A stretch of 64,000 nt of DNA from Pyrobaculum neutrophilum V24Sta (GTDB lineage Archaea; Thermoproteota; Thermoprotei; Thermoproteales; Thermoproteaceae), in assembly GCF_000019805.1 (NCBI RefSeq), contig NC_010525.1:1414618-1478617 (forward strand). The letters are read 5' to 3'. Positions 1 through 64,000 of this stretch are shown here, piece by piece. A program made the translations under genes and the position numbers. The notes under the pieces are model-generated. The model was not told where the DNA came from, made no database searches, and was given only the letters and a program-made list of their open reading frames with translations. Position 1 is the stretch's first letter. Each line of letters opens with the position of its first letter.

Positions 1-138
1 AGATATCTAAAGATCGTAGGAAGTACCGTTAAAATAGAGCCGATCTCTAAGGAGGAGGTAGAGGCTATGCGAAAGGCTGTGGAAGAGGTCGAAAAACAGC
101 CGGCTCAGAGAAAAGTTGAGATAGAGGTGGAGGACTAG
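1..138 (+). CDS. C-terminal fragment of an unidentified protein
   Basis: Open frame entering from the left edge and ending at TAG 136-138; only the last 45 residues are present. The tail is charged and probably helical (EEVEAMRKAVEEVEKQ) and ends in acidic residues. The stop lies 4 nt before the next ATG, so the two are probably cotranscribed. The downstream gene resembles regulators that often sit next to KaiC-like ATPases, so this could be the end of such an ATPase, but that is inference; nothing in these 45 residues is diagnostic. Confidence 0.6.
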   Translation, partial: RYLKIVGSTVKIEPISKEEVEAMRKAVEEVEKQPAQRKVEIEVED

Positions 139-142
139 GGCC

Positions 143-568
143 ATGGCTGAGATCCCGCTAAAGCCGACGGGACGTGAGGAAATTAGAAAGCTGGAGTCTG
201 CGCTATTGGTAATGTCTTTGTTTGACAAAGAAACTCTTGAAGCGATTAAAGACCCAGCCACTAGAGTGACTTGGGTAGACTCGCTTTATACCGCCGCTGC
301 TGCCTTAGCTAGAGAGAGAGCTGGCATTTCTACATCTAAAATAGCTGAAGAGCTTGGAGTCACTGAGGCTACTATAAGACGTCATTTAAAAGGCGAAACC
401 AAGGCCGGCCAATTAGTGAAGAAAGTATACGATAAGTTGTCTAAGGAAGGTTTTAAAGTAGAGTTGCCGACGGAACTGGCTGAGGAGTGTACAAAACAGA
501 TAACTGAACTGAAAGATAAAATAGAAAAAGTAAAGAAGATGTTAACGGAGATTCAAAGTTGGCTTTAA
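143..568 (+). CDS. HTH DNA-binding regulator with C-terminal coiled coil
   Basis: A 141-residue protein. Residues about 60-85 (GISTSKIAEELGVTEATIRR) form a clear helix-turn-helix, and residues about 110-138 (QITELKDKIEKVKKMLTEI) form a coiled coil, presumably for dimerisation. The layout resembles the archaeal 'probable regulatory domain' proteins found beside KaiC-family ATPases; that link is family knowledge applied loosely. Base composition is clearly more AT-rich than the genes that follow, with A/T-ending codons. The TAATG overlap at 566-570 couples it to the B3/B4 gene. The target is unknown. Confidence 0.75.
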   Translation: MAEIPLKPTGREEIRKLESALLVMSLFDKETLEAIKDPATRVTWVDSLYTAAAALARERAGISTSKIAEELGVTEATIRRHLKGETKAGQLVKKVYDKLSKEGFKVELPTELAEECTKQITELKDKIEKVKKMLTEIQSWL

Positions 569-1233
569 TGATTACTATCCTAAATGATGTAAAAAGCTTA
601 GGAGTTTTCGTAGCTTACGACGTAGTATATGGGGTGGATAATATGAAATATACACCGCAACTTGAGGAGGCGATAAACGCGGCGGTGGAGGAAACGAGAA
701 AGACTCTGTCTTTGGAGACGCTAAGGGAGCACCCCGTAATTAGGGCCTACCGCGACTTCTACTGGAAAACCCTGAAGATAGACCCTACGAAGCAACGGCC
801 TGCGCAAGAGGCCCTCCTCAGGAGGGTGTTGCGGGGGGAGCCTCTGCCGAGGATTAACCCGGTGGTAGACGCGGGGAACGCCGTTTCGATAAAATACGTC
901 GTGCCCATAGGCATCTACGACATAGCGAAGATCCGCGGCGAGACCCTCCGCCTAAGGCGTTCGAGGAGGGGTGAGGTCTTCCGCCCAATTGGGGGCCAGC
1001 CGTACGAGCTGGATAACCAAATCGTCCTAGCCTCCGACGGCCAGATACTCCACGTATATCCCTACAGAGATAGCGTGGAGACCAAGGTGGATGAAACAAC
1101 TAGGGACGTGCTTGTGGTAATCGCTGGGGTCCCCGGCGTCGAGGAGGAGCGGTTGTTGGAAGCCGCGCGCCACCTCCGCGCCCTCCTAACGCTTCTGGGA
1201 GGCGCCGCCGCGGGCGACATAAGGCTAGCGTAG
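568..1233 (+). CDS. B3/B4 tRNA-binding domain protein
   Basis: About 221 residues. The segment INPVVDAGNAVSIKYVVPIG and the later beta-rich stretch (FRPIGGQPYELDNQIVLASD) match the B3/B4 domain, which in PheRS beta subunits adjoins the editing site and also occurs as free-standing proteins in archaea and bacteria (COG3382). The role of the free-standing form is uncertain; tRNA or amino-acid binding is usually proposed. I chose ATG 568 because it overlaps the preceding stop as TAATG; an in-frame TTG lies at 559. The last 9 nt overlap the convergent minus-strand gene. Confidence 0.8.
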   Translation: MITILNDVKSLGVFVAYDVVYGVDNMKYTPQLEEAINAAVEETRKTLSLETLREHPVIRAYRDFYWKTLKIDPTKQRPAQEALLRRVLRGEPLPRINPVVDAGNAVSIKYVVPIGIYDIAKIRGETLRLRRSRRGEVFRPIGGQPYELDNQIVLASDGQILHVYPYRDSVETKVDETTRDVLVVIAGVPGVEEERLLEAARHLRALLTLLGGAAAGDIRLA

Positions 1234-2526
1234 CCTCTCGAGGAACGCCTCTACGAGCTCACCCACGGTGGGCCCCTCCAACACCCTCAGCCTCCAGCTC
1301 GCCCGCACGACGGGCTTGTCTATCTTAATCGCCTTCTCGATCCTGGCGGGCGTCGCCACAATTACCACGTCGGCGTCGGCCCTCTCGATGGTGGCCTCGA
1401 GGTCCCTCCTCTGCTCAGGGGTGTAGCCTAGGCTGGGCAAGACGGGCCCTATCTTGTAGTCCTCGTACACCTTCTTTATCACCCCCACGGCATAGGGCCT
1501 GGGGTCGACGACGGTTGCGCCGTATTTCAGCGCCGCGATGTAGCCGGCCCCGTATGGCAAACCGCCGTGTGTAACAGTGGGCGCGTCCTCTATGACCAAC
1601 GCCCGTTTCCCTGCCACATCGCCGCTGAGGTACACCTCCAGATCCGCCTTCGTGATAGAGGCCCGCGGGTTCACCCGCGTCACGTTGGAGACAACTCTTC
1701 TGACCGCCTCCTCGCCGGCTTCGCCGACCTTGGTAATTACGACAGCATCTGCGAGGCGCAGATTCACCTCGCCCGGGAAAGATCCCACCTCGTGCCCAGC
1801 CCTACGCGCGTCTGTAACCACGACCATGTAGTTGGGCCTAAAGAAGGGGAAGTCGTTGTTGCCGCCGTCCCAAACGATGACGTCACCCACCTTCTCGGCT
1901 TCCCTAAGCACCACGCCGTAGTCGACGCCGGCCAGCACCGTCACGCCCATCTCCACATACTGCTCGTACTCCTCCCTCTCCTCAAAGGTCAGCCGCTCCA
2001 GATCCCTCTCGCTCTTAAACACCTCGGCAACGCTAACCTCAAGCTCCCGGTACGGCATCGGGTGTCTAACCACAACGGGTTTGTACCCCCTACCAGCCAA
2101 GTCCTTGACCACCTCCCGGGAAACGGTGGATTTGCCGGCCCCCGTCCTAGTGGCCGTGATCGCGAAGACGGGCCTTATGGAGTGTAGATAGGTCTCGTTT
2201 GGCCCATGGATCCTAAAGGAGGCTCCGCTCGCCAACACGGCGGAGATTATGTGGCCAACCTCGTCGTAGAGCAGATCGCTGTACGCTAGAACCGCCTCGT
2301 CGACGCGGAGCTCCCTCAGATACCTGGTGAGCTCCTCGTAGCTCCTCCAGACATATATGGGCACCCCCTCGGGGACCCCCGATAGGGAAGGGGGGTACCT
2401 CCTCGCCGGTATCGGGATCTGCGTCATGAGGAAGGCCACCACCCTCGCCTCGCCGGAGCCTCGGTAGACCGTGTTAAAGACGTGGAAGTCTCTGCCTGCT
2501 GCCCCGATGATTGCAACCCTACGCAT
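1225..2526 (-). CDS. COG2403-family P-loop NTPase
   Basis: 433 residues. The N-terminus has a dinucleotide-fold look (VAIIGAAGRDFHVFN) and the centre carries a Walker A motif, TATRTGAGKST, near residue 125. This is the layout of COG2403 'predicted GTPase' proteins; some databases label relatives cyclic 2,3-diphosphoglycerate synthase, but I cannot decide the substrate from sequence. The ATG at 2526 lies about 24 nt from a TATA palindrome at 2547-2554 that is shared with the divergent phosphoesterase gene, so the transcript is probably leaderless. Confidence 0.8.
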   Translation of the reverse strand: MRRVAIIGAAGRDFHVFNTVYRGSGEARVVAFLMTQIPIPARRYPPSLSGVPEGVPIYVWRSYEELTRYLRELRVDEAVLAYSDLLYDEVGHIISAVLASGASFRIHGPNETYLHSIRPVFAITATRTGAGKSTVSREVVKDLAGRGYKPVVVRHPMPYRELEVSVAEVFKSERDLERLTFEEREEYEQYVEMGVTVLAGVDYGVVLREAEKVGDVIVWDGGNNDFPFFRPNYMVVVTDARRAGHEVGSFPGEVNLRLADAVVITKVGEAGEEAVRRVVSNVTRVNPRASITKADLEVYLSGDVAGKRALVIEDAPTVTHGGLPYGAGYIAALKYGATVVDPRPYAVGVIKKVYEDYKIGPVLPSLGYTPEQRRDLEATIERADADVVIVATPARIEKAIKIDKPVVRASWRLRVLEGPTVGELVEAFLERLR

Positions 2527-2546
2527 GTATACCGCCGAGGCCAGAG

Positions 2547-2554
2547 TTTAAAAA
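2547..2554. promoter_or_regulatory. Shared TATA palindrome of a divergent gene pair
   Basis: TTTAAAAA in a 47-nt gap. The centre of TTTAAA lies about 24 nt from both the minus-strand ATG (2526) and the plus-strand GTG (2574), the spacing expected for leaderless archaeal promoters in each direction. A single TATA may therefore serve both genes, with BRE context setting direction. Confidence 0.55.
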
Positions 2555-2573
2555 GTGGTGGGGGCATGCCTAA

Positions 2574-3173
2574 GTGATCGTCTTCGGCGACGTGCACATA
2601 GGCTCACCTCACGCCAAGATACAGGAGCTTAGGAGATGCCTGAAGGCGCTCAACACGGACGAAGTAGCGATAACCGGCGACCTCTTCGATGACCAACATA
2701 GGCTTGTGGGCTACGACGACGCGGCAAGGCTCATAAAAAAGGCCATGGAAATCCTCCAGATAAAGCCGCGCCGCCTCTACATATCCTTCAGCTCCTCCTC
2801 GCACGACCCACAGTTGCCCGGCCCCCTCGTAGCTAGGATAGACGGCGTTGAGGTATACGCCGATAACGGCAACGTTTTGATAGAGGACGTGGTCAAAGCC
2901 GCGTTGACCCACGGCGACGCCGCCGTGAAAAACGGCTTTGCCGCGTACCTCATAGACCTCGCCAGGAGAGGCCAGGTGGGCAGGTGGCTGAGGAAGAAGC
3001 TGGCGCTGGAGGACGGAGTTTGGCTGATCTACGGCCACAGCCACGTGCCGTATCTAAACGCGGAGGAGAAGATACTGAACCCAGGTAGCTGGAAGATATA
3101 CGGCGTGAGGAGGCTCAGGGGAAACGTCTACCAACTACCTTCTCCCAAGCCTCTCTGCCAGCCAGACCTCTAG
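2574..3173 (+). CDS. Calcineurin-like metallophosphoesterase
   Basis: 199 residues, GTG start. Metal-binding motifs occur in the usual order: GDVHIG (residues 5-10), TGDLFDD (about 35-41), a variant SSSHD where GNHD is normal, THGD, and GHSHVP near residue 152. The family hydrolyses phosphomonoesters or phosphodiesters with two metal ions; the substrate cannot be inferred. The 3' end overlaps the convergent gene at 3135-3617 by 39 nt. Divergent from the COG2403 gene. Confidence 0.88.
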   Translation: MIVFGDVHIGSPHAKIQELRRCLKALNTDEVAITGDLFDDQHRLVGYDDAARLIKKAMEILQIKPRRLYISFSSSSHDPQLPGPLVARIDGVEVYADNGNVLIEDVVKAALTHGDAAVKNGFAAYLIDLARRGQVGRWLRKKLALEDGVWLIYGHSHVPYLNAEEKILNPGSWKIYGVRRLRGNVYQLPSPKPLCQPDL

Positions 3174-3617
3174 CCTCCCCAAGGCCTCGGGGAGCCTCCC
3201 CAGGTTGACCACCTCCCTCTGCTGTAGGTCGCCCCCCAAGCACCTTCCCCACATCACCCGGAACTTTACATTGCCCCGCGCCACCCTCCTCACGTTTTCA
3301 AGAGTCACCTCCTCCTGGTTTACAACCGCGCCAGGGCCTGCGTAGGCCAGCCTATGGGCGTAGCCGACGTAGAGGAGCTCCCCAGACGCCTGGGAGAGAA
3401 CCCGCTGGATAGTCTGCCTCCTGCAAGTGGACATGTTTAAAACCCGCGTCCTGTATCCCATCTTCGCCACCAGTGCCCCAACTACGGCGAATTGATACGA
3501 CGAGCCAGGCGGCGGGGGGATCACGGTCACATCGCCTAGGGGGTTCGAGACGTCAAACAGCAGGTGGGTGTAGAAGTCGCGGAGTAGGTACCTCCCCGCG
3601 GCCTCTCCAAGCATCAT
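3135..3617 (-). CDS. Hypothetical protein coupled to a DsbA-like gene
   Basis: 160 residues, no family recognised. It contains a Gly/Pro-rich loop (PPPPGSSYQFAVVGALVAKMG) followed by alternating strands and helices, suggesting a Rossmann-like fold that might bind a nucleotide, though no Walker motif is present. Its ATG overlaps the stop of the upstream DsbA-like gene (ATGATGA), so the two are translationally coupled. The 3' end overlaps the convergent phosphoesterase by 39 nt. Confidence 0.65.
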   Translation of the reverse strand: MMLGEAAGRYLLRDFYTHLLFDVSNPLGDVTVIPPPPGSSYQFAVVGALVAKMGYRTRVLNMSTCRRQTIQRVLSQASGELLYVGYAHRLAYAGPGAVVNQEEVTLENVRRVARGNVKFRVMWGRCLGGDLQQREVVNLGRLPEALGRLEVWLAERLGRR

Positions 3618-4162
3618 AGGGAAGAGAGAGTCTCCATAACCTCGCTGGGGGACATATAGCCGAAGTGCACATAGCCTCTGTCTTTCCCCAGGTGGTAGAA
3701 GAGGAGGGTGGGGGTGCCGTATACGCCAACCTCCTCAGCCACCTTTTCGCACTCCCTCAAATTCCCCTCAGGGCAACTGCCCGTCTCCACCCTCTTTCCC
3801 GAGAAGACCTCCCTGATAAAGCCGAGCCTCTCCCCCTCCGAGATGCACCTGAGAGCCCTGTGTAGATGCTCAGCCTCCCTATGTACAACGTAGTCGCACA
3901 TGGCGTATATGATTAACCCCCTCTGCGCCATCTCCAGCAACACCTCTTCTGTCTCTCTAAAGAGCTTGGCGCAGAAGGGGCACCTCAGGTCGAAGAACAC
4001 AACTAGCGCCCTTTCGCCGCTTCCCACCTTCACAGACGCCAGCTCAAGTATCCTCCTTACGGCGTCGCCCCTCGTTACAGGCGTCAGACGGGGCCTAGGC
4101 CTTCTGAAGAGCACGGCGATAGAGACAAATAGCCCATAAAAACATTTCACCGGTGGCGACAT
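3614..4162 (-). CDS. DsbA/DsbG-like thiol-disulfide oxidoreductase
   Basis: 182 residues. A hydrophobic N-terminal segment (about residues 8-18) could be a membrane anchor or signal. FFDLRCPFCAKLFRE holds a CPFC redox motif after a beta strand (about residues 53-62), and VGVYGTPTLLFY supplies the cis-proline loop. It should form or isomerise disulfides; Pyrobaculum-type organisms are known for many intracellular disulfides, so either side of the membrane is possible. It is the first gene of a pair with 3135-3617. Confidence 0.85.
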   Translation of the reverse strand: MSPPVKCFYGLFVSIAVLFRRPRPRLTPVTRGDAVRRILELASVKVGSGERALVVFFDLRCPFCAKLFRETEEVLLEMAQRGLIIYAMCDYVVHREAEHLHRALRCISEGERLGFIREVFSGKRVETGSCPEGNLRECEKVAEEVGVYGTPTLLFYHLGKDRGYVHFGYMSPSEVMETLSSL

Positions 4163-4241
4163 TGGTCTTAGCTGAGCTGTGACGAGGGGAACGATTGCGG
4201 TACCGGAGATAGGTACTTATACAGCAATGTACGTGGGCCTT

Positions 4242-4976
4242 ATGATCAAGGTGGTGATACACCACACCTGCAAGTCGTCGTATGTGCTGTACAAAGCGCT
4301 CAGGGGAACCCCCGGCATAGCCTTCGAAATGGTCGGCACAAGGTACCTCCCATACCTCAAGAGCTACATCTTAAGCGTCCCCGCGGTGTTTAACGACGGG
4401 AGGCTCATCTTGCTTGACCCGGTGGAGCCAAACGACGTTTTGGCCTTAAGAGACGGCAAGACGGAGAAGGACCTAGACCTCGACGAAGCCGCGGAGAACT
4501 TCATGAGAGGCGTCATGGCGAGCCAGGCCATACTGGCCGCGGTTATGTTGTACAAATCGCTGAAGCCCGCCCTCGAGCCGGAGCTGGTGGCGGTGCTCTC
4601 GAGGGCTAGGTACCACCGGCAGGAGGATAAGACCGACCAGATCACGAGGAGACTCGCCGAGAGGGAGGAGGAGCTGATACGCGAAAACTGGGAGCGCCTC
4701 GTCAAAATACTGACCTTCGGCCTAGTTAGAGAGATGTACTGGCTCGGAGCCGACGTAGACAACGTCGAGCCTATCCACGTGAAGATGTGGCTGTTGGCTA
4801 AAGCGACGGTGGGCAGGCTGGGCCTGCCCTACCCAAAGCCCGCAGTCCCAGAGGACGTAGCCGCGGCGGTGTACACAACGCTGAAGGAGTCTGGCAGGAG
4901 GTACCTAGACAAGGTGGCCGAGGAGCAGACCACCATATTGACAGACGCGGACTTTATGTCGTTAGCCAAGGTTTGA
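4242..4976 (+). CDS. Thioredoxin-fold-like N-domain with helical C-domain, uncharacterised
   Basis: About 244 residues. Starting at ATG 4242, the protein opens MIKVVIHHTCKSSYVLYKAL and later has LSVPAVFNDGRLILLDPVEP. This is a thioredoxin-like strand-CxxS-helix start and a cis-Pro loop, but with only one active-site cysteine (CKSS), so it would be a monothiol or non-redox version. The remaining ~150 residues are helical and charged, with no motif I know. A TATA-like TACTTATAC at 4212-4220 lies about 26 nt before 4242, favouring this start over the in-frame GTG at 4179. Confidence 0.65.
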   Translation: MIKVVIHHTCKSSYVLYKALRGTPGIAFEMVGTRYLPYLKSYILSVPAVFNDGRLILLDPVEPNDVLALRDGKTEKDLDLDEAAENFMRGVMASQAILAAVMLYKSLKPALEPELVAVLSRARYHRQEDKTDQITRRLAEREEELIRENWERLVKILTFGLVREMYWLGADVDNVEPIHVKMWLLAKATVGRLGLPYPKPAVPEDVAAAVYTTLKESGRRYLDKVAEEQTTILTDADFMSLAKV

Positions 4977-5057
4977 CAGGAATATAGAAACTTCCGGGGA
5001 TCTCCCCCCTGAAAGTTATTAACTGTAGCGAATATATAGAAAAACAGAGGATCAGCC

Positions 5058-8000
5058 ATGTATCCAGTCACCAAGCTCGATGGGTCCACGGAGCCTTTCT
5101 CGCCGGAGAAGTTGAAGCTCTCTGTCCAAAGGGCGGCTGGCGAGGTAGGGGTTGAGGTAGACGGCGAAGTCGATATAAAGATGGACCGTGCTGTGGGGTC
5201 GTGGGAGCTGGCGGATCTAGTCCAGCTTGAGTTGCTCAAACGCGCCATAGATAGGCCGGAGCTTGCGGAGGTGGCTAAGTCCCACCTCCTGGGCAGGGTC
5301 TACAAGGAGGTCTTCGGCAAGGACTTCCTCAGGCACAAGTCGGGCTATCTAGAGCGGGCTCTCGCGAGGTATAGACAGCTGGCGGAGGCCGGCCTGCTGA
5401 AGGAGGAGTCTCTACGCCTACTGGAGGCCTTCGAGCCCAAGCCCGACTTCGACCGGTCGCTCAGCTACAACGCCCTCCGTCTCTTCACCAACGGCAACTA
5501 CGCCCTGAGGGGCGGAGACTTCAGGTTGGCCGAGACCCCCAGCATGGCGGCTTGGCGTGTCGCCACAGCCGTCGCCCGGGATGTGGAGACGGCGAGGAGG
5601 TACTACGGCGTAATCACGTCGCTGAGGATAGTGCCGGCGTCGCCCTTCTGGTTCAACGCCTGGACTAAGAAGGAGATGTTCGCCTCGTGCTTCACGCTGG
5701 AGGTGGAGGACTGCCTATCCTCCCTCTCCCACCCAGGCCGCTTCTGCATCTACGACGCCCTTGCCTACTCCGGCATAATACAGCAGTTGGGCGGCGGCGT
5801 CGGCTACGACTTCTCCCTGCTGAGGCCGGAGGGCGACGTGGTGAGGGGGAGCGTCGGCGTTGCCTCAGGCCCCGTCAGCTTCATGAAGCTGTTCGACACC
5901 AACGTCGAGGTGATTAAGCAGGGGGGCAAGAGGAGGGGCGCCCAGATGGGCACGCTACACGTGTGGCACCCCGACGTGAGGAAGTTCATAAAGGCCAAGA
6001 CGGGGGAGCTCAAAGACGCCCACCTCCAGAACTTCAACATCTCGGTCTTCGTAGACGACGCCTTCATGGAGAAGGCGCTGGGTCTCGACAAACCGGAGTA
6101 CCCCCTGGTGAACCCGAGGATATATCTTGAGAGGGCCGGGAGGAAGCCCGTAGAGGAGACCCGCGTCAGCCCGCCGCAGGAGGCTGTGGCCGGCTGGGTA
6201 GACGCGAGGGAGCTCTTCCGCGAGATCACGGAGGGCGCCTGGGACTCGGGAGACCCCGGCGTGATATATAAGGACAACCTAAACGCCTCCAACCCCCTCC
6301 TCGGCGAAGAGATAGAGGTGGCCGGCCACAGATTTAGATACGTCTGGAGAGCCGTCAACCCCTGCGTCACGGGCGATACGAAAGTGCTAACTAAGGAGGG
6401 CTATCTCAACATATCGGAGGTATACAGAAGAGCTAAAGAGAGGGGAGAGCTCGCGCTGATTACCGAGGGCGTTGAGGAGGATGGAGATCCCAGAGGGTTC
6501 GCCGCAGAGGTCGTGGTTCCTCATGTAGTGGTCACCGCGGATGGGAAAACTCAGGTGAGGTACGATGTTGTTAAGTCTGGCGTGATAAAAGTGGGGACGA
6601 AAGATGTCTACAGAGTTGTGACTAGGGAGGGCTTCGAGATAAAGGCTACGCCAGATCACCGTCTGCTAGTGGTGAAAGGAAGCAGGGATAGACCGAGCGG
6701 GTTTGAGTGGAAGCGCGTGGATCAGCTGAGGCCAGGGGACCTGCTGGTCATAGCGCCTGTGGATATCGAGGGCGAGGACATCGGCGAGGACACGATGCCT
6801 TTGTCTGTTGCCTACATGCTGGGCCGGGTGGTGGGAGACGGCTCTGTAACCGTAGACAAGCACAACAGGGCTCACATATTCATATACTTCGGCAGGGACG
6901 AGCTGGACGACGCAGTAAGCCTAGTTGATATGTTGAAGGCGGAATACGGCTCCGACCTCAGCTACAGCCTTACTGAGACGAAGAGCGAAATTAAGCTGGA
7001 GATACCTGGCGCGTTAGGTAGGGCGATCGCCTCGTTGGTACCTGAGCTGATACACGCCAAGAGCGGCGAAAGGAGAGTGCCGGAGATCATCTTTAGAAGC
7101 AAGCCGAGGATTATCAAGGCGTTCCTCAGAGGCCTGTTCGACGCAGACGGCACGGTTGACGCGGACAGCGCCATAAGACTCACCTCTCAGTCTCTGCAGT
7201 TGCTCAGAGATGTGCAACAGCTATTGTTGCTGTTCGGGATATACTCGGTTATCTACACGCGCAAGCGTTCCGGGGGCGGATTCACGTACACTACTAAGAG
7301 CGGCGAGAAGAGGGAGTACAGAGGCTCTGGCCAGTACTACGAGTTGGTGATCAAAAACGAGTCGAGGTGCAGGTTCGTGGAGAAGATAGGGCTGACGCCG
7401 CGCAAGCTGGCGAAGGTCAGCACGAAGAAGTGTAGGCGGGAGAAGCCGTTTGCCACGGTGGAAAGGGTGGAGTATATAGGGAGGGAGGTGGTTTACGACT
7501 TCGGAGTTCCCCAACACCACCGCTATATTGCCGAGGGAATTGTAAGCCACAACTGCGCCGAGACCGTCCAAAACCCCTTCGAGGTGTGTAACCTCACCCA
7601 CATAAACCTGGTCAAGTTCGCCAGGGAGTGCGCCGGGAAGACCTTCGAGGAGAAGCTGGCGTGTATAGACTGGGAGGGCCTCGCCGAGGCGGCCCGCCTG
7701 GGCACTAGGTTCCTCGACGACGCGATAGACCGTAGCTACACGGGGATAGAGGTGATAGACGAGATGAACCGCGCCACGAGGAAGAACGGCCTCGGCATCA
7801 TGGGCTTCGCTGAGCTGTTGATAAAGCTGGGCATCCCCTACGCCAGCTGGGAGGCGGTGGAGCTGATAAACAGGATAATGGCGTGGATATACGTCAACGC
7901 CCTCGACGAATCCGCCGAGTTGGCCAGGGAGAGGGGGCCCTTCAAGTTCTTCGAGAAGTCGGCGTACGCCAGAGGCGAGATACCGGTTCTGAAGTTCCAG

Positions 8001-8780
8001 GACTACGTCTGGGGCAGGTGGGAGCGCGTCAGAGGAGCCCTCCCGCCGGAGCTGAGGGAGGCAGGCGACCGCCTCCGCGGGATAACCATGAGGACGAGGG
8101 AGTGGCTGAGGCCGAGACTTGAGGCGCTGAGGGAGAAGGTCAGAGGCGGCGTGAGGAACTCGGTGGTGTTGTCCATAGCCCCCACGGGCAGAACCAGCAT
8201 ACTGGCCGGCACCACAAGCGGCGTGGAGCCCGTCTTCGCCCTGGCCTTCATAAGGAACGTGACCGTCGGCACCCTCATAGAGTACTACTGGCCGGCGGTG
8301 GAGTGGCTGAGGGCGAGGGGCCTCTGGACGCCCCAGGTGAGGAAGACTGTGGAGGAGACCGGCATGCTCAAGGACGCCCCTCTGCCGGAGGAGGTGAAGC
8401 ACCTCTTCGCCACCGCCATGGAGATCGGCTGGCTGTGGCACGTCCTAATGCAGGCGAGCGCGCAGCAGTGGGTGGATCAGGGCATATCCAAGACCATAAA
8501 CATGCCCGCCAACGCCCCAAAGGAGGACGTATACTGGGCTTTCGCCCTCGCGTGGGCCCTCGGCGTGAAGGGCATAACGGTGTATAGAGACAAGTCCAAG
8601 TCTGTGCAGGTGATATACACAGGGCTGAAGCAGGAGATAAAGAAGAAGCTGGCCGACACGAAGATAATAGTGAAGCCCGTGGCCCTAGAGGCCTCCATAG
8701 AGGAGGCCGCCGAGAAGGCCAAGTTGAAGGCCCTAGAGGAGGGCAAAGACCCCTACTGCAAAACCGGAGAGTGCGGCTAG
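5058..8780 (+). CDS. nrdJ: Adenosylcobalamin-dependent (class II) ribonucleotide reductase, intein-containing
   Basis: 1240-residue precursor; 843 residues after removal of a 397-residue intein. The N-terminus is an ATP-cone (VTKLDGSTEPFSPEKLKLSV). Extein motifs are MFASCFTLEVEDC (redox cysteine), the NPC/AETVQNPFEVCN block split by the intein, and SIAPTGRTSILAGTTSGVEP, typical of class II enzymes. The two cysteines around the insertion are 11 residues apart, as in characterised class II enzymes (thiyl and redox Cys). The C-terminal YCKTGECG is the usual swinging dithiol. It converts ribonucleotides to deoxyribonucleotides. TATA at 5031-5037 is 25 nt before the ATG. Thiol-redox genes lie just upstream. 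Confidence 0.95.
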   Translation: MYPVTKLDGSTEPFSPEKLKLSVQRAAGEVGVEVDGEVDIKMDRAVGSWELADLVQLELLKRAIDRPELAEVAKSHLLGRVYKEVFGKDFLRHKSGYLERALARYRQLAEAGLLKEESLRLLEAFEPKPDFDRSLSYNALRLFTNGNYALRGGDFRLAETPSMAAWRVATAVARDVETARRYYGVITSLRIVPASPFWFNAWTKKEMFASCFTLEVEDCLSSLSHPGRFCIYDALAYSGIIQQLGGGVGYDFSLLRPEGDVVRGSVGVASGPVSFMKLFDTNVEVIKQGGKRRGAQMGTLHVWHPDVRKFIKAKTGELKDAHLQNFNISVFVDDAFMEKALGLDKPEYPLVNPRIYLERAGRKPVEETRVSPPQEAVAGWVDARELFREITEGAWDSGDPGVIYKDNLNASNPLLGEEIEVAGHRFRYVWRAVNPCVTGDTKVLTKEGYLNISEVYRRAKERGELALITEGVEEDGDPRGFAAEVVVPHVVVTADGKTQVRYDVVKSGVIKVGTKDVYRVVTREGFEIKATPDHRLLVVKGSRDRPSGFEWKRVDQLRPGDLLVIAPVDIEGEDIGEDTMPLSVAYMLGRVVGDGSVTVDKHNRAHIFIYFGRDELDDAVSLVDMLKAEYGSDLSYSLTETKSEIKLEIPGALGRAIASLVPELIHAKSGERRVPEIIFRSKPRIIKAFLRGLFDADGTVDADSAIRLTSQSLQLLRDVQQLLLLFGIYSVIYTRKRSGGGFTYTTKSGEKREYRGSGQYYELVIKNESRCRFVEKIGLTPRKLAKVSTKKCRREKPFATVERVEYIGREVVYDFGVPQHHRYIAEGIVSHNCAETVQNPFEVCNLTHINLVKFARECAGKTFEEKLACIDWEGLAEAARLGTRFLDDAIDRSYTGIEVIDEMNRATRKNGLGIMGFAELLIKLGIPYASWEAVELINRIMAWIYVNALDESAELARERGPFKFFEKSAYARGEIPVLKFQDYVWGRWERVRGALPPELREAGDRLRGITMRTREWLRPRLEALREKVRGGVRNSVVLSIAPTGRTSILAGTTSGVEPVFALAFIRNVTVGTLIEYYWPAVEWLRARGLWTPQVRKTVEETGMLKDAPLPEEVKHLFATAMEIGWLWHVLMQASAQQWVDQGISKTINMPANAPKEDVYWAFALAWALGVKGITVYRDKSKSVQVIYTGLKQEIKKKLADTKIIVKPVALEASIEEAAEKAKLKALEEGKDPYCKTGECG
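6363..7553 (+). mobile_element. Intein with LAGLIDADG homing endonuclease in nrdJ
   Basis: In-frame insertion of 397 codons (precursor residues 436-832). It starts CVTGDTKVLTKEG (block A, Cys1), has TPDHRLL (block B, TxxH), two LAGLIDADG-type motifs (AYMLGRVVGDGSV and FLRGLFDADGTV), and ends VVYDFG...IAEGIVSHN followed by Cys+1, so every splicing residue is present. Flanks are AVNP and CAETV. Codon use is slightly more AT-rich than in the exteins. Because both LAGLIDADG motifs keep their acidic residues, the endonuclease may be active. Confidence 0.95.
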
Positions 8781-8822
8781 TTTTTCAGAGTTGGCCTAAT
8801 AAATGGAGGCGGCGTCTACGCC

Positions 8823-9296
8823 ATGATTAACATCATATCTAGGTCCGTGAGGATAGGTCTCATCTTTGTTATTTTCAGCGTACTATACACGTTGTTTAAC
8901 GTCTGGTGGGCAGGCGTGCTGGACGTATACCCCCTGTTGGTGGGGGTGTACATGATGACATTCGTCTCTGTTGTGCCGTACATCGTTGTAAACATTGCGA
9001 CTGCCCTTAGAAACAGGGGCGACGGCAGATGGCTTGTGACCGTGGGGCTCTCGCTAGCCCTCTTCGCCTCTCTAACGGCGGCGATGGTTAAGCTGGGCTA
9101 CTTGCGGGGGGCCGTAGCGCCGTTTTCGCTGACCCAGCTGAGGTTCGACAGCACGTTGGCGCTCTCTCTAGCTCTGCTTGGCCTATCGTCCCTCGTGTAT
9201 TTAGGCGGCGTGCTTCCCGAGGGAAAGAAGTTGGCCCGCGCGATCTACTTCAGCTTGGTTGAGGGCGGCGAAGACGGCGAGACGGAGGTCGTGTGA
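8823..9296 (+). CDS. Four-helix integral membrane protein, unknown function
   Basis: 157 residues with about four hydrophobic segments (residues roughly 10-28, 37-60, 70-92, 108-130) and an acidic, soluble C-terminal tail ending EGGEDGETEVV. No family recognised. CCTAATAAA at 8794-8802 is a plausible TATA 25 nt upstream of ATG 8823. The next gene starts 27 nt downstream with no TATA of its own, so the two probably form an operon. Confidence 0.7.
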   Translation: MINIISRSVRIGLIFVIFSVLYTLFNVWWAGVLDVYPLLVGVYMMTFVSVVPYIVVNIATALRNRGDGRWLVTVGLSLALFASLTAAMVKLGYLRGAVAPFSLTQLRFDSTLALSLALLGLSSLVYLGGVLPEGKKLARAIYFSLVEGGEDGETEVV

Positions 9297-9323
9297 CCGC
9301 GCCCCGGGGACTAGGCTCTGCCG

Positions 9324-9632
9324 GTGCCACAAGATATAAAGACAAACGTCTTCAGCGTTGTGGAGGGCGTTTTGCTGATACGTGAGCTAGAGGGCGCGCC
9401 CTACGAGTTAGTCGACATACTTAGGTTTGAGAAAGGTCGCCGCTATATATACAAGCTCCCCGCAGGGGACCGGGAGTACTACATACACGTTGTATCTCTG
9501 AGGGATGCCGTCTACGTCGAGCTCTGGCACCCCAGCTACGCGGTGCCGCTGTTGGTCTTCCGCGTTTCCGACCGAGACGAGATGTCCCGCCTCTTTATCC
9601 TTCTCAAGTCGCTGGCGGCCGCCCTCCGCTAG
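9324..9632 (+). CDS. Small hypothetical protein
   Basis: 102 residues, GTG start, no recognised family. It is strand-rich (RRYIYKLPAGDREYYIHVVS, YVELWHPSYAVPLLVF) with an amphipathic C-terminal helix, consistent with a small alpha/beta domain. Likely cotranscribed with the membrane protein upstream; the GC-rich 27-nt spacer shows no TATA. Confidence 0.6.
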   Translation: MPQDIKTNVFSVVEGVLLIRELEGAPYELVDILRFEKGRRYIYKLPAGDREYYIHVVSLRDAVYVELWHPSYAVPLLVFRVSDRDEMSRLFILLKSLAAALR

Positions 9633-9671
9633 TGGCGTCAAAAGTTTTATAGAGCGGCCGCCCTCCGCTCT

Positions 9672-11015
9672 ATGTCCTACAGCGTTTTAGAGGCGCTTAG
9701 GAACAACCCTGACCACGTTAGAAAGGTCCTGGCGGCGAGGAGACTAGACGTATCTCTCGTCGATCGGTTCATAGAGCTAGACGGCAGATGGCGGCAACTC
9801 AAGAGGGAGGTTGACGAGCTGAGGCGCAGCTACAACCAACTATCGAGGGAGGGGGCAAGGGCTCCTCCCGACAGGAGGAGGGAGATCGTGGAGAAGGCGC
9901 GGGAGCTCGCGGCTAGGCTTGAAAAAGTGGAGAAGGAGATGGAGGCAGTTGAGCGGGAGAGGGAAGAGCTGCTCTGGAGCTTCCCCAACCTTATACACGA
10001 CTCGGTGCCGGTCTGTCCCGAGGGCGTGGACTCGGTGCCGGTGAGACACTGGGGCACCATAAGGGTCGTTAAAGGCGCGGCGGCTCCAGAGGGCGTAGAG
10101 TATGTAGTAGTGGAAAAGCCGCCGGTCGGCCATGCAGACATGGCGGAGGTTGTCCTAGGGATGGCTGACACCCTTAAGGCGGGGGAGGTGGCGGGGAGCC
10201 GCTTCTATTACCTATTCGACGACTTGGTATGGCTGGACTTCGCCCTGGCGATGTATGCCCTTGACCGCCTTGCGCAACAGGGCTTTAGGCCCGTGGTTCC
10301 GCCCTATATGCTTAAGTTTGACGTAATAAGGAGGGTTCTCGACTTTGATACGTTTAAAGACGCCATATACAAAATAGAGGGCGAGGACCTCTACCTCATA
10401 GCCACCGCGGAGCACGGGATAGCCGCCTACCTCCACAAGAGGGAGCTCGTGGAGGAGGAGCTACCCCTCCTCTTCGTCGGTTGGTCGCCCTGTTTCAGGA
10501 AAGAGGCGGGGGCCGGCAATAGGGATCTAAAGGGCATATTTAGGGTGCACATATTCCACAAGGTGGAGCAGTTCGTGTTTTCTCTGCCCGAGGACTCTTG
10601 GAAGTGGCATGAGGAGATCACGAAAAATACGGAGAGCCTCATAAGAGATCTAGGACTCCCCTACAGGGTGGTCAACATATGTGCCCACGATCTGGGGGCG
10701 CCTGCGGCTAAGAAGTACGACATAGAGGCGTGGTACCCAGCCCAGGGGATGTACCGGGAGTTGGCCAGCTGTTCAAATGTGACAGATTGGCAGTCGTATA
10801 GACTCGGGATCAGGGTAACTAGGAAGGGAATGAGGCGGGAGTTTGTACACACGCTCAACTGCACAGGGTTAGCCACCACGCGCACCATCACGGCAATACT
10901 GGAGAACTTCCAGAGGGAAGACGGGGCCGTGGAGATACCGAAGGCGCTGAGGCCCTATCTAGAGCCGATAAGGGCTGCGCCGAAGGAGTACATTTATCCC
11001 AGGAGGAGGGGCTAG
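9672..11015 (+). CDS. serS: Seryl-tRNA synthetase
   Basis: 447 residues, the usual length. The N-terminal ~110 residues form the antiparallel coiled-coil arm (LKREVDELRRSYNQLSREG). The class II core follows: motif 2 FRKEAGAGNRDLKGIFRVH (about 276-294) and the C-terminal LASCSNVTDWQSYRLGIR plus HTLNCTGLATTRTITAILEN (motif 3). It is of the common type, not the rare methanogen type. It charges tRNA-Ser and supplies the precursor for Sec/Cys routes where present. GTTTTATAG at 9644-9652 is the TATA, about 24 nt before ATG 9672. Confidence 0.96.
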   Translation: MSYSVLEALRNNPDHVRKVLAARRLDVSLVDRFIELDGRWRQLKREVDELRRSYNQLSREGARAPPDRRREIVEKARELAARLEKVEKEMEAVEREREELLWSFPNLIHDSVPVCPEGVDSVPVRHWGTIRVVKGAAAPEGVEYVVVEKPPVGHADMAEVVLGMADTLKAGEVAGSRFYYLFDDLVWLDFALAMYALDRLAQQGFRPVVPPYMLKFDVIRRVLDFDTFKDAIYKIEGEDLYLIATAEHGIAAYLHKRELVEEELPLLFVGWSPCFRKEAGAGNRDLKGIFRVHIFHKVEQFVFSLPEDSWKWHEEITKNTESLIRDLGLPYRVVNICAHDLGAPAAKKYDIEAWYPAQGMYRELASCSNVTDWQSYRLGIRVTRKGMRREFVHTLNCTGLATTRTITAILENFQREDGAVEIPKALRPYLEPIRAAPKEYIYPRRRG

Positions 11016-11117
11016 TCGGCGTTTAGATCCGTCGTCATAAGTCGGCTAGCCTGGATTCGTCACCACACGCCTCCCCTGCCTAAAATAAAACTTTTTAACA
11101 GGGAGCCACAACGTGCC

Positions 11118-11639
11118 GTGTCGGCTCACGACGTGGTAGTCGGCATAGTGGCCGACGCCGTTAAGGAATTCCTAAACAGGCTGTGCGAGTGCCAACGGCT
11201 GATGGAGACACACGCGCGCGACATCGAACTGGCCAACGTCGCCGACGCGGTCACCAAAGCCCTATCGGAGGGGAGAGAGGGGGAGTTCGGCCCAGTCGTG
11301 GTGAAGATACACAAGAAGTTCCTCGGGCGGAGGGAGGTGAGGGCGGCCCTCTACGGCAGGGAGGTGACGGTAGACGAGCTACTCGCCGAGATCTCAAAGG
11401 CGAAGTCCCGCGCTGCCTGGCTCGCGGCCGACTGCTCCGAGCAAGCCCTTGTGGAGGCTCTGTATAGATTCGAGGATAGGTACCTGATCGACGTGGTTCA
11501 GAGGAACTTCAGTAGCTTTAGAAAGGCGTGTAAAGGGGAGACCCCCCATATCGACTTCGGCGAAGCGCCAGCCCACGTGATAGAGGGGACGGTGAGGGGG
11601 GTAAGAGAATACTTGGCCAACCATGGCGGTGGTAGTTAA
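11118..11639 (+). CDS. Hypothetical protein overlapping pyrH
   Basis: 173 residues, GTG start, mostly helical, no family recognised. It holds four cysteines (CEC near residue 23, C near 107, C near 139). The 3' end overlaps the start of UMP kinase by 17 nt, implying cotranscription and translational coupling. A TATA-like CTTTTTAAC at about 11090-11098 lies 25 nt before the GTG. Context suggests a house-keeping role tied to nucleotide metabolism, but that is only proximity. Confidence 0.65.
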   Translation: MSAHDVVVGIVADAVKEFLNRLCECQRLMETHARDIELANVADAVTKALSEGREGEFGPVVVKIHKKFLGRREVRAALYGREVTVDELLAEISKAKSRAAWLAADCSEQALVEALYRFEDRYLIDVVQRNFSSFRKACKGETPHIDFGEAPAHVIEGTVRGVREYLANHGGGS

Positions 11640-12276
11640 GCTGTCTGGGCGGATATTCGAAGACGAAGAACTGGTTCTCAAGTACGCGGAGGCCATTAAG
11701 TCATACGGCGTGAAAATCGCGGTGGTTACCGGCGGCGGCGAGCTCGCCAGGAGGTACATATCCGCGGCCAAGAGGGGAGGCGCCTCCAACACCTTCCAGG
11801 ACCTAATAGGCATCTATGCCAGCCGCCTAAACGCGCTTCTCCTAATCTCCCTCCTAGGCGACGCCTATCCAAAGGTGCCCACGAACATCGAGGAGTTCTT
11901 GGAGGCGTGGCGTAGCCACAGAGTCGTGGTGGCGGGAGGCTTCCAGCCGGGCCAGTCCACCGCCACAGTAGCCGCCCTCGTGGCCGAGGCCGCAGGGGCA
12001 TCGGTCTTGTTAAATGCCGCAAATATCGACGCCGTATATAGCGACGACCCGAGGAAAAACCCAAAAGCCGAGAGGTTGCCCCACCTGAAATACGACGAGT
12101 TCGAGAGAATAGTGAGATCCTCGTCGTTGCCCGGAGGCTACGAGCTGATGGACGTCTGGAGCATCTCCATACTTAGGCGTAACTGCATCACGGTGTATAT
12201 ATTCGACGGGCGTAGGCCAGAGCACATCGGGGCAATCCTGAGGGGGGAGAACCCGGGCACCAAAATCACCTGTTGA
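11623..12276 (+). CDS. pyrH: UMP kinase (archaeal type)
   Basis: 217 residues, of the amino-acid-kinase fold. It opens VVVKLSGRIFEDE, then VVTGGGELARRYI (phosphate-binding Gly loop), GGFQPGQSTATVAA and NAANIDAVYSDDPRKNPKA (nucleotide-binding end), all as in archaeal PyrH. It phosphorylates UMP to UDP, feeding CTP and, through the ribonucleotide reductase in this window, dNTPs. It starts inside the previous gene (17-nt overlap). Confidence 0.95.
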   Translation: MAVVVKLSGRIFEDEELVLKYAEAIKSYGVKIAVVTGGGELARRYISAAKRGGASNTFQDLIGIYASRLNALLLISLLGDAYPKVPTNIEEFLEAWRSHRVVVAGGFQPGQSTATVAALVAEAAGASVLLNAANIDAVYSDDPRKNPKAERLPHLKYDEFERIVRSSSLPGGYELMDVWSISILRRNCITVYIFDGRRPEHIGAILRGENPGTKITC

Positions 12277-12696
12277 CCTCAGCCATTGCCCCAAGGCCGA
12301 GAATGCGGCGTTAAGCGGAGATATGCGAACCGCCTAGGCGCCTTGGAGTCTCCCTCGCCAATACCCTGCCGGCGTCCAAGATACATGTGGCGAGTAGTCG
12401 GGCCGCGCGGCACGCGCCCCTCTCTGCCCCAGCGCCCGAGGGCGTTGCGCCTCTCCGGCGTGGGGGTGGCTGAAGCGGAGCTGTACGAGAGGCTAACCCA
12501 CTCCGCTATGCAGAGTCTCTAGATCGTGGGCCGTTGGAATTCCAGCTGGAGAAGCTGAAGCTCGGCGGCGAAGGGTCAAAACGGCGTGTGTGAACCCCGC
12601 GGCAGGGGGCCTTGTCACAGGAGCCCTCTGGGCCGCTCTAGACCCCCCACCCGTCTCTAGGCGCCAATAGATTTAAATGCTTTTTCTCCGGGGGCC
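12277..12696. other. 420-nt GC-rich gap without a recognised gene
   Basis: I see no convincing protein gene: the longest frames are Arg/Pro-rich and lack a promoter. I searched by eye for signal-recognition-particle RNA (GGAAGG/AGCA helix-8 motif), RNase P (GAGGAAAGUC) and tRNA T-loops, and found none. It contains CCGCCTAGGCG near 12324 and CTCTAGGCGCC near 12653. The AT-rich end (ATTTAAATG, about 12669-12677) is the TATA box of the HIT gene, 24 nt before its ATG. Confidence 0.5.
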
Positions 12697-13116
12697 ATGG
12701 ACTGCATATTCTGCAGGATCGTAAGAGGCGAGGCCCCTGCGTGGAAGGTGTACGAGGATGAGGATTTCGTCGTTATACTTGATAAGTACCCGGCGTCCTA
12801 TGGCCATCTGTTGGTGGTCTCCAGAGAACACTACGTCAATATACTCGACGCTCCTCTGGAAAAAGCGGCCCGAGGCTTCGAAATAGCCACGAGGCTTGCT
12901 AAGGCTTGGGCTAGGCTGGGGGCCCCCGCGGTGAATGTGGTCACAAACGCCGGCAGAGAGGCCGGGCAGATGGTCTTCCATATGCATATCCACGTCATAC
13001 CGAGGTGGGGAGGAAACTTGGCGTGGCATGGGAGGGAGGAGATAAAGGAGAAGGAGGCTAGGGAGGTCGTGGAGAAGCTTACCTCCATATTACCCGAGTA
13101 TTTCAAGAAACCCTAA
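12697..13116 (+). CDS. HIT-family nucleotide hydrolase/transferase
   Basis: 139 residues. It opens DCIFCRIVRGE (zinc Cys pair), has YPASYGHLLVVSREH, and the catalytic histidine triad HMHIHVIPRW near residue 97. Members hydrolyse dinucleoside polyphosphates or adenosine phosphoramidates. The TATA about 12669-12677 gives a leaderless ATG. The HTH gene follows after 18 nt and is probably cotranscribed. Confidence 0.92.
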   Translation: MDCIFCRIVRGEAPAWKVYEDEDFVVILDKYPASYGHLLVVSREHYVNILDAPLEKAARGFEIATRLAKAWARLGAPAVNVVTNAGREAGQMVFHMHIHVIPRWGGNLAWHGREEIKEKEAREVVEKLTSILPEYFKKP

Positions 13117-13134
13117 TTAGCCGACATCGTCATC

Positions 13135-13593
13135 ATGACGGTGAGGTTGACGGAGACGGAGAGGAAGGTCGCGGATCTCTACTCCAAGGGGCTTAGGCCG
13201 AGGGAGATAGCGGAGAGGCTCGGGATATCTATAAACACAGTGTACAAAGCTCTGTCAAAGGCCCGGAGGGCGTTGGAGCTCGCCGAGGAGCCCGTGGACG
13301 GACAACGCTACTACGCCTTCAGCGCCTCGGTGTACATGTATAACGTGTTCAGCCAGGCGCAGCCTATATCGGTTTCCTCAAGCAGAGCCGTATTGATACA
13401 CGAGGTTCAAGACGCCGTCTTGAAAAAGCTGGATGAGATACTTGCCATACTTAAGTCAAGCAGGCCGGAGCCGCGCGCGGCCAAGGCCCCACCTGCGAGG
13501 GAGGCGGATCTCGGCAACGACGGCAACGGCCACCTCCCAGAGCCGCTGAGGAAAAACATCTGGATCTCCCTCCTGAGGAGCAAAGCCGTATAG
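13135..13593 (+). CDS. HTH protein with sigma-4/LuxR-like domain
   Basis: 152 residues. Residues 4-45 (LTETERKVADLYSKGLRPREIAERLGISINTVYKALSKARR) contain a textbook sigma70-region-4/LuxR-type helix-turn-helix (GLRPREIAERLGISINTVY). The middle is probably an oligomerisation segment, and the C-terminus is a low-complexity Pro/Ala/Asn linker. A DNA-binding regulator is the best guess; the target is unknown. It follows the HIT gene by 18 nt and abuts the convergent YchF gene directly. Confidence 0.75.
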   Translation: MTVRLTETERKVADLYSKGLRPREIAERLGISINTVYKALSKARRALELAEEPVDGQRYYAFSASVYMYNVFSQAQPISVSSSRAVLIHEVQDAVLKKLDEILAILKSSRPEPRAAKAPPAREADLGNDGNGHLPEPLRKNIWISLLRSKAV

Positions 13594-14799
13594 CTACCTC
13601 GCGAGTATCTTGATGATGAGTCCGTTGGAGACGGGCTCATCGGCCGCAAGTCTCCTGCCGCTTCTAGCGTCTACGGCGGATACGAATCTCTCTCCCAGCT
13701 CTGTATGTATCGCGTAGGCCACATCCCTGGCGGTGTACGTATGGGGCACAAGCAGTAGGTCGGGTAGGACGTTGCCGCTTTTGTCGCTCAGCTTCTTCTC
13801 GTCCTCCACGGGGTAAACTGCTACGTATTTAAGGGCGTCAAACACCGCCGTGTTTATGGCCTTAGTCACCCCTGTGCTACCCCACTTCTCCAGCAATGTA
13901 GCTATCTTGTCTAATACGGCTTTCTGCTGAGGCGTCAGCTGGCCAACCACCTCGAAGCTTCTGTCGCCCGGCTTGTACCTAATGAGCCCCCTCGCAGCGG
14001 CGCGCCTAAGGGCCAGCTCGGCCTCGGCGGAGGTCGGCACCACGATTCTGTCGGGAAACGCCTCCTTCAGCCTCCTGTAGCCCTCCTCCCCCTCCGGGAT
14101 GTCGATTTTGTTCGCCGCGATCACGATGGGCTTGCTATACGCCCTAGCCAAGCCGACGAACTTCAGAAGCCCCTCTTCGCCCCACCTACTTGGCGGCTTC
14201 TTGGAAAGGTCGGCCTCCTGTAGAGCCCTCTCTATCTGCGCCCTCCCGATCCCCAGCCCCGCCAGCTTCTCGAGCAACACCTCTGCGGTATCCCTCTTGC
14301 TGAACTCCACCTGGCGGACGACCCTGTCCCAGTCCTTGCGGAGTATTGACGCCATCCACATATCGACCTCCCTCTCCAGGAAGTAGACGTCGGAGACTGG
14401 GTCGTGCGACCCCGGCTTGACCAACCGCCCCTCTTCGTCCGTGGACCCCGAGGCGTCTACGACGTGTATTAGGACGGGGGCCCTCCTGAGGTGGTCGAGG
14501 AATTGGTTGCCAAGCCCCCTCCCCTGCCACGCGCCTGGGACAAGCCCCGCCACGTCGATCAGCTCCACCGGCGCGAAACACACGCCGTCTACCACGGCGT
14601 AGGTCCGCGGACTGCACTTGATCTCCGAGCAGGGGCACCCGTCTATCCTCACATAGCCTATCCCTATGTTGGGGTCTATCGTGGTGAAGGGGGTCGGCGA
14701 GATTTTGACGTCTTTAAGCGTGGCGGCGGCGAAAAAGGTGGATTTGCCCGCGTTGGGCTTGCCCACAACGCCGATCTGCACCCTTGCTTGAGTAACCAC
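13594..14799 (-). CDS. ychF: YchF/Obg-superfamily translation-associated GTPase/ATPase
   Basis: 401 residues. G1 GVVGKPNAGKST, G3 DVAGLVPGA, and the variant G4 ANKID are followed by a helical insertion and a C-terminal TGS domain (LLLVPHTYTARDVAYAIHTEL...). That is the archaeal COG0012 (YchF/Ola1) arrangement; these proteins bind ribosomes and often prefer ATP. The start is uncertain: GTG 14799 fits a minus-strand TATATAAAC at 14820-14828, while an in-frame GTG at 14781 gives the family-typical start (V)QIGVVGKPN and fits TAAAAATA at 14803-14810. Confidence 0.93.
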   Translation of the reverse strand: MVTQARVQIGVVGKPNAGKSTFFAAATLKDVKISPTPFTTIDPNIGIGYVRIDGCPCSEIKCSPRTYAVVDGVCFAPVELIDVAGLVPGAWQGRGLGNQFLDHLRRAPVLIHVVDASGSTDEEGRLVKPGSHDPVSDVYFLEREVDMWMASILRKDWDRVVRQVEFSKRDTAEVLLEKLAGLGIGRAQIERALQEADLSKKPPSRWGEEGLLKFVGLARAYSKPIVIAANKIDIPEGEEGYRRLKEAFPDRIVVPTSAEAELALRRAAARGLIRYKPGDRSFEVVGQLTPQQKAVLDKIATLLEKWGSTGVTKAINTAVFDALKYVAVYPVEDEKKLSDKSGNVLPDLLLVPHTYTARDVAYAIHTELGERFVSAVDARSGRRLAADEPVSNGLIIKILAR

Positions 14800-14830
14800 G
14801 TATTTTTACCCCGGGACCGTGTTTATATAG

Positions 14831-16042
14831 ATGCGGCGCGCCGCGTTGTTTGTAGCGCTAGCCGCGCTCCTCCTAATAAGCCCACCGCTGGCCGTCCTAG
14901 CTGCTGTCCTATACGCGGCCAGATACTACATATATGCATATTCAGCGCTCTGGCGCCAACTTGTGAAGTGTGAACTCTACACGCCGGCGCTCTCGGCGCT
15001 GGGGGCGGCGGGGGCGCTTCTCTCGCCCTACTCGGGAGCCGCCAAGGCTCTGCTACTAGCTATGGGGGCCGTTGCCGTCTACCTAGCGCCAACTATGCCC
15101 CGCCTATCACGGGCCGTCTCAGTGCTAACGCTTGGGATGGCCGTCGAGACGCCCGCTAAGCCTCTCGTGCTCGTCCTAGCGGTCGCCGTAGCCTATCTAG
15201 CCTATAGGCGGAGCGCATGCGGCTTCATATGCCAGAGAACCGCGGCGGCGCCGGACGGCGATGTGTACTACGACGCGCGTCTGGGGCTCGTCTGCCTTTT
15301 CGCAAAAGGGGGCCGCGACCTCCACAGCTTCTTCGTCAAACTAGGAGGGTCGTACATAAGGTGCTTTTACTCCATATGTAGAAAGGTCAACGAAGAGGCG
15401 TTCCGACGGGGGGTCGGCACGCTTGACAGATATCTGCCGGAACCCGCCGCGGCGGATTTCAAAGGGCTTATACACTTCGTCGGGCCCCCAGAAGTTGCGT
15501 TGAAGCTGGTGGAGAGGTACTTCGGCGCGGGGGTCGCATATGGGGCAGTCGACGCGCCCCCGGCGCGTCTAGCCTCTCTCTCGAGCGCCAGCCCGGAGGT
15601 AGCCGTTGCGGTTTTAGAGACGGCCTTGGGCCTCACGCCTGAGCAAACGGCCTTGGTGAAGGACCTCCTCTCCAGGCGTTCAAGGGAGGAGGCCGCGGCT
15701 TGGTCCCTCCGCTACCCGTGGCTTAGGCCCATCTTAGAGCTGTGGAATGGCGGGGCTGAGCCGCGGGGGGTCGCCAAAAGCGCTCTGCCGGGGCGCCTCG
15801 GCCTAGCCGACGCCTTGCTCTACGCCAAGGCGAAAAACGTGCCTCTGGTGACCGACAGCGGAGAGGCGGCGCAGATGGCGGCGGGTCTTGGGATAACTGT
15901 GTTTCTAATCGCAGATAGGCCAAGGGGCAACTTCGTCGTAGTAGGCCCCACCTCTCTGGAAGTTGGGGGGAGAAGGGCGGAGGTGGCGGCTGGGCGCTTC
16001 TTGGCGCAACTCGGAGGCGAGCTCTACGCGGACGACTTGTAA
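14831..16042 (+). CDS. Membrane-anchored protein of unknown function
   Basis: 403 residues. Four or five hydrophobic segments fill the first ~125 residues, followed by a soluble ~275-residue domain with several cysteines (ACGFICQ, IRCFYSICR) and a C-terminal part resembling a NYN/PIN-like strand-helix pattern (ADALLYAKAKNVPLVTDSG), though without enough acidic residues for me to call a nuclease. Two face-to-face TATA elements (14803-14810, 14820-14828) separate it from ychF, so the true start may be ATG 14831 or the downstream TTG 14846. Confidence 0.65.
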   Translation: MRRAALFVALAALLLISPPLAVLAAVLYAARYYIYAYSALWRQLVKCELYTPALSALGAAGALLSPYSGAAKALLLAMGAVAVYLAPTMPRLSRAVSVLTLGMAVETPAKPLVLVLAVAVAYLAYRRSACGFICQRTAAAPDGDVYYDARLGLVCLFAKGGRDLHSFFVKLGGSYIRCFYSICRKVNEEAFRRGVGTLDRYLPEPAAADFKGLIHFVGPPEVALKLVERYFGAGVAYGAVDAPPARLASLSSASPEVAVAVLETALGLTPEQTALVKDLLSRRSREEAAAWSLRYPWLRPILELWNGGAEPRGVAKSALPGRLGLADALLYAKAKNVPLVTDSGEAAQMAAGLGITVFLIADRPRGNFVVVGPTSLEVGGRRAEVAAGRFLAQLGGELYADDL

Positions 16043-16071
16043 ATCTTAAAAAACCGTGCGTAATATAGCGT

Positions 16072-20287
<4,216 letters not shown>

Positions 20288-20336
20288 CCCAGAGGACGTC
20301 GACTAAAGCATAAATAGAGCAAGCAATATGTTACAC

Positions 20337-20855
20337 ATGTCCATATTCGACGAGTTCGAGAGGTTCATGAGAAGGTGGCAGAAGTTCTTCGAGGAGGTGG
20401 AGCGCCAGATCGAGGAGGATTTCAGAAGGCTGTCGGCGGGCGGGCCCGGGAGACCTCGCTACTACTACTACGGCTTTGAAATAACCATGGGCCCAGACGG
20501 CCGGCCGGTGGTGAGGGAGTTCGGCAACGTGAGGAGGAAGCCGGATGTGGAGAGGATCGAGGTAGTCGACGAGATAGATCCGCTCACCGACGTCGTCGAG
20601 GAGAACGACAAGATTAAGGTGGTTGTGGACATGCCCGGCGTCGAGAAGGAGGATATAAAGCTCTACGTGAGCGAAGACGGGAGAACGTTGACGATAGACG
20701 CCAGGGGCAAGGAGAGGAAGTACCACAAGGAAATTAGGCTACCGGCCGCCGTGGATCCAAACAAGGCCAAGGCTACGTATAAAAACGGCGTGCTCTCCAT
20801 AGAGCTGGAGAAGGTAGAGAAGAAAAAAAGGGGATTTGAGATAAAGGTCGACTAG
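20337..20855 (+). CDS. hsp20: Small heat-shock protein (Hsp20/alpha-crystallin)
   Basis: 172 residues from ATG 20337. The N-terminal arm is helical and charged; an alpha-crystallin domain follows (DKIKVVVDMPGVEKEDIKLYVSE...), then a GVLSIELEK strand and a C-terminal tail. It acts as an ATP-independent holdase. ATG 20337 is preferred over 20328 because CATAAATAG (20309-20317) lies 25 nt before it. A second, shorter Hsp20 lies at 42025-42372. It converges with the ThermoDBP gene with a 4-nt overlap. Confidence 0.93.
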   Translation: MSIFDEFERFMRRWQKFFEEVERQIEEDFRRLSAGGPGRPRYYYYGFEITMGPDGRPVVREFGNVRRKPDVERIEVVDEIDPLTDVVEENDKIKVVVDMPGVEKEDIKLYVSEDGRTLTIDARGKERKYHKEIRLPAAVDPNKAKATYKNGVLSIELEKVEKKKRGFEIKVD

Positions 20856-21301
20856 GGCAGTTCCCTCAGTAGCGCCTCTATCTTCTGCCTAACCTCGCCC
20901 ATTTTTTTCTCGCACTCCTCTAGTTTCTTCTCGAGCGCGGTGTGGGGGATGAACCACTCTATCTTGGGCTCGCCGAAAACCAGCCTTCCGCCCTCCACGG
21001 ACGCTTCTACGGTTATCCTCACTATGTCCAGCTTGCCGACGCCCATCGAGATGAGCTTCTCGTAGATCTTCCTGTTGAGCTCCGAGGTGGCTCTCACTAT
21101 CTCCTCCCGCGGCACCACCCCGCCGAATACTGCGAAGGCAGTACGCCTCAGCTTATCGGCGAATCTGGCCGCCACGACCACGCCGGTTCTAATCTCGTAC
21201 CTGTTGGGGGCCTTGAGGACGTGGCCGCCGTAGAGCTCGACAGCCTCCTGGGCCTTCTCCATATCGCGCTGTATGTTCTCCTCAAGCCTCCAACTTGCCA
21301 T
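20852..21301 (-). CDS. ThermoDBP-like single-strand DNA-binding protein (DUF2258)
   Basis: 149 residues. A compact alpha/beta domain (GTGVVVAARFADKLRRTAFA-like strand-helix, IVRITVEASVEGGRLVF) is followed by a C-terminal heptad helix (ALEKKLEECEKKMGEVRQKI). This matches DUF2258, whose Thermoproteales member ThermoDBP replaces the canonical OB-fold SSB and dimerises by a C-terminal leucine zipper (established). The assignment rests on length, layout and taxon; the related ThermoDBP-RP proteins are an alternative. The ATATATGGCCGTATATTTAA region at about 21306-21325 holds its TATA. Confidence 0.7.
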   Translation of the reverse strand: MASWRLEENIQRDMEKAQEAVELYGGHVLKAPNRYEIRTGVVVAARFADKLRRTAFAVFGGVVPREEIVRATSELNRKIYEKLISMGVGKLDIVRITVEASVEGGRLVFGEPKIEWFIPHTALEKKLEECEKKMGEVRQKIEALLRELP

Positions 21302-21339
21302 AGTTATATATGGCCGTATATTTAAAAACTACGTTATAG

Positions 21340-21377
21340 GCGGAAGCCCCGCCCTTTAGGACGGGGAGGGGTCATGT
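21340..21377 (+). repeat. IS200/IS605-end-like GC hairpin (copy 1)
   Basis: GGCGGAAG followed by CCCCGCCC-TTTA-GGACGGGG and GAGGGGTCATG. The stem-loop with CCNCGCCC / GGGCGNGG arms and the trailing GTCAT resembles right ends of TnpB-type IS605 elements in archaea. No transposase gene is adjacent. Related copies lie at 36435-36478 (minus) and 61056-61092 (plus). Confidence 0.5.
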
Positions 21378-21403
21378 TTTTTTGCCTGTAGTTGGCGGGT
21401 TCT

Positions 21404-22498
21404 GTGGACCTTGTGATAAAGACCAGAAGGGGCCTAGAGAGGGCGGCGGCCTCCGTGGTTAAAGAGCTGTTGGGCCCCGGGGCGGAGGTGGAGGCAGCGC
21501 CCCATGGATATTTAGGGATAGTCGTAGCGAAGGGCTTGGGCCCGGACAAGTGGAAAGCCGCCGAGTTGATAGCCGAGAAGGCTCCCGAGGCGGACAGAAT
21601 CCTCGTGGTAGAGGCGCTGGTCAAGGCGGAGCTCCCCGAGATAGAGAAGGCTGCGGTGGAGGTGGCCAAGCGGTATATAAAAGCCGGCGACACGTTTGCG
21701 ATACGCACCACGAGGAGGGGGGTCCACGGCTTCACCTCGGTGGACGTCAACGTGAGGGTGGGGGCGGCAGTTAAGGAGGCCACCGGGGCCGAGGTCGACC
21801 TGGAGGAGCCCACGAAGCCTTTGTATATAGAGATCTTCCAAGACGTCGCGGCTGTATGTGTACCGGCCACCCGGGAGTACAGAAAACTTAGGCGAGATAA
21901 GCCGCTCCCCCTGGCCGTTTTTAGGAAGATGGCGGTGGGCCAGTTCGTCTACGAGGGCGACGAGGAGGCCGTGAGGAAGATGGGCGAGAGAATCGGCAGG
22001 GCGGCACAGACCTTCGAAGTCGGCGAGCTAGCCGTCCTCCTTCACAAGCCCGTGTCTGGGAGAACTCTGAGGATCTTCCTGGAGGCGGTGGAGGAGGGCA
22101 TAGAGAGTAGATATCAGATACAGGCGAAGAGCTACGGCAGGCCGGTGAGGAGGGTTCCGCTCTACGTCCACGAACTGTATCAATACGTGAGAGATAGACA
22201 TGGCGAGCCCATCGTGGTCACAGACCCGAAGGGCGACTACATCACCCACGTCAAGGACAAGCTAGCGGATCTGTTCAGAGAAGACCGGGTAAACGTGTTG
22301 GTGGGGTCCAGGGAGGGGGTGCCGCCCGGCGTCTACCGCTTCGCCGCCCTGGTGGTGGACCTGGTCCCCGAGGTGACGATAGCCACAGACTTCGTCATAC
22401 CCTCCCTGGCCATAGCCATAGCAAGCGCGTTGGAGGAGGCGGGGGCTCTCCCCAGATATGTGGGAAAGAGGGGGAGGGCTGGGCAAAAAGATAAATAG
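21404..22498 (+). CDS. THUMP-domain RNA-binding protein (COG1818-like)
   Basis: About 364 residues from GTG 21404, which starts the protein at [15 protein letters not shown]; a TTG at 21392 is an alternative. The N-terminal half is a THUMP domain ([20 protein letters not shown], then [12 protein letters not shown]). The C-terminal half ([51 protein letters not shown]) looks like a SPOUT-type knot. This pairing is that of COG1818, a predicted tRNA or rRNA modifying family. The rps11 gene follows 20 nt downstream. Confidence 0.85.
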
Positions 22499-22518
22499 CA
22501 GAGGTAGTTGGGGGTTCG

Positions 22519-22926
22519 ATGTCTGCGGAACAGCAGCCGCAGAAGCTGAGGTGGGGGATCGCCTGGATATACTCCTCCTCAAACAACACGATAATAACCA
22601 TCACAGACCTAACAGGCGCAGAAACCGTGGCCCGCGTAAGCGGCGGCATGGTGGTACGCGCAGATAAGGACAAGCCCTCTCCCTGGGCCGCCATGCAGGC
22701 GGCGTATAAGGCCGCTCAGCTGGCTCTCGCAAGGGGGATAAACGCCGTTCACATAAAGGTAAGGGGGCCAGGGGGCTACGGCATGAAGGTGCCCGGCCCC
22801 GGCGCTTCGGCCGCGATAAGAGCGCTCGCCCGCTCGGGCTTGGTGATAGGGAGGATAGAGGACGTTACGCCGATACCCCACGACATCATTAGGCCGCCCA
22901 GCGGGCGCAAGGGCAGAAGAGTCTAA
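22519..22926 (+). CDS. rps11: 30S ribosomal protein uS11
   Basis: 135 residues. [60 protein letters not shown] and the basic C-terminus [12 protein letters not shown] are the uS11 signature. It binds the 16S platform near the decoding site. It overlaps the next ATG by one nucleotide (TAATG). RNA polymerase and uS13 genes, frequent neighbours of rps11, are absent here. Confidence 0.97.
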
Positions 22927-23201
22927 TGGAGAAAAAGGACTGCCTCTTCGCCATCCTCGATTTCTGCGGGGGCGGAAGCTACGATCAGCAGAAGCTGAGG
23001 GAGATCTTGAAGCAGGGCAGGATACGGGCGCGCAAGCTCGTCCTCATAAGCAGATGCGGAGGCGCCGCGGTCTACCTCCCCGCGGTGCGGGCTCTCGCAA
23101 GCGAAAATATGGACTTCCCAGTACGCCACTACCACGAGCTTGAGGTGGCTGAGGCCGCTGAGCTAGAGGGGTGTGGCACCTACGAAGTTTTAAACCTATA
23201 A
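22926..23201 (+). CDS. Small hypothetical protein coupled to rps11
   Basis: 91 residues, no family recognised. Its ATG overlaps the uS11 stop (TAATG), so it is translated as part of the same operon. It has four cysteines (DCLF, FCGGGS, SRCGG, EGCGTY) and a winged-helix-like pattern (SYDQQKLREILKQGRIRARKL, then strands). A nucleic-acid or ribosome-associated role is only suggested by position. Confidence 0.65.
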   Translation: MEKKDCLFAILDFCGGGSYDQQKLREILKQGRIRARKLVLISRCGGAAVYLPAVRALASENMDFPVRHYHELEVAEAAELEGCGTYEVLNL

Positions 23202-23211
23202 ACCCCTAGAG

Positions 23212-23268
23212 TACGTGATGAAGAGGCATTTGTGGCCACGGGTGGCCGGCGCTGGAACGGCTGATGAA
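23212..23268 (+). ncRNA. Candidate C/D box sRNA
   Basis: GTGATGA at 23215-23221 (C box) and CTGA at 23261-23264 (D box) are 49 nt apart, normal for archaeal guides, and GTTTTAAACC at 23187-23196 is a TATA about 24 nt before the C box. The internal C'/D' boxes are degenerate; a GGCCA/TGGCC hairpin lies there instead. The D guide would read GCGCTGGAACGG. A second TGATGA overlaps the D box at 23262. The target is unknown. Confidence 0.35.
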
Positions 23269-23340
23269 AACAAACCGGTGAGAGGTGAACGGGCTGAGCT
23301 ACGCTGAGATAAACTTTATTAGCCGCAACGCGGTGGAGGC

Positions 23341-24432
23341 GTGGAGGCTGTTCTCAGCAGGAGGCTTCCCGACGGCCGCATAGAGTGCCTCGCCTGCGCC
23401 AGGAGGTGTAAGCTGAGGGAGGGCCAGACGGGGTTCTGCGGAGTTAGGACAGTGAGGGGAGGAGCTCTGAGGCTGGACGTCTACGGCTTGATCTCGGCCA
23501 TCGCGGTGGATCCAATAGAGAAGAAGCCTCTGACGCACTTCTATCCAGGGGCTCTGGTCCTATCCTTCTCCACCTTCGGTTGCAACTGGGCGTGTCAGTA
23601 CTGCCAGAACTACGAACTGAGCCAGAGGAGGAGGGCCGAGGGGTTCGAGGTGACGCCCGAACTTCTCGTGAAAATAGCGGAGAGCTACGGCGCCCACGGC
23701 ATAACCTACACCTACAACGAGCCTACCATATTCATCGAGTTCGCACACGACGTGGGGGTGTTGGCCCGCGCCAGAGGCCTCTTCAACACCTTTGTAACCA
23801 ATGGGTACATGACGCCCGAGGCCGTGAGATACGCTAGCGAGTTCCTAGACGCAGCAACGGTGGACTTCAAGGGCAACGCCGACGAGAAATTCCTCCGGAG
23901 GTACGTATATGTACAAGACGCAGAGCCCATCTTCGAGACGCTTTCAGAGTTGAAGAAATACGGCATATGGGTGGAGGTGACAGACCTCGTGGTGCCCCAG
24001 ATAGGAGACGACCTAGAGAAAGCGAGGAGGTTGGTTAGGCGGGTGATCGACATACTTGGGCCCGACGTGCCGATGCACTTCCTCCGCTTCCACCCGGATT
24101 ACAACCTACGCCACCTCCCCCCCACCCCAGTCGAAACGCTGGAGAAACACGTGGAGGTGGCTAGGGAGGAGGGGGCCAGATTTGCCTACGTGGGAAACGT
24201 GCCGGGCCACAAATACGAACACACGTACTGCCCTGAGTGCGGCCGCGTCGTAATAAGGAGGAGAGGCTTCGACATACTGGAGATAAACCTGGAGGAGAGG
24301 GGAGGGGAGTACAGGTGTAGGTTCTGCGGGGCCAAGATACCAATCAGGGGCAGAGTGGCGCCGACTTGGCGCGACGAACTCAGATTTATCCACGTTCCCA
24401 TACACGCCTACGCTAGGTGGGTCAAGAGGTGA
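23341..24432 (+). CDS. amrS: Radical SAM enzyme of the AmmeMemoRadiSam type (COG1180)
   Basis: 363 residues, GTG start. An N-terminal cysteine pair ([19 protein letters not shown]) precedes the radical SAM motif [10 protein letters not shown] (CxxxCxxC, about residues 80-89). The C-terminus adds zinc-ribbon-like cysteines (YCPECGRVV ... RCRFCG). This layout is that of the AmmeMemoRadiSam radical SAM component, related to pyruvate-formate-lyase activase; the substrate is unknown. The partner AMMECR1 and Memo genes are not in this window. TATA AACTTTATT at 23313-23321. Confidence 0.88.
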
Positions 24433-24462
24433 GAGTTATTAACCTGTGGAGAGGTAGAGGGG

Positions 24463-25119
24463 GTGAAGAGGCTCAAAGCCCTGTTCTCAAGCGGCTTGGA
24501 GGAGGTCAGGGAGAGCCTCAGGTCCCATATAAGGCTGTCGTTTGAATCGCTTAAGTTATTGCAAGACGTCGTGGCGACCAGGAACCTCGATAGAAGCGTG
24601 GTCGACGAGGCGCTGAGGAAGGCCACCGCCTTGGAAAGAGAGGGAGACGAGGTGATCAGAGAGCTTGTGGACAAGGTGACACAAGGCGCCGTAGTTCCCA
24701 CCATCACGAACATAATCCTCATCCTTCTAGACAGCGTAGACAACGTCCTGGACTTGATATACTTTGCCATTAAGGAGGTGAAACGCGGCTACCACCTCTG
24801 GGCCAAGGACCAGATATACTCCATAGTGTCCTCCGAGATAAAGGAGATGCTGGATTTGACGAAGTCCATGATGGAGTACCTCAACACCATGTTAGACGTG
24901 GAGAAGCCCGAGGAGCTCCGGCGCTACGCCCGCCTAATAAGCTCCCTGGAGGAGGAGATAGACGAGATAAAGGAAAACATCCTGGACAAGATATACGGCT
25001 TGGAGCTGGACGCGGTGGAGTTCAACCACCTGGTCTCCCTGGTATACACAGCCGACAAGATAGCAGACAGCATACAAGACGCCGCCTACAACCTCACCAC
25101 GGCGCTGGCCTCCGTCTAA
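24463..25119 (+). CDS. DUF47/PhoU-like phosphate transport regulator
   Basis: 218 residues, entirely helical, with PhoU-like repeats (ALEREGDEVIRELVDKV and LEEEIDEIKENILDKIY, each with the E/DxxxD metal-binding pattern) and the linking NIILILLDSVDNVLDLIY. DUF47 proteins are commonly encoded next to PiT phosphate transporters; here a PiT-like membrane protein follows with a one-nucleotide TAATG overlap. GTG start; TTATTAACC about 24436-24444 is the TATA. Confidence 0.88.
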   Translation: MKRLKALFSSGLEEVRESLRSHIRLSFESLKLLQDVVATRNLDRSVVDEALRKATALEREGDEVIRELVDKVTQGAVVPTITNIILILLDSVDNVLDLIYFAIKEVKRGYHLWAKDQIYSIVSSEIKEMLDLTKSMMEYLNTMLDVEKPEELRRYARLISSLEEEIDEIKENILDKIYGLELDAVEFNHLVSLVYTADKIADSIQDAAYNLTTALASV

Positions 25120-25883
25120 TGGAGGAGATCTACGCGTTTATACTGGCAACACTCCTCATCTACAACAACTCCCTGGTGGTGCTGGGGCCCACGGCGTGGG
25201 GCACGGGGCTGGGGCCGAGGAGGTCCTACGCCGTGGCGGTGGCCGGCCAGCTACTCGGCGTTGCAACGAGCACCATGAGGCCGATACACATGGGCACCGC
25301 GGAATTTCTCTACATATCCTTTCTCTACGTCGCGATATCTGCCGCGAAGATAAGCCTCCCTATTTCTGTGGCTGGGTACGCCATCTCCAGCCTCAGCCCC
25401 GGCGCGGCCGCCATCTGGCTAACCTCCCCAGCGACCTCCGCCGCGACGTATGCCCTATGCAGGACGAGGAGTATCGCCAAACTGGCCGCCCCCTCACTGC
25501 TACTCGTCATGTACATGTTCGGCTACAACAACGTCGCCCTCTTCAACCTCAACCCGGCTCTTACAGCCGCCGCGGTCCTGATAGGCACATACCTAGGCCT
25601 TGGGTACTCCAGGTGGGTTGTAGACATAGCCGCGCTGAGGCCCAGAACCGCGGCCTCCATCAACCTAACGGCGTCGCTGGGGGCGCTGTTGGGCACCCTA
25701 GCCAACGTCCCCATCTCCTTCACCCTAGTGGCCTACTCCTCCATGTTGGTCTCCGCCTACACCTCCAACGTCAGGATAATACGCGCGAGGAAGTTCGTAA
25801 AAGCCTACGCCGGCATTCTAATCGCCTTGCTAGCCGCCTCTATATTTCCCTATCTAAAATCACTACCTCTACCCCACCTCTAA
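25119..25883 (+). CDS. PiT-like inorganic phosphate transporter (divergent)
   Basis: 254 residues with seven or eight hydrophobic segments. The two halves each carry a YNN-type sequence (LIYNNSLVVLGPTAWGTGL at the start and MFGYNNVALFNLNPALTAA in the middle), where PiT transporters have GxNDxANA-like repeats, so I read it as a shortened PiT-family (COG0306-like) protein. Coupling to DUF47 supports this. The conserved Asp of classical PiT is not evident. The 3' end overlaps the convergent MBL gene by 44 nt. Confidence 0.65.
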   Translation: MEEIYAFILATLLIYNNSLVVLGPTAWGTGLGPRRSYAVAVAGQLLGVATSTMRPIHMGTAEFLYISFLYVAISAAKISLPISVAGYAISSLSPGAAAIWLTSPATSAATYALCRTRSIAKLAAPSLLLVMYMFGYNNVALFNLNPALTAAAVLIGTYLGLGYSRWVVDIAALRPRTAASINLTASLGALLGTLANVPISFTLVAYSSMLVSAYTSNVRIIRARKFVKAYAGILIALLAASIFPYLKSLPLPHL

Positions 25884-26505
25884 CCAGAGATTTAAACCTC
25901 TCGGCGTCTCTCCTCGATCCAACTATGGAGCCGTAGTGCATCGGGATGGCCACCCTCGGCGACACAGCGTTTACAAACTCGGCCGCCTCCTCCGCGGTCA
26001 TTACATACACGCCGGACACCGGCACGAGGACTATGTCGGCTTTAACCTCCCTAAACTCCGGCACAAAATCGCTGTCGCCCGCGTGGAACACCCTCACGCC
26101 GCCCCACTCCACCAGATACGCCACTCTCCCATCCTCCCTTGGGTGAAACACAACGCCACGCGACTTGTCGCGGAACTTGTTGACGTTGTAGGCGGGGTAC
26201 GCGACCACCTTAAACACGCCCAAGTCTTTCACGTCGCCAGGCCCCACCTCCACCACGCCTACGCCCTCTAGACACCGCCTAGCTATACGCGGCGCAACTA
26301 CAACAGTAGACGGCTTAGCCAACCGCTTAATCGAAGGCGGGTCGCAGTGGTCGAAGTGCTCGTGCGTAACCAGTATGTAATCAGCCTTGGGCTCCCCCAC
26401 CTGCACCTGAAACGGGTCGAAATACAGAACAACGCTGCCCCTCACAACCCTAAAGGTGTCGTGTCCTAGCCAAGATATCTCAAAATCCCCAAATCTAAAG
26501 GGCAT
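25840..26505 (-). CDS. MBL-fold metallohydrolase (UlaG-like)
   Basis: 221 residues. THEHFDHCD is the HxHxDH metal motif, HAGDSDF supplies the later Asp, and IPMHYGSI the last His. The length and order fit the UlaG/RomA-like branch of the metallo-beta-lactamase fold. The hydrolytic substrate is unknown. It overlaps the PiT-like gene at the 3' end (44 nt); the next gene upstream is the CC1-like chromatin gene. Confidence 0.9.
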   Translation of the reverse strand: MPFRFGDFEISWLGHDTFRVVRGSVVLYFDPFQVQVGEPKADYILVTHEHFDHCDPPSIKRLAKPSTVVVAPRIARRCLEGVGVVEVGPGDVKDLGVFKVVAYPAYNVNKFRDKSRGVVFHPREDGRVAYLVEWGGVRVFHAGDSDFVPEFREVKADIVLVPVSGVYVMTAEEAAEFVNAVSPRVAIPMHYGSIVGSRRDAERFKSLVRGGVEVVILDREI

Positions 26506-26527
26506 GGAAGAAAAAACGTGGAAAAAT

Positions 26528-26701
26528 TTATTTCTTCTTGCCGATTAGTCTGTATACTTTTATGCCTGTGTAGGGGGATTTCGCTACGGCGAATATCATC
26601 GGCCCTCTGGCGGTCTGCTTCTCCACAGTCTCATACTGGTCAGTCTCAAACGCTTGCTTCGCCTTTATGTCATAGAACTTCAACTTCTGCTTCCTCGACA
26701 T
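26528..26701 (-). CDS. CC1-like crenarchaeal chromatin protein
   Basis: 57 residues, very basic (MSRKQKLKFYDIKAKQAFET ... TGIKVYRLIGKKK). The sequence agrees with what I recall of CC1, a ~6 kDa monomeric DNA-binding protein described from Thermoproteus and Pyrobaculum that binds single- and double-stranded DNA. ATG 26701 is chosen over an upstream in-frame ATG because ATATTTATAAGG (26720-26731) sits 25 nt before it. The assignment is from memory of the family, not a search. Confidence 0.65.
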   Translation of the reverse strand: MSRKQKLKFYDIKAKQAFETDQYETVEKQTARGPMIFAVAKSPYTGIKVYRLIGKKK

Positions 26702-26744
26702 GGGCAAGCATTTCGCCCCCATATTTATAAGGAACGGTTAAAAT

Positions 26745-26850
26745 AGCTGTGCAAGCGGGAGGCAACCCGCCGGCGTGCCGCCGCGGTTGGGGACCTCGAG
26801 CCGCGTTGTTGGGCGGCCTTCACTGGGGCGAAAAGCTTTTAAGTATCGCT
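26745..26850 (+). other. Structured GC-rich intergenic segment, possible small RNA
   Basis: Between the CC1-like gene and tRNA-Gly. It holds GCGGG-AGGCAA-CCCGC and a larger nested structure with outer arms GCCGCC / GGCGGC, inner arms CGCGGT / GCCGCG, and an asymmetric loop GTTGTT. GGTTAAAATAGC at 26734-26745 would be a TATA. An atypical H/ACA-like guide is conceivable, but no ACA box is visible. Confidence 0.3.
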
Positions 26851-26864
26851 TTCATCTAGCTCAC

Positions 26865-26973
26865 GCGGCGGTAGTCTAGCCTGGTTTGGACGACGGGCGG
26901 TCCCGTCGCCCCGGAGTAGGATGGCGGCCTGCCAAGCCGTTGATCCCGGGTTCAAATCCCGGCCGCCGCACCA
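26865..26973 (+). tRNA. tRNA-Gly(GCC) with a 30-nt D-loop intron
   Basis: Acceptor GCGGCGG / CCGCCGC, D stem GTCT / GGAT, anticodon arm GCGGC-CTGCCAA-GCCGT (anticodon GCC), T arm CCGGG-TTCAAAT-CCCGG, discriminator A, CCA encoded. The D loop is interrupted at 26887-26916. A bulge-helix structure supports this: helix CTGG / CCGG (26881-26884, 26911-26914), 3-nt bulges TTT and AGT, and an intron hairpin CGACGGG / CCCGTCG. TATA CTTTTAAG at 26836-26843. Confidence 0.9.
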
Positions 26974-27008
26974 TTAATCTTTTTATATCGTGGCGGCCAG
27001 CTCCTTTA

Positions 27009-27086
27009 GGGCCCGTAGCTCAGTCAGGACAGAGCGGCGGCCTCCGGAGCCGTAGGTCGTGGGTTCAAATCCCACCGGGCCCGCCA
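27009..27086 (+). tRNA. tRNA-Arg(CCG), no intron
   Basis: Acceptor GGGCCCG / CGGGCCC, D stem GCTC / GAGC, anticodon arm GCGGC-CTCCGGA-GCCGT with anticodon CCG, T arm GTGGG-TTCAAAT-CCCAC, discriminator G and an encoded CCA. A TATA box (TTTTTATATC, about 26980-26989) lies 25 nt upstream. It is the only uninterrupted tRNA in the window. Confidence 0.95.
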
Positions 27087-27118
27087 GTTGGTTTATTAGC
27101 ACATGTCTCTCCACAGCT

Positions 27119-27931
27119 GTGAAGCGGGCGTGCTTCAGGCTGGTTGGGTGCATCCCGGCCGTGGGTCTGGGGACGTGGGGGATAGGCGGCGGCTACTGGG
27201 CCCCAGATAGAAGTAGAGACGCCGAGTGGGTCGACGCGCTGAGGTACGCAGTAGAGCGCGGCATCTCCCTCATAGATACGGCTGAGATGTACGGAGGCGG
27301 CCACGCAGAGGAGCTCGTGGGCCTTGCGATAAGGGGCTTCCCGAGGGAGGAGCTCTTCCTCGTCTCAAAGGTGTGGCCTAGCCACGCGCGCTACGAGGAT
27401 GTGTTGAAATCGGCTGAGCGTAGCGCGGCTAGGCTCGGCACCTATATCGATCTATATCTGCTCCACTGGCCCTCGGACGTCCCCATATGTGAGACGGTGC
27501 GGGCGTTCGAAGCTCTTGTGGATAGGGGCTTGATCAGGTTTTTCGGGGTGAGCAACTTCACGCTGGACCAGATCAAGGAGGCTGAGGCCTGCGCCAAGAG
27601 GTACGAGCTTGCGGCGGTTCAGAACCGCTACTCCCTCTACTACAGGAGGGATGAAGCCGATGTTGTGCCCTACGCCTTGGCCAATGGGATTATGTACATG
27701 GCGTACACCCCCCTCGAAAAGGGGGCTCTGGCGAGAGATAGGAGGCTTGCCGAGGTCGGAAGAAGATATGGGGCAACGGCTACGCAGATCGCCCTCGCCT
27801 GGTACGTCAAAAGAGGCGTCGTCCCGATTCCCAAGGCCGAGAAGAGGGCGCATATAGACGAAATCGCGGGCTCTCTTGAGGTGGAGCTTAGAGAGGAGGA
27901 TTTCCTAGAGCTGGCGCGGTGGAGTTCGTAG
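27119..27931 (+). CDS. Aldo/keto reductase
   Basis: 270 residues from GTG 27119, a TIM-barrel NADPH oxidoreductase. Catalytic residues are seen as ISLIDTAEMYGGG (Asp, Tyr), LVSKVWPS (Lys) and DLYLLHWPS (His); GVSNFTLDQ and PIPKAEKRAHIDEIAGSLEV form the cofactor side. Substrate unknown. GTG 27119 is preferred because GTTTATTA (27091-27098) is a TATA 25 nt upstream; longer versions would begin inside tRNA-Arg. The GNAT gene overlaps the 3' end by 13 nt. Confidence 0.93.
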   Translation: MKRACFRLVGCIPAVGLGTWGIGGGYWAPDRSRDAEWVDALRYAVERGISLIDTAEMYGGGHAEELVGLAIRGFPREELFLVSKVWPSHARYEDVLKSAERSAARLGTYIDLYLLHWPSDVPICETVRAFEALVDRGLIRFFGVSNFTLDQIKEAEACAKRYELAAVQNRYSLYYRRDEADVVPYALANGIMYMAYTPLEKGALARDRRLAEVGRRYGATATQIALAWYVKRGVVPIPKAEKRAHIDEIAGSLEVELREEDFLELARWSS

Positions 27932-28446
27932 CGGATAGAGAGGCCGCGTTGAGGCTCGTAGAGCTCTACTACGGAGGCCCCCCTAAATACGCGAAGGCCG
28001 TGTTGGAGAGATGGCCCAGCGCGGGGGCGGTGGTTGTGTACATAGGCTCAGAAGCGGCTGGGGCCGAGGTGTTTTACGCAGTCCGCCTCGCCGAGGCGGC
28101 GTGTGTCCACTACTACGTAGTAGTGGCGCCTAAGTTCAGAAGACGGGGGGTCGCGACGTCTTTAGTTAGATACGTGGAGGGGCGGTGCGGCACGCCGATA
28201 AACCTAGCTACGTCCACCGCCGAGAACGCCGCCGCGGCGAAGCTCTTTAGGAAACTGGGCTACAGCGCTTATTTCTGGGGCGAGATGCCCACCGGCATTA
28301 GGGAGGTTCTCCTGAAGGCGACCTGCGGCTACGATGACGACGTCTTGTACGTGAAGGGGGGTAGGCCGGCGGATGTGGCCCTCCCCACGGCCGAGGTGGA
28401 AGCGCTTTGGCGGGAGACCTGCCTAAAGCCCTATCTGGGCAAGTAG
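27919..28446 (+). CDS. GNAT-family acetyltransferase
   Basis: 175 residues, GTG start inside the aldo/keto reductase gene. YYVVVAPKFRRRGVATSLVRYVE contains the acetyl-CoA-binding V-x-P-x-x-R-R-R-G-V-A/G motif A, and STAENAAAAKLFRKLGYSAYF is motif B. The acceptor is unknown. The 13-nt overlap implies cotranscription with the reductase. Confidence 0.9.
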   Translation: MEFVADREAALRLVELYYGGPPKYAKAVLERWPSAGAVVVYIGSEAAGAEVFYAVRLAEAACVHYYVVVAPKFRRRGVATSLVRYVEGRCGTPINLATSTAENAAAAKLFRKLGYSAYFWGEMPTGIREVLLKATCGYDDDVLYVKGGRPADVALPTAEVEALWRETCLKPYLGK

Positions 28447-28484
28447 CTACGCATGATTTTTTTAACTGGATGTACGGCTAAGGC

Positions 28485-28712
28485 ATGGAGGTGGTCATGG
28501 TGTTTAAAGGACGCCCGCCGGAGAGTTGGAGGGGGATCCCCGGCGTGAGGGCTATAGCGGCGGAGGAGCTGGGGGAGGTGGAGGGGAGGTTCGTGTTGGT
28601 AGTAGGCGATTGGGAGCTCGCCAGGAGGCTGGGAGTCGGATTCTTGGCCGAGGAGGAGGCGGAGGAGCTCCTGGCATACATGAGGAAGAGGCTGGGCGTA
28701 GACCCCAACTAG
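28485..28712 (+). CDS. Small hypothetical protein
   Basis: 75 residues, no family recognised: a short alpha/beta protein (VVMVFKGRPPESWRGIPGV, RFVLVVGDWELARRLGVGFL) with an acidic helix near the C-terminus. TTTTTTTAAC at about 28455-28464 provides a TATA 25 nt before the ATG, and the coding pattern is GC3-rich like its neighbours, so I take it as real. Confidence 0.6.
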   Translation: MEVVMVFKGRPPESWRGIPGVRAIAAEELGEVEGRFVLVVGDWELARRLGVGFLAEEEAEELLAYMRKRLGVDPN

Positions 28713-29094
28713 AAGCGCCCGCCTCTGCCCCAGCCGCGGCGCCATCGGCAGGAGGGGTACTGGGATGTATGCCTCACGTGCCAAGGAGGACCCGCCGGCG
28801 GGGACAAACTCGTTGACCAAACGGCGAATGAACCAACGGCGGTGGTTGCGTAGACCGTCCTCGTGTAGAACTGGCCGCCGCTAATGCGGCGCCCGCCTGG
28901 GCGACGCATGTGGAGCCGATGCGGCAACACGCGCCGCGGGCAGTAAGGATGCGTAACGCATTTAACGTGCCGTTGCCCCCGGACCAACGTTGGAGCTTTC
29001 TACAGCGGCAGAGCGCGCTCTGCGGCCGCCGTAGAACGTGCGGAGAAGCCCCTACGCGAAGAGCTTTATCACATATATACCTCCGTCTTGGCAT
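28713..29094. other. 382-nt intergenic stretch with no recognised gene
   Basis: GC-rich, with several short inverted repeats (for example GAGCGCGCTCTGCGGCCGCC near 29013). No frame has a promoter or protein-like composition, and no tRNA, SRP or RNase P signature is visible. The right end leads into the TATA box (ACATATATAC, 29071-29080) of the C/D box sRNA. Confidence 0.5.
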
Positions 29095-29097
29095 GAA

Positions 29098-29154
29098 GTG
29101 TGATGATGTCTTGGGGAGCCTAGAGGTGTGAAGAGGCGGTTATCCCACTGAAGT
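29098..29154 (+). ncRNA. C/D box sRNA, predicted to target 16S rRNA
   Basis: C box GTGATGA (29100-29106), D' CTAG (29120-29123), C' TGAAGA (29129-29134), D CTGA (29148-29151). Guides are TGTCTTGGGGAGC (upstream of D') and GGCGGTTATCCCA (upstream of D). The complement of the D guide, TGGGATAACC, is a conserved 16S segment near E. coli position 130; the methylated base would be the A of GGGAU. TATA ACATATATAC (29071-29080) lies 25 nt before the C box, so the RNA is independently transcribed. The radA-like promoter starts right after it. Confidence 0.85.
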
Positions 29155-29180
29155 TTATAAGGTGGGTGGTTGGCTGACGC

Positions 29181-30104
29181 ATGGGTAGAGACTTCGGCTT
29201 AGAGGGGGTGGGGCCTCGGACGTTAGAGAAGTTGAGGGAGTTAGGCGTCCAGTCTCTTGAGCATCTCTCGGAATTCACCGTGGAGGAGCTCGTGGAGGCC
29301 GGCGTTGAGTACGATAGAGCTGTGAAGATACTTCAGCAAGCGGCTCAGAGGGTGGGGGCGGCCAGGGCTGTATCCCTGGGGGAGCTCAGGAGGAGGGAGT
29401 TCCGGGTTTTTAAGACGGGCTTGGGAAGCTTCGACGGCGGGACGCCGTGGGGCGGCATCAGGGAGGGGTTTATATACGAGTTCGCCGGGGAGTACGGAAC
29501 CGGCAAATCGATGTTTGCCCATCAGTTGGCTGTGGCGGGGGTACGCGAGGGCTTCACCGAAAGGGTTGTGTATATAGATACAGAGGGGACCTTCAGCCCC
29601 ACGTTGGCGGAGGCCATCGCCAGGCGGTTTGGGGTAGAGATTGAGCGGCTTGACTCGGCGGTTGTCGTGTATCAGCCGGCCAATGCCACGCAGCTGGAGC
29701 AGATCGTGAAGTTCGAAATTCCGCGCCACATCGGCGAGGGATGTCGCTTGGTGATAGTGGACACGATCACGGCTCTCTACCGCGCCGAGTTCCCCGGGAG
29801 GGAGATGCTGGCGGCTAGGCAACAGAGGATCCACTACCTGGTCGACTGGCTGAGGCGCCACGCCAGGACCTTCGGCGTGACGTCGGTTCTCACGAACCAG
29901 GTGATGGACGTGCCGGAGATCTTCGCGGGCGGCGTGAAGCGCCCGGCGGGCGGCAACGTCCTGGCCCACGCGGTGAACGCCAGGTTTATGATGGCGCGCC
30001 CCAACAAGGCTAAGCCGGAGGGGTACATGTGGCCACTGGACGTGCCCGGCATGTCGCCGGAGGTAAAGATCGAATACAGAATCACCGAGGCCGGTCTCGA
30101 GTAG
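29181..30104 (+). CDS. RadA/Rad51-family recombinase paralogue
   Basis: 307 residues. An N-terminal helix-hairpin-helix (GVGPRTLEKLRELGVQSLEHL) precedes the ATPase core: Walker A GEYGTGKS (about 105-112), VYIDTEGTF, Walker B RLVIVDTITALYRAEF and an L2-like NQVMDVPEIFAGGVKRPAGG. It is shorter and more divergent than canonical crenarchaeal RadA (about 320-350 residues; GEFGSGKTQ), so I read it as a paralogue involved in recombination or repair, although the canonical gene cannot be excluded. TATA AAGTTTATAAGG at 29151-29162. Confidence 0.82.
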   Translation: MGRDFGLEGVGPRTLEKLRELGVQSLEHLSEFTVEELVEAGVEYDRAVKILQQAAQRVGAARAVSLGELRRREFRVFKTGLGSFDGGTPWGGIREGFIYEFAGEYGTGKSMFAHQLAVAGVREGFTERVVYIDTEGTFSPTLAEAIARRFGVEIERLDSAVVVYQPANATQLEQIVKFEIPRHIGEGCRLVIVDTITALYRAEFPGREMLAARQQRIHYLVDWLRRHARTFGVTSVLTNQVMDVPEIFAGGVKRPAGGNVLAHAVNARFMMARPNKAKPEGYMWPLDVPGMSPEVKIEYRITEAGLE

Positions 30105-30147
30105 CGGGCGCGGGGAAAAGCTTAAAAAACGGTGCATAGATGGCCTA

Positions 30148-30241
30148 GGGGCCGTAGCTCAGCCAGGCAGAGCGGCGGGCTCCAGACCCGTAGGCTGGCG
30201 ACAGGCGGAGGGCGGGGGTTCAAATCCCTCCGGCCCCACCA
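30148..30241 (+). tRNA. tRNA-Trp(CCA) with a 17-nt variable-loop intron
   Basis: Acceptor GGGGCCG / CGGCCCC, D stem GCTC / GAGC, anticodon arm GCGGG-CTCCAGA-CCCGT (anticodon CCA), T arm GGGGG-TTCAAAT-CCCTC, discriminator A and CCA encoded. A 17-nt intron at 30194-30210 sits in the variable loop (45/46). Its bulge-helix-bulge is clear: helix CCGT / GCGG, bulges AGG and AGG, inner CTG-GCGA-CAG. The canonical 37/38 intron common in archaeal tRNA-Trp is absent. TATA GCTTAAAAAAC (30119-30129). Confidence 0.92.
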
Positions 30242-30242
30242 C

Positions 30243-30932
30243 CTACAGCATAAACCTCGCGTCGACCACATAGGCGCCTCTCCCCTCCTCCAGAGCTATG
30301 ATGGGGTTGAGGTCGGCCTCCCTTATCTCCGGGTTGTCCACCAGAAGCCTGGAGAACTTGGTCAATATGTCGACCACCGCCGCCGTGTCGCGGGGCGGGA
30401 GCCCTCTGAAGCCCGTGAGTAGCCGGTACGCCCTTACCTCCCGTACAACCTCCCAAGCGTCTTGCTCGGTGAGGGGGACCAGCCGCATCGCCACATCTCT
30501 GTAAAGCTCGGTGTAGATGCCGCCGAGTCCGAAGAGTATCACGTGTCCGAAGATTTCGTCGTATAAAGCGCCTGCGATGAGCTCAACGCCCCTGGGCACC
30601 ATCTTCTGGATCAAGATACCCTCGAGCTCGGCGTAGGGCACCCTCTTGAGCACTTCGCCGAGTTTTCTACAAGCCTCCCTCACACCCTGCGCGTCGGCGA
30701 CTCCAAGCACTACGCCGCCTACGTCCGTCTTGTGTATTATCTGGGGGGATATTATCTTCACGGCGACTGGATAGCCTATCTGCTCGGCGGCTTCCACCGC
30801 CTCCTCCTCGCCTTTAACCGCGGCGAAGTCCGGGACGGGGATCCCATAGGCCTTGAGCAAAGACAGAGCCTCGTCTTCCCTCAGCTTGTTTCTCGCTTCG
30901 GCGAGGGCCCTTGCCACGATCGGGTGGGTCAT
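30243..30932 (-). CDS. acdB: ADP-forming acyl/acetyl-CoA synthetase, beta subunit
   Basis: 229 residues of ATP-grasp fold: YPVAVKIISPQIIHKTDVGGVVLG, EGILIQKMVPRGVELIAGA, FGLGGIYTELYRDVAMRLVPL and READLNPIIALEEGRGAYVVDARF, all standard for the small beta subunit. With the alpha subunit it makes ATP from acyl-CoA, ADP and phosphate, the main energy-conserving step of peptide and sugar fermentation in archaea. It overlaps the alpha gene by 4 nt; the 3' end comes within 1 nt of tRNA-Trp on the other strand. Confidence 0.95.
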   Translation of the reverse strand: MTHPIVARALAEARNKLREDEALSLLKAYGIPVPDFAAVKGEEEAVEAAEQIGYPVAVKIISPQIIHKTDVGGVVLGVADAQGVREACRKLGEVLKRVPYAELEGILIQKMVPRGVELIAGALYDEIFGHVILFGLGGIYTELYRDVAMRLVPLTEQDAWEVVREVRAYRLLTGFRGLPPRDTAAVVDILTKFSRLLVDNPEIREADLNPIIALEEGRGAYVVDARFML

Positions 30933-32314
30933 AGCCTCCTCCTTATCTCCCCGTATTTGTACAAAGCCCAGAGGGCCTTCGCGGCGCGTTCCGGCGTTGG
31001 GTAGACGGGGATTCCGCTGTCTTCAAGCACCTCCTCGAACCTCTGGACCAGCTCGCTACCTCCGAAGTTTACCACCGCTATGGGTTTTCCGTACCTTCTG
31101 CTGTCTATTATGTACTCGGCGAGATTCTTCGTCAGCCCTGGCACCTGCATAAGGGTGATGACCAGAGCCATGTCGAAGAACGCTGTGGGGAGGAGGGCGT
31201 CTAGCACGACCTTGTAGTGCTGATCTGTGGCGCTACCCGTTACATCAATGGGGTTAGACACCGCTGCGAAGGGGAGAAGCTCCCTCTTCAGCTCCCTCGC
31301 TATGCTCTCCGGCACCTCCGGCACCTCTAGGCCGAGCGCCTCGAGGGCGTCTACGGCTTGAATCGCCATGCCCCCGCTGTCGGAAACAACGAGAGCCCGG
31401 GGGCCCCGGGGGATGGGCTGGGTAGCGAGGGCCTTGGCCATGTCGAACATCTCCCTCACCGAGGAGGCCTCCAGCGCACCTGCCTGGCTGAAGAGGCCTT
31501 TGTACATCTCGTACGTCCCTGCCATGGCGGCTGTGTGGCTTCTCACGGCGCGTTGCGCCGCGCGGCCTCTGCCGGCTTTATACACGACGACGGGCTTCTT
31601 AGGCACCGTCTTCCTAACCGCGTTTAAGAACTTGGCGGCCTCCCCCCTATATTTAAAGCCCTCCAGATATATCGTTATCACCCTTATTCTATCATCAGCG
31701 GCGAAGTGCTCAATGAGCTCCACCTCAGTGACGTCGGCCTTGTTTCCGTAGTTAACCACAAGCCCGAGGCCGATCCCCCTCCGCGCTGCCCAGTCCATGA
31801 TCGCAGCCGCCACGGCGCCGCTCTGGCTTATCAACGCCAGGGGGCCGGGGGGCGGCCTACCCGCTCTGTCGAGGGGGAGGAAAAGAGTATCGAAGTTGGA
31901 GAAGGCGTTGTACACGCCTATGCAGTTGGGGCCCAGCAGCCTCACCCCGTACTGCCTAGCTGCCGAGGCCAGCCTCTGTTCAAGCTCCTGGTTTCCCGCC
32001 TCGGCAAAGCCGCTGCTTATAACCACGGCGGCTGGGATCCCCCTCCTCCCCGCCTCCTCCACTATGCTCGGCACGGTGGGAGCCGGCGTTGCGACGACAA
32101 CGACGTCTACCGTTGCGTCGATTTCAGACACAGACTTGTAGAACTTCAGCTTTCTCCCCCAGAGCTCCACCTCGTCGTATTTGGGGTTCACGGGGTAGAC
32201 CGCCCCTCTGAACCTCGTCACGAGGTTCTCCAAAATGACGTAGCCGACGGTACCGGGCTTAGGCGAGGCCCCCACCAACGCCACCGATTGGGGGTCAAGA
32301 AGCTTCGAGATCAT
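30929..32314 (-). CDS. acdA: ADP-forming acyl/acetyl-CoA synthetase, alpha subunit
   Basis: 461 residues from ATG 32314. LLDPQSVALVGASPKPGTVGY is the CoA-binding Rossmann start, LGPNCIGVYN follows, and VRSHTAAMAGTYEMY contains the phosphorylated-histidine loop. The separate alpha and beta subunits are the archaeal arrangement; bacterial and some archaeal enzymes are fused. The longer in-frame extension upstream of 32314 is low complexity, and TTTATATAACG (minus strand, 32329-32339) is a TATA about 24 nt before 32314. Confidence 0.95.
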   Translation of the reverse strand: MISKLLDPQSVALVGASPKPGTVGYVILENLVTRFRGAVYPVNPKYDEVELWGRKLKFYKSVSEIDATVDVVVVATPAPTVPSIVEEAGRRGIPAAVVISSGFAEAGNQELEQRLASAARQYGVRLLGPNCIGVYNAFSNFDTLFLPLDRAGRPPPGPLALISQSGAVAAAIMDWAARRGIGLGLVVNYGNKADVTEVELIEHFAADDRIRVITIYLEGFKYRGEAAKFLNAVRKTVPKKPVVVYKAGRGRAAQRAVRSHTAAMAGTYEMYKGLFSQAGALEASSVREMFDMAKALATQPIPRGPRALVVSDSGGMAIQAVDALEALGLEVPEVPESIARELKRELLPFAAVSNPIDVTGSATDQHYKVVLDALLPTAFFDMALVITLMQVPGLTKNLAEYIIDSRRYGKPIAVVNFGGSELVQRFEEVLEDSGIPVYPTPERAAKALWALYKYGEIRRRL

Positions 32315-32391
32315 GTCTATACCTACGCCGTTATATAAAGCTTGGGCTACTTTAAACGATGTGTTGATAAAGGCGAACGCCGAGGTAGGCG

Positions 32392-33108
32392 TTGAGGGTG
32401 AACCTCCTCCAGGCGTTGGGGGCCGACGTGGGATACCTCGGCGAGTACGTGTTCTCAAAGGCGTTTCCCAACGCGGCGAGAGGAGAACATGTGGCGATGT
32501 TGGTGGAGGGGGTCTACTCGTCCCACAGGCTGAAGCCTAGGCCCGCCGGACCGCCCGCCGAGTCTGGGCCTGGGATATATTCAAGGCACGTAAACGTCGA
32601 ATGGCCTATACACAAGTCCTGGTTTGTGCCGGTGGTAGACTACGGGGAGCCCGCCGTCTTGGTGGATCCTCCGAAAAGGCTTGTGAAATACGTGGGTAGA
32701 GACGTAGACGGCGCCTACGCCTATATACTATCGCTGGGCCTCGCCGAACTTACATGGTATATACAAAGGGAGGACCCCCCGTCGTTGCTACGGGGCTTAG
32801 AGGCGTTTACAGAGGCTGAGCTCGAGGCGGCCCGCCTGTTGTACAAAAGGCTCGGGGGAGATCCGGAGTTCGTGGCGCAGGTGGTGGAGACCCTAAGGGA
32901 GGTGGATTTCCTCTTGGTGGAAGACGGCGAGATCTACCACGTGGAGGTGAAGACAACCGCGCGCCCAACCGATGCGAAGCTAAGGAAGAAGAGGGCTATG
33001 TTGCAGAGGAGGCAGGCCGTGGTGGGGAAGCTGGGCCTCAAGCCGGCCCTGGCCGTGGTGGTGCCGAGGGAAAACTGGGAGGTGGAGCTCTGGCTGGAAA
33101 AAGGCTAG
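32392..33108 (+). CDS. PD-(D/E)XK nuclease-like protein
   Basis: 238 residues. Near the C-terminus, REVDFLLVEDGEIYHVEVKT has the order hydrophobic-D-(x)n-E-x-K of the PD-(D/E)XK core (EVD ... HVEVK), followed by a basic helix (DAKLRKKRAMLQRRQAVVGK). The N-terminal 150 residues have no recognised motif. I infer an endonuclease or repair nuclease; a decayed fold without activity is possible. The start is TTG 32392 or GTG 32398; GTTGATAAAG about 32363-32372 is a TATA. Divergent from acdA, convergent with MscS. Confidence 0.65.
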   Translation: MRVNLLQALGADVGYLGEYVFSKAFPNAARGEHVAMLVEGVYSSHRLKPRPAGPPAESGPGIYSRHVNVEWPIHKSWFVPVVDYGEPAVLVDPPKRLVKYVGRDVDGAYAYILSLGLAELTWYIQREDPPSLLRGLEAFTEAELEAARLLYKRLGGDPEFVAQVVETLREVDFLLVEDGEIYHVEVKTTARPTDAKLRKKRAMLQRRQAVVGKLGLKPALAVVVPRENWEVELWLEKG

Positions 33109-33674
33109 GACTTTTTGATCTTAAGTATATCGCCCACCAGCTTGTTGCTCGGCACAAGGATCTTGTTCCCCTCTGCGTCTCTGAGCACCGTGTACATAGC
33201 GCCGATGTCCTCCACAACGCCCTCCTGCCCAGCGCCGACTATCTTATCGCCGATCTTAAAGGGCCTTGCCAACAGCAGGAAGGTGCCGGCTATGGCTTGG
33301 CTGAGGACCTGTTGGGTGGCGAAGCCTATGACAAGGCCTATAAAGCCGCCGAGGGCGGCCGCCGCGGCGCCGCCGGACACCGCGCCGGCTAGGGAGGCGA
33401 CCAGCGCGCCTATGCCCAACAGCTTTATCAAGTTGGCGACGGCCTTGCCCGCCGCCTCGCCCTGTCTCTTGGCGACCGGCGCCGCCACCACGTCTGCGAA
33501 GGCCTTCACTATCTGCCAGCCGAAGAACAGAGAGAGAAGGATGTCCACGTACACCTTGTAGTTCATGGCCTCTTTGTATATATTCTGCGACACGAAATTG
33601 AAGGCGTACTGCATCACCGCCATCACCACCACGTACACCACTATCAACACCACCAGTGTTCCCACCGATTTCAT
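33105..33674 (-). CDS. MscS-family mechanosensitive channel, short form
   Basis: 189 residues from ATG 33674. Two or three transmembrane helices include the Gly/Ala-rich pore helix (AAAAALGGFIGLVIGFATQQVLSQ), then the beta domain LLLARPFKIGDKIVGAGQEGVVEDIGAMYTVLRDAEG and ILVPSNKLVG. It ends soon after the beta domain, lacking the C-terminal vestibule of E. coli MscS, as in many short archaeal members. It would relieve hypo-osmotic stress. ATTATTTTTAAGC (33690-33702, minus) is the TATA. Confidence 0.92.
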   Translation of the reverse strand: MKSVGTLVVLIVVYVVVMAVMQYAFNFVSQNIYKEAMNYKVYVDILLSLFFGWQIVKAFADVVAAPVAKRQGEAAGKAVANLIKLLGIGALVASLAGAVSGGAAAAALGGFIGLVIGFATQQVLSQAIAGTFLLLARPFKIGDKIVGAGQEGVVEDIGAMYTVLRDAEGNKILVPSNKLVGDILKIKKS

Positions 33675-33756
33675 GGGCTTCGTCTTACAAATTATTTTTA
33701 AGCATTGCGGCGTTGTGTGGAACGCGTGTTTTATATATAGTTTTGAAGATGATGAC

Positions 33757-34230
33757 GTGCGCCACATAGTTGTGCTCCTCGGCGTAGGTGGCGTGGGGAA
33801 GACGACGCTGGCCTACAGGCTGATGGGCCTCTCCATTAGGCCTACGGTGACGCTACGCCCAGGCGTCTACAGGCTTTACGTGGCAAACAAGGAGATAAAC
33901 CTCATCGACGTGCCTGGCCAGTACGTGGTAGAGGTCGTGCAGAACTTCGCCAAGATGTGGACCTTCTACGTGGATAAAGCCGTATACATGTACGACGTTC
34001 TACACTACGACACTCTGAGGTCGTTGGTGGAGATACACAGCGGCCTTCTAGACCGGGGCATAAAGCCGTTCAAGAGACTCGCCGTTGTTGGCAACAAGAT
34101 GGACCTAGCCCGCGAATACGGCTTCCAGGTCGAAGCCGACGAGATCGCCGCGGCCGTAGGCGCAAACGAGATCTACTACATCTCCGCGCTTAAGGACGAC
34201 GCCAAGGACCTCCTCAAGGTGGTTCTGTAA
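33757..34230 (+). CDS. Small Ras-like GTPase
   Basis: 157 residues from GTG 33757: G1 LLGVGGVGKTT, switch II/G3 LIDVPGQYVVE, G4 VVGNKMD and G5 ISALKDD, with strand order like Rab/Arf/Mgl-type GTPases. The G3 glutamine after DVPG is retained. No lipidation signal is seen. Such archaeal small GTPases lack assigned roles. TTTTATATATAG (33728-33739) is a strong TATA 25 nt upstream; upstream frames overlap the MscS gene antisense. It converges with the large NTPase gene (17-nt overlap). Confidence 0.85.
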   Translation: MRHIVVLLGVGGVGKTTLAYRLMGLSIRPTVTLRPGVYRLYVANKEINLIDVPGQYVVEVVQNFAKMWTFYVDKAVYMYDVLHYDTLRSLVEIHSGLLDRGIKPFKRLAVVGNKMDLAREYGFQVEADEIAAAVGANEIYYISALKDDAKDLLKVVL

Positions 34231-36145
34231 GCGTCTCAAGGGCGACCTGCTTGTAGAGCTCCTCTATCTCCTGGAGAAACTGTGGGGTGTACTCGTGGCG
34301 TGGGTCTCCCCTCCTCACCTCCGAGACCACGAAGTCTAGGACATTAAGCGCCTCTTGGCGCCGACCTGCCTCGGCGAGGCTCTTAGCTACGACATAGCCC
34401 GCGTATACCTTTAGGAAGGGGCAGTCGCAGTTCGGCAACAGAGCCAGCGCCTCGTTGGCATCTAAGGCCGCCAGCTTCGCCACCGCGGCGGCGGTAGCCT
34501 TATAGTCATCCTCCCTTCTGGCGATCTGCATAAGCACGGACAGCGCGTCCTGGGGCGCATCTCCCAGGTAGTGCGCAATCGCCAGAGCCCTCAGCGCTGG
34601 GGGCGTGCCCCTCTCCGCTGTTATATGTACATAGTCGCCGTATAGCTTGTAGAAAACGCCGAGGGCCTCCCTCCTCCTGAGAACGGCGGAGCGGAGAACC
34701 TCAGCGAATTTCTCCAGGCAACGCGCCGGCGCCCGCCTTGCGTCTATTAACGCAAGGCGGGCCAGGAGCTCGGCCCCCTCCTCCTCGCAACGGGGGATAG
34801 GCGCCGTAAGTAGCCCCTCCATGGCGAGCCTCCTCCCCGTGGAGTTCCCCAGCGCTTCGACAACAGCCGGAGGTACCCCGCCGCCGTAGCAGAGGTATCT
34901 CCCGAGCTCACCGCCGCAGACCGAATAATCCCCCAGCGCTATCAACCCTGTGTATTTGGCGAAGTCGAAAACGTACTCGGGGCGCAACGCCATAAGCCCC
35001 CTATATACCGTCCTCAAGGCTTGGACCGCGTCGCCTTGCGTCTGCATACAAGGGTCCCCCGCCATCTCTCGCGTCAGCGCTTCTACTACAACGCTCTCCT
35101 TAGGCGCCGAGGCCCACTCCACGGCGTAGCGCGCCTCTTCCTGGGGCTGGTACAGCTCACTAAGCTCCTCCACCACCTCCTCCCTAGTGACGTCGTCTAG
35201 CTGGGAGATCCGCCCCAGTATCCTCAGCCGCCTCGATATCTTCTCCACGTTGGCCAGCGGGAAGGCCAGTTCCGGCGGGATGTGCTGGCCTCTGAGGCTC
35301 AGCTTGAGAGGCGCCGCCACGAGCTTCGCCTCTCGGCATGTGGGGAAGAAGGCCTCCCTGTAGAGGCCGTAGTACAGCTTCGAGAGGGCTTCTAAGGCTC
35401 TGTGGTACAGCTCCTCCGGCCTATAGGAGGCGCACCTCTCGCCGGCGTGGATCCTTCCGCCGTAGGCCGCCAAGGCGAACACGCCGCTGAAGTCCCCGTG
35501 TTTCTCCAGCAGATAGTCCACATACGGCCCCGGGTTGGACTTCCTACATCCAAGGGCCGCGGCATGAGCAGAAAAAACCTCCCGTAGGGCCTGCCGCACG
35601 TCTACGTGGCGTAGGTACTCGGCTAGATCTATAACCTTCATGTTTCTCTCGACAATTTCACTACACGGCGAGTGGCGGAATAGGGAGTACGGAAGCACGA
35701 GCAAGGTGGGGACGTCCCTGGACGCGAGATACAGCGCCCTCTCTACTATATATCTGCACCTCTTGATCCAAGCGGCCGCGAGCTCATGCCTAGGCACAAG
35801 CGGGCTGTCGTAGAAGGATATCCCCAGTGGGTCGTGGAAGCCGAGCGCCCCCGGCACCTCCGAGAGCATCTCCAACATGCTGTCGAAGGACGCGACGTCT
35901 ACGCCGAGGTCGATTACGGCGTAGTACTCGCCGACGAACCTGGCGGCTATGTAGCGCGCGAAAACCGACTTCCCCGAACCGTGGGGCCCCAGCAGGACGA
36001 CCGAAGTCCCCGTCTTGAGGCTCGCCGCCAACCTGTCTTCCAACTCCTTAAACCAGCGTACAAGCCGCGCCTTGTACCCCTCAGTTATATTAAGCACCAC
36101 GTAGTCCTCACCCTCTCTGGCTATCCCCAACAGAGAAGTAGACAC
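34214..36145 (-). CDS. Large P-loop NTPase with helical-repeat C-terminus
   Basis: 643 residues. Walker A VVLLGPHGSGKSVFARYI (about residues 48-65) is followed by VPTLLVLPYSLFRH in the Walker B position, without the usual acidic pair. The C-terminal ~350 residues are Ala/Leu-rich helical repeats (TPR-like: ALRALAIAHYLGDAPQDALSV, KATAAAVAKLAALDANEALAL), giving a STAND-like layout. It has several cysteines. Role unknown: a signalling or scaffold ATPase is a fair guess. TATA TTTATATA at 36165-36172. Confidence 0.75.
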   Translation of the reverse strand: MSTSLLGIAREGEDYVVLNITEGYKARLVRWFKELEDRLAASLKTGTSVVLLGPHGSGKSVFARYIAARFVGEYYAVIDLGVDVASFDSMLEMLSEVPGALGFHDPLGISFYDSPLVPRHELAAAWIKRCRYIVERALYLASRDVPTLLVLPYSLFRHSPCSEIVERNMKVIDLAEYLRHVDVRQALREVFSAHAAALGCRKSNPGPYVDYLLEKHGDFSGVFALAAYGGRIHAGERCASYRPEELYHRALEALSKLYYGLYREAFFPTCREAKLVAAPLKLSLRGQHIPPELAFPLANVEKISRRLRILGRISQLDDVTREEVVEELSELYQPQEEARYAVEWASAPKESVVVEALTREMAGDPCMQTQGDAVQALRTVYRGLMALRPEYVFDFAKYTGLIALGDYSVCGGELGRYLCYGGGVPPAVVEALGNSTGRRLAMEGLLTAPIPRCEEEGAELLARLALIDARRAPARCLEKFAEVLRSAVLRRREALGVFYKLYGDYVHITAERGTPPALRALAIAHYLGDAPQDALSVLMQIARREDDYKATAAAVAKLAALDANEALALLPNCDCPFLKVYAGYVVAKSLAEAGRRQEALNVLDFVVSEVRRGDPRHEYTPQFLQEIEELYKQVALETLTEPP

Positions 36146-36434
36146 TTCCGGGACTCAGCAACCATTTATATATCCTGCTGTGGAGATATGGCTGAGGGGG
36201 CGGCTCTCTACGTGATAATCGCTGAAAAATCCCGTATCTCTGGCGCAGGTTAAGGGGCTTACGCGTACGTGTCTATCTACGGTCGCGAGGGGTCGTGCCC
36301 CGACCAGGTCCCGAGCTCTGCAGAAGGGGGCCGTGCCGCCGTCCCCCATGCCCTGTGGCCCCACGCCGGAGGCATCTTGGATACCCATGACGGCGTGGGC
36401 GAGGAGAAAGCCCCCAGGCGCGAGTCAGAAATTA

Positions 36435-36478
36435 TGACCGCGCTCCCCGCCCTAAAGGGCGAGGCTTGTCGTTTGCGC
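36435..36478 (-). repeat. IS200/IS605-end-like GC hairpin (copy 2)
   Basis: On the minus strand: GCGCAAACGACAAG, then CCTCGCCC-TTTA-GGGCGGGG and AGCGCGGTCAT. It has the same stem pattern and trailing GTCAT as the copy at 21340. The eight-base-pair arms (36445-36464) are compensated. No transposase is nearby. Confidence 0.5.
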
Positions 36479-36491
36479 TGTCGGCAATGAG

Positions 36492-36508
36492 CGCCTAGGG
36501 ACAAACGG
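36492..36508 (+). promoter_or_regulatory. Element shared with the PCNA upstream region
   Basis: CGCCTAGGGACAAACGG, 61 nt before the eL40 ATG and about 13 nt upstream of its TATA. It matches CGCCTAGGGACAGACGG at 63565-63581, 62 nt before the PCNA ATG, in 16 of 17 positions. Position relative to the promoter suggests an activator or repressor site; no regulator is known. Confidence 0.4.
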
Positions 36509-36552
36509 GCAGAAGAGCTAAACTATATAAACTGCCTCTCTCCATACCTCCC

Positions 36553-36714
36553 ATGCCGATCACCCTAGACCCCGAGAAGTTGGCGATAGTGATGAAGCAT
36601 AGATTCCAGTACAAGATATGTAGAGAGTGCGGCGCTAGGAACCCCCCAGACGCCGTGAAATGCCGTAGATGCCGCTCCAAGAACTTAAGGCCGAAGAAGT
36701 TCAAGAAGAAGTGA
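36553..36714 (+). CDS. rpl40e: Ribosomal protein eL40
   Basis: 53 residues, [20 protein letters not shown] followed by a C4 zinc finger ([18 protein letters not shown]) and a Lys-rich tail. This is the free-standing archaeal eL40; in eukaryotes it is fused to ubiquitin. TATA ACTATATAAAC (36521-36531) lies 25 nt before the ATG, so the mRNA is leaderless. The last 14 nt overlap the convergent gene. Confidence 0.95.
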
Positions 36715-37000
36715 CGTAGAACCTAGGTGGGTCTATCCTCTCGCTTTTACACCGGGGACAGCGGCTGGGCTTCTTCAGCCTCTCCCGGTCTGTGAACTGG
36801 AACCCACACCTCTTGCACGTCGCCGGCACCACCTCAAGCCGGTACCCCATCCGCTTCAGAGTCTTTTTAACGTGCTCCAGCTCTTCGTACAGCTCGCTCG
36901 GCTTTAAGTCGGTCTGGACTAGTGCGTGTAGCTGGTATATGTCCAGGGGCTCCTCAGCCTCCAGGAGGACTTTTGCAAGTCTTTCTCTGACGGTCTCCAT
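36701..37000 (-). CDS. HTH plus zinc-ribbon transcriptional regulator (COG3357-like)
   Basis: 99 residues from ATG 37000. A winged-helix N-terminus ([25 protein letters not shown]) precedes a zinc ribbon ([20 protein letters not shown]...CKSERI), the architecture of COG3357. The ATG overlaps the upstream stop as TGATG. It presumably binds DNA or the transcription machinery; the target is unknown. Confidence 0.8.
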
Positions 37001-37308
37001 CACTTCTCGACCACAGCCGACTGGAGCCACAGCGGTTTGTAGACCCCTCCGGGCTTCAGCAACGCGAAGGTGAATATGTGGGTGTTTCTGTCCCCCTCCC
37101 TCCGCGCCTCTAACCTAATGAACCTGGCCTGCTCCGGCCGCTCCGCTGGGTCCACGTTGGCGTCTAGCAACTGGGCGGCGGTTGGGGCGTAGCCGGCCTC
37201 CCTCAGCCGCTCTTTTATGCAGTTCACCACGTCTAGGGGGGTGGACCCGGTGCATTGGGCTTTCTCGACCAGCTCCTTCACCCGTGCGTGTTCTATGCTG
37301 TAGTCCAT
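37000..37308 (-). CDS. Hypothetical protein coupled to an HTH/zinc-ribbon gene
   Basis: 102 residues, no family recognised. An N-terminal helical half (VKELVEKAQCTGSTPLDVVN, then ERLREAGYAPTAAQLLD) is followed by a strand-rich half (QARFIRLEARREGDRNTHIF). Promoter ATTTATATAG (minus, 37327-37336) lies 25 nt upstream, just beyond a C/D box sRNA that reads in the same direction. Translationally coupled to 36701-37000. Confidence 0.65.
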   Translation of the reverse strand: MDYSIEHARVKELVEKAQCTGSTPLDVVNCIKERLREAGYAPTAAQLLDANVDPAERPEQARFIRLEARREGDRNTHIFTFALLKPGGVYKPLWLQSAVVEK

Positions 37309-37337
37309 AGGCGTAGATCTGGCGCCCCTATATAAAT

Positions 37338-37388
37338 GGTCAGCCGCTCAGCCCTCTTCACTTGTCAGACCTTGTAAGCTTCTTCACC
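37338..37388 (-). ncRNA. C/D box sRNA with complete box set
   Basis: Reading the minus strand: C box TGAAGA (37381-37386), 12-nt guide AGCTTACAAGGT, D' CTGA (37365-37368), CAAG spacer, C' TGAAGA (37355-37360), 11-nt guide GGGCTGAGCGG, D CTGA (37340-37343). Guide and spacer lengths are those of archaeal double guides. GCTTAAAAACG (minus, 37406-37416) is a TATA 25 nt before the C box. Complements of the guides are ACCTTGTAAGCT and CCGCTCAGCCC; I cannot place the targets from memory. Confidence 0.85.
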
Positions 37389-37449
37389 GCAAAGCGCCAC
37401 ATGCCCGTTTTTAAGCTGAACTGATAAATAGATGTAAATAGATCGATAC

Positions 37450-38661
37450 ATGAACAAGATCTGGATCGCTCTTGGGGTAGTTGTAGCGATCGCGGTTATT
37501 GGGGCGCTTCTCGCGACGCAGTCGGCGCAGAAACAACAGCCTACTACACAACCCCCGCCCCAGAAGACTATATACGTTATATACGACATCGGGGGGCGCG
37601 GGGACCTCTCATTCAACGACATGGCGTATCTAGGGGCCTCTAAAGCCGCTAGAGACTTCGGGCTCGGGCTTAAGGAGGTGCAGAGCAAAACCCAAGACGA
37701 CTACGTGCCCAATTTGAGAGCAGCCGCGAGATCAGGAGACGCCGCTTTGGTGGTCGCAGTCGGGTTCCTTATGACAGACGCGCTGAAGCAGGTTTCGCAG
37801 GAATACCCCGCCGTCCACTTCGCGATTATAGACGGCTATGTGCCCAACAGGTCAAACGTGGTTTCCGTCCTCTACCGCGAAAACGAGGGCTCGGCGCTGG
37901 TCGGCGCTCTGGCGGCGCTCACAGCCTACTACTACAACTGCACCAAGGTTGGGATAGTGCTGGGGATGGAGATCCCCGTCCTCTGGAAGTTCGAGATCGG
38001 GTATGCCTACGGCGTGAGGTGGGCTGAGAGGTATATAAAGCAGAGGTTTGGCAAAGACGTAAAATTCGACGTCTTGTACGTATACACAGGGTCCTTCAAC
38101 GATCCAGCTAAGGGCAAGCAAGCTGCTGAGGTCATGCTGTCGCAAGGCGTATGCGTGATATACCAAGCGGCCGGCGCCACGGGCCTAGGCGTGTTTGAGG
38201 CTGTGGCTGAGGCGGGGAAGAGGGCGGGCAGAAACATGGGCCCGCCCTTCGCCATAGGCGTAGACGCCGACCAGGACTACATCAAGCCGGGGTTCATACT
38301 GGCCTCTATGATGAAGCGCGTCGACGTCGGCGTCTACAGAGCGGCTAAGATGGCCGTCGAGGGAACCTTCAAAGGCGGCGTCTTGGAGCTTGGCCTCAAG
38401 GAGGGCGGCGTGTCTGTGAGCACCTTGGACGACCTAGGCCAGTTCCTCGAGATAGGGATAAGAGCCGGCGCTGTGAAGCAGGAGGACGCCCAGAGGATCA
38501 TCGATACCGTGAAGGAGATGAGGTCTAAGATCCCCACCTGGGTGTGGGAGGCCGTGGACAAGCTTAGGCAGGACATAGTGGCTGGCGTGGAGAAGGTGCC
38601 TCTGCCTACGACACAGGACCAGGTTGTGAAGCTGAGGAGAGAGCTGGGCTTAGCCGGCTGA
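37450..38661 (+). CDS. BMP-family nucleoside-binding lipoprotein-like ABC substrate protein
   Basis: 403 residues. An N-terminal membrane anchor (IWIALGVVVAIAVIGALLAT) and a Gln/Pro-rich linker precede the Bmp/PnrA domain: VIYDIGGRGDLSFNDMAYLG, VVAVGFLMTDALKQVSQEYP, GSALVGALAALTA and FAIGVDADQDYIKPG. PnrA-type proteins bind purine nucleosides. TATA CTGATAAATAG (37420-37430). The stop overlaps the start of the ATPase gene by one nucleotide. Confidence 0.93.
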   Translation: MNKIWIALGVVVAIAVIGALLATQSAQKQQPTTQPPPQKTIYVIYDIGGRGDLSFNDMAYLGASKAARDFGLGLKEVQSKTQDDYVPNLRAAARSGDAALVVAVGFLMTDALKQVSQEYPAVHFAIIDGYVPNRSNVVSVLYRENEGSALVGALAALTAYYYNCTKVGIVLGMEIPVLWKFEIGYAYGVRWAERYIKQRFGKDVKFDVLYVYTGSFNDPAKGKQAAEVMLSQGVCVIYQAAGATGLGVFEAVAEAGKRAGRNMGPPFAIGVDADQDYIKPGFILASMMKRVDVGVYRAAKMAVEGTFKGGVLELGLKEGGVSVSTLDDLGQFLEIGIRAGAVKQEDAQRIIDTVKEMRSKIPTWVWEAVDKLRQDIVAGVEKVPLPTTQDQVVKLRRELGLAG

Positions 38662-40097
38662 TGAGGCTGGAGCTCCGGGATATCCACAAGGTTTTTTCAG
38701 ACGGCACACACGCCTTAAGGGGGGTTACCCTCGAGGTTTTGCCCGGCGAGGTGTTGGCTCTGTTGGGCGAAAACGGGGCTGGCAAAACCACCTTGATGAA
38801 GATCGCAGCCGGGATCTACAAGCCCACATCTGGCGATATCTACATAGACGGCAGGCCCGTCAAGATGAGGAGCGCCAGAGACGCCTTAAAGCTGGGCATA
38901 GCCATGGTGCACCAGCACCTATCCCTTATTCCAGGCCTCACGGCGATGGAAAACCTAGCCATAGTGGAGGGAGCAGGCCTACGGCCTATCTCAGCGGAGC
39001 TGAAGACCAGAGCGCTCAAGGTGGCCGAGGAGCTTGGGTTCGAGGTGGATTGGGATAGAGACGTGGAGGAGCTACCGCTGGGCGTCAGGCAGAGGGTGGA
39101 GATAGTCAAGGCGCTTGCGTGGGGCGCCGACTTGCTCATCTTGGACGAGCCCACCACGGTGCTCACCCCGCCCGAGGTCAAGCCTCTATTTCAGGTCATT
39201 AGGAGACTGAAGGAGATGGGCAAATCCGTGGTCTACATCACCCACAAGATACCCGAGGTCTTGGAAATCGCGGACAGGGTGGTTGTGTTAAGAAGGGGGG
39301 TAAAAACGGCTGAGTTCACGCCGCCCTACGACCCCAAGAGGCTTGTGGAGTCCATGGTGGGCGAGCTGAAGACCGAGAGCGTGGCTAGGGAGGGGAAGCC
39401 CGGCGAGAGGCCGGTGTTGGAGGTGGAGGATCTGTGGATATACGAGGGGGGCAGAGCCGTGCTCCAGGGGGTCAGCCTAAGGGTGAGGGAGAGGGAGATC
39501 CTGGCGGTGGTCGGGGTGGAGGGGAACGGCCAGGAGCAGCTCGTAGAGGCTGTGGTGGGCGTGAGGAGGGGGAGGGGCCTTGTTAAAGTCCACGGGGGCT
39601 TGGCCTACATCCCGGACGATAGGCAACGGAAGGCCCTTCTGATGGAGCTCTCGCTTGTGGAAAACGCGATAGTTGGGAGGGAGAGGGAGTTCGCGAGGCG
39701 CGGCTTGATATCGTGGAAGCTTGCCGCGGAGTACACCGAAGGCCTAATTAGGGAGTTCGGCATAGTGACCCCTGGGCCTTGGGCCTCGGTAAGACAGCTC
39801 TCGGGGGGCAACCAGCAGAAGCTCGTCGTTGGTAGAGAGCTTGGCAGAGGAGCCAAGCTCATAGTGGCGCACCAGCCCACCCGCGGCCTCGACGTGGCTA
39901 CCACGGAGCACGTCCACAGCCTTCTCATAAAGGCAAGAAACGGCGGCGCAGGAGTTCTACTCGTCACAAGCGACTTGGACGAGGCATACAAGCTGGCGGA
40001 CACCATAGCGGTGATCTACAGAGGGAGGATAGCGGCGCTGGGGCCCGCCGGCGAGATGGGGGTTGAGCTGGTGGGGAGGAAGATGGCGGGGCTATGA
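38661..40097 (+). CDS. Nucleoside ABC transporter ATP-binding protein (two ABC domains)
   Basis: 478 residues, a tandem ATPase like RbsA/YufO. Domain 1 has Walker A LLGENGAGKTT and Walker B LLILDEPTTVL, with a degenerate signature (LPLGVRQRVE). Domain 2 has a degenerate P-loop (VVGVEGNGQEQLVEA, lacking GKT) but an intact signature LSGGNQQKLVVGRELG. This asymmetry is usual for the family and gives one competent composite site. It overlaps neighbours on both sides (1 and 4 nt). Confidence 0.94.
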   Translation: MRLELRDIHKVFSDGTHALRGVTLEVLPGEVLALLGENGAGKTTLMKIAAGIYKPTSGDIYIDGRPVKMRSARDALKLGIAMVHQHLSLIPGLTAMENLAIVEGAGLRPISAELKTRALKVAEELGFEVDWDRDVEELPLGVRQRVEIVKALAWGADLLILDEPTTVLTPPEVKPLFQVIRRLKEMGKSVVYITHKIPEVLEIADRVVVLRRGVKTAEFTPPYDPKRLVESMVGELKTESVAREGKPGERPVLEVEDLWIYEGGRAVLQGVSLRVREREILAVVGVEGNGQEQLVEAVVGVRRGRGLVKVHGGLAYIPDDRQRKALLMELSLVENAIVGREREFARRGLISWKLAAEYTEGLIREFGIVTPGPWASVRQLSGGNQQKLVVGRELGRGAKLIVAHQPTRGLDVATTEHVHSLLIKARNGGAGVLLVTSDLDEAYKLADTIAVIYRGRIAALGPAGEMGVELVGRKMAGL

Positions 40098-41101
40098 GGC
40101 GGCTTCTGCTCTCCATATTGAACACGGCCGTGGCCCTGGCAGCGGCCTTCGCCATAGGGGCGGCGGCCATGTGGGCGACGGGCTACGACCCAGTCGCCTC
40201 CTACAGCGCTATGTTGTTCACGCCTCTGGCAGACCGGGTGTATCTGCTCTCCGCGCTGGCCTTCTCAGCCCCAATAGTTTTGACAGGGCTCACCTTCGCG
40301 GTCGGGCTTAGAGCGGGGTTGTTCAACATCGGAGGGGAGGGCCAGGTATACATGGGGGCGCTGGGCGCCGTGGCGGCCTCATACCTAGCAAGAAACGCGG
40401 CCGCGTTGCCGTTGGCGGTCGCCCTAGGCGTTGCTCTGGCGGTGGCGTGGTCGGCGGTGCCGGCGCTCCTAAGGATCTGGAGGGGGGTAAACGAGGTGAT
40501 AAGCACGATAATGATGAACTGGGTAGCCTACTGGCTCGTCATCATGTTGGTGTCGACTGTGTTTGTAAATCCTCTACAGCCCGAGGAGTCCATAAAGACG
40601 CCTGAGGAAGCCCGCCTCCAGCCTCTTGTAGCCGGGACCGACCTCACCCTGGCGGTCCCCCTGGCGTATGCCGCCGCCGTGTTGACGTATATCTTTGTCA
40701 GATACAGCGTGTGGGGCTACAGGATCTCCATAAGCGGACAGAACCCGCTTGTTGCAAAGGCCTACGGGGTTAAGCCGGAGCGGGCTCTCCTCCTGGCCTT
40801 CGTCGTAGGCGCAGTCGCCGCTGGCCTAGCCGGCGTTTTACAGGTGGTCGCCAGGCCGCCCTCCTACAGCCTGGCGAGGAACCTAGCCAACGTCTACGGC
40901 CTCGGCTTCGACGGCATCACAGCGGCGATGCTGGGCCGCGGCCACCCCCTCGCAGTGGCTCTCGCGGCGGTCTTCCTCGGCATTCTACAAGAGGGGGCTA
41001 GACATATGCAGATCGAGGCGGGGACGCCGTTTGAATACGTGAGGATAATCCAAGGCCTCATAATCCTGTTTCTAGCTATTCAGATGCTGAGGCGGCCATG
41101 A
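40094..41101 (+). CDS. Nucleoside ABC transporter permease 1
   Basis: 335 residues with about ten hydrophobic helices. GLTFAVGLRAGLFNIGGEGQVYMGAL is the signature loop of the BPD_transp_2/COG4603 permeases, and NEVISTIMMNWVAYWL and GLGFDGITAAMLGRGHPLA are equally typical. It is one of two paired permeases; the reading frame overlaps both neighbours by 4 nt (ATGA-type coupling). Confidence 0.94.
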   Translation: MRRLLLSILNTAVALAAAFAIGAAAMWATGYDPVASYSAMLFTPLADRVYLLSALAFSAPIVLTGLTFAVGLRAGLFNIGGEGQVYMGALGAVAASYLARNAAALPLAVALGVALAVAWSAVPALLRIWRGVNEVISTIMMNWVAYWLVIMLVSTVFVNPLQPEESIKTPEEARLQPLVAGTDLTLAVPLAYAAAVLTYIFVRYSVWGYRISISGQNPLVAKAYGVKPERALLLAFVVGAVAAGLAGVLQVVARPPSYSLARNLANVYGLGFDGITAAMLGRGHPLAVALAAVFLGILQEGARHMQIEAGTPFEYVRIIQGLIILFLAIQMLRRP

Positions 41102-41997
41102 CGGAGCTCTTGTACCTCCTGGCGCTCCAGGCGTTGCTCGCCTCCGTGCCTATACTCCTGGCAACCCTCGGCGAAATTCTGACGGAGAGGAGCGGAGTTG
41201 TCAACATAGGCGTAGAGGGGGTGATGCTTCTAGGCGCCTTGGCGGGCCCGCTTCTGGTCGACTACATGCGCCTCAGGGCTGGCCTCCAGTTGCCCGAGCC
41301 CCTCTGGCCTCTAGTCGCTATGTTGGTAGCCGCGGCAGTGGGCGCGCTTGTGGGCCTTATACACGGCTACATATCCGCCTACCTAGCCGGCGACCAGATA
41401 ATAAGCGGAGTGGCCATAAACCTCTTCGCGGCAGGGGCGGTGGCCTACGGGATACAGGCCTACTGGGGGGTGGCCGGGTATAAGCAGATCCCCGACTGGG
41501 CGAAGGCGGACCCCGTGCCTGTGGCCGCCTTCTCCATAGCCCTAGCCGGGCTCATGTGGTATCTACTATACAAGACCAGGGCTGGGGCCGTGATTAGGGC
41601 GTGTGGAGAGAGCCCGGAGGCCGCCTTCAACGTAGGCATAGATGTGTACAAGGTCAGGCTTATCTCGACAGCCGCCGGCTCCTCCCTCGCGGCGCTGGCG
41701 GGGGCGTACCTAAGCGTGGCGTACCTCTCGGTGGTGACGAAGGAGATTTCGGCTGGGAGGGGCTTCATCGCTCTGGCCAACGTGGTGTTTTCCAACTGGA
41801 ACCCGGCGTTGGCGGTCGCCGGCGCCTTCGTGTTCGGCTTCTTCGACGCCCTGTCGTACTGGCTTCAGACGCTGGGGGTGGCCAGGTACGAGATAACGAG
41901 GATGATCCCTTACGTGGCGACCCTGCTCATCGTAGCGGGAGTGATAGGCAGAGCCAAGCCGCCGCGCGCAGTGGGGAAGGCCTTTAGGAGGGAATGA
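41098..41997 (+). CDS. Nucleoside ABC transporter permease 2
   Basis: 299 residues, about eight or nine helices. EILTERSGVVNIGVEGVMLLGAL and GDQIISGVAINLFAAG mark the COG1079 permease, the partner of COG4603; GFIALANVVFSNWNPALAVAGAF is also conserved. It completes a four-gene importer (binding protein, double ATPase, two permeases) at 37450-41997. The nucleoside phosphorylase at 43039-43815 is a likely user of its substrate. Confidence 0.94.
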   Translation: MTELLYLLALQALLASVPILLATLGEILTERSGVVNIGVEGVMLLGALAGPLLVDYMRLRAGLQLPEPLWPLVAMLVAAAVGALVGLIHGYISAYLAGDQIISGVAINLFAAGAVAYGIQAYWGVAGYKQIPDWAKADPVPVAAFSIALAGLMWYLLYKTRAGAVIRACGESPEAAFNVGIDVYKVRLISTAAGSSLAALAGAYLSVAYLSVVTKEISAGRGFIALANVVFSNWNPALAVAGAFVFGFFDALSYWLQTLGVARYEITRMIPYVATLLIVAGVIGRAKPPRAVGKAFRRE

Positions 41998-42024
41998 ATT
42001 TAAGCATGAGGTAGAGGGAGAAAC

Positions 42025-42372
42025 ATGGAGGACTTCAAAAAGGCGATGGAGGAGATCACGCGGTCTATCCAGAGGATGGTGGAGGAGGTGAAGGAGAGGA
42101 GGGACTACAGGCTGTTGGAGGAGGGAGATGTTGTGCGCATCGAGATAGACATGCCGGGCCTAGAGCCGGGCGATATTTCGCTGTCGATTTCGAAAGACGG
42201 CACGTCTCTAAAGGCCGAGGGCGCGCGGGGCGACAGGAGATACACAAAGCTGATACGTATGCCGTTCAAGATAGATCCCTCAACTGCCGAGGCGTACTAC
42301 AGAAGCGGGGTCCTCACAATCACGGCGAAAAAGGTGAAGGAGGAGGAGATCAAGATCCCCGTCCGCGGCTAG
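42025..42372 (+). CDS. Small heat-shock protein (Hsp20), short form
   Basis: 115 residues. A brief helical N-arm is followed by an alpha-crystallin core (VVRIEIDMPGLEPGDISLSI, YYRSGVLTITAKK) and a C-terminal IPV motif (EIKIPVRG), the I-x-V/I tail that links sHSP dimers. It lacks the long N-arm of the Hsp20 at 20337-20855, so oligomer size may differ. TATA GAATTTAAGC (41996-42005). It converges with the next gene (4-nt overlap). Confidence 0.92.
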   Translation: MEDFKKAMEEITRSIQRMVEEVKERRDYRLLEEGDVVRIEIDMPGLEPGDISLSISKDGTSLKAEGARGDRRYTKLIRMPFKIDPSTAEAYYRSGVLTITAKKVKEEEIKIPVRG

Positions 42373-42800
42373 GGGCCCAGGAGCTTATATAAGGCAACCG
42401 CCAGCTGACCCACAGAACCTACGTCTTTTGGAACAGCGTGGCTCAGCACTGCGTAGGGGGGGAGCTCCCTGGGCGAGAAGGGGAGGTCGGCGCCGTGGAT
42501 CAACAGCATAACCCTCTTGTCCACCCTCTCAACAGGCCTCGTGTCTTTGTCGGGGCGCCCAATGGCGTACACCACCTCCGGTCTTAAAACCTCCAAGGCG
42601 TCTCCTATGTCGTTAAAGACGAGCACCTCGCCGCCCATCTTAAAGGCGAGTTTGAAGAGGTCTCCTATCTGTTGAGCCGCAGCGCCGAAGACCTTAATAA
42701 GCGCGAAGCGTTTTACCCCAAAGCCGTAGGTCACCTTCGCCAGCTCCAGCATCTTTGGGACAGAGCTGACGTTGTATACAGCAACGGCCACCTCCATCAC
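42369..42800 (-). CDS. SPOUT-fold-like archaeal protein (COG4080)
   Basis: 143 residues. NVSSVPKMLELAKVTYGFGV, FGAAAQQIGDLFKLAFKMGG and VVYAIGRPDKDTRPVERVDK match the family variously labelled 'RecB-family nuclease' or 'SpoU rRNA methylase family' (COG4080). The pattern looks like a minimal SPOUT methyltransferase and nothing in it resembles a RecB nuclease. It lies last in a minus-strand operon after a small gene and a nucleoside phosphorylase. Confidence 0.75.
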   Translation of the reverse strand: MMEVAVAVYNVSSVPKMLELAKVTYGFGVKRFALIKVFGAAAQQIGDLFKLAFKMGGEVLVFNDIGDALEVLRPEVVYAIGRPDKDTRPVERVDKRVMLLIHGADLPFSPRELPPYAVLSHAVPKDVGSVGQLAVALYKLLGP

Positions 42801-42821
42801 ACCGCCTATAAAAACGCCTTT

Positions 42822-43058
42822 TTATACGTGCGCCCTCGCGGCCACGCACCTACCCATGTCGCACTCCACGAAATACGGCACTCCCCCCAGCAGAAGCAAG
42901 CCCCTCCTAAACTCCTCGATTTCTCCGTCGAGGACGTAGCTACTTCCACATATCTCAAGCTCCCTCCCCTCGGCCCTAAAGATAAAAACGTCTGCACACG
43001 GCGCGGCGTCCAACTTTATGATAGCCACGTCCCGTATCTTAACCACCTTTACTATCAT
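42822..43058 (-). CDS. Small hypothetical protein, coupled to nucleoside phosphorylase
   Basis: 78 residues, strand-rich (MIVKVVKIRDVAIIKLDAAP, ADVFIFRAEGRELEICGSSY) with four cysteines. No family recognised. Its ATG lies inside the 3' end of the phosphorylase gene (20-nt overlap, different frame), and the SPOUT-like gene follows 21 nt later, so it sits in the middle of a three-gene operon. Its real status rests on this spacing and on ordinary codon use. Confidence 0.6.
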   Translation of the reverse strand: MIVKVVKIRDVAIIKLDAAPCADVFIFRAEGRELEICGSSYVLDGEIEEFRRGLLLLGGVPYFVECDMGRCVAARAHV

Positions 43059-43815
43059 ACTCCGCGAGAATCCTCACGGCCTCGTTGGCGACTCGAACAG
43101 CGTCCTCCACCCCCACCTCCGGCGCAAACTCGTCGGTCTCTCTGTTGGCAATCGCCGCGTAGACGCCGCCTGCTCTAGCGCCGTAGATTGAGGAAAGCGT
43201 ATATATGGTGGCGCTCTCCATCTCAAACGACAAGACCCGGAGAGATCTAAGCGTGTCTATCAACCCCCTGGACCAAGGCGGTAGGAATCCGCCGTGGCCG
43301 GGGCGCTCTTGGCCTACATAGAAGGAGTCTGTCGAAGCAACAATGCCCACGTGGTATCTCACGCCAAGTGAAGCCGCCGCGTCTACCAGAGCCTTCACCA
43401 CAAGCCAGTGGGCCACGGCGGGGTACTCAGGCGGCGCGTACCACCTAGAGGCGCCGTCGTAGCGCACAGCCGCCGCCCCTATAACCAAGTCCCCGAGCTT
43501 TACCTCCCTACGCAAGGCGCCCGTGGTGCCCACCCTTATGAAGGTGTCCGCACCGGCGTATAGGAGCTCCTCCACCGCGATCGCCGTCGATCCCGAGCCT
43601 ATGCCCGTGGAGGTGGCGCCCACGGCAACCCCTCTGTACGCCCCCACCCAAGTCACGAACTCCCTATTTCTCGCCACCTCCCTAGCCCCCTCCCAGTGCC
43701 TAGCGATGAGGGGAACCCTCCCCGGGTCGCCGGGTAGCAACACGTAGCGGGGCACGTCGCCCGGCGCCAGGAGGAGGTGGTAAGCCCTAGCCCCCACCCT
43801 CGGCCTCTGGGCCAT
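43039..43815 (-). CDS. Nucleoside phosphorylase (uridine/purine type)
   Basis: 258 residues. VLLPGDPGRVPLIA is the phosphate-binding loop; VGATSTGIGSGSTAIAVEEL, FIRVGTTGALRREVKLGDLV and LSFEMESATIYTLSSIYG (the ribose-binding Met-Glu) complete the PNP/UDP family pattern. It splits nucleosides to base and ribose-1-phosphate. Substrate choice between uridine and purine is not decidable here. GTATTAAAAG (minus, 43835-43844) is the TATA. It logically serves the nucleoside importer at 37450-41997. Confidence 0.93.
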   Translation of the reverse strand: MAQRPRVGARAYHLLLAPGDVPRYVLLPGDPGRVPLIARHWEGAREVARNREFVTWVGAYRGVAVGATSTGIGSGSTAIAVEELLYAGADTFIRVGTTGALRREVKLGDLVIGAAAVRYDGASRWYAPPEYPAVAHWLVVKALVDAAASLGVRYHVGIVASTDSFYVGQERPGHGGFLPPWSRGLIDTLRSLRVLSFEMESATIYTLSSIYGARAGGVYAAIANRETDEFAPEVGVEDAVRVANEAVRILAEYDSKGG

Positions 43816-43823
43816 GGCAGGGC

Positions 43824-44066
43824 CTACCTCCCACTTTTAATACGTAGCGCCCTTACGATGTTCACGAGGGAGAGCACGCTAGAGACTCCGTTTAACACTG
43901 TGAAGACGACGTCGCCGGAGGCGGCAGCGTACACCGTCAAGGCCACGCTACCTAGGAAGTACAGAACTGTCAGGTCCAGCGGCGGCGGCGGGCTCCTCCG
44001 CATTATGTTCACAGCCCACGCCGCCACGATGAACAGAAGACCCGCCAGGCCTACGGCCTGCATCAT
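43824..44066 (-). CDS. Small three-helix membrane protein
   Basis: 80 residues with three hydrophobic segments (AVGLAGLLFIVAAWAVNIM, LTVLYFLGSVALTVYAA, TVLNGVSSVLSLVNIVRAL). The asparagine-containing third helix and overall size recall small CBU_0592/LAB-N-like membrane proteins, a weak match. It overlaps the end of the mevalonate kinase gene by 4 nt and is presumably cotranscribed. Confidence 0.6.
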   Translation of the reverse strand: MMQAVGLAGLLFIVAAWAVNIMRRSPPPPLDLTVLYFLGSVALTVYAAASGDVVFTVLNGVSSVLSLVNIVRALRIKSGR

Positions 44067-45007
44067 ACCAGCGTCGCCCCGGAGGCGAAAAGCGAGACTT
44101 TTATGTAGGTCTGGCCCATGGCATACAGCGCTTTTTCCACGGCGTCTGCATCCCTGGGCAACAACAGCACGACGCCTCCCCTCCCCGCGCCGCTTATTTT
44201 ACCGCCGTAGATAAACGGCCTCAACGTCTCCAGCAGGGAGACGGCTCTGCTGTCGACGACGCCCAGAGCGCCGAGAAGCCAGTTGTTGATATACATAAGC
44301 TCCCCCAAGCAGACGAGGTCGCCTTGTCTGAGGCAAACCTCGGCCTCATCCACAACAGCTCCAATCGCGTCGAGGACGGCTCGCGCAGACGGCCGCCTCC
44401 CCAGTAGAGCTCTTACGTCGGCGACTATCTCCCCCGTGGTGCCTCTGCGGGGGAGAACCGCCACGTAGAGCTGGGGGAGCTGAACCTCCAGCCTCTCCGC
44501 CCTAAACGGGCTGGCCCATATCTTTAATACGCCGCCGATAGAGACAGCGGCGGTGTCCATGGGCGAGGCGATGCCCTGCACCTCCAGCTCCACCCTATGG
44601 CCCAGCTTCGCGAGCTCCTCGCCGCCTACGTCAACGCCGGCGCAAGCCGCGTAGGCCTTAAGAAGGCCCACAGCCACCGCGGCCGAGGTCGCCGCCCCCA
44701 CGCTGGGGGGCAGATCGCTTGTGATGGTGAACCTAGCGCTGACGCTTCCCCACCTCTCCTCCCCAACCCGCAACGCGGCGTCTACATACGCGAAAAACCT
44801 CTCGAGGCCAAAGGCGTCGAACCGCCTCTCGCCTGGTATATACCTCACGGAGGCGGGAGGAGCCACCGTCACGACCTCTAGGCGCTCCCCGCGTACGCAC
44901 TCGACGTGTACCCCCTTATCTATCGTCGCAGCAATGGCGGGTTTCCCGTAGACAACCGCGTGTTCTCCGAAAAGCTTTATGACGCCCGGCGCAAAAACCC
45001 TAGGCAT
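44063..45007 (-). CDS. mvk: Mevalonate kinase
   Basis: 314 residues, GHMP kinase. APGVIKLFGEHAVVYGKPAI is motif 1, SDLPPSVGAATSAAVAVGLL the phosphate-binding motif 2 (slightly altered from PxGxGLGSSAA), and KISGAGRGGVVLLL motif 3. It phosphorylates mevalonate for isoprenoid lipids; the GGGP synthase at 61403 acts later in the same pathway. Its ATG overlaps the uL10 stop (TAATG), an unusual coupling of lipid and ribosome genes. Confidence 0.93.
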   Translation of the reverse strand: MPRVFAPGVIKLFGEHAVVYGKPAIAATIDKGVHVECVRGERLEVVTVAPPASVRYIPGERRFDAFGLERFFAYVDAALRVGEERWGSVSARFTITSDLPPSVGAATSAAVAVGLLKAYAACAGVDVGGEELAKLGHRVELEVQGIASPMDTAAVSIGGVLKIWASPFRAERLEVQLPQLYVAVLPRRGTTGEIVADVRALLGRRPSARAVLDAIGAVVDEAEVCLRQGDLVCLGELMYINNWLLGALGVVDSRAVSLLETLRPFIYGGKISGAGRGGVVLLLPRDADAVEKALYAMGQTYIKVSLFASGATLV

Positions 45008-46032
45008 TAAAAGAGGGAGGCTAGAGAACCTGCGACGTCTTCCTCGCTAGGCCCCTCCCTCTTCTCCTCCTGGGCCTCCTTCGGGGCCTCGGCCTGCGGA
45101 GCCGCTTGTTGCTGAGGCGCGGCCTGTTGTACTGATAGGCCCAGCTCCGGCGCCTTTGGGGCAACGGCCGCCGCGAGGGCGTTGGCCTCAGCAACAGCTC
45201 TGCTCAACAGAATCGGCAAAGTCTCCCTTGTCACAACGCCGAGCTTAGCCGCCAGCGCCACAGCCCTCATGTGGGCCGCCGGTATGACGACCTGCAACAC
45301 CTCCCTCGTCGGGTACACGATGTTCAACGCTAGGTTCCTTGCATATACAGCCGCCGCCTCAAACAGCTCCCTGTATCTGCCTACGTCTATTACCAGCTCT
45401 GATATATCCACATATCTGCTACCCCTCCAAATTACGCCGAGTAGCCTCAGTTGCTCAAACACCGGCTCTATGCCGACGACCCTAAGCACCTCGGCGATCT
45501 CCGCGGTGATCTCCTGGCCGGCCTTCGCCACAACGGTGTCTTTAGCTATCCAGATCTTCCCCTCCTGCACCCTCGTCGGTATCTTAAGCTTGCCGAACTT
45601 CGAAATTATGGGGCCGGGGGAGGCGTTGGTGGGCCCTGCAGGTACAACGATGTCGAAAGGCGCCTTGTCGCCAGGCTGAGCGGCCCTCCTCACGCTGTTT
45701 TCAGCCACGATCTTCACGACCTCGGCCGGGTTTACGTTGGTGAAGAAGAACGCAACCTCGCCCCTCACCCTCTCGGCCACCTCGGCTGGTACGCCGCCGA
45801 AGGCTTTAGCAAACGCTATCTTGAAAAGCGTCGGCTTTATGACCTTCACCTCGCCATATCTCCTCAACCTATACCTATACTCGTTGAGGATCCTAGAGGA
45901 GAGGCCGTGGAGGTCGAAGAGGAAGACGTATTGATACTTCTTAAGTAGCTCCGTGGCCTCCTCGACGATCCTGGTCTTGCGTTGCGGATGCGGCCTAGAT
46001 CGTACGTACCTCCTCTTGCCTAAGGTGATCAT
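45007..46032 (-). CDS. rpl10: Ribosomal protein uL10 (P0)
   Basis: 341 residues from ATG 46032. The N-terminal RNA-binding domain includes RKTRIVEEATELLKKYQYVF and TNVNPAEVVKIVAENSVRRA; the archaeal P0 insertion follows, then an Ala/Gln/Pro hinge and the C-terminal acidic tail EEDVAGSLASLF that recruits elongation factors. Minus-strand GTTTAAAT (46053-46060) is 25 nt before 46032. The preceding in-frame ATG 46035 is the alternative. It is the base of the ribosomal stalk. Confidence 0.96.
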   Translation of the reverse strand: MITLGKRRYVRSRPHPQRKTRIVEEATELLKKYQYVFLFDLHGLSSRILNEYRYRLRRYGEVKVIKPTLFKIAFAKAFGGVPAEVAERVRGEVAFFFTNVNPAEVVKIVAENSVRRAAQPGDKAPFDIVVPAGPTNASPGPIISKFGKLKIPTRVQEGKIWIAKDTVVAKAGQEITAEIAEVLRVVGIEPVFEQLRLLGVIWRGSRYVDISELVIDVGRYRELFEAAAVYARNLALNIVYPTREVLQVVIPAAHMRAVALAAKLGVVTRETLPILLSRAVAEANALAAAVAPKAPELGLSVQQAAPQQQAAPQAEAPKEAQEEKREGPSEEDVAGSLASLF

Positions 46033-46065
46033 CAAGACGGGGAGGTTGCAAGCTGTTTAAATAAT

Positions 46066-46734
46066 TTAACGCGCTAAAACCTCAAGCGCCTTGGCCTTGA
46101 CGGGAGGCCCCATCGTCTTCTTTATATAGACGTCCTTGAGGTACTGCCTAAGGGAGAACTTCCTGTTGACATCCTCCAGGACGGCTAGGGCGTTCTCCAG
46201 AACCTCCTCGGGCTTCTGGCCCTCAGCCCCTATCCTCACCTTGATAACAGGCTCATTCCTCAGCTTCACCCTAACCGACCGCCTCAGCCTCTCCACCAGC
46301 GATTTAACGTCGACGTTGGGCGGAGCCACCTCCGGCATCTTGCCCCGTGGGCCAAATATCGGACCCACCACCCTGCCCAACAACGGCATGAGGTCGGGCG
46401 GAGCGATGAAGAAGTCGTACTGCTTGGCCAGCTTCCTAATTGCCCTCTTGTTGCCGGACAGCCCCTCCACCTGGTCTCTCGATATCACGGCGTCAACGCC
46501 TGCGTTTTTCGCCTGCACCTCGAACGCGCCGTGTGCAAACGCCGCCACCTTGTTGGGCTTCGGCGGATGGGGCAACTCCACGAGCAGGTTTATACGGTTC
46601 TCCGGCTTGCTTAAGTCCACCTCTCTCAGCACCAGGATGAGCTCCACGCTCTGTCTAAACCTCCTGGGCTTCCCCCTCCTCAACGCCTCCTCTATCTTCG
46701 CGAGCAGAGCCTCCTTGTTTATTACGGCGCTCAT
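46066..46734 (-). CDS. rpl1: Ribosomal protein uL1
   Basis: 222 residues. [40 protein letters not shown] and [20 protein letters not shown] are uL1 landmarks. It forms the L1 stalk and in many archaea autoregulates its own operon. ATG 46734 overlaps the uL11 stop (ATGA). The order uL11-uL1-uL10 is the conserved stalk cluster. Confidence 0.97.
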
Positions 46735-47234
46735 TGCGACCACAACTTCTCAAATTTATTAATTATTTCGTCGTACTTCCCAGCGTCAACCTCCTTCAAG
46801 ACCTCCCCCGCGGGCTTGCCGCCGACGGTAATGCCCATCGCCTTACAAGTGCTCAATAGTTGCTTCACCGCGGCCTTTAAACTCCTCGACTTAAGCTCGT
46901 CCCTCTTCAGCACAGCTATTTCCACGAGCTGCTCGAAGGTTAGATCGCCGATAACTTCGTTTCTCGCGTCGTGGGCTCCTGTGTCTTTGCCGAAGAGCTT
47001 GAGAAACAAATCGCCGATGGGCGGCAGATGTACCTTAACATCGTACTTCGCCGGCGGCACGACCTCCACCTCCACCTTCTGGATGGGGTATTTGCCGTAT
47101 TTCTTCACCTCCTCCTGCACCCTCTGCAGCACCGCGTTTGGGTCCAAGCCCATCTGCTTAAGCGAGTCCTGAAACTGGGGGTTAGGGGCCACCTTGCCGC
47201 CTTGCAGAGGCACAGCTACCACGCGCTTCGACAT
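46731..47234 (-). CDS. rpl11: Ribosomal protein uL11
   Basis: 167 residues. [40 protein letters not shown] and [20 protein letters not shown] agree with archaeal uL11, which binds the 23S GTPase centre. The minus-strand TATA is GCTTTAATAC, about 47249-47258. First gene of the stalk cluster, downstream of spt5. Confidence 0.97.
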
Positions 47235-47264
47235 CGGCCCGATAAAGGGCTTGGTATTAAAGCT

Positions 47265-47732
47265 TTATCCTTGCGACGACTTCTTCACCAGCTTGACCTC
47301 GCTGATTTTCAAATCAAGCGGCATGGGGAAGGCGCTGTCGAGGAGCTCCACGCGCACCACGCCCTTCTCCCTATCAACAAAGGTCACCCTGCCTCTGCTG
47401 CCCTTGAGGACATCGGCAACGATCTCCACCTCGTCGTTTACGTCGATCTCCACGGCGGGTTTGGCGGGCTTTATCACGTTCATCACCTCCTCCACGTTTG
47501 TAACCCCCCTCATCACCCCCTTTACGTGCTTCACTCCGTAGACGGCCCGCTGGACGGCAGGCAGAGACTCGCCCTCAATAAACAACACGCCGAAGGACTC
47601 CGGCGGCACCACGACTGAGTAGATCGGTATTTTGCTAGACTCGGCGCGCATCTTGAGCACAATAACAACGTTGTACTCCTGCCGCGTAACGGTGCTGACG
47701 GTGTATACGGGGCACCTCTCCTGCGACATCAC
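47265..47732 (-). CDS. spt5: Transcription elongation factor Spt5 (NusG-like)
   Basis: 155 residues: an NGN domain (EYNVVIVLKMRAESSKIPIY, SFGVLFIEGESLPAVQRAVY, VKHVKGVMRGV) and a KOW domain (NDEVEIVADVLKGSRGRVTF). It clamps RNA polymerase onto DNA with Spt4, which is not in this window. Overlaps secE by 4 nt; this secE-spt5-uL11-uL1-uL10 order parallels the bacterial cluster. Confidence 0.95.
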   Translation of the reverse strand: MMSQERCPVYTVSTVTRQEYNVVIVLKMRAESSKIPIYSVVVPPESFGVLFIEGESLPAVQRAVYGVKHVKGVMRGVTNVEEVMNVIKPAKPAVEIDVNDEVEIVADVLKGSRGRVTFVDREKGVVRVELLDSAFPMPLDLKISEVKLVKKSSQG

Positions 47733-48028
47733 CTCAGCTTGGCGGTGAGGTATATAAGCCCTACTACGATCACCGCTATAGACGCGAGCACAGCCGCGGC
47801 CTCTCTAGCAGGCTCGCCCAACGTGGGGACCGGCTGGTTGTACACCACGCCCGAGATATATACGCCAGCTAGGTGGAACACCAGCTGGAAAGCCCCAGCC
47901 ACGAAGGCAAGCAACAGGAGGAACTTGGAGACAAGCTTGAACTCGTCGTCGTCGGGCTTCGAGGCCGTGGACACCACCCACCTCACGTCTCTCAGAATCT
48001 GCTCAAGCTTCTCCCTTAGGGAGGCCAC
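47729..48028 (-). CDS. secE: Protein translocase SecE/Sec61-gamma with extra C-terminal helix
   Basis: 99 residues. KPDDDEFKLVSKFLLLLAFVA is the Sec61-gamma amphipathic-to-membrane transition and identifies it. Unusually, after a 20-residue loop a second hydrophobic helix appears (AAAVLASIAVIVVGLIYLTA); typical archaeal SecE has about 60 residues and one such helix. TATA TTATATATC (minus, 48046-48054). Confidence 0.88.
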   Translation of the reverse strand: MASLREKLEQILRDVRWVVSTASKPDDDEFKLVSKFLLLLAFVAGAFQLVFHLAGVYISGVVYNQPVPTLGEPAREAAAVLASIAVIVVGLIYLTAKLR

Positions 48029-48057
48029 GGCCCCCCGTATGAATAGATATATAAGCT

Positions 48058-48975
48058 TTAGCTCAGAAGACGGCCCACGTATTCGGACTTAGAGAACTTG
48101 ACCAAGTCGCGGTAGGTCTGGCCAACGCCTAGGAAGTAGACGGGCCGCTTTAGGACGTACATAAAGGTGAGGATGGAGCCGCCCTTCGGATAGGCGTCTA
48201 CCTTAGTGGCGATCATGCCGTCGATCCTTACGTATTTTGAGTAGTACCTCGCGATCTCGAGAGCCTCGTTACCCAGCTGCGCGTCGAATACGAAGATCGA
48301 GAGGTGCGGCTCAGCCACACGCTGGATCTTCCTAAGCTCCTCCATCAGGTTCGCGTCTGTGTGCATCCGCCCCGCGGTGTCGATCAACACGAAATGGTAG
48401 CCTCTGGACCTAGCATGTTGAACCGCGTCGTAGGCTACGGCGGCTGGGTCAGAGCCGTAGGGGCCGCCCACCACCCTAAAACCAACCCTCCTCCCGTGCT
48501 CCTCCAGTTGCTCCCTGGCGCCGGCTCTAAAGGTGTCCGCGGCCGCGGCAACCACCCTAAACCCCATCTCCTGGAGGTTAAAGGCGAGCTTCGCCAAGGT
48601 GGTGGTTTTCCCATAGCCGTTAGGCCCGAGGAACATAACCACATAGGGCCTCGACCTTTCCAACGCCCGCCTCGCCTCCTCGTAGAAGTCCACGTCGGGC
48701 ACATCGCCGAGGACGCCCAACAAGGCGTCGTGAACTGCCTTCCTGACAACGGACTCCCTATCCCCAAACCGGGGGACCTTAGTCCCGACGAGCCTCCTCC
48801 TGAGCTCCTCCACAACGGCGTCGGCCACCTCGACAGCCACGTCGCTGTCTACCAGATCCAGGTAGAGATCTGAAACAAGCTTCTCCACCTCTTTCCCGTC
48901 CAGCTGATCCTCCTTAACAGCGCTGACGACAGATTCGACGAACTTAGAAAGGGTCTTCCTCAGCTTGTCAAACAT
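48058..48975 (-). CDS. ftsY: Signal recognition particle receptor FtsY
   Basis: 305 residues: an N domain (helices, ~1-95) and a G domain with MFLGPNGYGKTTTLAKLAF (G1; NGYGKTT is a variant of NGxGKTT), AADTFRAGAREQLEEH, FVLIDTAGRMHTD (G3), TKVDAYPKGG (G4) and FLGVGQTYRDL (G5). It docks SRP at the Sec translocon, encoded next door. The A domain of bacterial FtsY is absent, normal for archaea. One nucleotide from the prefoldin gene. Confidence 0.95.
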   Translation of the reverse strand: MFDKLRKTLSKFVESVVSAVKEDQLDGKEVEKLVSDLYLDLVDSDVAVEVADAVVEELRRRLVGTKVPRFGDRESVVRKAVHDALLGVLGDVPDVDFYEEARRALERSRPYVVMFLGPNGYGKTTTLAKLAFNLQEMGFRVVAAAADTFRAGAREQLEEHGRRVGFRVVGGPYGSDPAAVAYDAVQHARSRGYHFVLIDTAGRMHTDANLMEELRKIQRVAEPHLSIFVFDAQLGNEALEIARYYSKYVRIDGMIATKVDAYPKGGSILTFMYVLKRPVYFLGVGQTYRDLVKFSKSEYVGRLLS

Positions 48976-49374
48976 CTACCTGGCTCCAAGCCTCTCTAGA
49001 ACCTGGCGGATCTGAGCCGCCCTCTCGGCCAGCTTCTCTATGTTCTCCTCCAGAGAGGTCTTTAGGCGGGAGTACTCCTCTATCCTCTCCTTCAGAATCC
49101 TCTCTGCGTTTTCCAGATCTACAAAGGCGTGGTAGCCCGCCCCCAGCGGCGTCAGCACCTCCCTAGAGCTGAAGCTCCCCCCCACGTATAGGCCAGCCCC
49201 GATGTGTACAAGCCTGTCGGGCCCCTCGGACTTCAGAAGGCGCACTCCGTCGAGGGCCGTGGTAAGCTCCTCAAGAAGCTCAGACACCGTGGCGTGTTGG
49301 GCCTGGAGACCCGACAGAAGCTCGCTTATTACCTGGTACTCCTCCAACAACCTCTGTACATCCTGCCTAGACAT
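48976..49374 (-). CDS. pfdA: Prefoldin alpha subunit
   Basis: 132 residues: two long coiled-coil helices (VQRLLEEYQVISELLSGLQA and ENAERILKERIEEYSRLKTS) flank a beta hairpin region (LVHIGAGLYVGGSFSSREVL). Prefoldin passes unfolded proteins to the thermosome. The beta subunit is not in the window. It lies between eL20/LX and ftsY, the usual archaeal order. Confidence 0.94.
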   Translation of the reverse strand: MSRQDVQRLLEEYQVISELLSGLQAQHATVSELLEELTTALDGVRLLKSEGPDRLVHIGAGLYVGGSFSSREVLTPLGAGYHAFVDLENAERILKERIEEYSRLKTSLEENIEKLAERAAQIRQVLERLGAR

Positions 49375-49375
49375 G

Positions 49376-49612
49376 TCAATACCTCACCACCCTATCCACC
49401 GCCATCAGCAACTTAGCGGCGTCAGACCTAGCCTCCTCAGGCGACACGACGGCGACCTCCCTGATCTTGATCTGAACCCTCGAAAGCTTATGCCTGCTCC
49501 CTATAAGCGAGTAGACCTTCTCAACCGCGTCGTAGGGCTTCTCAGCCGTCACCTCAACCCTAAACCTCATCCCAGTCGCCGTCTCGCCCACAACCCTATA
49601 AATCCTAGGCAT
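49376..49612 (-). CDS. rplX: Ribosomal protein eL20 (LX)
   Basis: 78 residues. YRVVGETATGMRFRVEVTAE, EKVYSLIGSRHKLSRVQIKI and the ending KLLMAVDRVVRY are typical of the short archaeal eL20/LX. CTTATAAG (minus, 49632-49639) is a TATA 25 nt upstream, so eL20-pfdA-ftsY has its own promoter downstream of the eL31-aIF6 genes. Confidence 0.93.
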   Translation of the reverse strand: MPRIYRVVGETATGMRFRVEVTAEKPYDAVEKVYSLIGSRHKLSRVQIKIREVAVVSPEEARSDAAKLLMAVDRVVRY

Positions 49613-49650
49613 GACAGCCTCAACAGAAACCCTTATAAGTTTGTCGCCGC

Positions 49651-50316
49651 CTAGCCCAAGACCTGCGTTATCCTCATCAGCTCCGGACCCGCCGTTTCAT
49701 CCCCCACCAGGGCGCCTCTGTCGTTCACCACCAAGCCGCCTCTTAGGAAGCTCTTCCCCTTGTTGACGGTCCCCACGTCCACCCTCGCGTTGAAGTACCC
49801 AGCCAGCTTTTTCAAATCCTCGTCTGTGGCCTCCGGCGCCACCAACACCCCCCTGGAGTTAGCCACAGCCAGCGAACCGACGAGCGGATTTCCGGCGATT
49901 GTGTCGACGACTGCCTCAACGCCTAGGACGTCAGATACCACCTTCCTCGCCTCCGCCTCAAGCAGGGGGGATACCACGGCGACCTTGTTGTTAGCCAAGA
50001 CCAGGTTGGAGATCGCCGTATATCTGCTGTTGACCACCCCCACGTTGAGCCCAAGCGATTTAAACAGCCTCACCTCCTCCTCCAGAGCAAGGGAGGGGAG
50101 AACCACGCCGTTGTCGTTCAACACGAGGAAGATGCCCAACAGCGGAGATCTAGCAACCGAAAACCTAGCCACAGAGGTACGGAGGGTGCTCCGCACGACG
50201 TCATCTATCTTCTCAGGCACGTCGGGGGGGAGAAAAGTCACGGAGTTGTTAGTCGCCAGGAAAACCCCCACAGAGGAGCTCCCAAAAACCTTAAGGGGAG
50301 CTACATCGAAGCTCAT
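49651..50316 (-). CDS. eif6: Translation initiation factor aIF6
   Basis: 221 residues from ATG 50316: five repeated segments such as [40 protein letters not shown] and [20 protein letters not shown] build the pentein propeller. It binds the large subunit and prevents subunit joining. ATG 50316 overlaps the eL31 stop (ATGA); a longer frame upstream lies within the eL31 gene and is not used. Confidence 0.95.
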
Positions 50317-50588
50317 TCCTTCAGCTCCACCAAGGCCGTGCCGTCGCTGTACTTCTCGACGGACACCCTCACCCTCCTCGGCGGCTTCTCTATGCCGCGG
50401 GACCACAGCTCCATGTTCAACTTCTGCCCGATCTTTACAGCGCTGGGCTCCACCTTCAGATGCCTAGCCACAAACCTCCTAATTAGGCCAACGGCGTACT
50501 TAGCCCTCTTCGTCCTAGACACCACGTAGGCCCTCCTCAAGCTGATGACGTACTCCCGCGAGGCCACCACCTTCCTCTCCTCAGACAC
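50313..50588 (-). CDS. rpl31e: Ribosomal protein eL31
   Basis: 91 residues from GTG 50588. [40 protein letters not shown] and [20 protein letters not shown] identify eL31. The minus-strand TATA TTTATTA (50611-50617) is 26 nt before the GTG, and a perfect palindrome TTGCCTAGGCAA (50619-50630) sits immediately upstream of it. It is the first gene of the eL31-aIF6 pair. Confidence 0.93.
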
Positions 50589-51091
50589 AGGAAAGGTGGA
50601 AAAACGCGTTAATAAACATTGCCTAGGCAACGTTAGAGACCCTCTACGGAATCCCCTCAATAATATAGGTGTTACTCACGGCGCCTTCGCCAGAGCCGAG
50701 CTTCTCTCGCCAGGTTCAACGCCTCAGTTTGAGATACACGGCGTGGCTCTTAGTAGCACAGGCAGTACCCGAGGCGTCAGCCTGTATCGAGGCGTGGAGA
50801 GGCCAATGGCGGTTTTCGGGAACCGGCGGAGAGGAGGGCCGTCGCCACATGGCTGTACGCGGTTGCTCAACTGCGGCGGGCCTGGAGGAGCCGCAACAAG
50901 GCTTGAGGAACAAAGGCTCGTGGACCAAAAAGCCCTAGCCCCAGTACAGCTCGGGCTTCTTTTCTTTATCTGGCGTGCATTTCTTAGGGTTAATCGTTTT
51001 GAGCATATGTGTTATTTGTATACCATCCTAATATAGATTTCTATGTACATTTTACAGGCAAAGTAAATTTAAAAAACATGTCGGGATTTAT
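50589..51091. other. About 500-nt intergenic region with an AT-rich end
   Basis: No convincing gene. The left part carries the eL31 promoter and the TTGCCTAGGCAA palindrome. The middle is GC-rich with a possible AAGCCC / GGGCTT stem followed by a T-rich run near 50960. About 50955-51085 is strikingly AT-rich for this genome and ends in the TATA (AAATTTAAAAAAC, 51065-51077) of the radical SAM gene. Long frames here have no codon bias. Confidence 0.5.
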
Positions 51092-51856
51092 GTGATCAAC
51101 CCGGAGAGGTTGCTTGAGCTCGTGGAAAGATATACGGTGAAGGCAGAGGGAGGGGTGGTGTATAGACGCTACAGGAGGTTCAGAGCGGATAGGTGGTACG
51201 GGGGGATAGCCACCGCCGACGTGGTGGGTTGCAACCTGCGCTGTGGAATGTGTTGGGCGTGGAGGAACACCTCCTTCGTCCTCACCGCGGGCCAGTGGAT
51301 GCCGCCGGAGGAGGTGGCCGAGAGGCTGAGGAAGATCGCGCGGGAGAGAGGCTATGAGCAGGTGAGGATATCGGGTGGGGAGCCCCTCATAGCGCCTAGA
51401 CACGCGCTTGCGGTTATAGACGAGCTGAGGGACTACGTCTTCGTGGTGGAGACAAACGGGATCCTCATAGATAGGGCGCTGGCCAGGGAGCTCGCGGCGA
51501 GGCCCAACGCGGTGGTTAGGGTCTCGATAAAGGGGGCGACGCCCGAGGAGTTCGAGAAAATTACGAGGTCCCCCAGAGCCTACTTCCACAGGCAGCTGGA
51601 GGCCATAAGGCACCTCCTGGAGAGCGGCCTAACGCCGTGCCGCGACGTCTACCCAGCGGCGATGTTGGGCTTCTCCACGGAGGAGAGCGAGCGGGATCTC
51701 AAAAGAAGGCTAGAGGCGGTGGACCCCCGGCTACCACAGTGCCTCGACGTTGAGTACGTAATACTTTACCCACACGTCGTGAAGCTCATGGAGACCCGCG
51801 GACTTAAGCCCATCCGCGCCGTGACCCCGAGCGGCATTCCGGCCTTCATGATATGA
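51092..51856 (+). CDS. Radical SAM protein of unknown function
   Basis: 254 residues, GTG start. The radical SAM cluster motif is VVGCNLRCGMCWAWRN (CxxxCxxC, residues about 50-57), followed by VRISGGEPLIA (SAM-binding GGE) and VVETNGIL. No extra cluster-binding domain is seen at the C-terminus. It resembles the generic 'radical SAM' archaeal proteins; substrate unknown. Its stop overlaps the next start (ATGA, 51853-51856), tying it to a DNA-glycosylase-like gene. Confidence 0.85.
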   Translation: MINPERLLELVERYTVKAEGGVVYRRYRRFRADRWYGGIATADVVGCNLRCGMCWAWRNTSFVLTAGQWMPPEEVAERLRKIARERGYEQVRISGGEPLIAPRHALAVIDELRDYVFVVETNGILIDRALARELAARPNAVVRVSIKGATPEEFEKITRSPRAYFHRQLEAIRHLLESGLTPCRDVYPAAMLGFSTEESERDLKRRLEAVDPRLPQCLDVEYVILYPHVVKLMETRGLKPIRAVTPSGIPAFMI

Positions 51857-52596
51857 ACTCTGACTGCCTCCGCCTCACTCTATACCCCAGCCTAACGCTG
51901 GCGTTGCTGGACGAGCGCTACGTTAAGATCTTCGGCGTGAGGAAAGGCGTGGCGGCGCAGGACGACCACTATATATCCGGCCGGTGGTACAACCCCTGGA
52001 GATATATAAACGACGCCGAGGGGAAAACGCGCGATATAGTGCACCAACTCGTCGAGAGATACGGAGGATGCGTAAGCATATCCACATCCCCAGGCGACGA
52101 GGACCTCCTCTTCGTCGTAGCCTTCCTCACCCAGAACACCGACTACCACGGCAACGTGCTGAGGTGGACCCGCCGCCTCTTCCAGCGCTCCGAGGATCTG
52201 CGGAGGATCGCCCAGCTCGCCCCGTCGGTCGGGCGGAGCTACCAGCTCCAGCGCCTTCCCCAGGCTATACAGGACTTCACGGCGTTGGGAAAACCGCGGG
52301 CCAGAGATGAGCTGCTGAAGATAAGGGGGGTGGGCCCCAAGGTGGCGGACCTCTACCTGCTCTACACCGGCGACCCCACCTCCGCCCCCGTGGATAAACA
52401 CTTCATGCGGACAGCCCCAAAGCTGGGGCTCTCCGGCGAAGCTCCTCGGGCTGAGCTATGCCGCAGGTACACATGCGGGCGGTGCCCCCTCTCTGCCCGG
52501 TGTCTAAGAGCTGAGGCAACCCGCCGCCTCGGCCGCCTAGCCGGCTGGGCGCAGACCATCTCCTACCTCCTAGACAAGGGGCAACTACCCGCCTAG
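51853..52596 (+). CDS. HhH-GPD DNA glycosylase with FeS-like cysteine cluster
   Basis: 247 residues. LLKIRGVGPKVADLYLLY is the helix-hairpin-helix with the Lys found in bifunctional Nth-type enzymes, and APVDKHFMR supplies the catalytic Asp. The C-terminal cysteines CRRYTCGRCPLSARC follow a C-x4-C-x2-C-x5-C spacing instead of the Nth/MutY C-x6-C-x2-C-x5-C, so the 4Fe-4S loop is shorter. The ~100-residue N-terminal part is unusual. Base specificity unknown. Translationally coupled to a radical SAM gene. Confidence 0.8.
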   Translation: MNSDCLRLTLYPSLTLALLDERYVKIFGVRKGVAAQDDHYISGRWYNPWRYINDAEGKTRDIVHQLVERYGGCVSISTSPGDEDLLFVVAFLTQNTDYHGNVLRWTRRLFQRSEDLRRIAQLAPSVGRSYQLQRLPQAIQDFTALGKPRARDELLKIRGVGPKVADLYLLYTGDPTSAPVDKHFMRTAPKLGLSGEAPRAELCRRYTCGRCPLSARCLRAEATRRLGRLAGWAQTISYLLDKGQLPA

Positions 52597-52717
52597 CGGT
52601 TGGGGAAGGCGAGGGGGGCCCACCCTGCGCCACTCAGCCGGAGCCGCCGGCGAAAACGCCGCCTGCGGGCGCTCGGCGGCTTAATTTAAAAAGGGAGGCG
52701 GGCCCCAGCACCATGGG

Positions 52718-53851
52718 GTGGACGTAAAAGGGGAAGACTTCGTAGTTACGCCGTGGGAGGTAAGAGGGAGAGTCGACTATGACAAGCTCCTTCAGCACTT
52801 CGGCGCGCGGCGGCTCACGCAGGCCGAGGTGTCGATACTCGAAAGATACGCGGGCGAGGTGCACCCCCTGATTAGGAGGGGCTTCTTCTACGCCCATAGA
52901 GACTTCGACGCCATATTGAAGTGGCACGGGGAGGGGAAGCCCTGGGCTTTATACACGGGGAGGGGGCCAAGCGGGCCTGTACACATAGGCCACATGGTCC
53001 CGTGGATACTGCTGAAGTGGTTCTCGGACAAGTTCGGCCTTGAGGTCTACTTCCAGATGACAGACGACGAGAAGTTCTACGACGACCCGGATATGAAGCT
53101 CGACGAGGCCACCGGCTGGGCATACGAAAACGCCCTAGACATAATCGCCCTGGGCTTCACGCCCGACAAGCTACACCTCATAGTGGACACAAAAGACATC
53201 AAGCCGCTCTACCCAATCGCGGTGAGGGTAGCCAAGAAGCTCACCTGGAACACCGTCAAGGCCACCTTCGGCTTCACCGACTCAACCAACATAGGCCTCA
53301 TCTTCTACCCGTCGCTACAGATAGCCGTCGCCTTCCTCCCCACGGAGCTCCGAGGCCAGCCCACCCCCGTGTTGATACCATGCGCCATCGACCAAGACCC
53401 CTACTTCAGGCTGGCGAGAGATATAGCCGACGGCCTCGGCTACCCCAAGCCCGCCACGCTCTACTCGAAGTTCATAATGGCGCTCACGGGGGAGAGCAAG
53501 ATGTCCGCCTCAAACCCCGACTCGGCGATATATACTATAGACGACGAGAAGACCGTAAAGAGGAAGATAATGAACGCCTTCACCGGAGGCCGGCCCACGG
53601 CGGAGGAGCAACGTAAATACGGCGGAGACCCAGACATATGCCCCGTCTTCCACTACCACATGTTGTTCGACCCAGACGACGCCTCCGTGGAGAAAATCCG
53701 GCAGGACTGCAAGTCGGGCGCCATGCTCTGCGGAGAGTGCAAGCTGAGGCTCTACGAAAAGATCACGAGATTTCTAAAAGACCACAGGGAGAGGAGAGAA
53801 AAAGCACGCGGGAGAGTCGACGAGTACCGCATAAGCGTTAAGCTCAAGTGA
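52718..53851 (+). CDS. trpS: Tryptophanyl-tRNA synthetase (archaeal/eukaryal type)
   Basis: 377 residues, GTG start. Class I motifs: GRGPSGPVHIGHMVPW (HIGH) and MALTGESKMSASNPDSAIYT (KMSAS), with CAIDQDPYFRLARD between them and a C-terminal cysteine-bearing DCKSGAMLCGECKLRLYE. It charges tRNA-Trp, whose gene is at 30148. TATA GCTTAATTTAAAAAGG (52680-52695). It converges with the TRAM gene by 8 nt. Confidence 0.96.
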   Translation: MDVKGEDFVVTPWEVRGRVDYDKLLQHFGARRLTQAEVSILERYAGEVHPLIRRGFFYAHRDFDAILKWHGEGKPWALYTGRGPSGPVHIGHMVPWILLKWFSDKFGLEVYFQMTDDEKFYDDPDMKLDEATGWAYENALDIIALGFTPDKLHLIVDTKDIKPLYPIAVRVAKKLTWNTVKATFGFTDSTNIGLIFYPSLQIAVAFLPTELRGQPTPVLIPCAIDQDPYFRLARDIADGLGYPKPATLYSKFIMALTGESKMSASNPDSAIYTIDDEKTVKRKIMNAFTGGRPTAEEQRKYGGDPDICPVFHYHMLFDPDDASVEKIRQDCKSGAMLCGECKLRLYEKITRFLKDHRERREKARGRVDEYRISVKLK

Positions 53852-54083
53852 CCACCTTACCCACCGCGTAGGTGTCGCCCACCTTTTCGATCTGAACCCT
53901 AACCCTCTGCCCGGGCTCAGCCCCAGGCACAAACACCACGAAGCCCTCGACCCTAGCTACGCCGTCTCCCCTCCTGGACTTCTCCACGATCTCGACCTCA
54001 ACCACGTCTCCCTCCTTAACCGGTTTCGGCCCAGACGGGCCGTGCCGCCCGTGGGGCGGCCCCCTTCTCGTTCTCCGTTCCAT
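53844..54083 (-). CDS. TRAM-domain protein
   Basis: 79 residues. A basic, Gly/Arg-rich N-terminus precedes a TRAM domain (VKEGDVVEVEIVEKSRRGDG VARVEGFVVFVPGAEPGQRV), the small OB-like RNA-binding fold. Free-standing TRAM proteins in archaea have been shown to act as RNA chaperones in some species. A minus-strand TATATAAAT near 54102-54110 is its TATA. Confidence 0.9.
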   Translation of the reverse strand: MERRTRRGPPHGRHGPSGPKPVKEGDVVEVEIVEKSRRGDGVARVEGFVVFVPGAEPGQRVRVQIEKVGDTYAVGKVVT

Positions 54084-54157
54084 CTGCCCTGGGGAGACCG
54101 CCTATATAAATCTTTCTGGAGAAGAAAAGCTTATAAAGTTGCCAACTCTAGGTCGCA

Positions 54158-54253
54158 GGGCCCGTAGCTCAGCCTGGTAGAGCGGCGGGCTCTTAGGGGC
54201 GGTTGCCGCCCGTGGAAACCCGTAGGTCGTGGGTTCGAATCCCACCGGGCCCG
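54158..54253 (+). tRNA. tRNA-Lys(CTT) with a canonical 22-nt intron
   Basis: Acceptor GGGCCCG / CGGGCCC, D stem GCTC / GAGC, anticodon stem GCGGG / CCCGT, loop CTCTTA|A (anticodon CTT), T arm GTGGG-TTCGAAT-CCCAC, discriminator G; CCA not encoded. Intron 54196-54217 at 37/38. The bulge-helix-bulge has inner helix GGGCGG / CCGCCC, bulges TAG and AAA, and a central helix CTCT / GTGG with one mismatch. TATA GCTTATAAAG (54128-54137). Confidence 0.94.
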
Positions 54254-54311
54254 CTAAGTTTTAGCGCCGTATCGGCAAAAAGCTTAAAAACTCGGGGAAG
54301 GACGTCCCCCA

Positions 54312-54403
54312 GGGCCCGTAGTCTAGCGGTAGGATGCCCAGGGGCGGAGCCCCGCAGAGGCCTGACGCGCGGGTGACCCCGGGTTCAAATCCCGGCGGGC
54401 CCA
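54312..54403 (+). tRNA. tRNA-Val(GAC) with a 20-nt intron at 29/30
   Basis: Acceptor GGGCCCG / CGGGCCC, D stem GTCT / GGAT, mature anticodon arm CCCGC-CTGACGC-GCGGG (anticodon GAC), T arm CCGGG-TTCAAAT-CCCGG, discriminator A; CCA not encoded. Intron 54340-54359 splits the anticodon stem. Bulge-helix-bulge: outer TAGG / CCTG, central TGC / GCA, bulges CCA and AGG, inner GGGGC / GCCCC. TATA GCTTAAAAAC (54280-54289). Confidence 0.92.
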
Positions 54404-54445
54404 TCTAGAGGCGGAACCTTAATAACCGGCCTCAGTGTAGGCGCG

Positions 54446-54871
54446 GTGTCCGTCTTCGAGGTGCTGTCCACGGTCTTCGTGATCAGGGGAAGGGACTTCG
54501 AGTGCGCCACATCTATAGGGGACTACCACGTGGCTGTGACGGAGCAGGGGGCAGTCTACGCCATGAGGTGCAGGGAGGGCGGCGAATGTAGAGACTGTGT
54601 GGAGTTCCCCATATATGAAGACGTCGTTGCCTACCTCCCCAGGCGCTTCTACAACTGCCTCGGTTGCCTACTCGGCGAGTTTTTCAACGCGGGTCTCTTC
54701 AACATATCTGTAGGCGGCGTGGTGGTCACACAGCGGCGGGCGTACCTCGTCCCGCCTATGGCTAAGGAACGCGGCGACCCGGAGCGCCTCGCCAAGAGGG
54801 CCGGGGGGATACTGGAGAACTACATGCTGAAGGTGCTTGCGGCGTCTTTTAAAACGTGCTGTAAGCTTTAA
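54446..54871 (+). CDS. Cysteine-rich hypothetical protein
   Basis: 141 residues, GTG start. Cysteines occur at FECATS, MRCREGGECRDCVEF, YNCLGCLLGEF and KTCCKL, enough for one metal site or several disulfides. No family recognised. TATA ACCTTAATAACC (54415-54426). The KaiC-like ATPase gene starts 21 nt downstream and may share the transcript. Confidence 0.65.
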   Translation: MSVFEVLSTVFVIRGRDFECATSIGDYHVAVTEQGAVYAMRCREGGECRDCVEFPIYEDVVAYLPRRFYNCLGCLLGEFFNAGLFNISVGGVVVTQRRAYLVPPMAKERGDPERLAKRAGGILENYMLKVLAASFKTCCKL

Positions 54872-54892
54872 AATATACACCGGAAACTCCGT

Positions 54893-55918
54893 GTGCTTAC
54901 CATCCAGGAGGTTGCGTCTAAGGGCTTTACGGCGATCTACGGCCCGCCTGGTAGCGGGAAGACCAGCGTGGCGGCCAAGCTAGCCGACAGGATCGCAAAC
55001 AGGGTGCTCTGGATTAGCACAAACGAGCCTCCCTCGACGCTGAAAAACGCGTTTCTTAGGGTGGGGGCCAACGCCGAGAAGTTCTACGTATACGACTTCC
55101 CAAGAGCCTTCAGGACCAACATCGCCAAGTTTATAGCCGACCACATACACGAGTACGAGGCCCTCGTGGTAGACACGGTAAACGGACTGGCGCCGCAGGG
55201 GGAGAAGCTGGAGGAGCTGGTCCACGGCTTCCTCTACCAACTGTCTAAGGAGATGCCGATAATAGGAGTCGTGGAGGGCGTCCCGAGGCAGGTCTTCTAC
55301 ATAGCCGACAGCCTAGTCCGGGTTGGAAGTAGGGAAAACGCGCTGGGCCACACCGTGCGGCACATCAAGCTTGTGAAATCCAGGTTCGCCCCTCCCAGCG
55401 AGCGGATACTGTTCGACATAGTAGAGGGCGTCGGCCTGGTGTACATATACCCAAACAAAAGACCGACCGTGGCGAAGACCCCCCTTGTGGACGACGCGGC
55501 GCTTCTTGGGCTGGGCGAGCTGTATAAATCCCAGATAGTAGGCGTATACAGCGCCGACAAGAAGAGACTCGCCAGAAGGCTGGAGGAGCTGGCCGCGGCG
55601 CGCGGCGTCTACTACCTATCGCTCTACCCGCCCACCACGATCCCGGCAGAGCTGGACGAAGACAAGATGAGAGTCGCCACGACCTTCCGCGACATAGTGG
55701 AGGTGATCTACGGCATATACTCCGGCCGTATAAAGACGAGGGTCTTCGCGGTGTCCGGCTTAAGAGACGTGGAGAGGATCGCGGGCAACGACGTGGTGGA
55801 CTACATAACCGCGGTAGCAAGCGTGGCTAAATATGTGGACTACGTGGTAGACTTCGAGCTGTCGGGGGATGGGGGTGGGCTCTCCGAGGCCTTCCTAGAC
55901 GCAAGGGTGAAAATCTAA
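54893..55918 (+). CDS. RecA-superfamily ATPase, KaiC-like
   Basis: 341 residues, GTG start. Walker A TAIYGPPGSGKTSVAAKL (about 13-30), VLWISTNEPPSTLKNAFLRV and Walker B YEALVVDTVNGLAPQG give the KaiC/RadA-like core. The C-terminal ~150 residues form a second alpha/beta region (SQIVGVYSADKKRLARRLEE, RVFAVSGLRDVERI) without a P-loop. Archaeal KaiC-like proteins act in signalling or motility regulation; no partner is certain here. Confidence 0.8.
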   Translation: MLTIQEVASKGFTAIYGPPGSGKTSVAAKLADRIANRVLWISTNEPPSTLKNAFLRVGANAEKFYVYDFPRAFRTNIAKFIADHIHEYEALVVDTVNGLAPQGEKLEELVHGFLYQLSKEMPIIGVVEGVPRQVFYIADSLVRVGSRENALGHTVRHIKLVKSRFAPPSERILFDIVEGVGLVYIYPNKRPTVAKTPLVDDAALLGLGELYKSQIVGVYSADKKRLARRLEELAAARGVYYLSLYPPTTIPAELDEDKMRVATTFRDIVEVIYGIYSGRIKTRVFAVSGLRDVERIAGNDVVDYITAVASVAKYVDYVVDFELSGDGGGLSEAFLDARVKI

Positions 55919-56041
55919 AAGACCCCCACCGACGCTATGACGAACCGTTTTTTCAGCTTCTCCATGTCGCAACAACGCCCCAGTCTTAAATCGGCGGTGG
56001 ACGCATAGGCGTACTATTTAAATAATGCATTAAGCTGAGCT

Positions 56042-56794
56042 GTGCTCGGCGTTTTGGAGGCGGCGGTGGCGCGGGCCTCGCAATACCTAATGTCCGCCTT
56101 CAGAAGCGGCGGGGGTAGGGCCGTCGTCTTAGACAAGGGAGACGACGTGACTAGGGAGGCCGATCTGGCCGTCGAGGAGATGGTGTTTCAGATGCTGAAG
56201 GAGAGCTTTAGAGAGGGAGGGGTGCTCTACGCCGAGGAAAGGGGGGTCTATAGATGGGGAGACGAGCGCTACATCTTCGTCCTAGACCCGCTCGACGGCT
56301 CCCTCAACTTCGCCGTTGGGATCCCCCTCTTCGCCGTCTCCCTAGCGGCGGGGAGAAACAGGGAGGGCACCCTCCACGACCTGGAATACGCCGCGGTCGC
56401 CATACCGCCCACGGGGGACGTATACACGGCGGGGCCCGGCGTGGGGGCTAGGAAAAACGGCAGGCCCGTGAGGAGGGAGGTGAGGAGCAACGTGGTGTTT
56501 GTGGCGGTGAGCAACGGCTTTCCTGACAAGACCTGCGACGTCGTTAGAAGGCTGGGGCTCAAGGGCAGGAGCTTGGGGAGCTCGGCGGCTGAGCTGGTGT
56601 TTACGGCCGAGGGCGCCGCCAGGGGCTTCCTCGACCTAAGGGGGAGGCTCCGTGTGTTGGACATAGCCGGCGCCCTCACCTTCGGGAGGTACGTGCCGGG
56701 GTTCAAGTATATACTGTATGGAGAGCCCTACCCCGACTCCAGGGTGTCCATAATAGCGGGGGACGGGCCATTTGTAGATGCAGCCGCCAATTGA
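56042..56794 (+). CDS. Inositol monophosphatase/FBPase-family phosphatase
   Basis: 250 residues, GTG start. YAEERGVYR (metal-binding Glu), VLDPLDGSLNFAVGIPLFAV (DPxDGT/S) and VLDIAGALTFGRY (second D, WDxAA-like) are the IMPase signature. In hyperthermophilic archaea such enzymes hydrolyse inositol-1-phosphate and sometimes fructose-1,6-bisphosphate. TATA ACTATTTAAATAATG (56012-56026). The 3' end overlaps the SWIM gene by 17 nt. Confidence 0.92.
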   Translation: MLGVLEAAVARASQYLMSAFRSGGGRAVVLDKGDDVTREADLAVEEMVFQMLKESFREGGVLYAEERGVYRWGDERYIFVLDPLDGSLNFAVGIPLFAVSLAAGRNREGTLHDLEYAAVAIPPTGDVYTAGPGVGARKNGRPVRREVRSNVVFVAVSNGFPDKTCDVVRRLGLKGRSLGSSAAELVFTAEGAARGFLDLRGRLRVLDIAGALTFGRYVPGFKYILYGEPYPDSRVSIIAGDGPFVDAAAN

Positions 56795-57164
56795 CGAACG
56801 CGTCAGAAGCTTCCTCCTCTCCCTCTCCAGAGCGCTGGGGACGAGGATAGAGAACGTGCTGGATCTCTACCTATACGTGTCGCCTGAGACCGTGCGGATC
56901 GTAGAAATCGTGGAAAGAGGCGGGAAGATAGCTGGGCTTAGGCTGGCTGTCCGCTCCAGGAAGAAGCCGGATGTGTGGTACTACGTGGCCGTGGGGGAAT
57001 ACGGCGCAAAATGCACATGCGAGGGGAACACCATAGGGGGCAAGATCTGTAGACATATAATCATCGGCGTTATAACATGGAACATGATCTCGCTCATAAA
57101 ACGCGGAGAGGACATAGATCCGACCAAGCTCACCTGGCTCAGCCAAGGGGAAAGAGAGATCTAA
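56778..57164 (+). CDS. SWIM zinc-finger protein
   Basis: 128 residues. KCTCEGNTIGGKICRHIIIG has the CxC...CxH pattern of the SWIM domain; it is preceded by an N-terminal ~75-residue region with no known fold. SWIM proteins bind DNA or protein; archaeal examples are sometimes linked to recombination (Shu-type) or to SWI2/SNF2 helicases. It begins within the phosphatase gene, so it is likely coexpressed. Confidence 0.82.
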   Translation: MQPPIDERVRSFLLSLSRALGTRIENVLDLYLYVSPETVRIVEIVERGGKIAGLRLAVRSRKKPDVWYYVAVGEYGAKCTCEGNTIGGKICRHIIIGVITWNMISLIKRGEDIDPTKLTWLSQGEREI

Positions 57165-57286
57165 AGACGAAGACGCAAGAGACGCCTACGCGTCCTCCCG
57201 GCGAGCTGGGCTCAACGCAGAAAAAGGCTTGAGACGTCGAGAGAAAAGTGACTAACCGACAATGAGCAGAGTGCGACTGGGGAAAA

Positions 57287-57300
57287 GGGGGGGGGGGGGG
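57287..57300 (+). repeat. G14 homopolymer tract at the end of the pilus gene
   Basis: Fourteen consecutive G on the plus strand, preceded by GGGGAAAA, directly abutting the stop codon of the minus-strand pilus gene. On the coding strand this is TAA-C14-TTTT. Such runs slip easily in replication, and variable G/C runs have been described in Pyrobaculum. Being outside the frame, length change would affect termination or mRNA stability instead of the protein. Confidence 0.9.
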
Positions 57301-57879
57301 TTACTGTGGGCTCATTTGTATGTTTACTTGGTATGTGCCGAGTATTGTCTGGCCGTTGGCTAGGCTTAGGGGTATTGCTGGGTCTATTGCGACGTAGGCT
57401 CCTATGTCGATGCAGGCGCCTGGGTTGATGGTGTAGGGGCCTGCCTGGGTGTATGTGGTTGTGCCTACGAAGCCTACGCCTTTGCCGTCTGGGCCTTTGA
57501 CTAGGAAGGCCTTTATGTACCCCTCATAGCCGGTGGTGCCCACCTGGCCTACCCACACCAGATAGGCTGTTATGGGGGTGGTGCCGTAGTAGTTGCACAC
57601 CTTCACGACGGAGGTGTAGTTGGTGGGGTCTCCTGTGAAGCCTATGATGGAGATCCTCGTGATGTTTACGCCGCGTCCGCTGTCGTAGTAGTAGCTGACT
57701 TTGACGTACTGGCCGCCGGCCACGGCGGTGTCCGCGCCGGGGTACTTCATGGCAGGCGGCTTAGTGGCGTTGATAAGCCAGTAGGTGACGTTGGTAAACG
57801 TAACAGTGGCAGCCACAAGCGCAGCCACAGCCAACACCGCAACCGCTGCCAGAGGCCTATAGTTCCTCCTCCTCACCAT
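57301..57879 (-). CDS. TasA-like archaeal bundling-pilus/thread subunit
   Basis: 192 residues from ATG 57879. A short basic start and hydrophobic helix (LAAVAVLAVAALVAA) act as a class I signal peptide; the mature part would begin near TVTFTNVTYWLINATKPPA. It is then strand-rich, Tyr/Thr/Gly-rich, with two cysteines (VCNYYG, GACIDIG) that may pair. This matches the archaeal TasA-like bundling pilin (AbpA) known from Pyrobaculum calidifontis, which assembles by donor-strand exchange. TATA ATATTTAAG (minus, 57899-57907). Codon use near the 3' end is biased as in highly expressed genes. Confidence 0.72.
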   Translation of the reverse strand: MVRRRNYRPLAAVAVLAVAALVAATVTFTNVTYWLINATKPPAMKYPGADTAVAGGQYVKVSYYYDSGRGVNITRISIIGFTGDPTNYTSVVKVCNYYGTTPITAYLVWVGQVGTTGYEGYIKAFLVKGPDGKGVGFVGTTTYTQAGPYTINPGACIDIGAYVAIDPAIPLSLANGQTILGTYQVNIQMSPQ

Positions 57880-57921
57880 AAGCGCCACACACGCCAGAGC
57901 TTAAATATTCAACGTTGCGCC

Positions 57922-57959
57922 GTGCACACGCGGCGGAGATGCAGTCCCGCGTGTGGCAC
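57922..57959. repeat. Inverted repeat between divergent genes
   Basis: GTGCACACGCGG (57922-57933) and CCCGCGTGTGGCAC (57946-57959) are imperfect reverse complements separated by about 12 nt. They lie upstream of both the pilus gene (57879, minus) and the 58014 gene (plus), outside both core promoters. An operator or a hairpin RNA is possible. Confidence 0.5.
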
Positions 57960-58013
57960 CGGTGGCTAAACGCCTCGGCTAAAGAATTTTAACCTCTGTG
58001 TAAATCTTCCCGA

Positions 58014-59039
58014 GTGACGAGAGGCGAGAGGCGACCGGTGAGCGAGGATTTGAACGCTGACGTCGTCGTCAAGATATCGCCCAACAGAGCTCTTCTCGTG
58101 GGTAGCGGCAAGATACAGTTGGGTAGTAGCAGCGTGGTTGGCCGGGTGGAGGTGCGGGAGGACGGCCTCTACCTAGATGGCAGGTTGGTCGTTCTTAGGC
58201 GGGCGCTGAGGTGCCCGGTGAAGGTGGGGGGGCTGTACCTCTGCGGAGGCCCTCCCGAGGTGCCGCGCTTCTTCTACAGGGAGGTCTACGCCGAAGGCCT
58301 CAACCTCGGCTTGAGGCTCTCCGAGCTCTACGCCACAGACAGGCTCAACGGAGGCGACTGTCTTGCGGAGTACCTATATGCGCTCGTGAGGGGGTCACCC
58401 GCGCTTTGGGAGATATACAGGCGGGGGGACCCGCCGCCTCCCCGGAGGTGTAGAGATGTGGTGGGGGTGTTGGTGGCGCGGGGGATGAGGGAGCGGCGGC
58501 CGTACGCGCCTCCGAGCTTTGGGAGAGAGACGGCGGCGCTCCTAGGCCTGTTGCGGTTCGGCGAGGCTCTCGAGATGGTGGAGAGGTCCTGGCTGGGGTT
58601 TGCGGTGGCGATGCGCTACGGCATATACAGCGCCGTGAGGTGGAGGCTTCCCCCAGGCGGAGACAGCTGGCTGATGCTGTTCGGCATATACGCGGCGTTG
58701 GACCCCGTCGTTGTGCCGGGGGGAGTTGCCGTAGATCTAGGGCTACTGAGGGCGCTTCCATACATCGTGGCCAGGGTTGTGGGGAGGTGGCTCGTCGCCT
58801 TCAACGTGGCGGGGCTATACATAGCCGCGGGGAACTTCAACATGATGGTCGACGGGGGGAGGAAGAGGGCGCGGTACGCGGCGTGTGAGGGGGATAGGTG
58901 CGTGGTGGGAAACCTCCACTTCAACCAGTGTCTAGACGTGGAGTGCGGCATTTTGCGCACTTCCGATTTCGAATTTAAGGGCTTGGTTAAATGCCGCGAC
59001 TTTGGAACCACCTTTATCGCCGTGGAGCCTTGTAAATAA
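58014..59039 (+). CDS. Hypothetical protein
   Basis: 341 residues, GTG start, no family recognised. A strand-rich N-terminus (VVVKISPNRALLVGSGKIQL, VEVREDGLYLDGRLVVLRRA) is followed by an Arg/Pro-rich helical middle and a C-terminus with seven cysteines (YAACEGDRC, NQCLDVECGI, VKCRDFG, VEPCK). AATTTTAACC (57984-57993) is the TATA. Divergent from the pilus gene, so a role at the cell surface is possible, but there is no signal peptide. Confidence 0.6.
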   Translation: MTRGERRPVSEDLNADVVVKISPNRALLVGSGKIQLGSSSVVGRVEVREDGLYLDGRLVVLRRALRCPVKVGGLYLCGGPPEVPRFFYREVYAEGLNLGLRLSELYATDRLNGGDCLAEYLYALVRGSPALWEIYRRGDPPPPRRCRDVVGVLVARGMRERRPYAPPSFGRETAALLGLLRFGEALEMVERSWLGFAVAMRYGIYSAVRWRLPPGGDSWLMLFGIYAALDPVVVPGGVAVDLGLLRALPYIVARVVGRWLVAFNVAGLYIAAGNFNMMVDGGRKRARYAACEGDRCVVGNLHFNQCLDVECGILRTSDFEFKGLVKCRDFGTTFIAVEPCK

Positions 59040-59071
59040 CGTATTTAAAGTGGCCGGAGAAGAAGGCCACC

Positions 59072-59734
59072 GTGCCGAAGATCCCCGTAAAAGTCGTCTC
59101 GTTTGACGAAATCGTTGAATGGAGCAGGAAACTCGCCGAGAGGATCAAAGAAAGCGGCTGGCAACCCGACGTCATCGTGGCTGTGGCGCGCGGCGGATAC
59201 GTGCCGGCGCGTCTCCTCTGCGACTGGCTCGGCGTAAGCGACCTCCTCAGCGTCCAGGTGGTGCACTGGCCCACAGCCGCCCAAGTCGCCGAGAAGGCGT
59301 ACGTCAAGTACCCAGTTAACGTGGACCTCAGCGGCAAGAGGGTTCTGGTGGTAGACGACATAGTAGACACCGGAGACAGCATAGAGCTGGCGAAGAGGAC
59401 CATAGAGCAGTGCTGCCGCCCAGCGGAGGTTAAGACAGCCGCTTTACAGGTTATCACAAGCGTCGCCAAGTTCATGCCGGACTACTACGCCATAGAGGTC
59501 AAGGAGTGGGTCTGGTTCGCCTACCAGTGGAACGCCGTGGAGGACGCCGCCGGCTTCATAATGAAGATAGTTAAGGAGACCGGGAAGGCGGACTGGTGTC
59601 TCGACGAGATGATACAAGCCCACATGGAGTGGTACGGCGGCGACTATGTAGAGAAGAGGTTTGGCTATATAATGTACGCGCTGGAGACGCTGGCCAAGAG
59701 GGGGCACATCAAGCTACACAGGTGCAGATCCTAG
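59072..59734 (+). CDS. Phosphoribosyltransferase-family protein (COG2236-like)
   Basis: 220 residues, GTG start. RVLVVDDIVDTGDSIELAKR is the PRPP-binding loop and PDVIVAVARGGYVPARLL the preceding pyrophosphate loop. The C-terminal third (KFGYIMYALETLAKRGHI-like helices) is an extension. Archaeal COG2236 members act on purines (hypoxanthine/xanthine/guanine), though the substrate is not fixed here. TATA CGTATTTAAAG (59040-59050). It converges with moeA (4-nt overlap). Confidence 0.9.
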   Translation: MPKIPVKVVSFDEIVEWSRKLAERIKESGWQPDVIVAVARGGYVPARLLCDWLGVSDLLSVQVVHWPTAAQVAEKAYVKYPVNVDLSGKRVLVVDDIVDTGDSIELAKRTIEQCCRPAEVKTAALQVITSVAKFMPDYYAIEVKEWVWFAYQWNAVEDAAGFIMKIVKETGKADWCLDEMIQAHMEWYGGDYVEKRFGYIMYALETLAKRGHIKLHRCRS

Positions 59735-60951
59735 CCCCTCCTCAAGTCCCGATAGGCGAGGACCAGAACCACGTCTCCCCTTTTCGCCCCTCCGGGGGGC
59801 ACCAGCGCCACCCCGCACGCGTCTGGGTCTGTAAAACTGTGGTGCCTCGTCTTAATAGGCGTTGCCTGTAGTCCCCCCTCGCCCACCTCAAGCCTCACCC
59901 TCACGATCTGGGCCATCTCCCCCTGCACGTCCTGCGTAATCACCGCGTAGTGCCACCCGTGGCCAAGCCCCCTAGCCACGTTCGCCATGTGGCGGAGGAC
60001 CGGCTCCACGATCCTCACCACGCCGTGGAGCGCGCTTATTGGGTAGCCGGAGAGGCCGAAGACCGGCTTTCCGCCGACTACGGCCACGCTGGTCGGCCTT
60101 CCCGGCTTCATGCGGAAGCCCCTCAGACCTCCGAAGCCGAGCTTGTAGAAGTGATCTATCTCGCTAGGCCCCGCGCCCCCGGTGATTACAACGGCGTCGT
60201 ACTGCTGGAGAAACCTCTCCACGGCGGCGCGGACCTCCTCATGTCTATCCCCCAACACCGCCTTCTCCCGCACCTCCACATAGGGCATGTAGGTCTGTAT
60301 ATACCACGAGACCAGAGACGCCGTGGATTCGATCACCCTCCCCCTCATCACAAGCTCGGCGGCGACCTCTGGATCTATAGGCGGAGCCACCAGCTCGTCC
60401 CCCGTCGCGATTATGCCAAGGCGTAGCTTTCTATAGACATATAGGGAGGTTATCCCCACGTCGAGAAGGCCTACTACGTCAAAAGGCGTTACGACCGTCC
60501 CCTGCCTCAGCAACACCGTGCCCTTACGCACGTAGGAGCCAGGCGGATCCACGTTGGCATATTTCTCAAACCTCCTCTCCACCGCCACCAGCTCGCCCTC
60601 CTTCCTAGCCGCCTCCTCGGGAACCACTGCGTCGGCCCCCTCGGGGAGGAAAGCCCCCACTGTGACGTAGGCGGCCTCCCCCCGGCCGAGGACGAGGTCC
60701 CTCCTGTACTGGCCCACCAGAACAGCCCCGACGAGCTTGAACCTCCCCGGCGTCTCCTCCGAGCTCACCGCATATCCGTCGTAGGCCGCTCTGGGATACG
60801 GCGGGTAGTCGTGGGGAGCCACCACGTCTCTCGCGGCGACTCGCCCGGCGGCGTCCCACGCGGCGACCTTCTCCACCTCCTCAACCCTCTTTACCTGGGG
60901 CAAGATGTCGGCCACCTTAGAAACCGGGTTTAAGCCCGTGAGATACCTCAT
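59731..60951 (-). CDS. moeA: Molybdopterin molybdenumtransferase MoeA
   Basis: 406 residues from ATG 60951. DYPPYPRAAYDGYAVSSEET, LGIIATGDELVAPPIDPEVA, DAVVITGGAGPSEIDHFYKL and PVFGLSGYPISALHGVVRIV are MoeA landmarks; GGAGPS replaces the usual GGxSxG. It inserts molybdenum or tungsten into molybdopterin, fitting the tungstoenzymes of hyperthermophiles. ATG 60951 is 25 nt from a TATA palindrome (TTTTAAAA, 60973-60980). Confidence 0.94.
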   Translation of the reverse strand: MRYLTGLNPVSKVADILPQVKRVEEVEKVAAWDAAGRVAARDVVAPHDYPPYPRAAYDGYAVSSEETPGRFKLVGAVLVGQYRRDLVLGRGEAAYVTVGAFLPEGADAVVPEEAARKEGELVAVERRFEKYANVDPPGSYVRKGTVLLRQGTVVTPFDVVGLLDVGITSLYVYRKLRLGIIATGDELVAPPIDPEVAAELVMRGRVIESTASLVSWYIQTYMPYVEVREKAVLGDRHEEVRAAVERFLQQYDAVVITGGAGPSEIDHFYKLGFGGLRGFRMKPGRPTSVAVVGGKPVFGLSGYPISALHGVVRIVEPVLRHMANVARGLGHGWHYAVITQDVQGEMAQIVRVRLEVGEGGLQATPIKTRHHSFTDPDACGVALVPPGGAKRGDVVLVLAYRDLRRG

Positions 60952-60997
60952 GGACACATCCACAGATAACCTTTTAAAATTGGCGCCTCTTGAGAAG

Positions 60998-61052
60998 CGG
61001 TGATGCTGTCAGGGTTACGGCGATGAGGTGACCGGAGGCGCTACGGCTGATA
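60998..61052 (+). ncRNA. Weak candidate C/D box sRNA
   Basis: GTGATGC (61000-61006) could be a C box, CGATGA (61021-61026) a C' box and CTGA (61047-61050) a D box, spanning 50 nt. The palindromic TATA TTTTAAAA (60973-60980) is 25 nt upstream and also serves moeA in the other direction. D' is not clear and the C'-D gap is long (20 nt), so this is only a candidate. Confidence 0.3.
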
Positions 61053-61055
61053 TCT

Positions 61056-61092
61056 GTCGGCGAAACAAACCCCGCCCTCTTGGGCGCGGCCA
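61056..61092 (+). repeat. IS200/IS605-end-like GC hairpin (copy 3)
   Basis: TCGGCGAAACAAAC followed by the arms CCCCGCCC-TCTT-GGGCGCGG and CCATCTAT. It has the same stem as the copies at 21340 and 36435, with a less conserved tail. It lies directly upstream of the elf1 TATA. Confidence 0.45.
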
Positions 61093-61125
61093 TCTATATT
61101 TATATAGCGGCTTACTGGGGAACCC

Positions 61126-61416
61126 ATGGGCAGACGGAGGAAGACGAGGAAGGTGCTTCTACGGCCTAAGAAGACGTTGCCCAAGATCTTCACCTGTCCC
61201 CACTGCGGCGCCCAGCTGGTCACGGTCAAGAAGACGGAGGACGGCTACTTGGTGGTCTGCGGAAACTGCGGTTTGAGGCACGAGTTCGAGGAGAGGCCCG
61301 GCTGGATGCCCGTAGACTACTACAACGCCTTTGTAGACCTCTACCTCGAGGGGAAGATAGCCCCTCCCGAGAAGGCGAAGTCCGGCGAGGCGGGAGGCGG
61401 AGATGAAGCTCTATGA
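61126..61416 (+). CDS. elf1: Elf1-like transcription elongation factor (zinc ribbon)
   Basis: 96 residues. A basic N-terminus ([20 protein letters not shown]) is followed by a C4 zinc ribbon ([10 protein letters not shown] ... [12 protein letters not shown]) and an acidic tail, as in archaeal Elf1. It rides with RNA polymerase through chromatin. TATA ATATTTATATAGC (61096-61108). The GGGP synthase gene starts inside its 3' end (14-nt overlap). Confidence 0.93.
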
Positions 61417-62122
61417 ATATCTGCTAGAAGGCACGAAGCACTTCACGTTGATCGACCCAGATAAGTCTGTGGACTATCTAAAGATAGCTAGATACGCCCT
61501 GGAGGCGGGGACAGACGGCATCCTCGTAGGCGGATCCCTAGGGATTAGGGAGAGCCAGATCGCCCAGGTGGCCAGAGATATAAAATCCGTTGCCCACGTG
61601 CCGGTGGTCATATTCCCAGGCTCCGTTTCGCAACTCACCGAGGAGGCAGACGGCGTGTTGTTCCTCAGCGTGTTGAACTCCCTAGACCCCTACTACATCA
61701 TAGGGGCTCAAGTCCACGGCGCCGTCCTACTGGCTAAACACTACCCGAGGCTTGAGGTCATATCAACCGCGTATGTAATCGTCGGCGACGGCGGCGCCGC
61801 CGGCTTTGTATCCATGAGCAAGCCGATACCGTACACCAGGCCCGACATCGCGGCGGCCTACGCCCTAGCCGCAAACTACATCGGGTTCAAGGCGCTCTAC
61901 CTAGAGGCCGGCAGCGGCGCCCCCCAGCCGGCGCCCCCCGAGATGGTCAAAGCCGTGAGGAAGGCCTTCCCCAGGGTCTTGATAGTTGGCGGCGGCATAA
62001 GAAGCGGGGAGGCCGCGCGGGCCGTGGCGCGGGAGAGGCCCAACGTAATCGTCACTGGCACGCTGGCGGAGGAGAACCCCGAAAAGCTGGGCGAGATAGT
62101 GAAGGCGGTCAAGTCGGCCTAG
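61403..62122 (+). CDS. Geranylgeranylglyceryl phosphate synthase
   Basis: 239 residues, TIM barrel of the PcrB/GGGPS family: [66 protein letters not shown] (phosphate-binding) and [12 protein letters not shown]. It joins sn-glycerol-1-phosphate and GGPP, the first committed step of archaeal ether lipids. It complements mevalonate kinase at 44063. The end overlaps eL39 (minus) by 4 nt. Confidence 0.96.
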
Positions 62123-62274
62123 GCCTTCAGCTTAACCCTCCTCCAGTGTCTACGCGCGGGGGATCTGACAACCCGCCTCTTGGTCTTAGCCACTACCCAG
62201 ACGGGCGGGTTCCTGTTTGACCTAAGGGCGGCGGCGAGCCTGAGCTTTTTGCCAAGAGGCTTGTTACGAGCCAT
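62119..62274 (-). CDS. rpl39e: Ribosomal protein eL39
   Basis: 51 residues: [20 protein letters not shown], then [12 protein letters not shown] and the ending [11 protein letters not shown], all typical of eL39, which lines the peptide exit tunnel. It lies downstream of the PDCD5-like gene in a minus-strand operon eS19-PDCD5-eL39. Confidence 0.96.
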
Positions 62275-62303
62275 AACGCCGGGTGAAACGCGGATTTAAA
62301 AAT

Positions 62304-62636
62304 TTAGAGCCTGAAGCGGTACTCCCTCTTCGACTGGCTGTACACCGCCTCCAGGATCTCCTTGAGGGTGTCCTCGTCGATCGGCACCCTAACTCTGCCC
62401 GAGGACGCCAAGGCGATCAGCTGTTGCTCAAGCGCCTCCGCCAGCTCGGGCCTAACCACCCTGATGTTGTCAAGCCTCGCCAAGGCTGCCGGCGTTAGTA
62501 TCTTCTTCAGGGCGATCCTCCTCTGGGCAGCCGCAATCTGGGCCTGGCGCTCGAGCTCGGCCTTCTTCTGCAACTCCTCCAGCTTCTTCCTCCTGAGCTC
62601 CTCCAGCTCCCTATCTTCGTAGCCCCCCTCAGCCAT
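62304..62636 (-). CDS. PDCD5-related DNA-binding protein
   Basis: 110 residues. Charged N-terminal helix ([20 protein letters not shown]), a three-helix core ([20 protein letters not shown] ... [12 protein letters not shown]) and a C-terminal KREYRFRL, the archaeal COG2118/PDCD5 pattern. Function in archaea is unclear; DNA binding is reported for some. Its ATG overlaps the eS19 stop. Confidence 0.93.
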
Positions 62637-63112
62637 TACTCCTTGGGGGGAGCTAGGTATTTCGCGAGCTCCGGCCTAGCCTTCGCGAGGTCCCTCGCTA
62701 TCTTCGCCGCGAGCCTATCCACGAGGGATTTGCCCTCCGGAGTCAACACCCTCCCGCCCTTGGTCTTCGCCACGAAGCCGGCCTGCTCAAGCTGCTGCAG
62801 TAGCTTCCTGATGATGGCCCCGCCGGCTTTCCTAGTCCTCTCGGGCCTCGTCTTATCGCCGATCTTCGCCCTGTATCCATAGGCCGTCCTCAAGCTCCCC
62901 ACCCCCACCGGGCCGTAGAGGTACAGCTTCCTCATCAGCGAGGCTGCTCTCACGTACCACCAGTCCTGCGTCATGGGAGGCCTCTCCTTGTTGGCGCCCG
63001 TCTTCACAAAGGGCGCCCAGACGGGCGGCTTCACCTGCGGCACGTTCTCCCTTATGTACCTAGCCAGCTCTGCAATTAGCAGATCCGCAGGGACGTCCTT
63101 AACCGAAGTCAC
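62636..63112 (-). CDS. rps19e: Ribosomal protein eS19
   Basis: 158 residues, GTG start. [52 protein letters not shown] and [20 protein letters not shown] define eS19. A TATA (CTTATAAATCG, minus, 63129-63139) lies 25 nt before the GTG. First gene of eS19-PDCD5-eL39, divergent from tfs. Confidence 0.96.
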
Positions 63113-63189
63113 GCCTCAGCTATAGCCCCGATTTATAAGATTTTTGCCTCGTAAAAGTTTTTATATACCACCTGGCGCTGAGACGCGTC

Positions 63190-63522
63190 ATGAGGTTCTG
63201 CCCAAACGACAGAAGCCTCCTCGTCCCCGTGAAAAGAGGAGATAAGACGGTGCTCAGGTGTCCCAAATGCGGCTACGAGGAGGAGGCATCCGGAGACGTA
63301 AAAAGCAGGTACCAGAGCAAGGCCGCCGTGGAGAACAAAAACCCGGTGATAGTGGTTGCGGACAACCCGGTGAACCTACCCAAGGCGAAGACCAGGGGTT
63401 GCCCCAAGTGCGGCCACGACGAGGCCTACGTTTGGGTCCAGCAGACGAGGGCGGCGGACGAGCCCCCCACCAGGTTCTACAGATGCACAAAGTGCGGCCA
63501 CACCTGGCGGGAGTACGAATAA
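63190..63522 (+). CDS. tfs: Transcription factor S (TFIIS/RpoM-like)
   Basis: 110 residues with two zinc ribbons: N-terminal FCPNDRSL ... CPKCGY (the first pair is altered, lacking one Cys) and C-terminal CPKCGHDEAYVWVQQTRAADE followed by CTKCGHTW. The RAADE loop (DE acidic pair) stimulates RNA cleavage by stalled polymerase. TATA TTTTTATATACC (63157-63168). Divergent from eS19. Confidence 0.94.
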   Translation: MRFCPNDRSLLVPVKRGDKTVLRCPKCGYEEEASGDVKSRYQSKAAVENKNPVIVVADNPVNLPKAKTRGCPKCGHDEAYVWVQQTRAADEPPTRFYRCTKCGHTWREYE

Positions 63523-63564
63523 AGCCTGCCGCGCCGGAATTGAGCGCCGCTCTAGGCGTGAGAC

Positions 63565-63581
63565 CGCCTAGGGACAGACGG
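63565..63581 (+). promoter_or_regulatory. Element shared with the eL40 upstream region
   Basis: CGCCTAGGGACAGACGG, 62 nt before the PCNA ATG. Here the CGCCTAG also pairs with an upstream CTAGGCG (63552-63558) to make a 7-bp inverted repeat with a 6-nt loop; the eL40 copy lacks that upstream arm. See 36492-36508. Confidence 0.4.
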
Positions 63582-63626
63582 TCGTAATATCCCACTATCT
63601 TTTAAAGCCGGGATAATGTGGTTGTC

Positions 63627-64000
63627 ATGTCTAAACACGTCATAACCTATCTAGATGCCAAGGAATTCGCCTACATCGTCGACGCCGTTTCCGTGTTGGT
63701 GGAGGAGGCCAACTTCGTCGTTAGAAGCGACGGTCTCTACTTGAGGGCCTTAGACCCGTCGAGGACCGCCATGGTTGACCTCTCCATACCTAAGGAGGCG
63801 TTCGACGAGTTTCCAGAGGTCGAGGAGCTGCGGGTGGGGGTCAACTTCAAGGACCTCAAGAAGATCCTCAGGCGCGTCAAAAAAGGCGACAAGATCTCCA
63901 TGGAGGTGGAGGAGGGGAGGATAAGGATCAAGCTGGTGGGCAAGTCCGTGAGGTCGATAACCCTGCCCTCGATAGAGGTGGTGGGGGAGGAGCTCCCAAC
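63627..64000 (+). CDS. pcn: DNA polymerase sliding clamp (PCNA), 5' part
   Basis: First ~124 residues; the gene runs off the right edge. FAYIVDAVSVLVEEANFVVR, GLYLRALDPSRTAMVDLSIP (the conserved LRALDPSR) and VGVNFKDLKKILRRVKKGDK are PCNA landmarks. Crenarchaea usually have two or three PCNA genes forming heterotrimers; which one this is cannot be said. TATA ATCTTTTAAAGCC (63597-63609) is about 25 nt before the ATG. Confidence 0.95.
   Translation, partial: MSKHVITYLDAKEFAYIVDAVSVLVEEANFVVRSDGLYLRALDPSRTAMVDLSIPKEAFDEFPEVEELRVGVNFKDLKKILRRVKKGDKISMEVEEGRIRIKLVGKSVRSITLPSIEVVGEELP

Follow-up and report, generated by a model that had tools for sequence, protein, structure and literature searches.

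A radical SAM enzyme linked to an OGG1-like DNA glycosylase across the Thermoproteota: a possible DNA repair module

Introduction

Two overlapping genes of the hyperthermophile Pyrobaculum neutrophilum V24Sta, encoding a radical SAM (rSAM) enzyme and a DNA glycosylase, raise the question of whether their products work together and, if so, on what. The host genome consists of one contig of 1,769,823 bases (NC_010525.1); the window analysed here is the whole 64,000-nucleotide stretch from 1,414,618 to 1,478,617, and feature coordinates refer to it. If the two proteins act in a joint pathway, radical SAM chemistry would serve DNA repair in a second way, besides that of spore photoproduct lyase, and would be coupled to base excision in hosts about whose treatment of bulky or anoxic lesions little is understood. 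According to the results described below, this two-gene unit of many heat-loving archaea has the appearance of an as yet uncharacterised pathway of DNA repair that combines radical chemistry with base excision. Since both proteins are small, mostly single-copy and come from a hyperthermophile, the question is directly testable in vitro.

Results and Discussion

Organization of the gene pair

The pair consists of the following elements:

about 51064..51074, + strand: TATA-like element TAAATTTAAAA, the sole apparent promoter of the pair
51092..51856, + strand: rSAM gene, 254 aa, GTG start (from the ORF list), with a PF04055 match and an AlphaFold2 model
51853..51856, + strand: ATGA stop/start overlap coupling the two genes
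51853..52596, + strand: gene of an HhH-GPD DNA glycosylase/lyase, 247 aa, ATG start, with a predicted OGG1-like fold and assigned to a new subfamily

Both ORFs and their ATGA overlap were found as originally predicted, and the shared promoter also claimed at that time agrees with the single TATA-like element that can be read from the sequence upstream of the rSAM gene. TAAATTTAAAA lies ~24 nt from the rSAM start, a position that fits a single leaderless archaeal transcript for both genes, and the next downstream gene has a TTTAAA-like element of its own at about 52683-52693. The arrangement is common among close relatives, most Pyrobaculum loci having the same ATGA overlap or a gap of <25 nt.

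The glycosylase forms its own OGG1-like clade

The Pfam HhH-GPD profile (PF00730) gave no match to the window glycosylase, and the scores against the NCBIfam models ogg (TIGR00588, 28.9 bits, cut-off 397.85) and nth (TIGR01083, 24.9 bits, cut-off 211.7) were far below the cut-offs. The profile of its family reached MBOgg1 (4ejy), Nth and OGG1 in the PDB, and the best Foldseek matches of the AlphaFold2 model (pLDDT 97.1) were mammalian and clostridial OGG1, with a TM-score of about 0.6 over nearly the whole chain. Judged by this match of the modelled structure and by the profile alignments to Nth, OGG1 and MBOgg1, the protein belongs to the HhH-GPD superfamily. The long N-terminus that had been described as unusual is part of the chain aligning to the OGG1 structures nearly full length. 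In a tree of 30 family members and 20 Nth-like proteins, the family was separate with a support of 100/96; thus, instead of clustering with ordinary Nth proteins, an outcome that had been named beforehand as contradicting the original prediction, it forms a clade of its own. Ordinary Nth identity is ruled out by this tree, by the cut-offs and by the position of the cysteine cluster described below.

The residues expected of an active glycosylase were located as follows:

52339..52341, + strand: catalytic Lys163, at the hOGG1 K249 position (HMMER alignment to hOGG1, 3ih7; Lys in 85/85 relatives)
52393..52395, + strand: catalytic Asp181, at the hOGG1 D268 position (HMMER alignment to 3ih7; 85/85 relatives)
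52552..52566, + strand: Gln234 and Tyr238, at the hOGG1 Q315 and F319 positions (alignment AGWVQTVAY / AGWAQAVLF)

The hOGG1 numbers, which we take to be K249, D268, Q315 and F319, agree with the chain offset of 3ih7. Both the Lys/Asp pair that marks bifunctional glycosylase/AP lyases and the Gln and aromatic residues of the OGG1 purine pocket are retained in the protein. Position 234 is Gln in all 85 relatives, position 238 is Tyr, Phe or Trp in all of them, and S129 and W105 are also invariant. A pocket of this OGG1-like kind, in which the Gln and the aromatic residue are conserved, points to a purine lesion. Plain 8-oxoguanine is an improbable candidate, since the host encodes an AGOG as well: the AGOG profile PF09171 did not match at the glycosylase gene but elsewhere, at 1243997-1244671 of the contig. 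The host also has Nth and a second PF00730 protein, and these three enzymes probably take care of plain 8-oxoguanine and oxidised pyrimidines. Most genomes carrying the pair encode AGOG and matches to the Ogg2-type profile PF22175 are rare, which rules out that the glycosylase replaces AGOG or Ogg2.

A four-cysteine cluster at a position not used by Nth

Between the helix carrying the catalytic Asp and the terminal helix, all relatives share four cysteines:

52459..52503, + strand: four-Cys cluster A (C203, C208, C211, C217), present in 85/85 relatives

The motif, C-x4-C-x2-C-x5-C, had been taken for a shortened form of the Nth cysteine loop. The motif itself is real, but it is not that loop, as it lies before the terminal GWxQTxxY helix (W232-Q234-Y238), whereas the loop of Nth, as in the genome's own Nth, follows the equivalent helix (a placement made by eye, the automatic alignment having joined both loops). 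To judge from their spacing and invariance, the four cysteines of cluster A probably form a [4Fe-4S] site at a novel location close to the base pocket, so that the family would show an Fe-S-type cluster at a place unused by Nth. A role of this cluster in DNA sensing or partner contact is speculative.

In 28 of the 85 relatives the Nth position holds an additional, clear four-Cys motif (cluster B), which follows cluster A by ~42 residues; six further ones combine an Nth-type cluster B with a cluster A that an insert has widened. About 40% of the relatives keep the Nth-type C-terminal loop, while the window protein is without it. Many members would thus hold two clusters in one protein. As the earliest-drawn branch of the family has cluster B but Thermoproteaceae do not, this cluster is probably ancestral and was lost in Thermoproteaceae. 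HhH-GPD proteins with two four-Cys motifs occur at loci L019, L134, L159, L166, L170, L223, L226 and others.

The rSAM protein is probably a minimal single-cluster enzyme

The PF04055 match of the rSAM protein (82.2 bits, cut-off 29.5) places it in the radical SAM superfamily, and its characteristic cysteines are invariant:

51230..51253, + strand: C-x3-C-x2-C motif (C47, C51, C54; residues 47-54), the predicted SAM-binding [4Fe-4S] site, present in 48/48 relatives

Neither a SPASM or auxiliary-cluster domain nor a further conserved Cys set was found in the protein; the latter indicates that it probably has one cluster only, and we regard it as probably a minimal single-cluster enzyme. Beyond the usual SAM-site motifs, residues such as Y27, R29, R31, W35 and Y36, all N-terminal of the Cys motif, are also invariant. 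The AlphaFold2 model (pLDDT 96.2) had its best TM-score, 0.64-0.66, with the PFL activase, and its lowest E-values with BlsE and SkfB. No NCBIfam model reached its cut-off among the best 25 of 60 matches; TIGR02493 (PFL-AE) scored 27.9 bits, below the cut-off of 231.75, and TIGR04070 (spore photoproduct lyase) was not among these 25. Some rSAM matches, among them those in G193 and G264, contain in-frame stops; recoding was rejected on the basis of these two, whose reading frames show a stop at nothing but the C-terminal end.

At the profile level, the rSAM has several relatives that act on nucleotides or RNA, namely MoaA, QueE and viperin. Together with the strong divergence of the glycosylase, which has no Pfam HhH-GPD match in the window, they would suit a repurposed glycosylase fold and a pair acting on RNA or on the nucleotide pool instead of DNA. 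This is decidedly unlikely considering that the Lys, Asp and base-pocket Gln of DNA glycosylases are invariant and the OGG1 fold is kept.

The pair is conserved throughout the phylum

Class and phylum searches were carried out with family alignments A1-A4, the phylum set comprising 398 Thermoproteota genomes in which the glycosylase was called at E <= 1e-12 and the rSAM protein at E <= 1e-30. The glycosylase was found in 107 and the rSAM protein in 143 of the 398 genomes; both were present in 105, the glycosylase by itself in 2 and the rSAM by itself in 38, so that the rSAM occurred in 105/107 glycosylase-positive versus 38/291 glycosylase-negative genomes. Fisher's test gave a p of about 1e-60 for this co-occurrence, a value uncorrected for phylogeny and obtained from phylogenetically correlated genome counts. 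In one of the two genomes with the glycosylase alone (G206), the match was weak and of Nth length.

Linkage of the genes was evaluated in 86 same-contig pairs, which take in a few genomes of the class search. The gap was below 600 bp in 70 of them and below 4 kb in 78. The 70 close pairs represent all four orientations (30 with the glycosylase first, 20 with the rSAM first, 10 convergent and 10 divergent), and the pair is spread over more than 15 families; in some genomes both genes are present but far apart. Within the order, both main genera of the host's own family have the two genes, as do one further family and a single genus of a third one; three more genera of this third family lack both, and so does one genus of the own family. 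Named relatives are Pyrobaculum and Thermoproteus. The genes are mostly single-copy and their distribution is housekeeping-like.

On the rSAM tree, sequences without the glycosylase are interspersed among the paired ones, and 22 changes are required to explain the adjacency label, with supported branches forcing at least 10 of them. Neighbourhoods were read at 80 named loci and 80 further stretches, where the glycosylase proved to be the sole constant neighbour of the rSAM gene; in these roughly 160 loci no third conserved partner was found, the outer neighbours changing by lineage, and no natural rSAM-glycosylase fusion was seen.

Conservation in four gene orders rules out chance neighbours, and the adjacency is a selected linkage far beyond chance. 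That the genes are neighbours by lineage history or shared regulation only, without a joint function, would agree with the phylogenetic correlation of the genome counts and with the genomes in which they lie far apart; the four gene orders, the at least 10 adjacency changes, the changing outer neighbours and the near-strict co-occurrence make it extremely improbable. Phylum-wide conservation, the four gene orders and the near-strict dependence of the glycosylase on the rSAM strongly support a functional partnership. The check for the pair across relatives, proposed with the original prediction, found it well beyond a single genome, whereas adjacency in this genome only had been named there as contradicting the prediction. 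The joint action suggested there is backed as a partnership by linkage, gene orders and co-occurrence, while what the partners do together can only be inferred.

The rSAM gene also occurs without the glycosylase

The dependence of the two genes on each other is asymmetric. Among 33 genomes without a glycosylase at the rSAM locus, 15 have it elsewhere, and the rSAM was found without the glycosylase in Methanocellales, Njordarchaeota and one deltaproteobacterial MAG. In the Thermoproteota about a quarter of the rSAM genomes (38/143) are without the glycosylase, although rSAM-only genomes may be incomplete or carry sub-functionalised paralogues.

These data bear on the suggestion, made in the original prediction, that the rSAM enzyme acts on the glycosylase. 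As a maturase or activase it would install a modification or a radical, and the modified glycosylase would then repair DNA. The best TM-score of the rSAM model belongs to the PFL-activating enzyme, which is itself a minimal single-cluster rSAM and has a protein as its target, the glycosylase is almost never found without the rSAM, and the genes are translationally coupled in Pyrobaculum, all of which would fit this reading. It is weakened by the persistence of the rSAM without the glycosylase in the 38 phylum genomes and several other lineages, by the interspersion of such sequences with paired ones on the tree, and by the glycosylase alignment, in which no glycyl-radical-like motif was noticed by eye; we consider it unlikely. 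As the glycosylase needs the rSAM while the rSAM does not need the glycosylase, the rSAM appears to have its own substrate and not to be a maturase only.

Several rSAM loci deviate from the common arrangement. In G119 (L245, 6856-7270) the glycosylase is broken to fragments beside an intact rSAM gene, while the gene is complete in G213, a close relative. At L274, an ordinary Nth gene stands divergent beside the rSAM gene (3438-4133 and 4193-4969), the family glycosylase being elsewhere in the genome. One family has a second, divergent rSAM paralogue that forms its own clade and lies away from the glycosylase (L218/L219 and L227/L228; genomes G218 and G262, also G233 and G356).

A proposed function of the pair

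The asymmetric dependence of the genes favours a joint module in which the rSAM acts on DNA, and we tentatively prefer the reading that the pair is a DNA repair module made of a purine-lesion glycosylase/lyase and an rSAM enzyme acting on DNA. The glycosylase would flip and excise a purine-type lesion, probably a guanine-derived one, and then nick the strand, while the rSAM would direct a 5'-deoxyadenosyl radical at the DNA itself and not at the glycosylase protein. The radical step might precede excision and render the lesion excisable, or it might act on what excision leaves behind. The rSAM has no clear sequence similarity to spore photoproduct lyase among the best 25 of 60 matches, and its closest fold by TM-score, a protein-modifying activase, would rather fit action on a protein; both observations speak against the module.

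Alternatively, the rSAM could make a modified purine that the glycosylase removes, the mark being epigenetic or one of self and non-self. There is a bacterial parallel, an rSAM linked to a relative of uracil-DNA glycosylase (TIGR03916, rSAM_link_UDG), and thymine modification has been suggested for associated enzymes (PMC3765255). Nevertheless, genes for restriction, methylation or defence were not seen repeatedly around the pair, and the mostly single-copy, housekeeping-like distribution is not what such a pair of modification and erasure would suggest, so this reading is quite doubtful.

Within the preferred repair reading, one more specific scheme can be drawn for anaerobic thermophiles, a radical-assisted base excision in which the rSAM breaks a bond by which a purine lesion resists any glycosylase, after which its OGG1-like partner can take out the base. 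The candidate would be an 8,5'-cyclopurine, whose C5'-C8 bond would be undone. The choice is motivated only by the description of 8,5'-cyclopurines as anoxic lesions, which are repaired predominantly by NER (PMC8307549), and we regard the scheme as a long shot.

Comparison with known systems

To our knowledge, spore photoproduct lyase is the only characterised rSAM enzyme of DNA repair, the role proposed here for the rSAM of the pair; it works alone, with no glycosylase. This radical SAM repair enzyme is narrowly restricted to spore-formers, mostly Firmicutes (PMC8307549).

Of the known systems, the bacterial rSAM_link_UDG pairing (TIGR03916) comes closest: an rSAM gene is likewise linked there to a DNA glycosylase gene, and, as here, DNA modification or repair is predicted only. 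Neither component of the present pair belongs to it: the rSAM families differ, the glycosylase is of the UDG superfamily there and of the HhH-GPD superfamily here, and the hosts are bacterial versus archaeal. When the host genome was searched with TIGR03916, nothing was found at the rSAM gene (1465709-1466470 of the contig), the best match (E = 0.19) being elsewhere. The pair thus looks like an independent archaeal counterpart built from other families. SplB-like rSAM genes have also been noted with uracil-DNA glycosylases and DUF4130 (PMC3765255). In the part of the literature that was covered, no description of an archaeal rSAM-glycosylase pair was found.

Among the HhH-GPD enzymes, OGG1 is the closest solved fold, and the glycosylase keeps its Lys249/Asp268 pair and the Q315/F319 positions. 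OGG1 is without four-Cys clusters, whereas the family described here carries one or two, and the opposite-base contacts may differ. With Nth/MutY the glycosylase shares the HhH-GPD core with Lys/Asp (Nth), the four-Cys spacing and, in ~40% of relatives, the Nth-type loop; it differs by its separate clade and, in the window protein, by a cluster before the last helix instead of a loop at the Nth position. Sis-HhH-GPD of Saccharolobus is likewise a crenarchaeal HhH-GPD glycosylase with a four-Cys loop. It has Ser for the catalytic Asp, relies on Glu134 for catalysis, is HP0602/MagIII-like and acts on alkylated bases (PMC11754123), whereas the Asp is kept as Asp181 in the window glycosylase. The word "radical" is absent from the text on Sis-HhH-GPD (PMC11754123).

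Lineage-specific surroundings of the pair

Beyond the glycosylase, the neighbours of the rSAM gene are specific to lineages. Desulfurococcales loci have carbamoyltransferase and kinase genes in common (named by eye), and Aigarchaeota loci a dCTP deaminase (named by eye) and a PA0069/SplB-like rSAM. PA0069/Rv2578c-type (SplB-like) rSAM genes recur near the pair in several lineages (L244 4952-5821, L211 8104-9006 and L215 2239-3168; also L129, L136 and L152). In the deltaproteobacterial MAG (L195), the rSAM gene is divergent to a lexA-like gene identified by eye (6891-7637 and 8001-8747), with a repeat-like element between them; the case for SOS control via lexA is weak, as the clearest palindrome is on the lexA side and the repeat lies in between. 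As a whole, such DNA-repair surroundings (the Nth gene in L274, the PA0069/SplB-like rSAM genes, the dCTP deaminase and lexA in L195) give weak support to a repair function. A DUF488-like protein, also recognized by eye, is encoded close to the rSAM or the glycosylase gene at L136, L149, L154, L179, L215 and L216.
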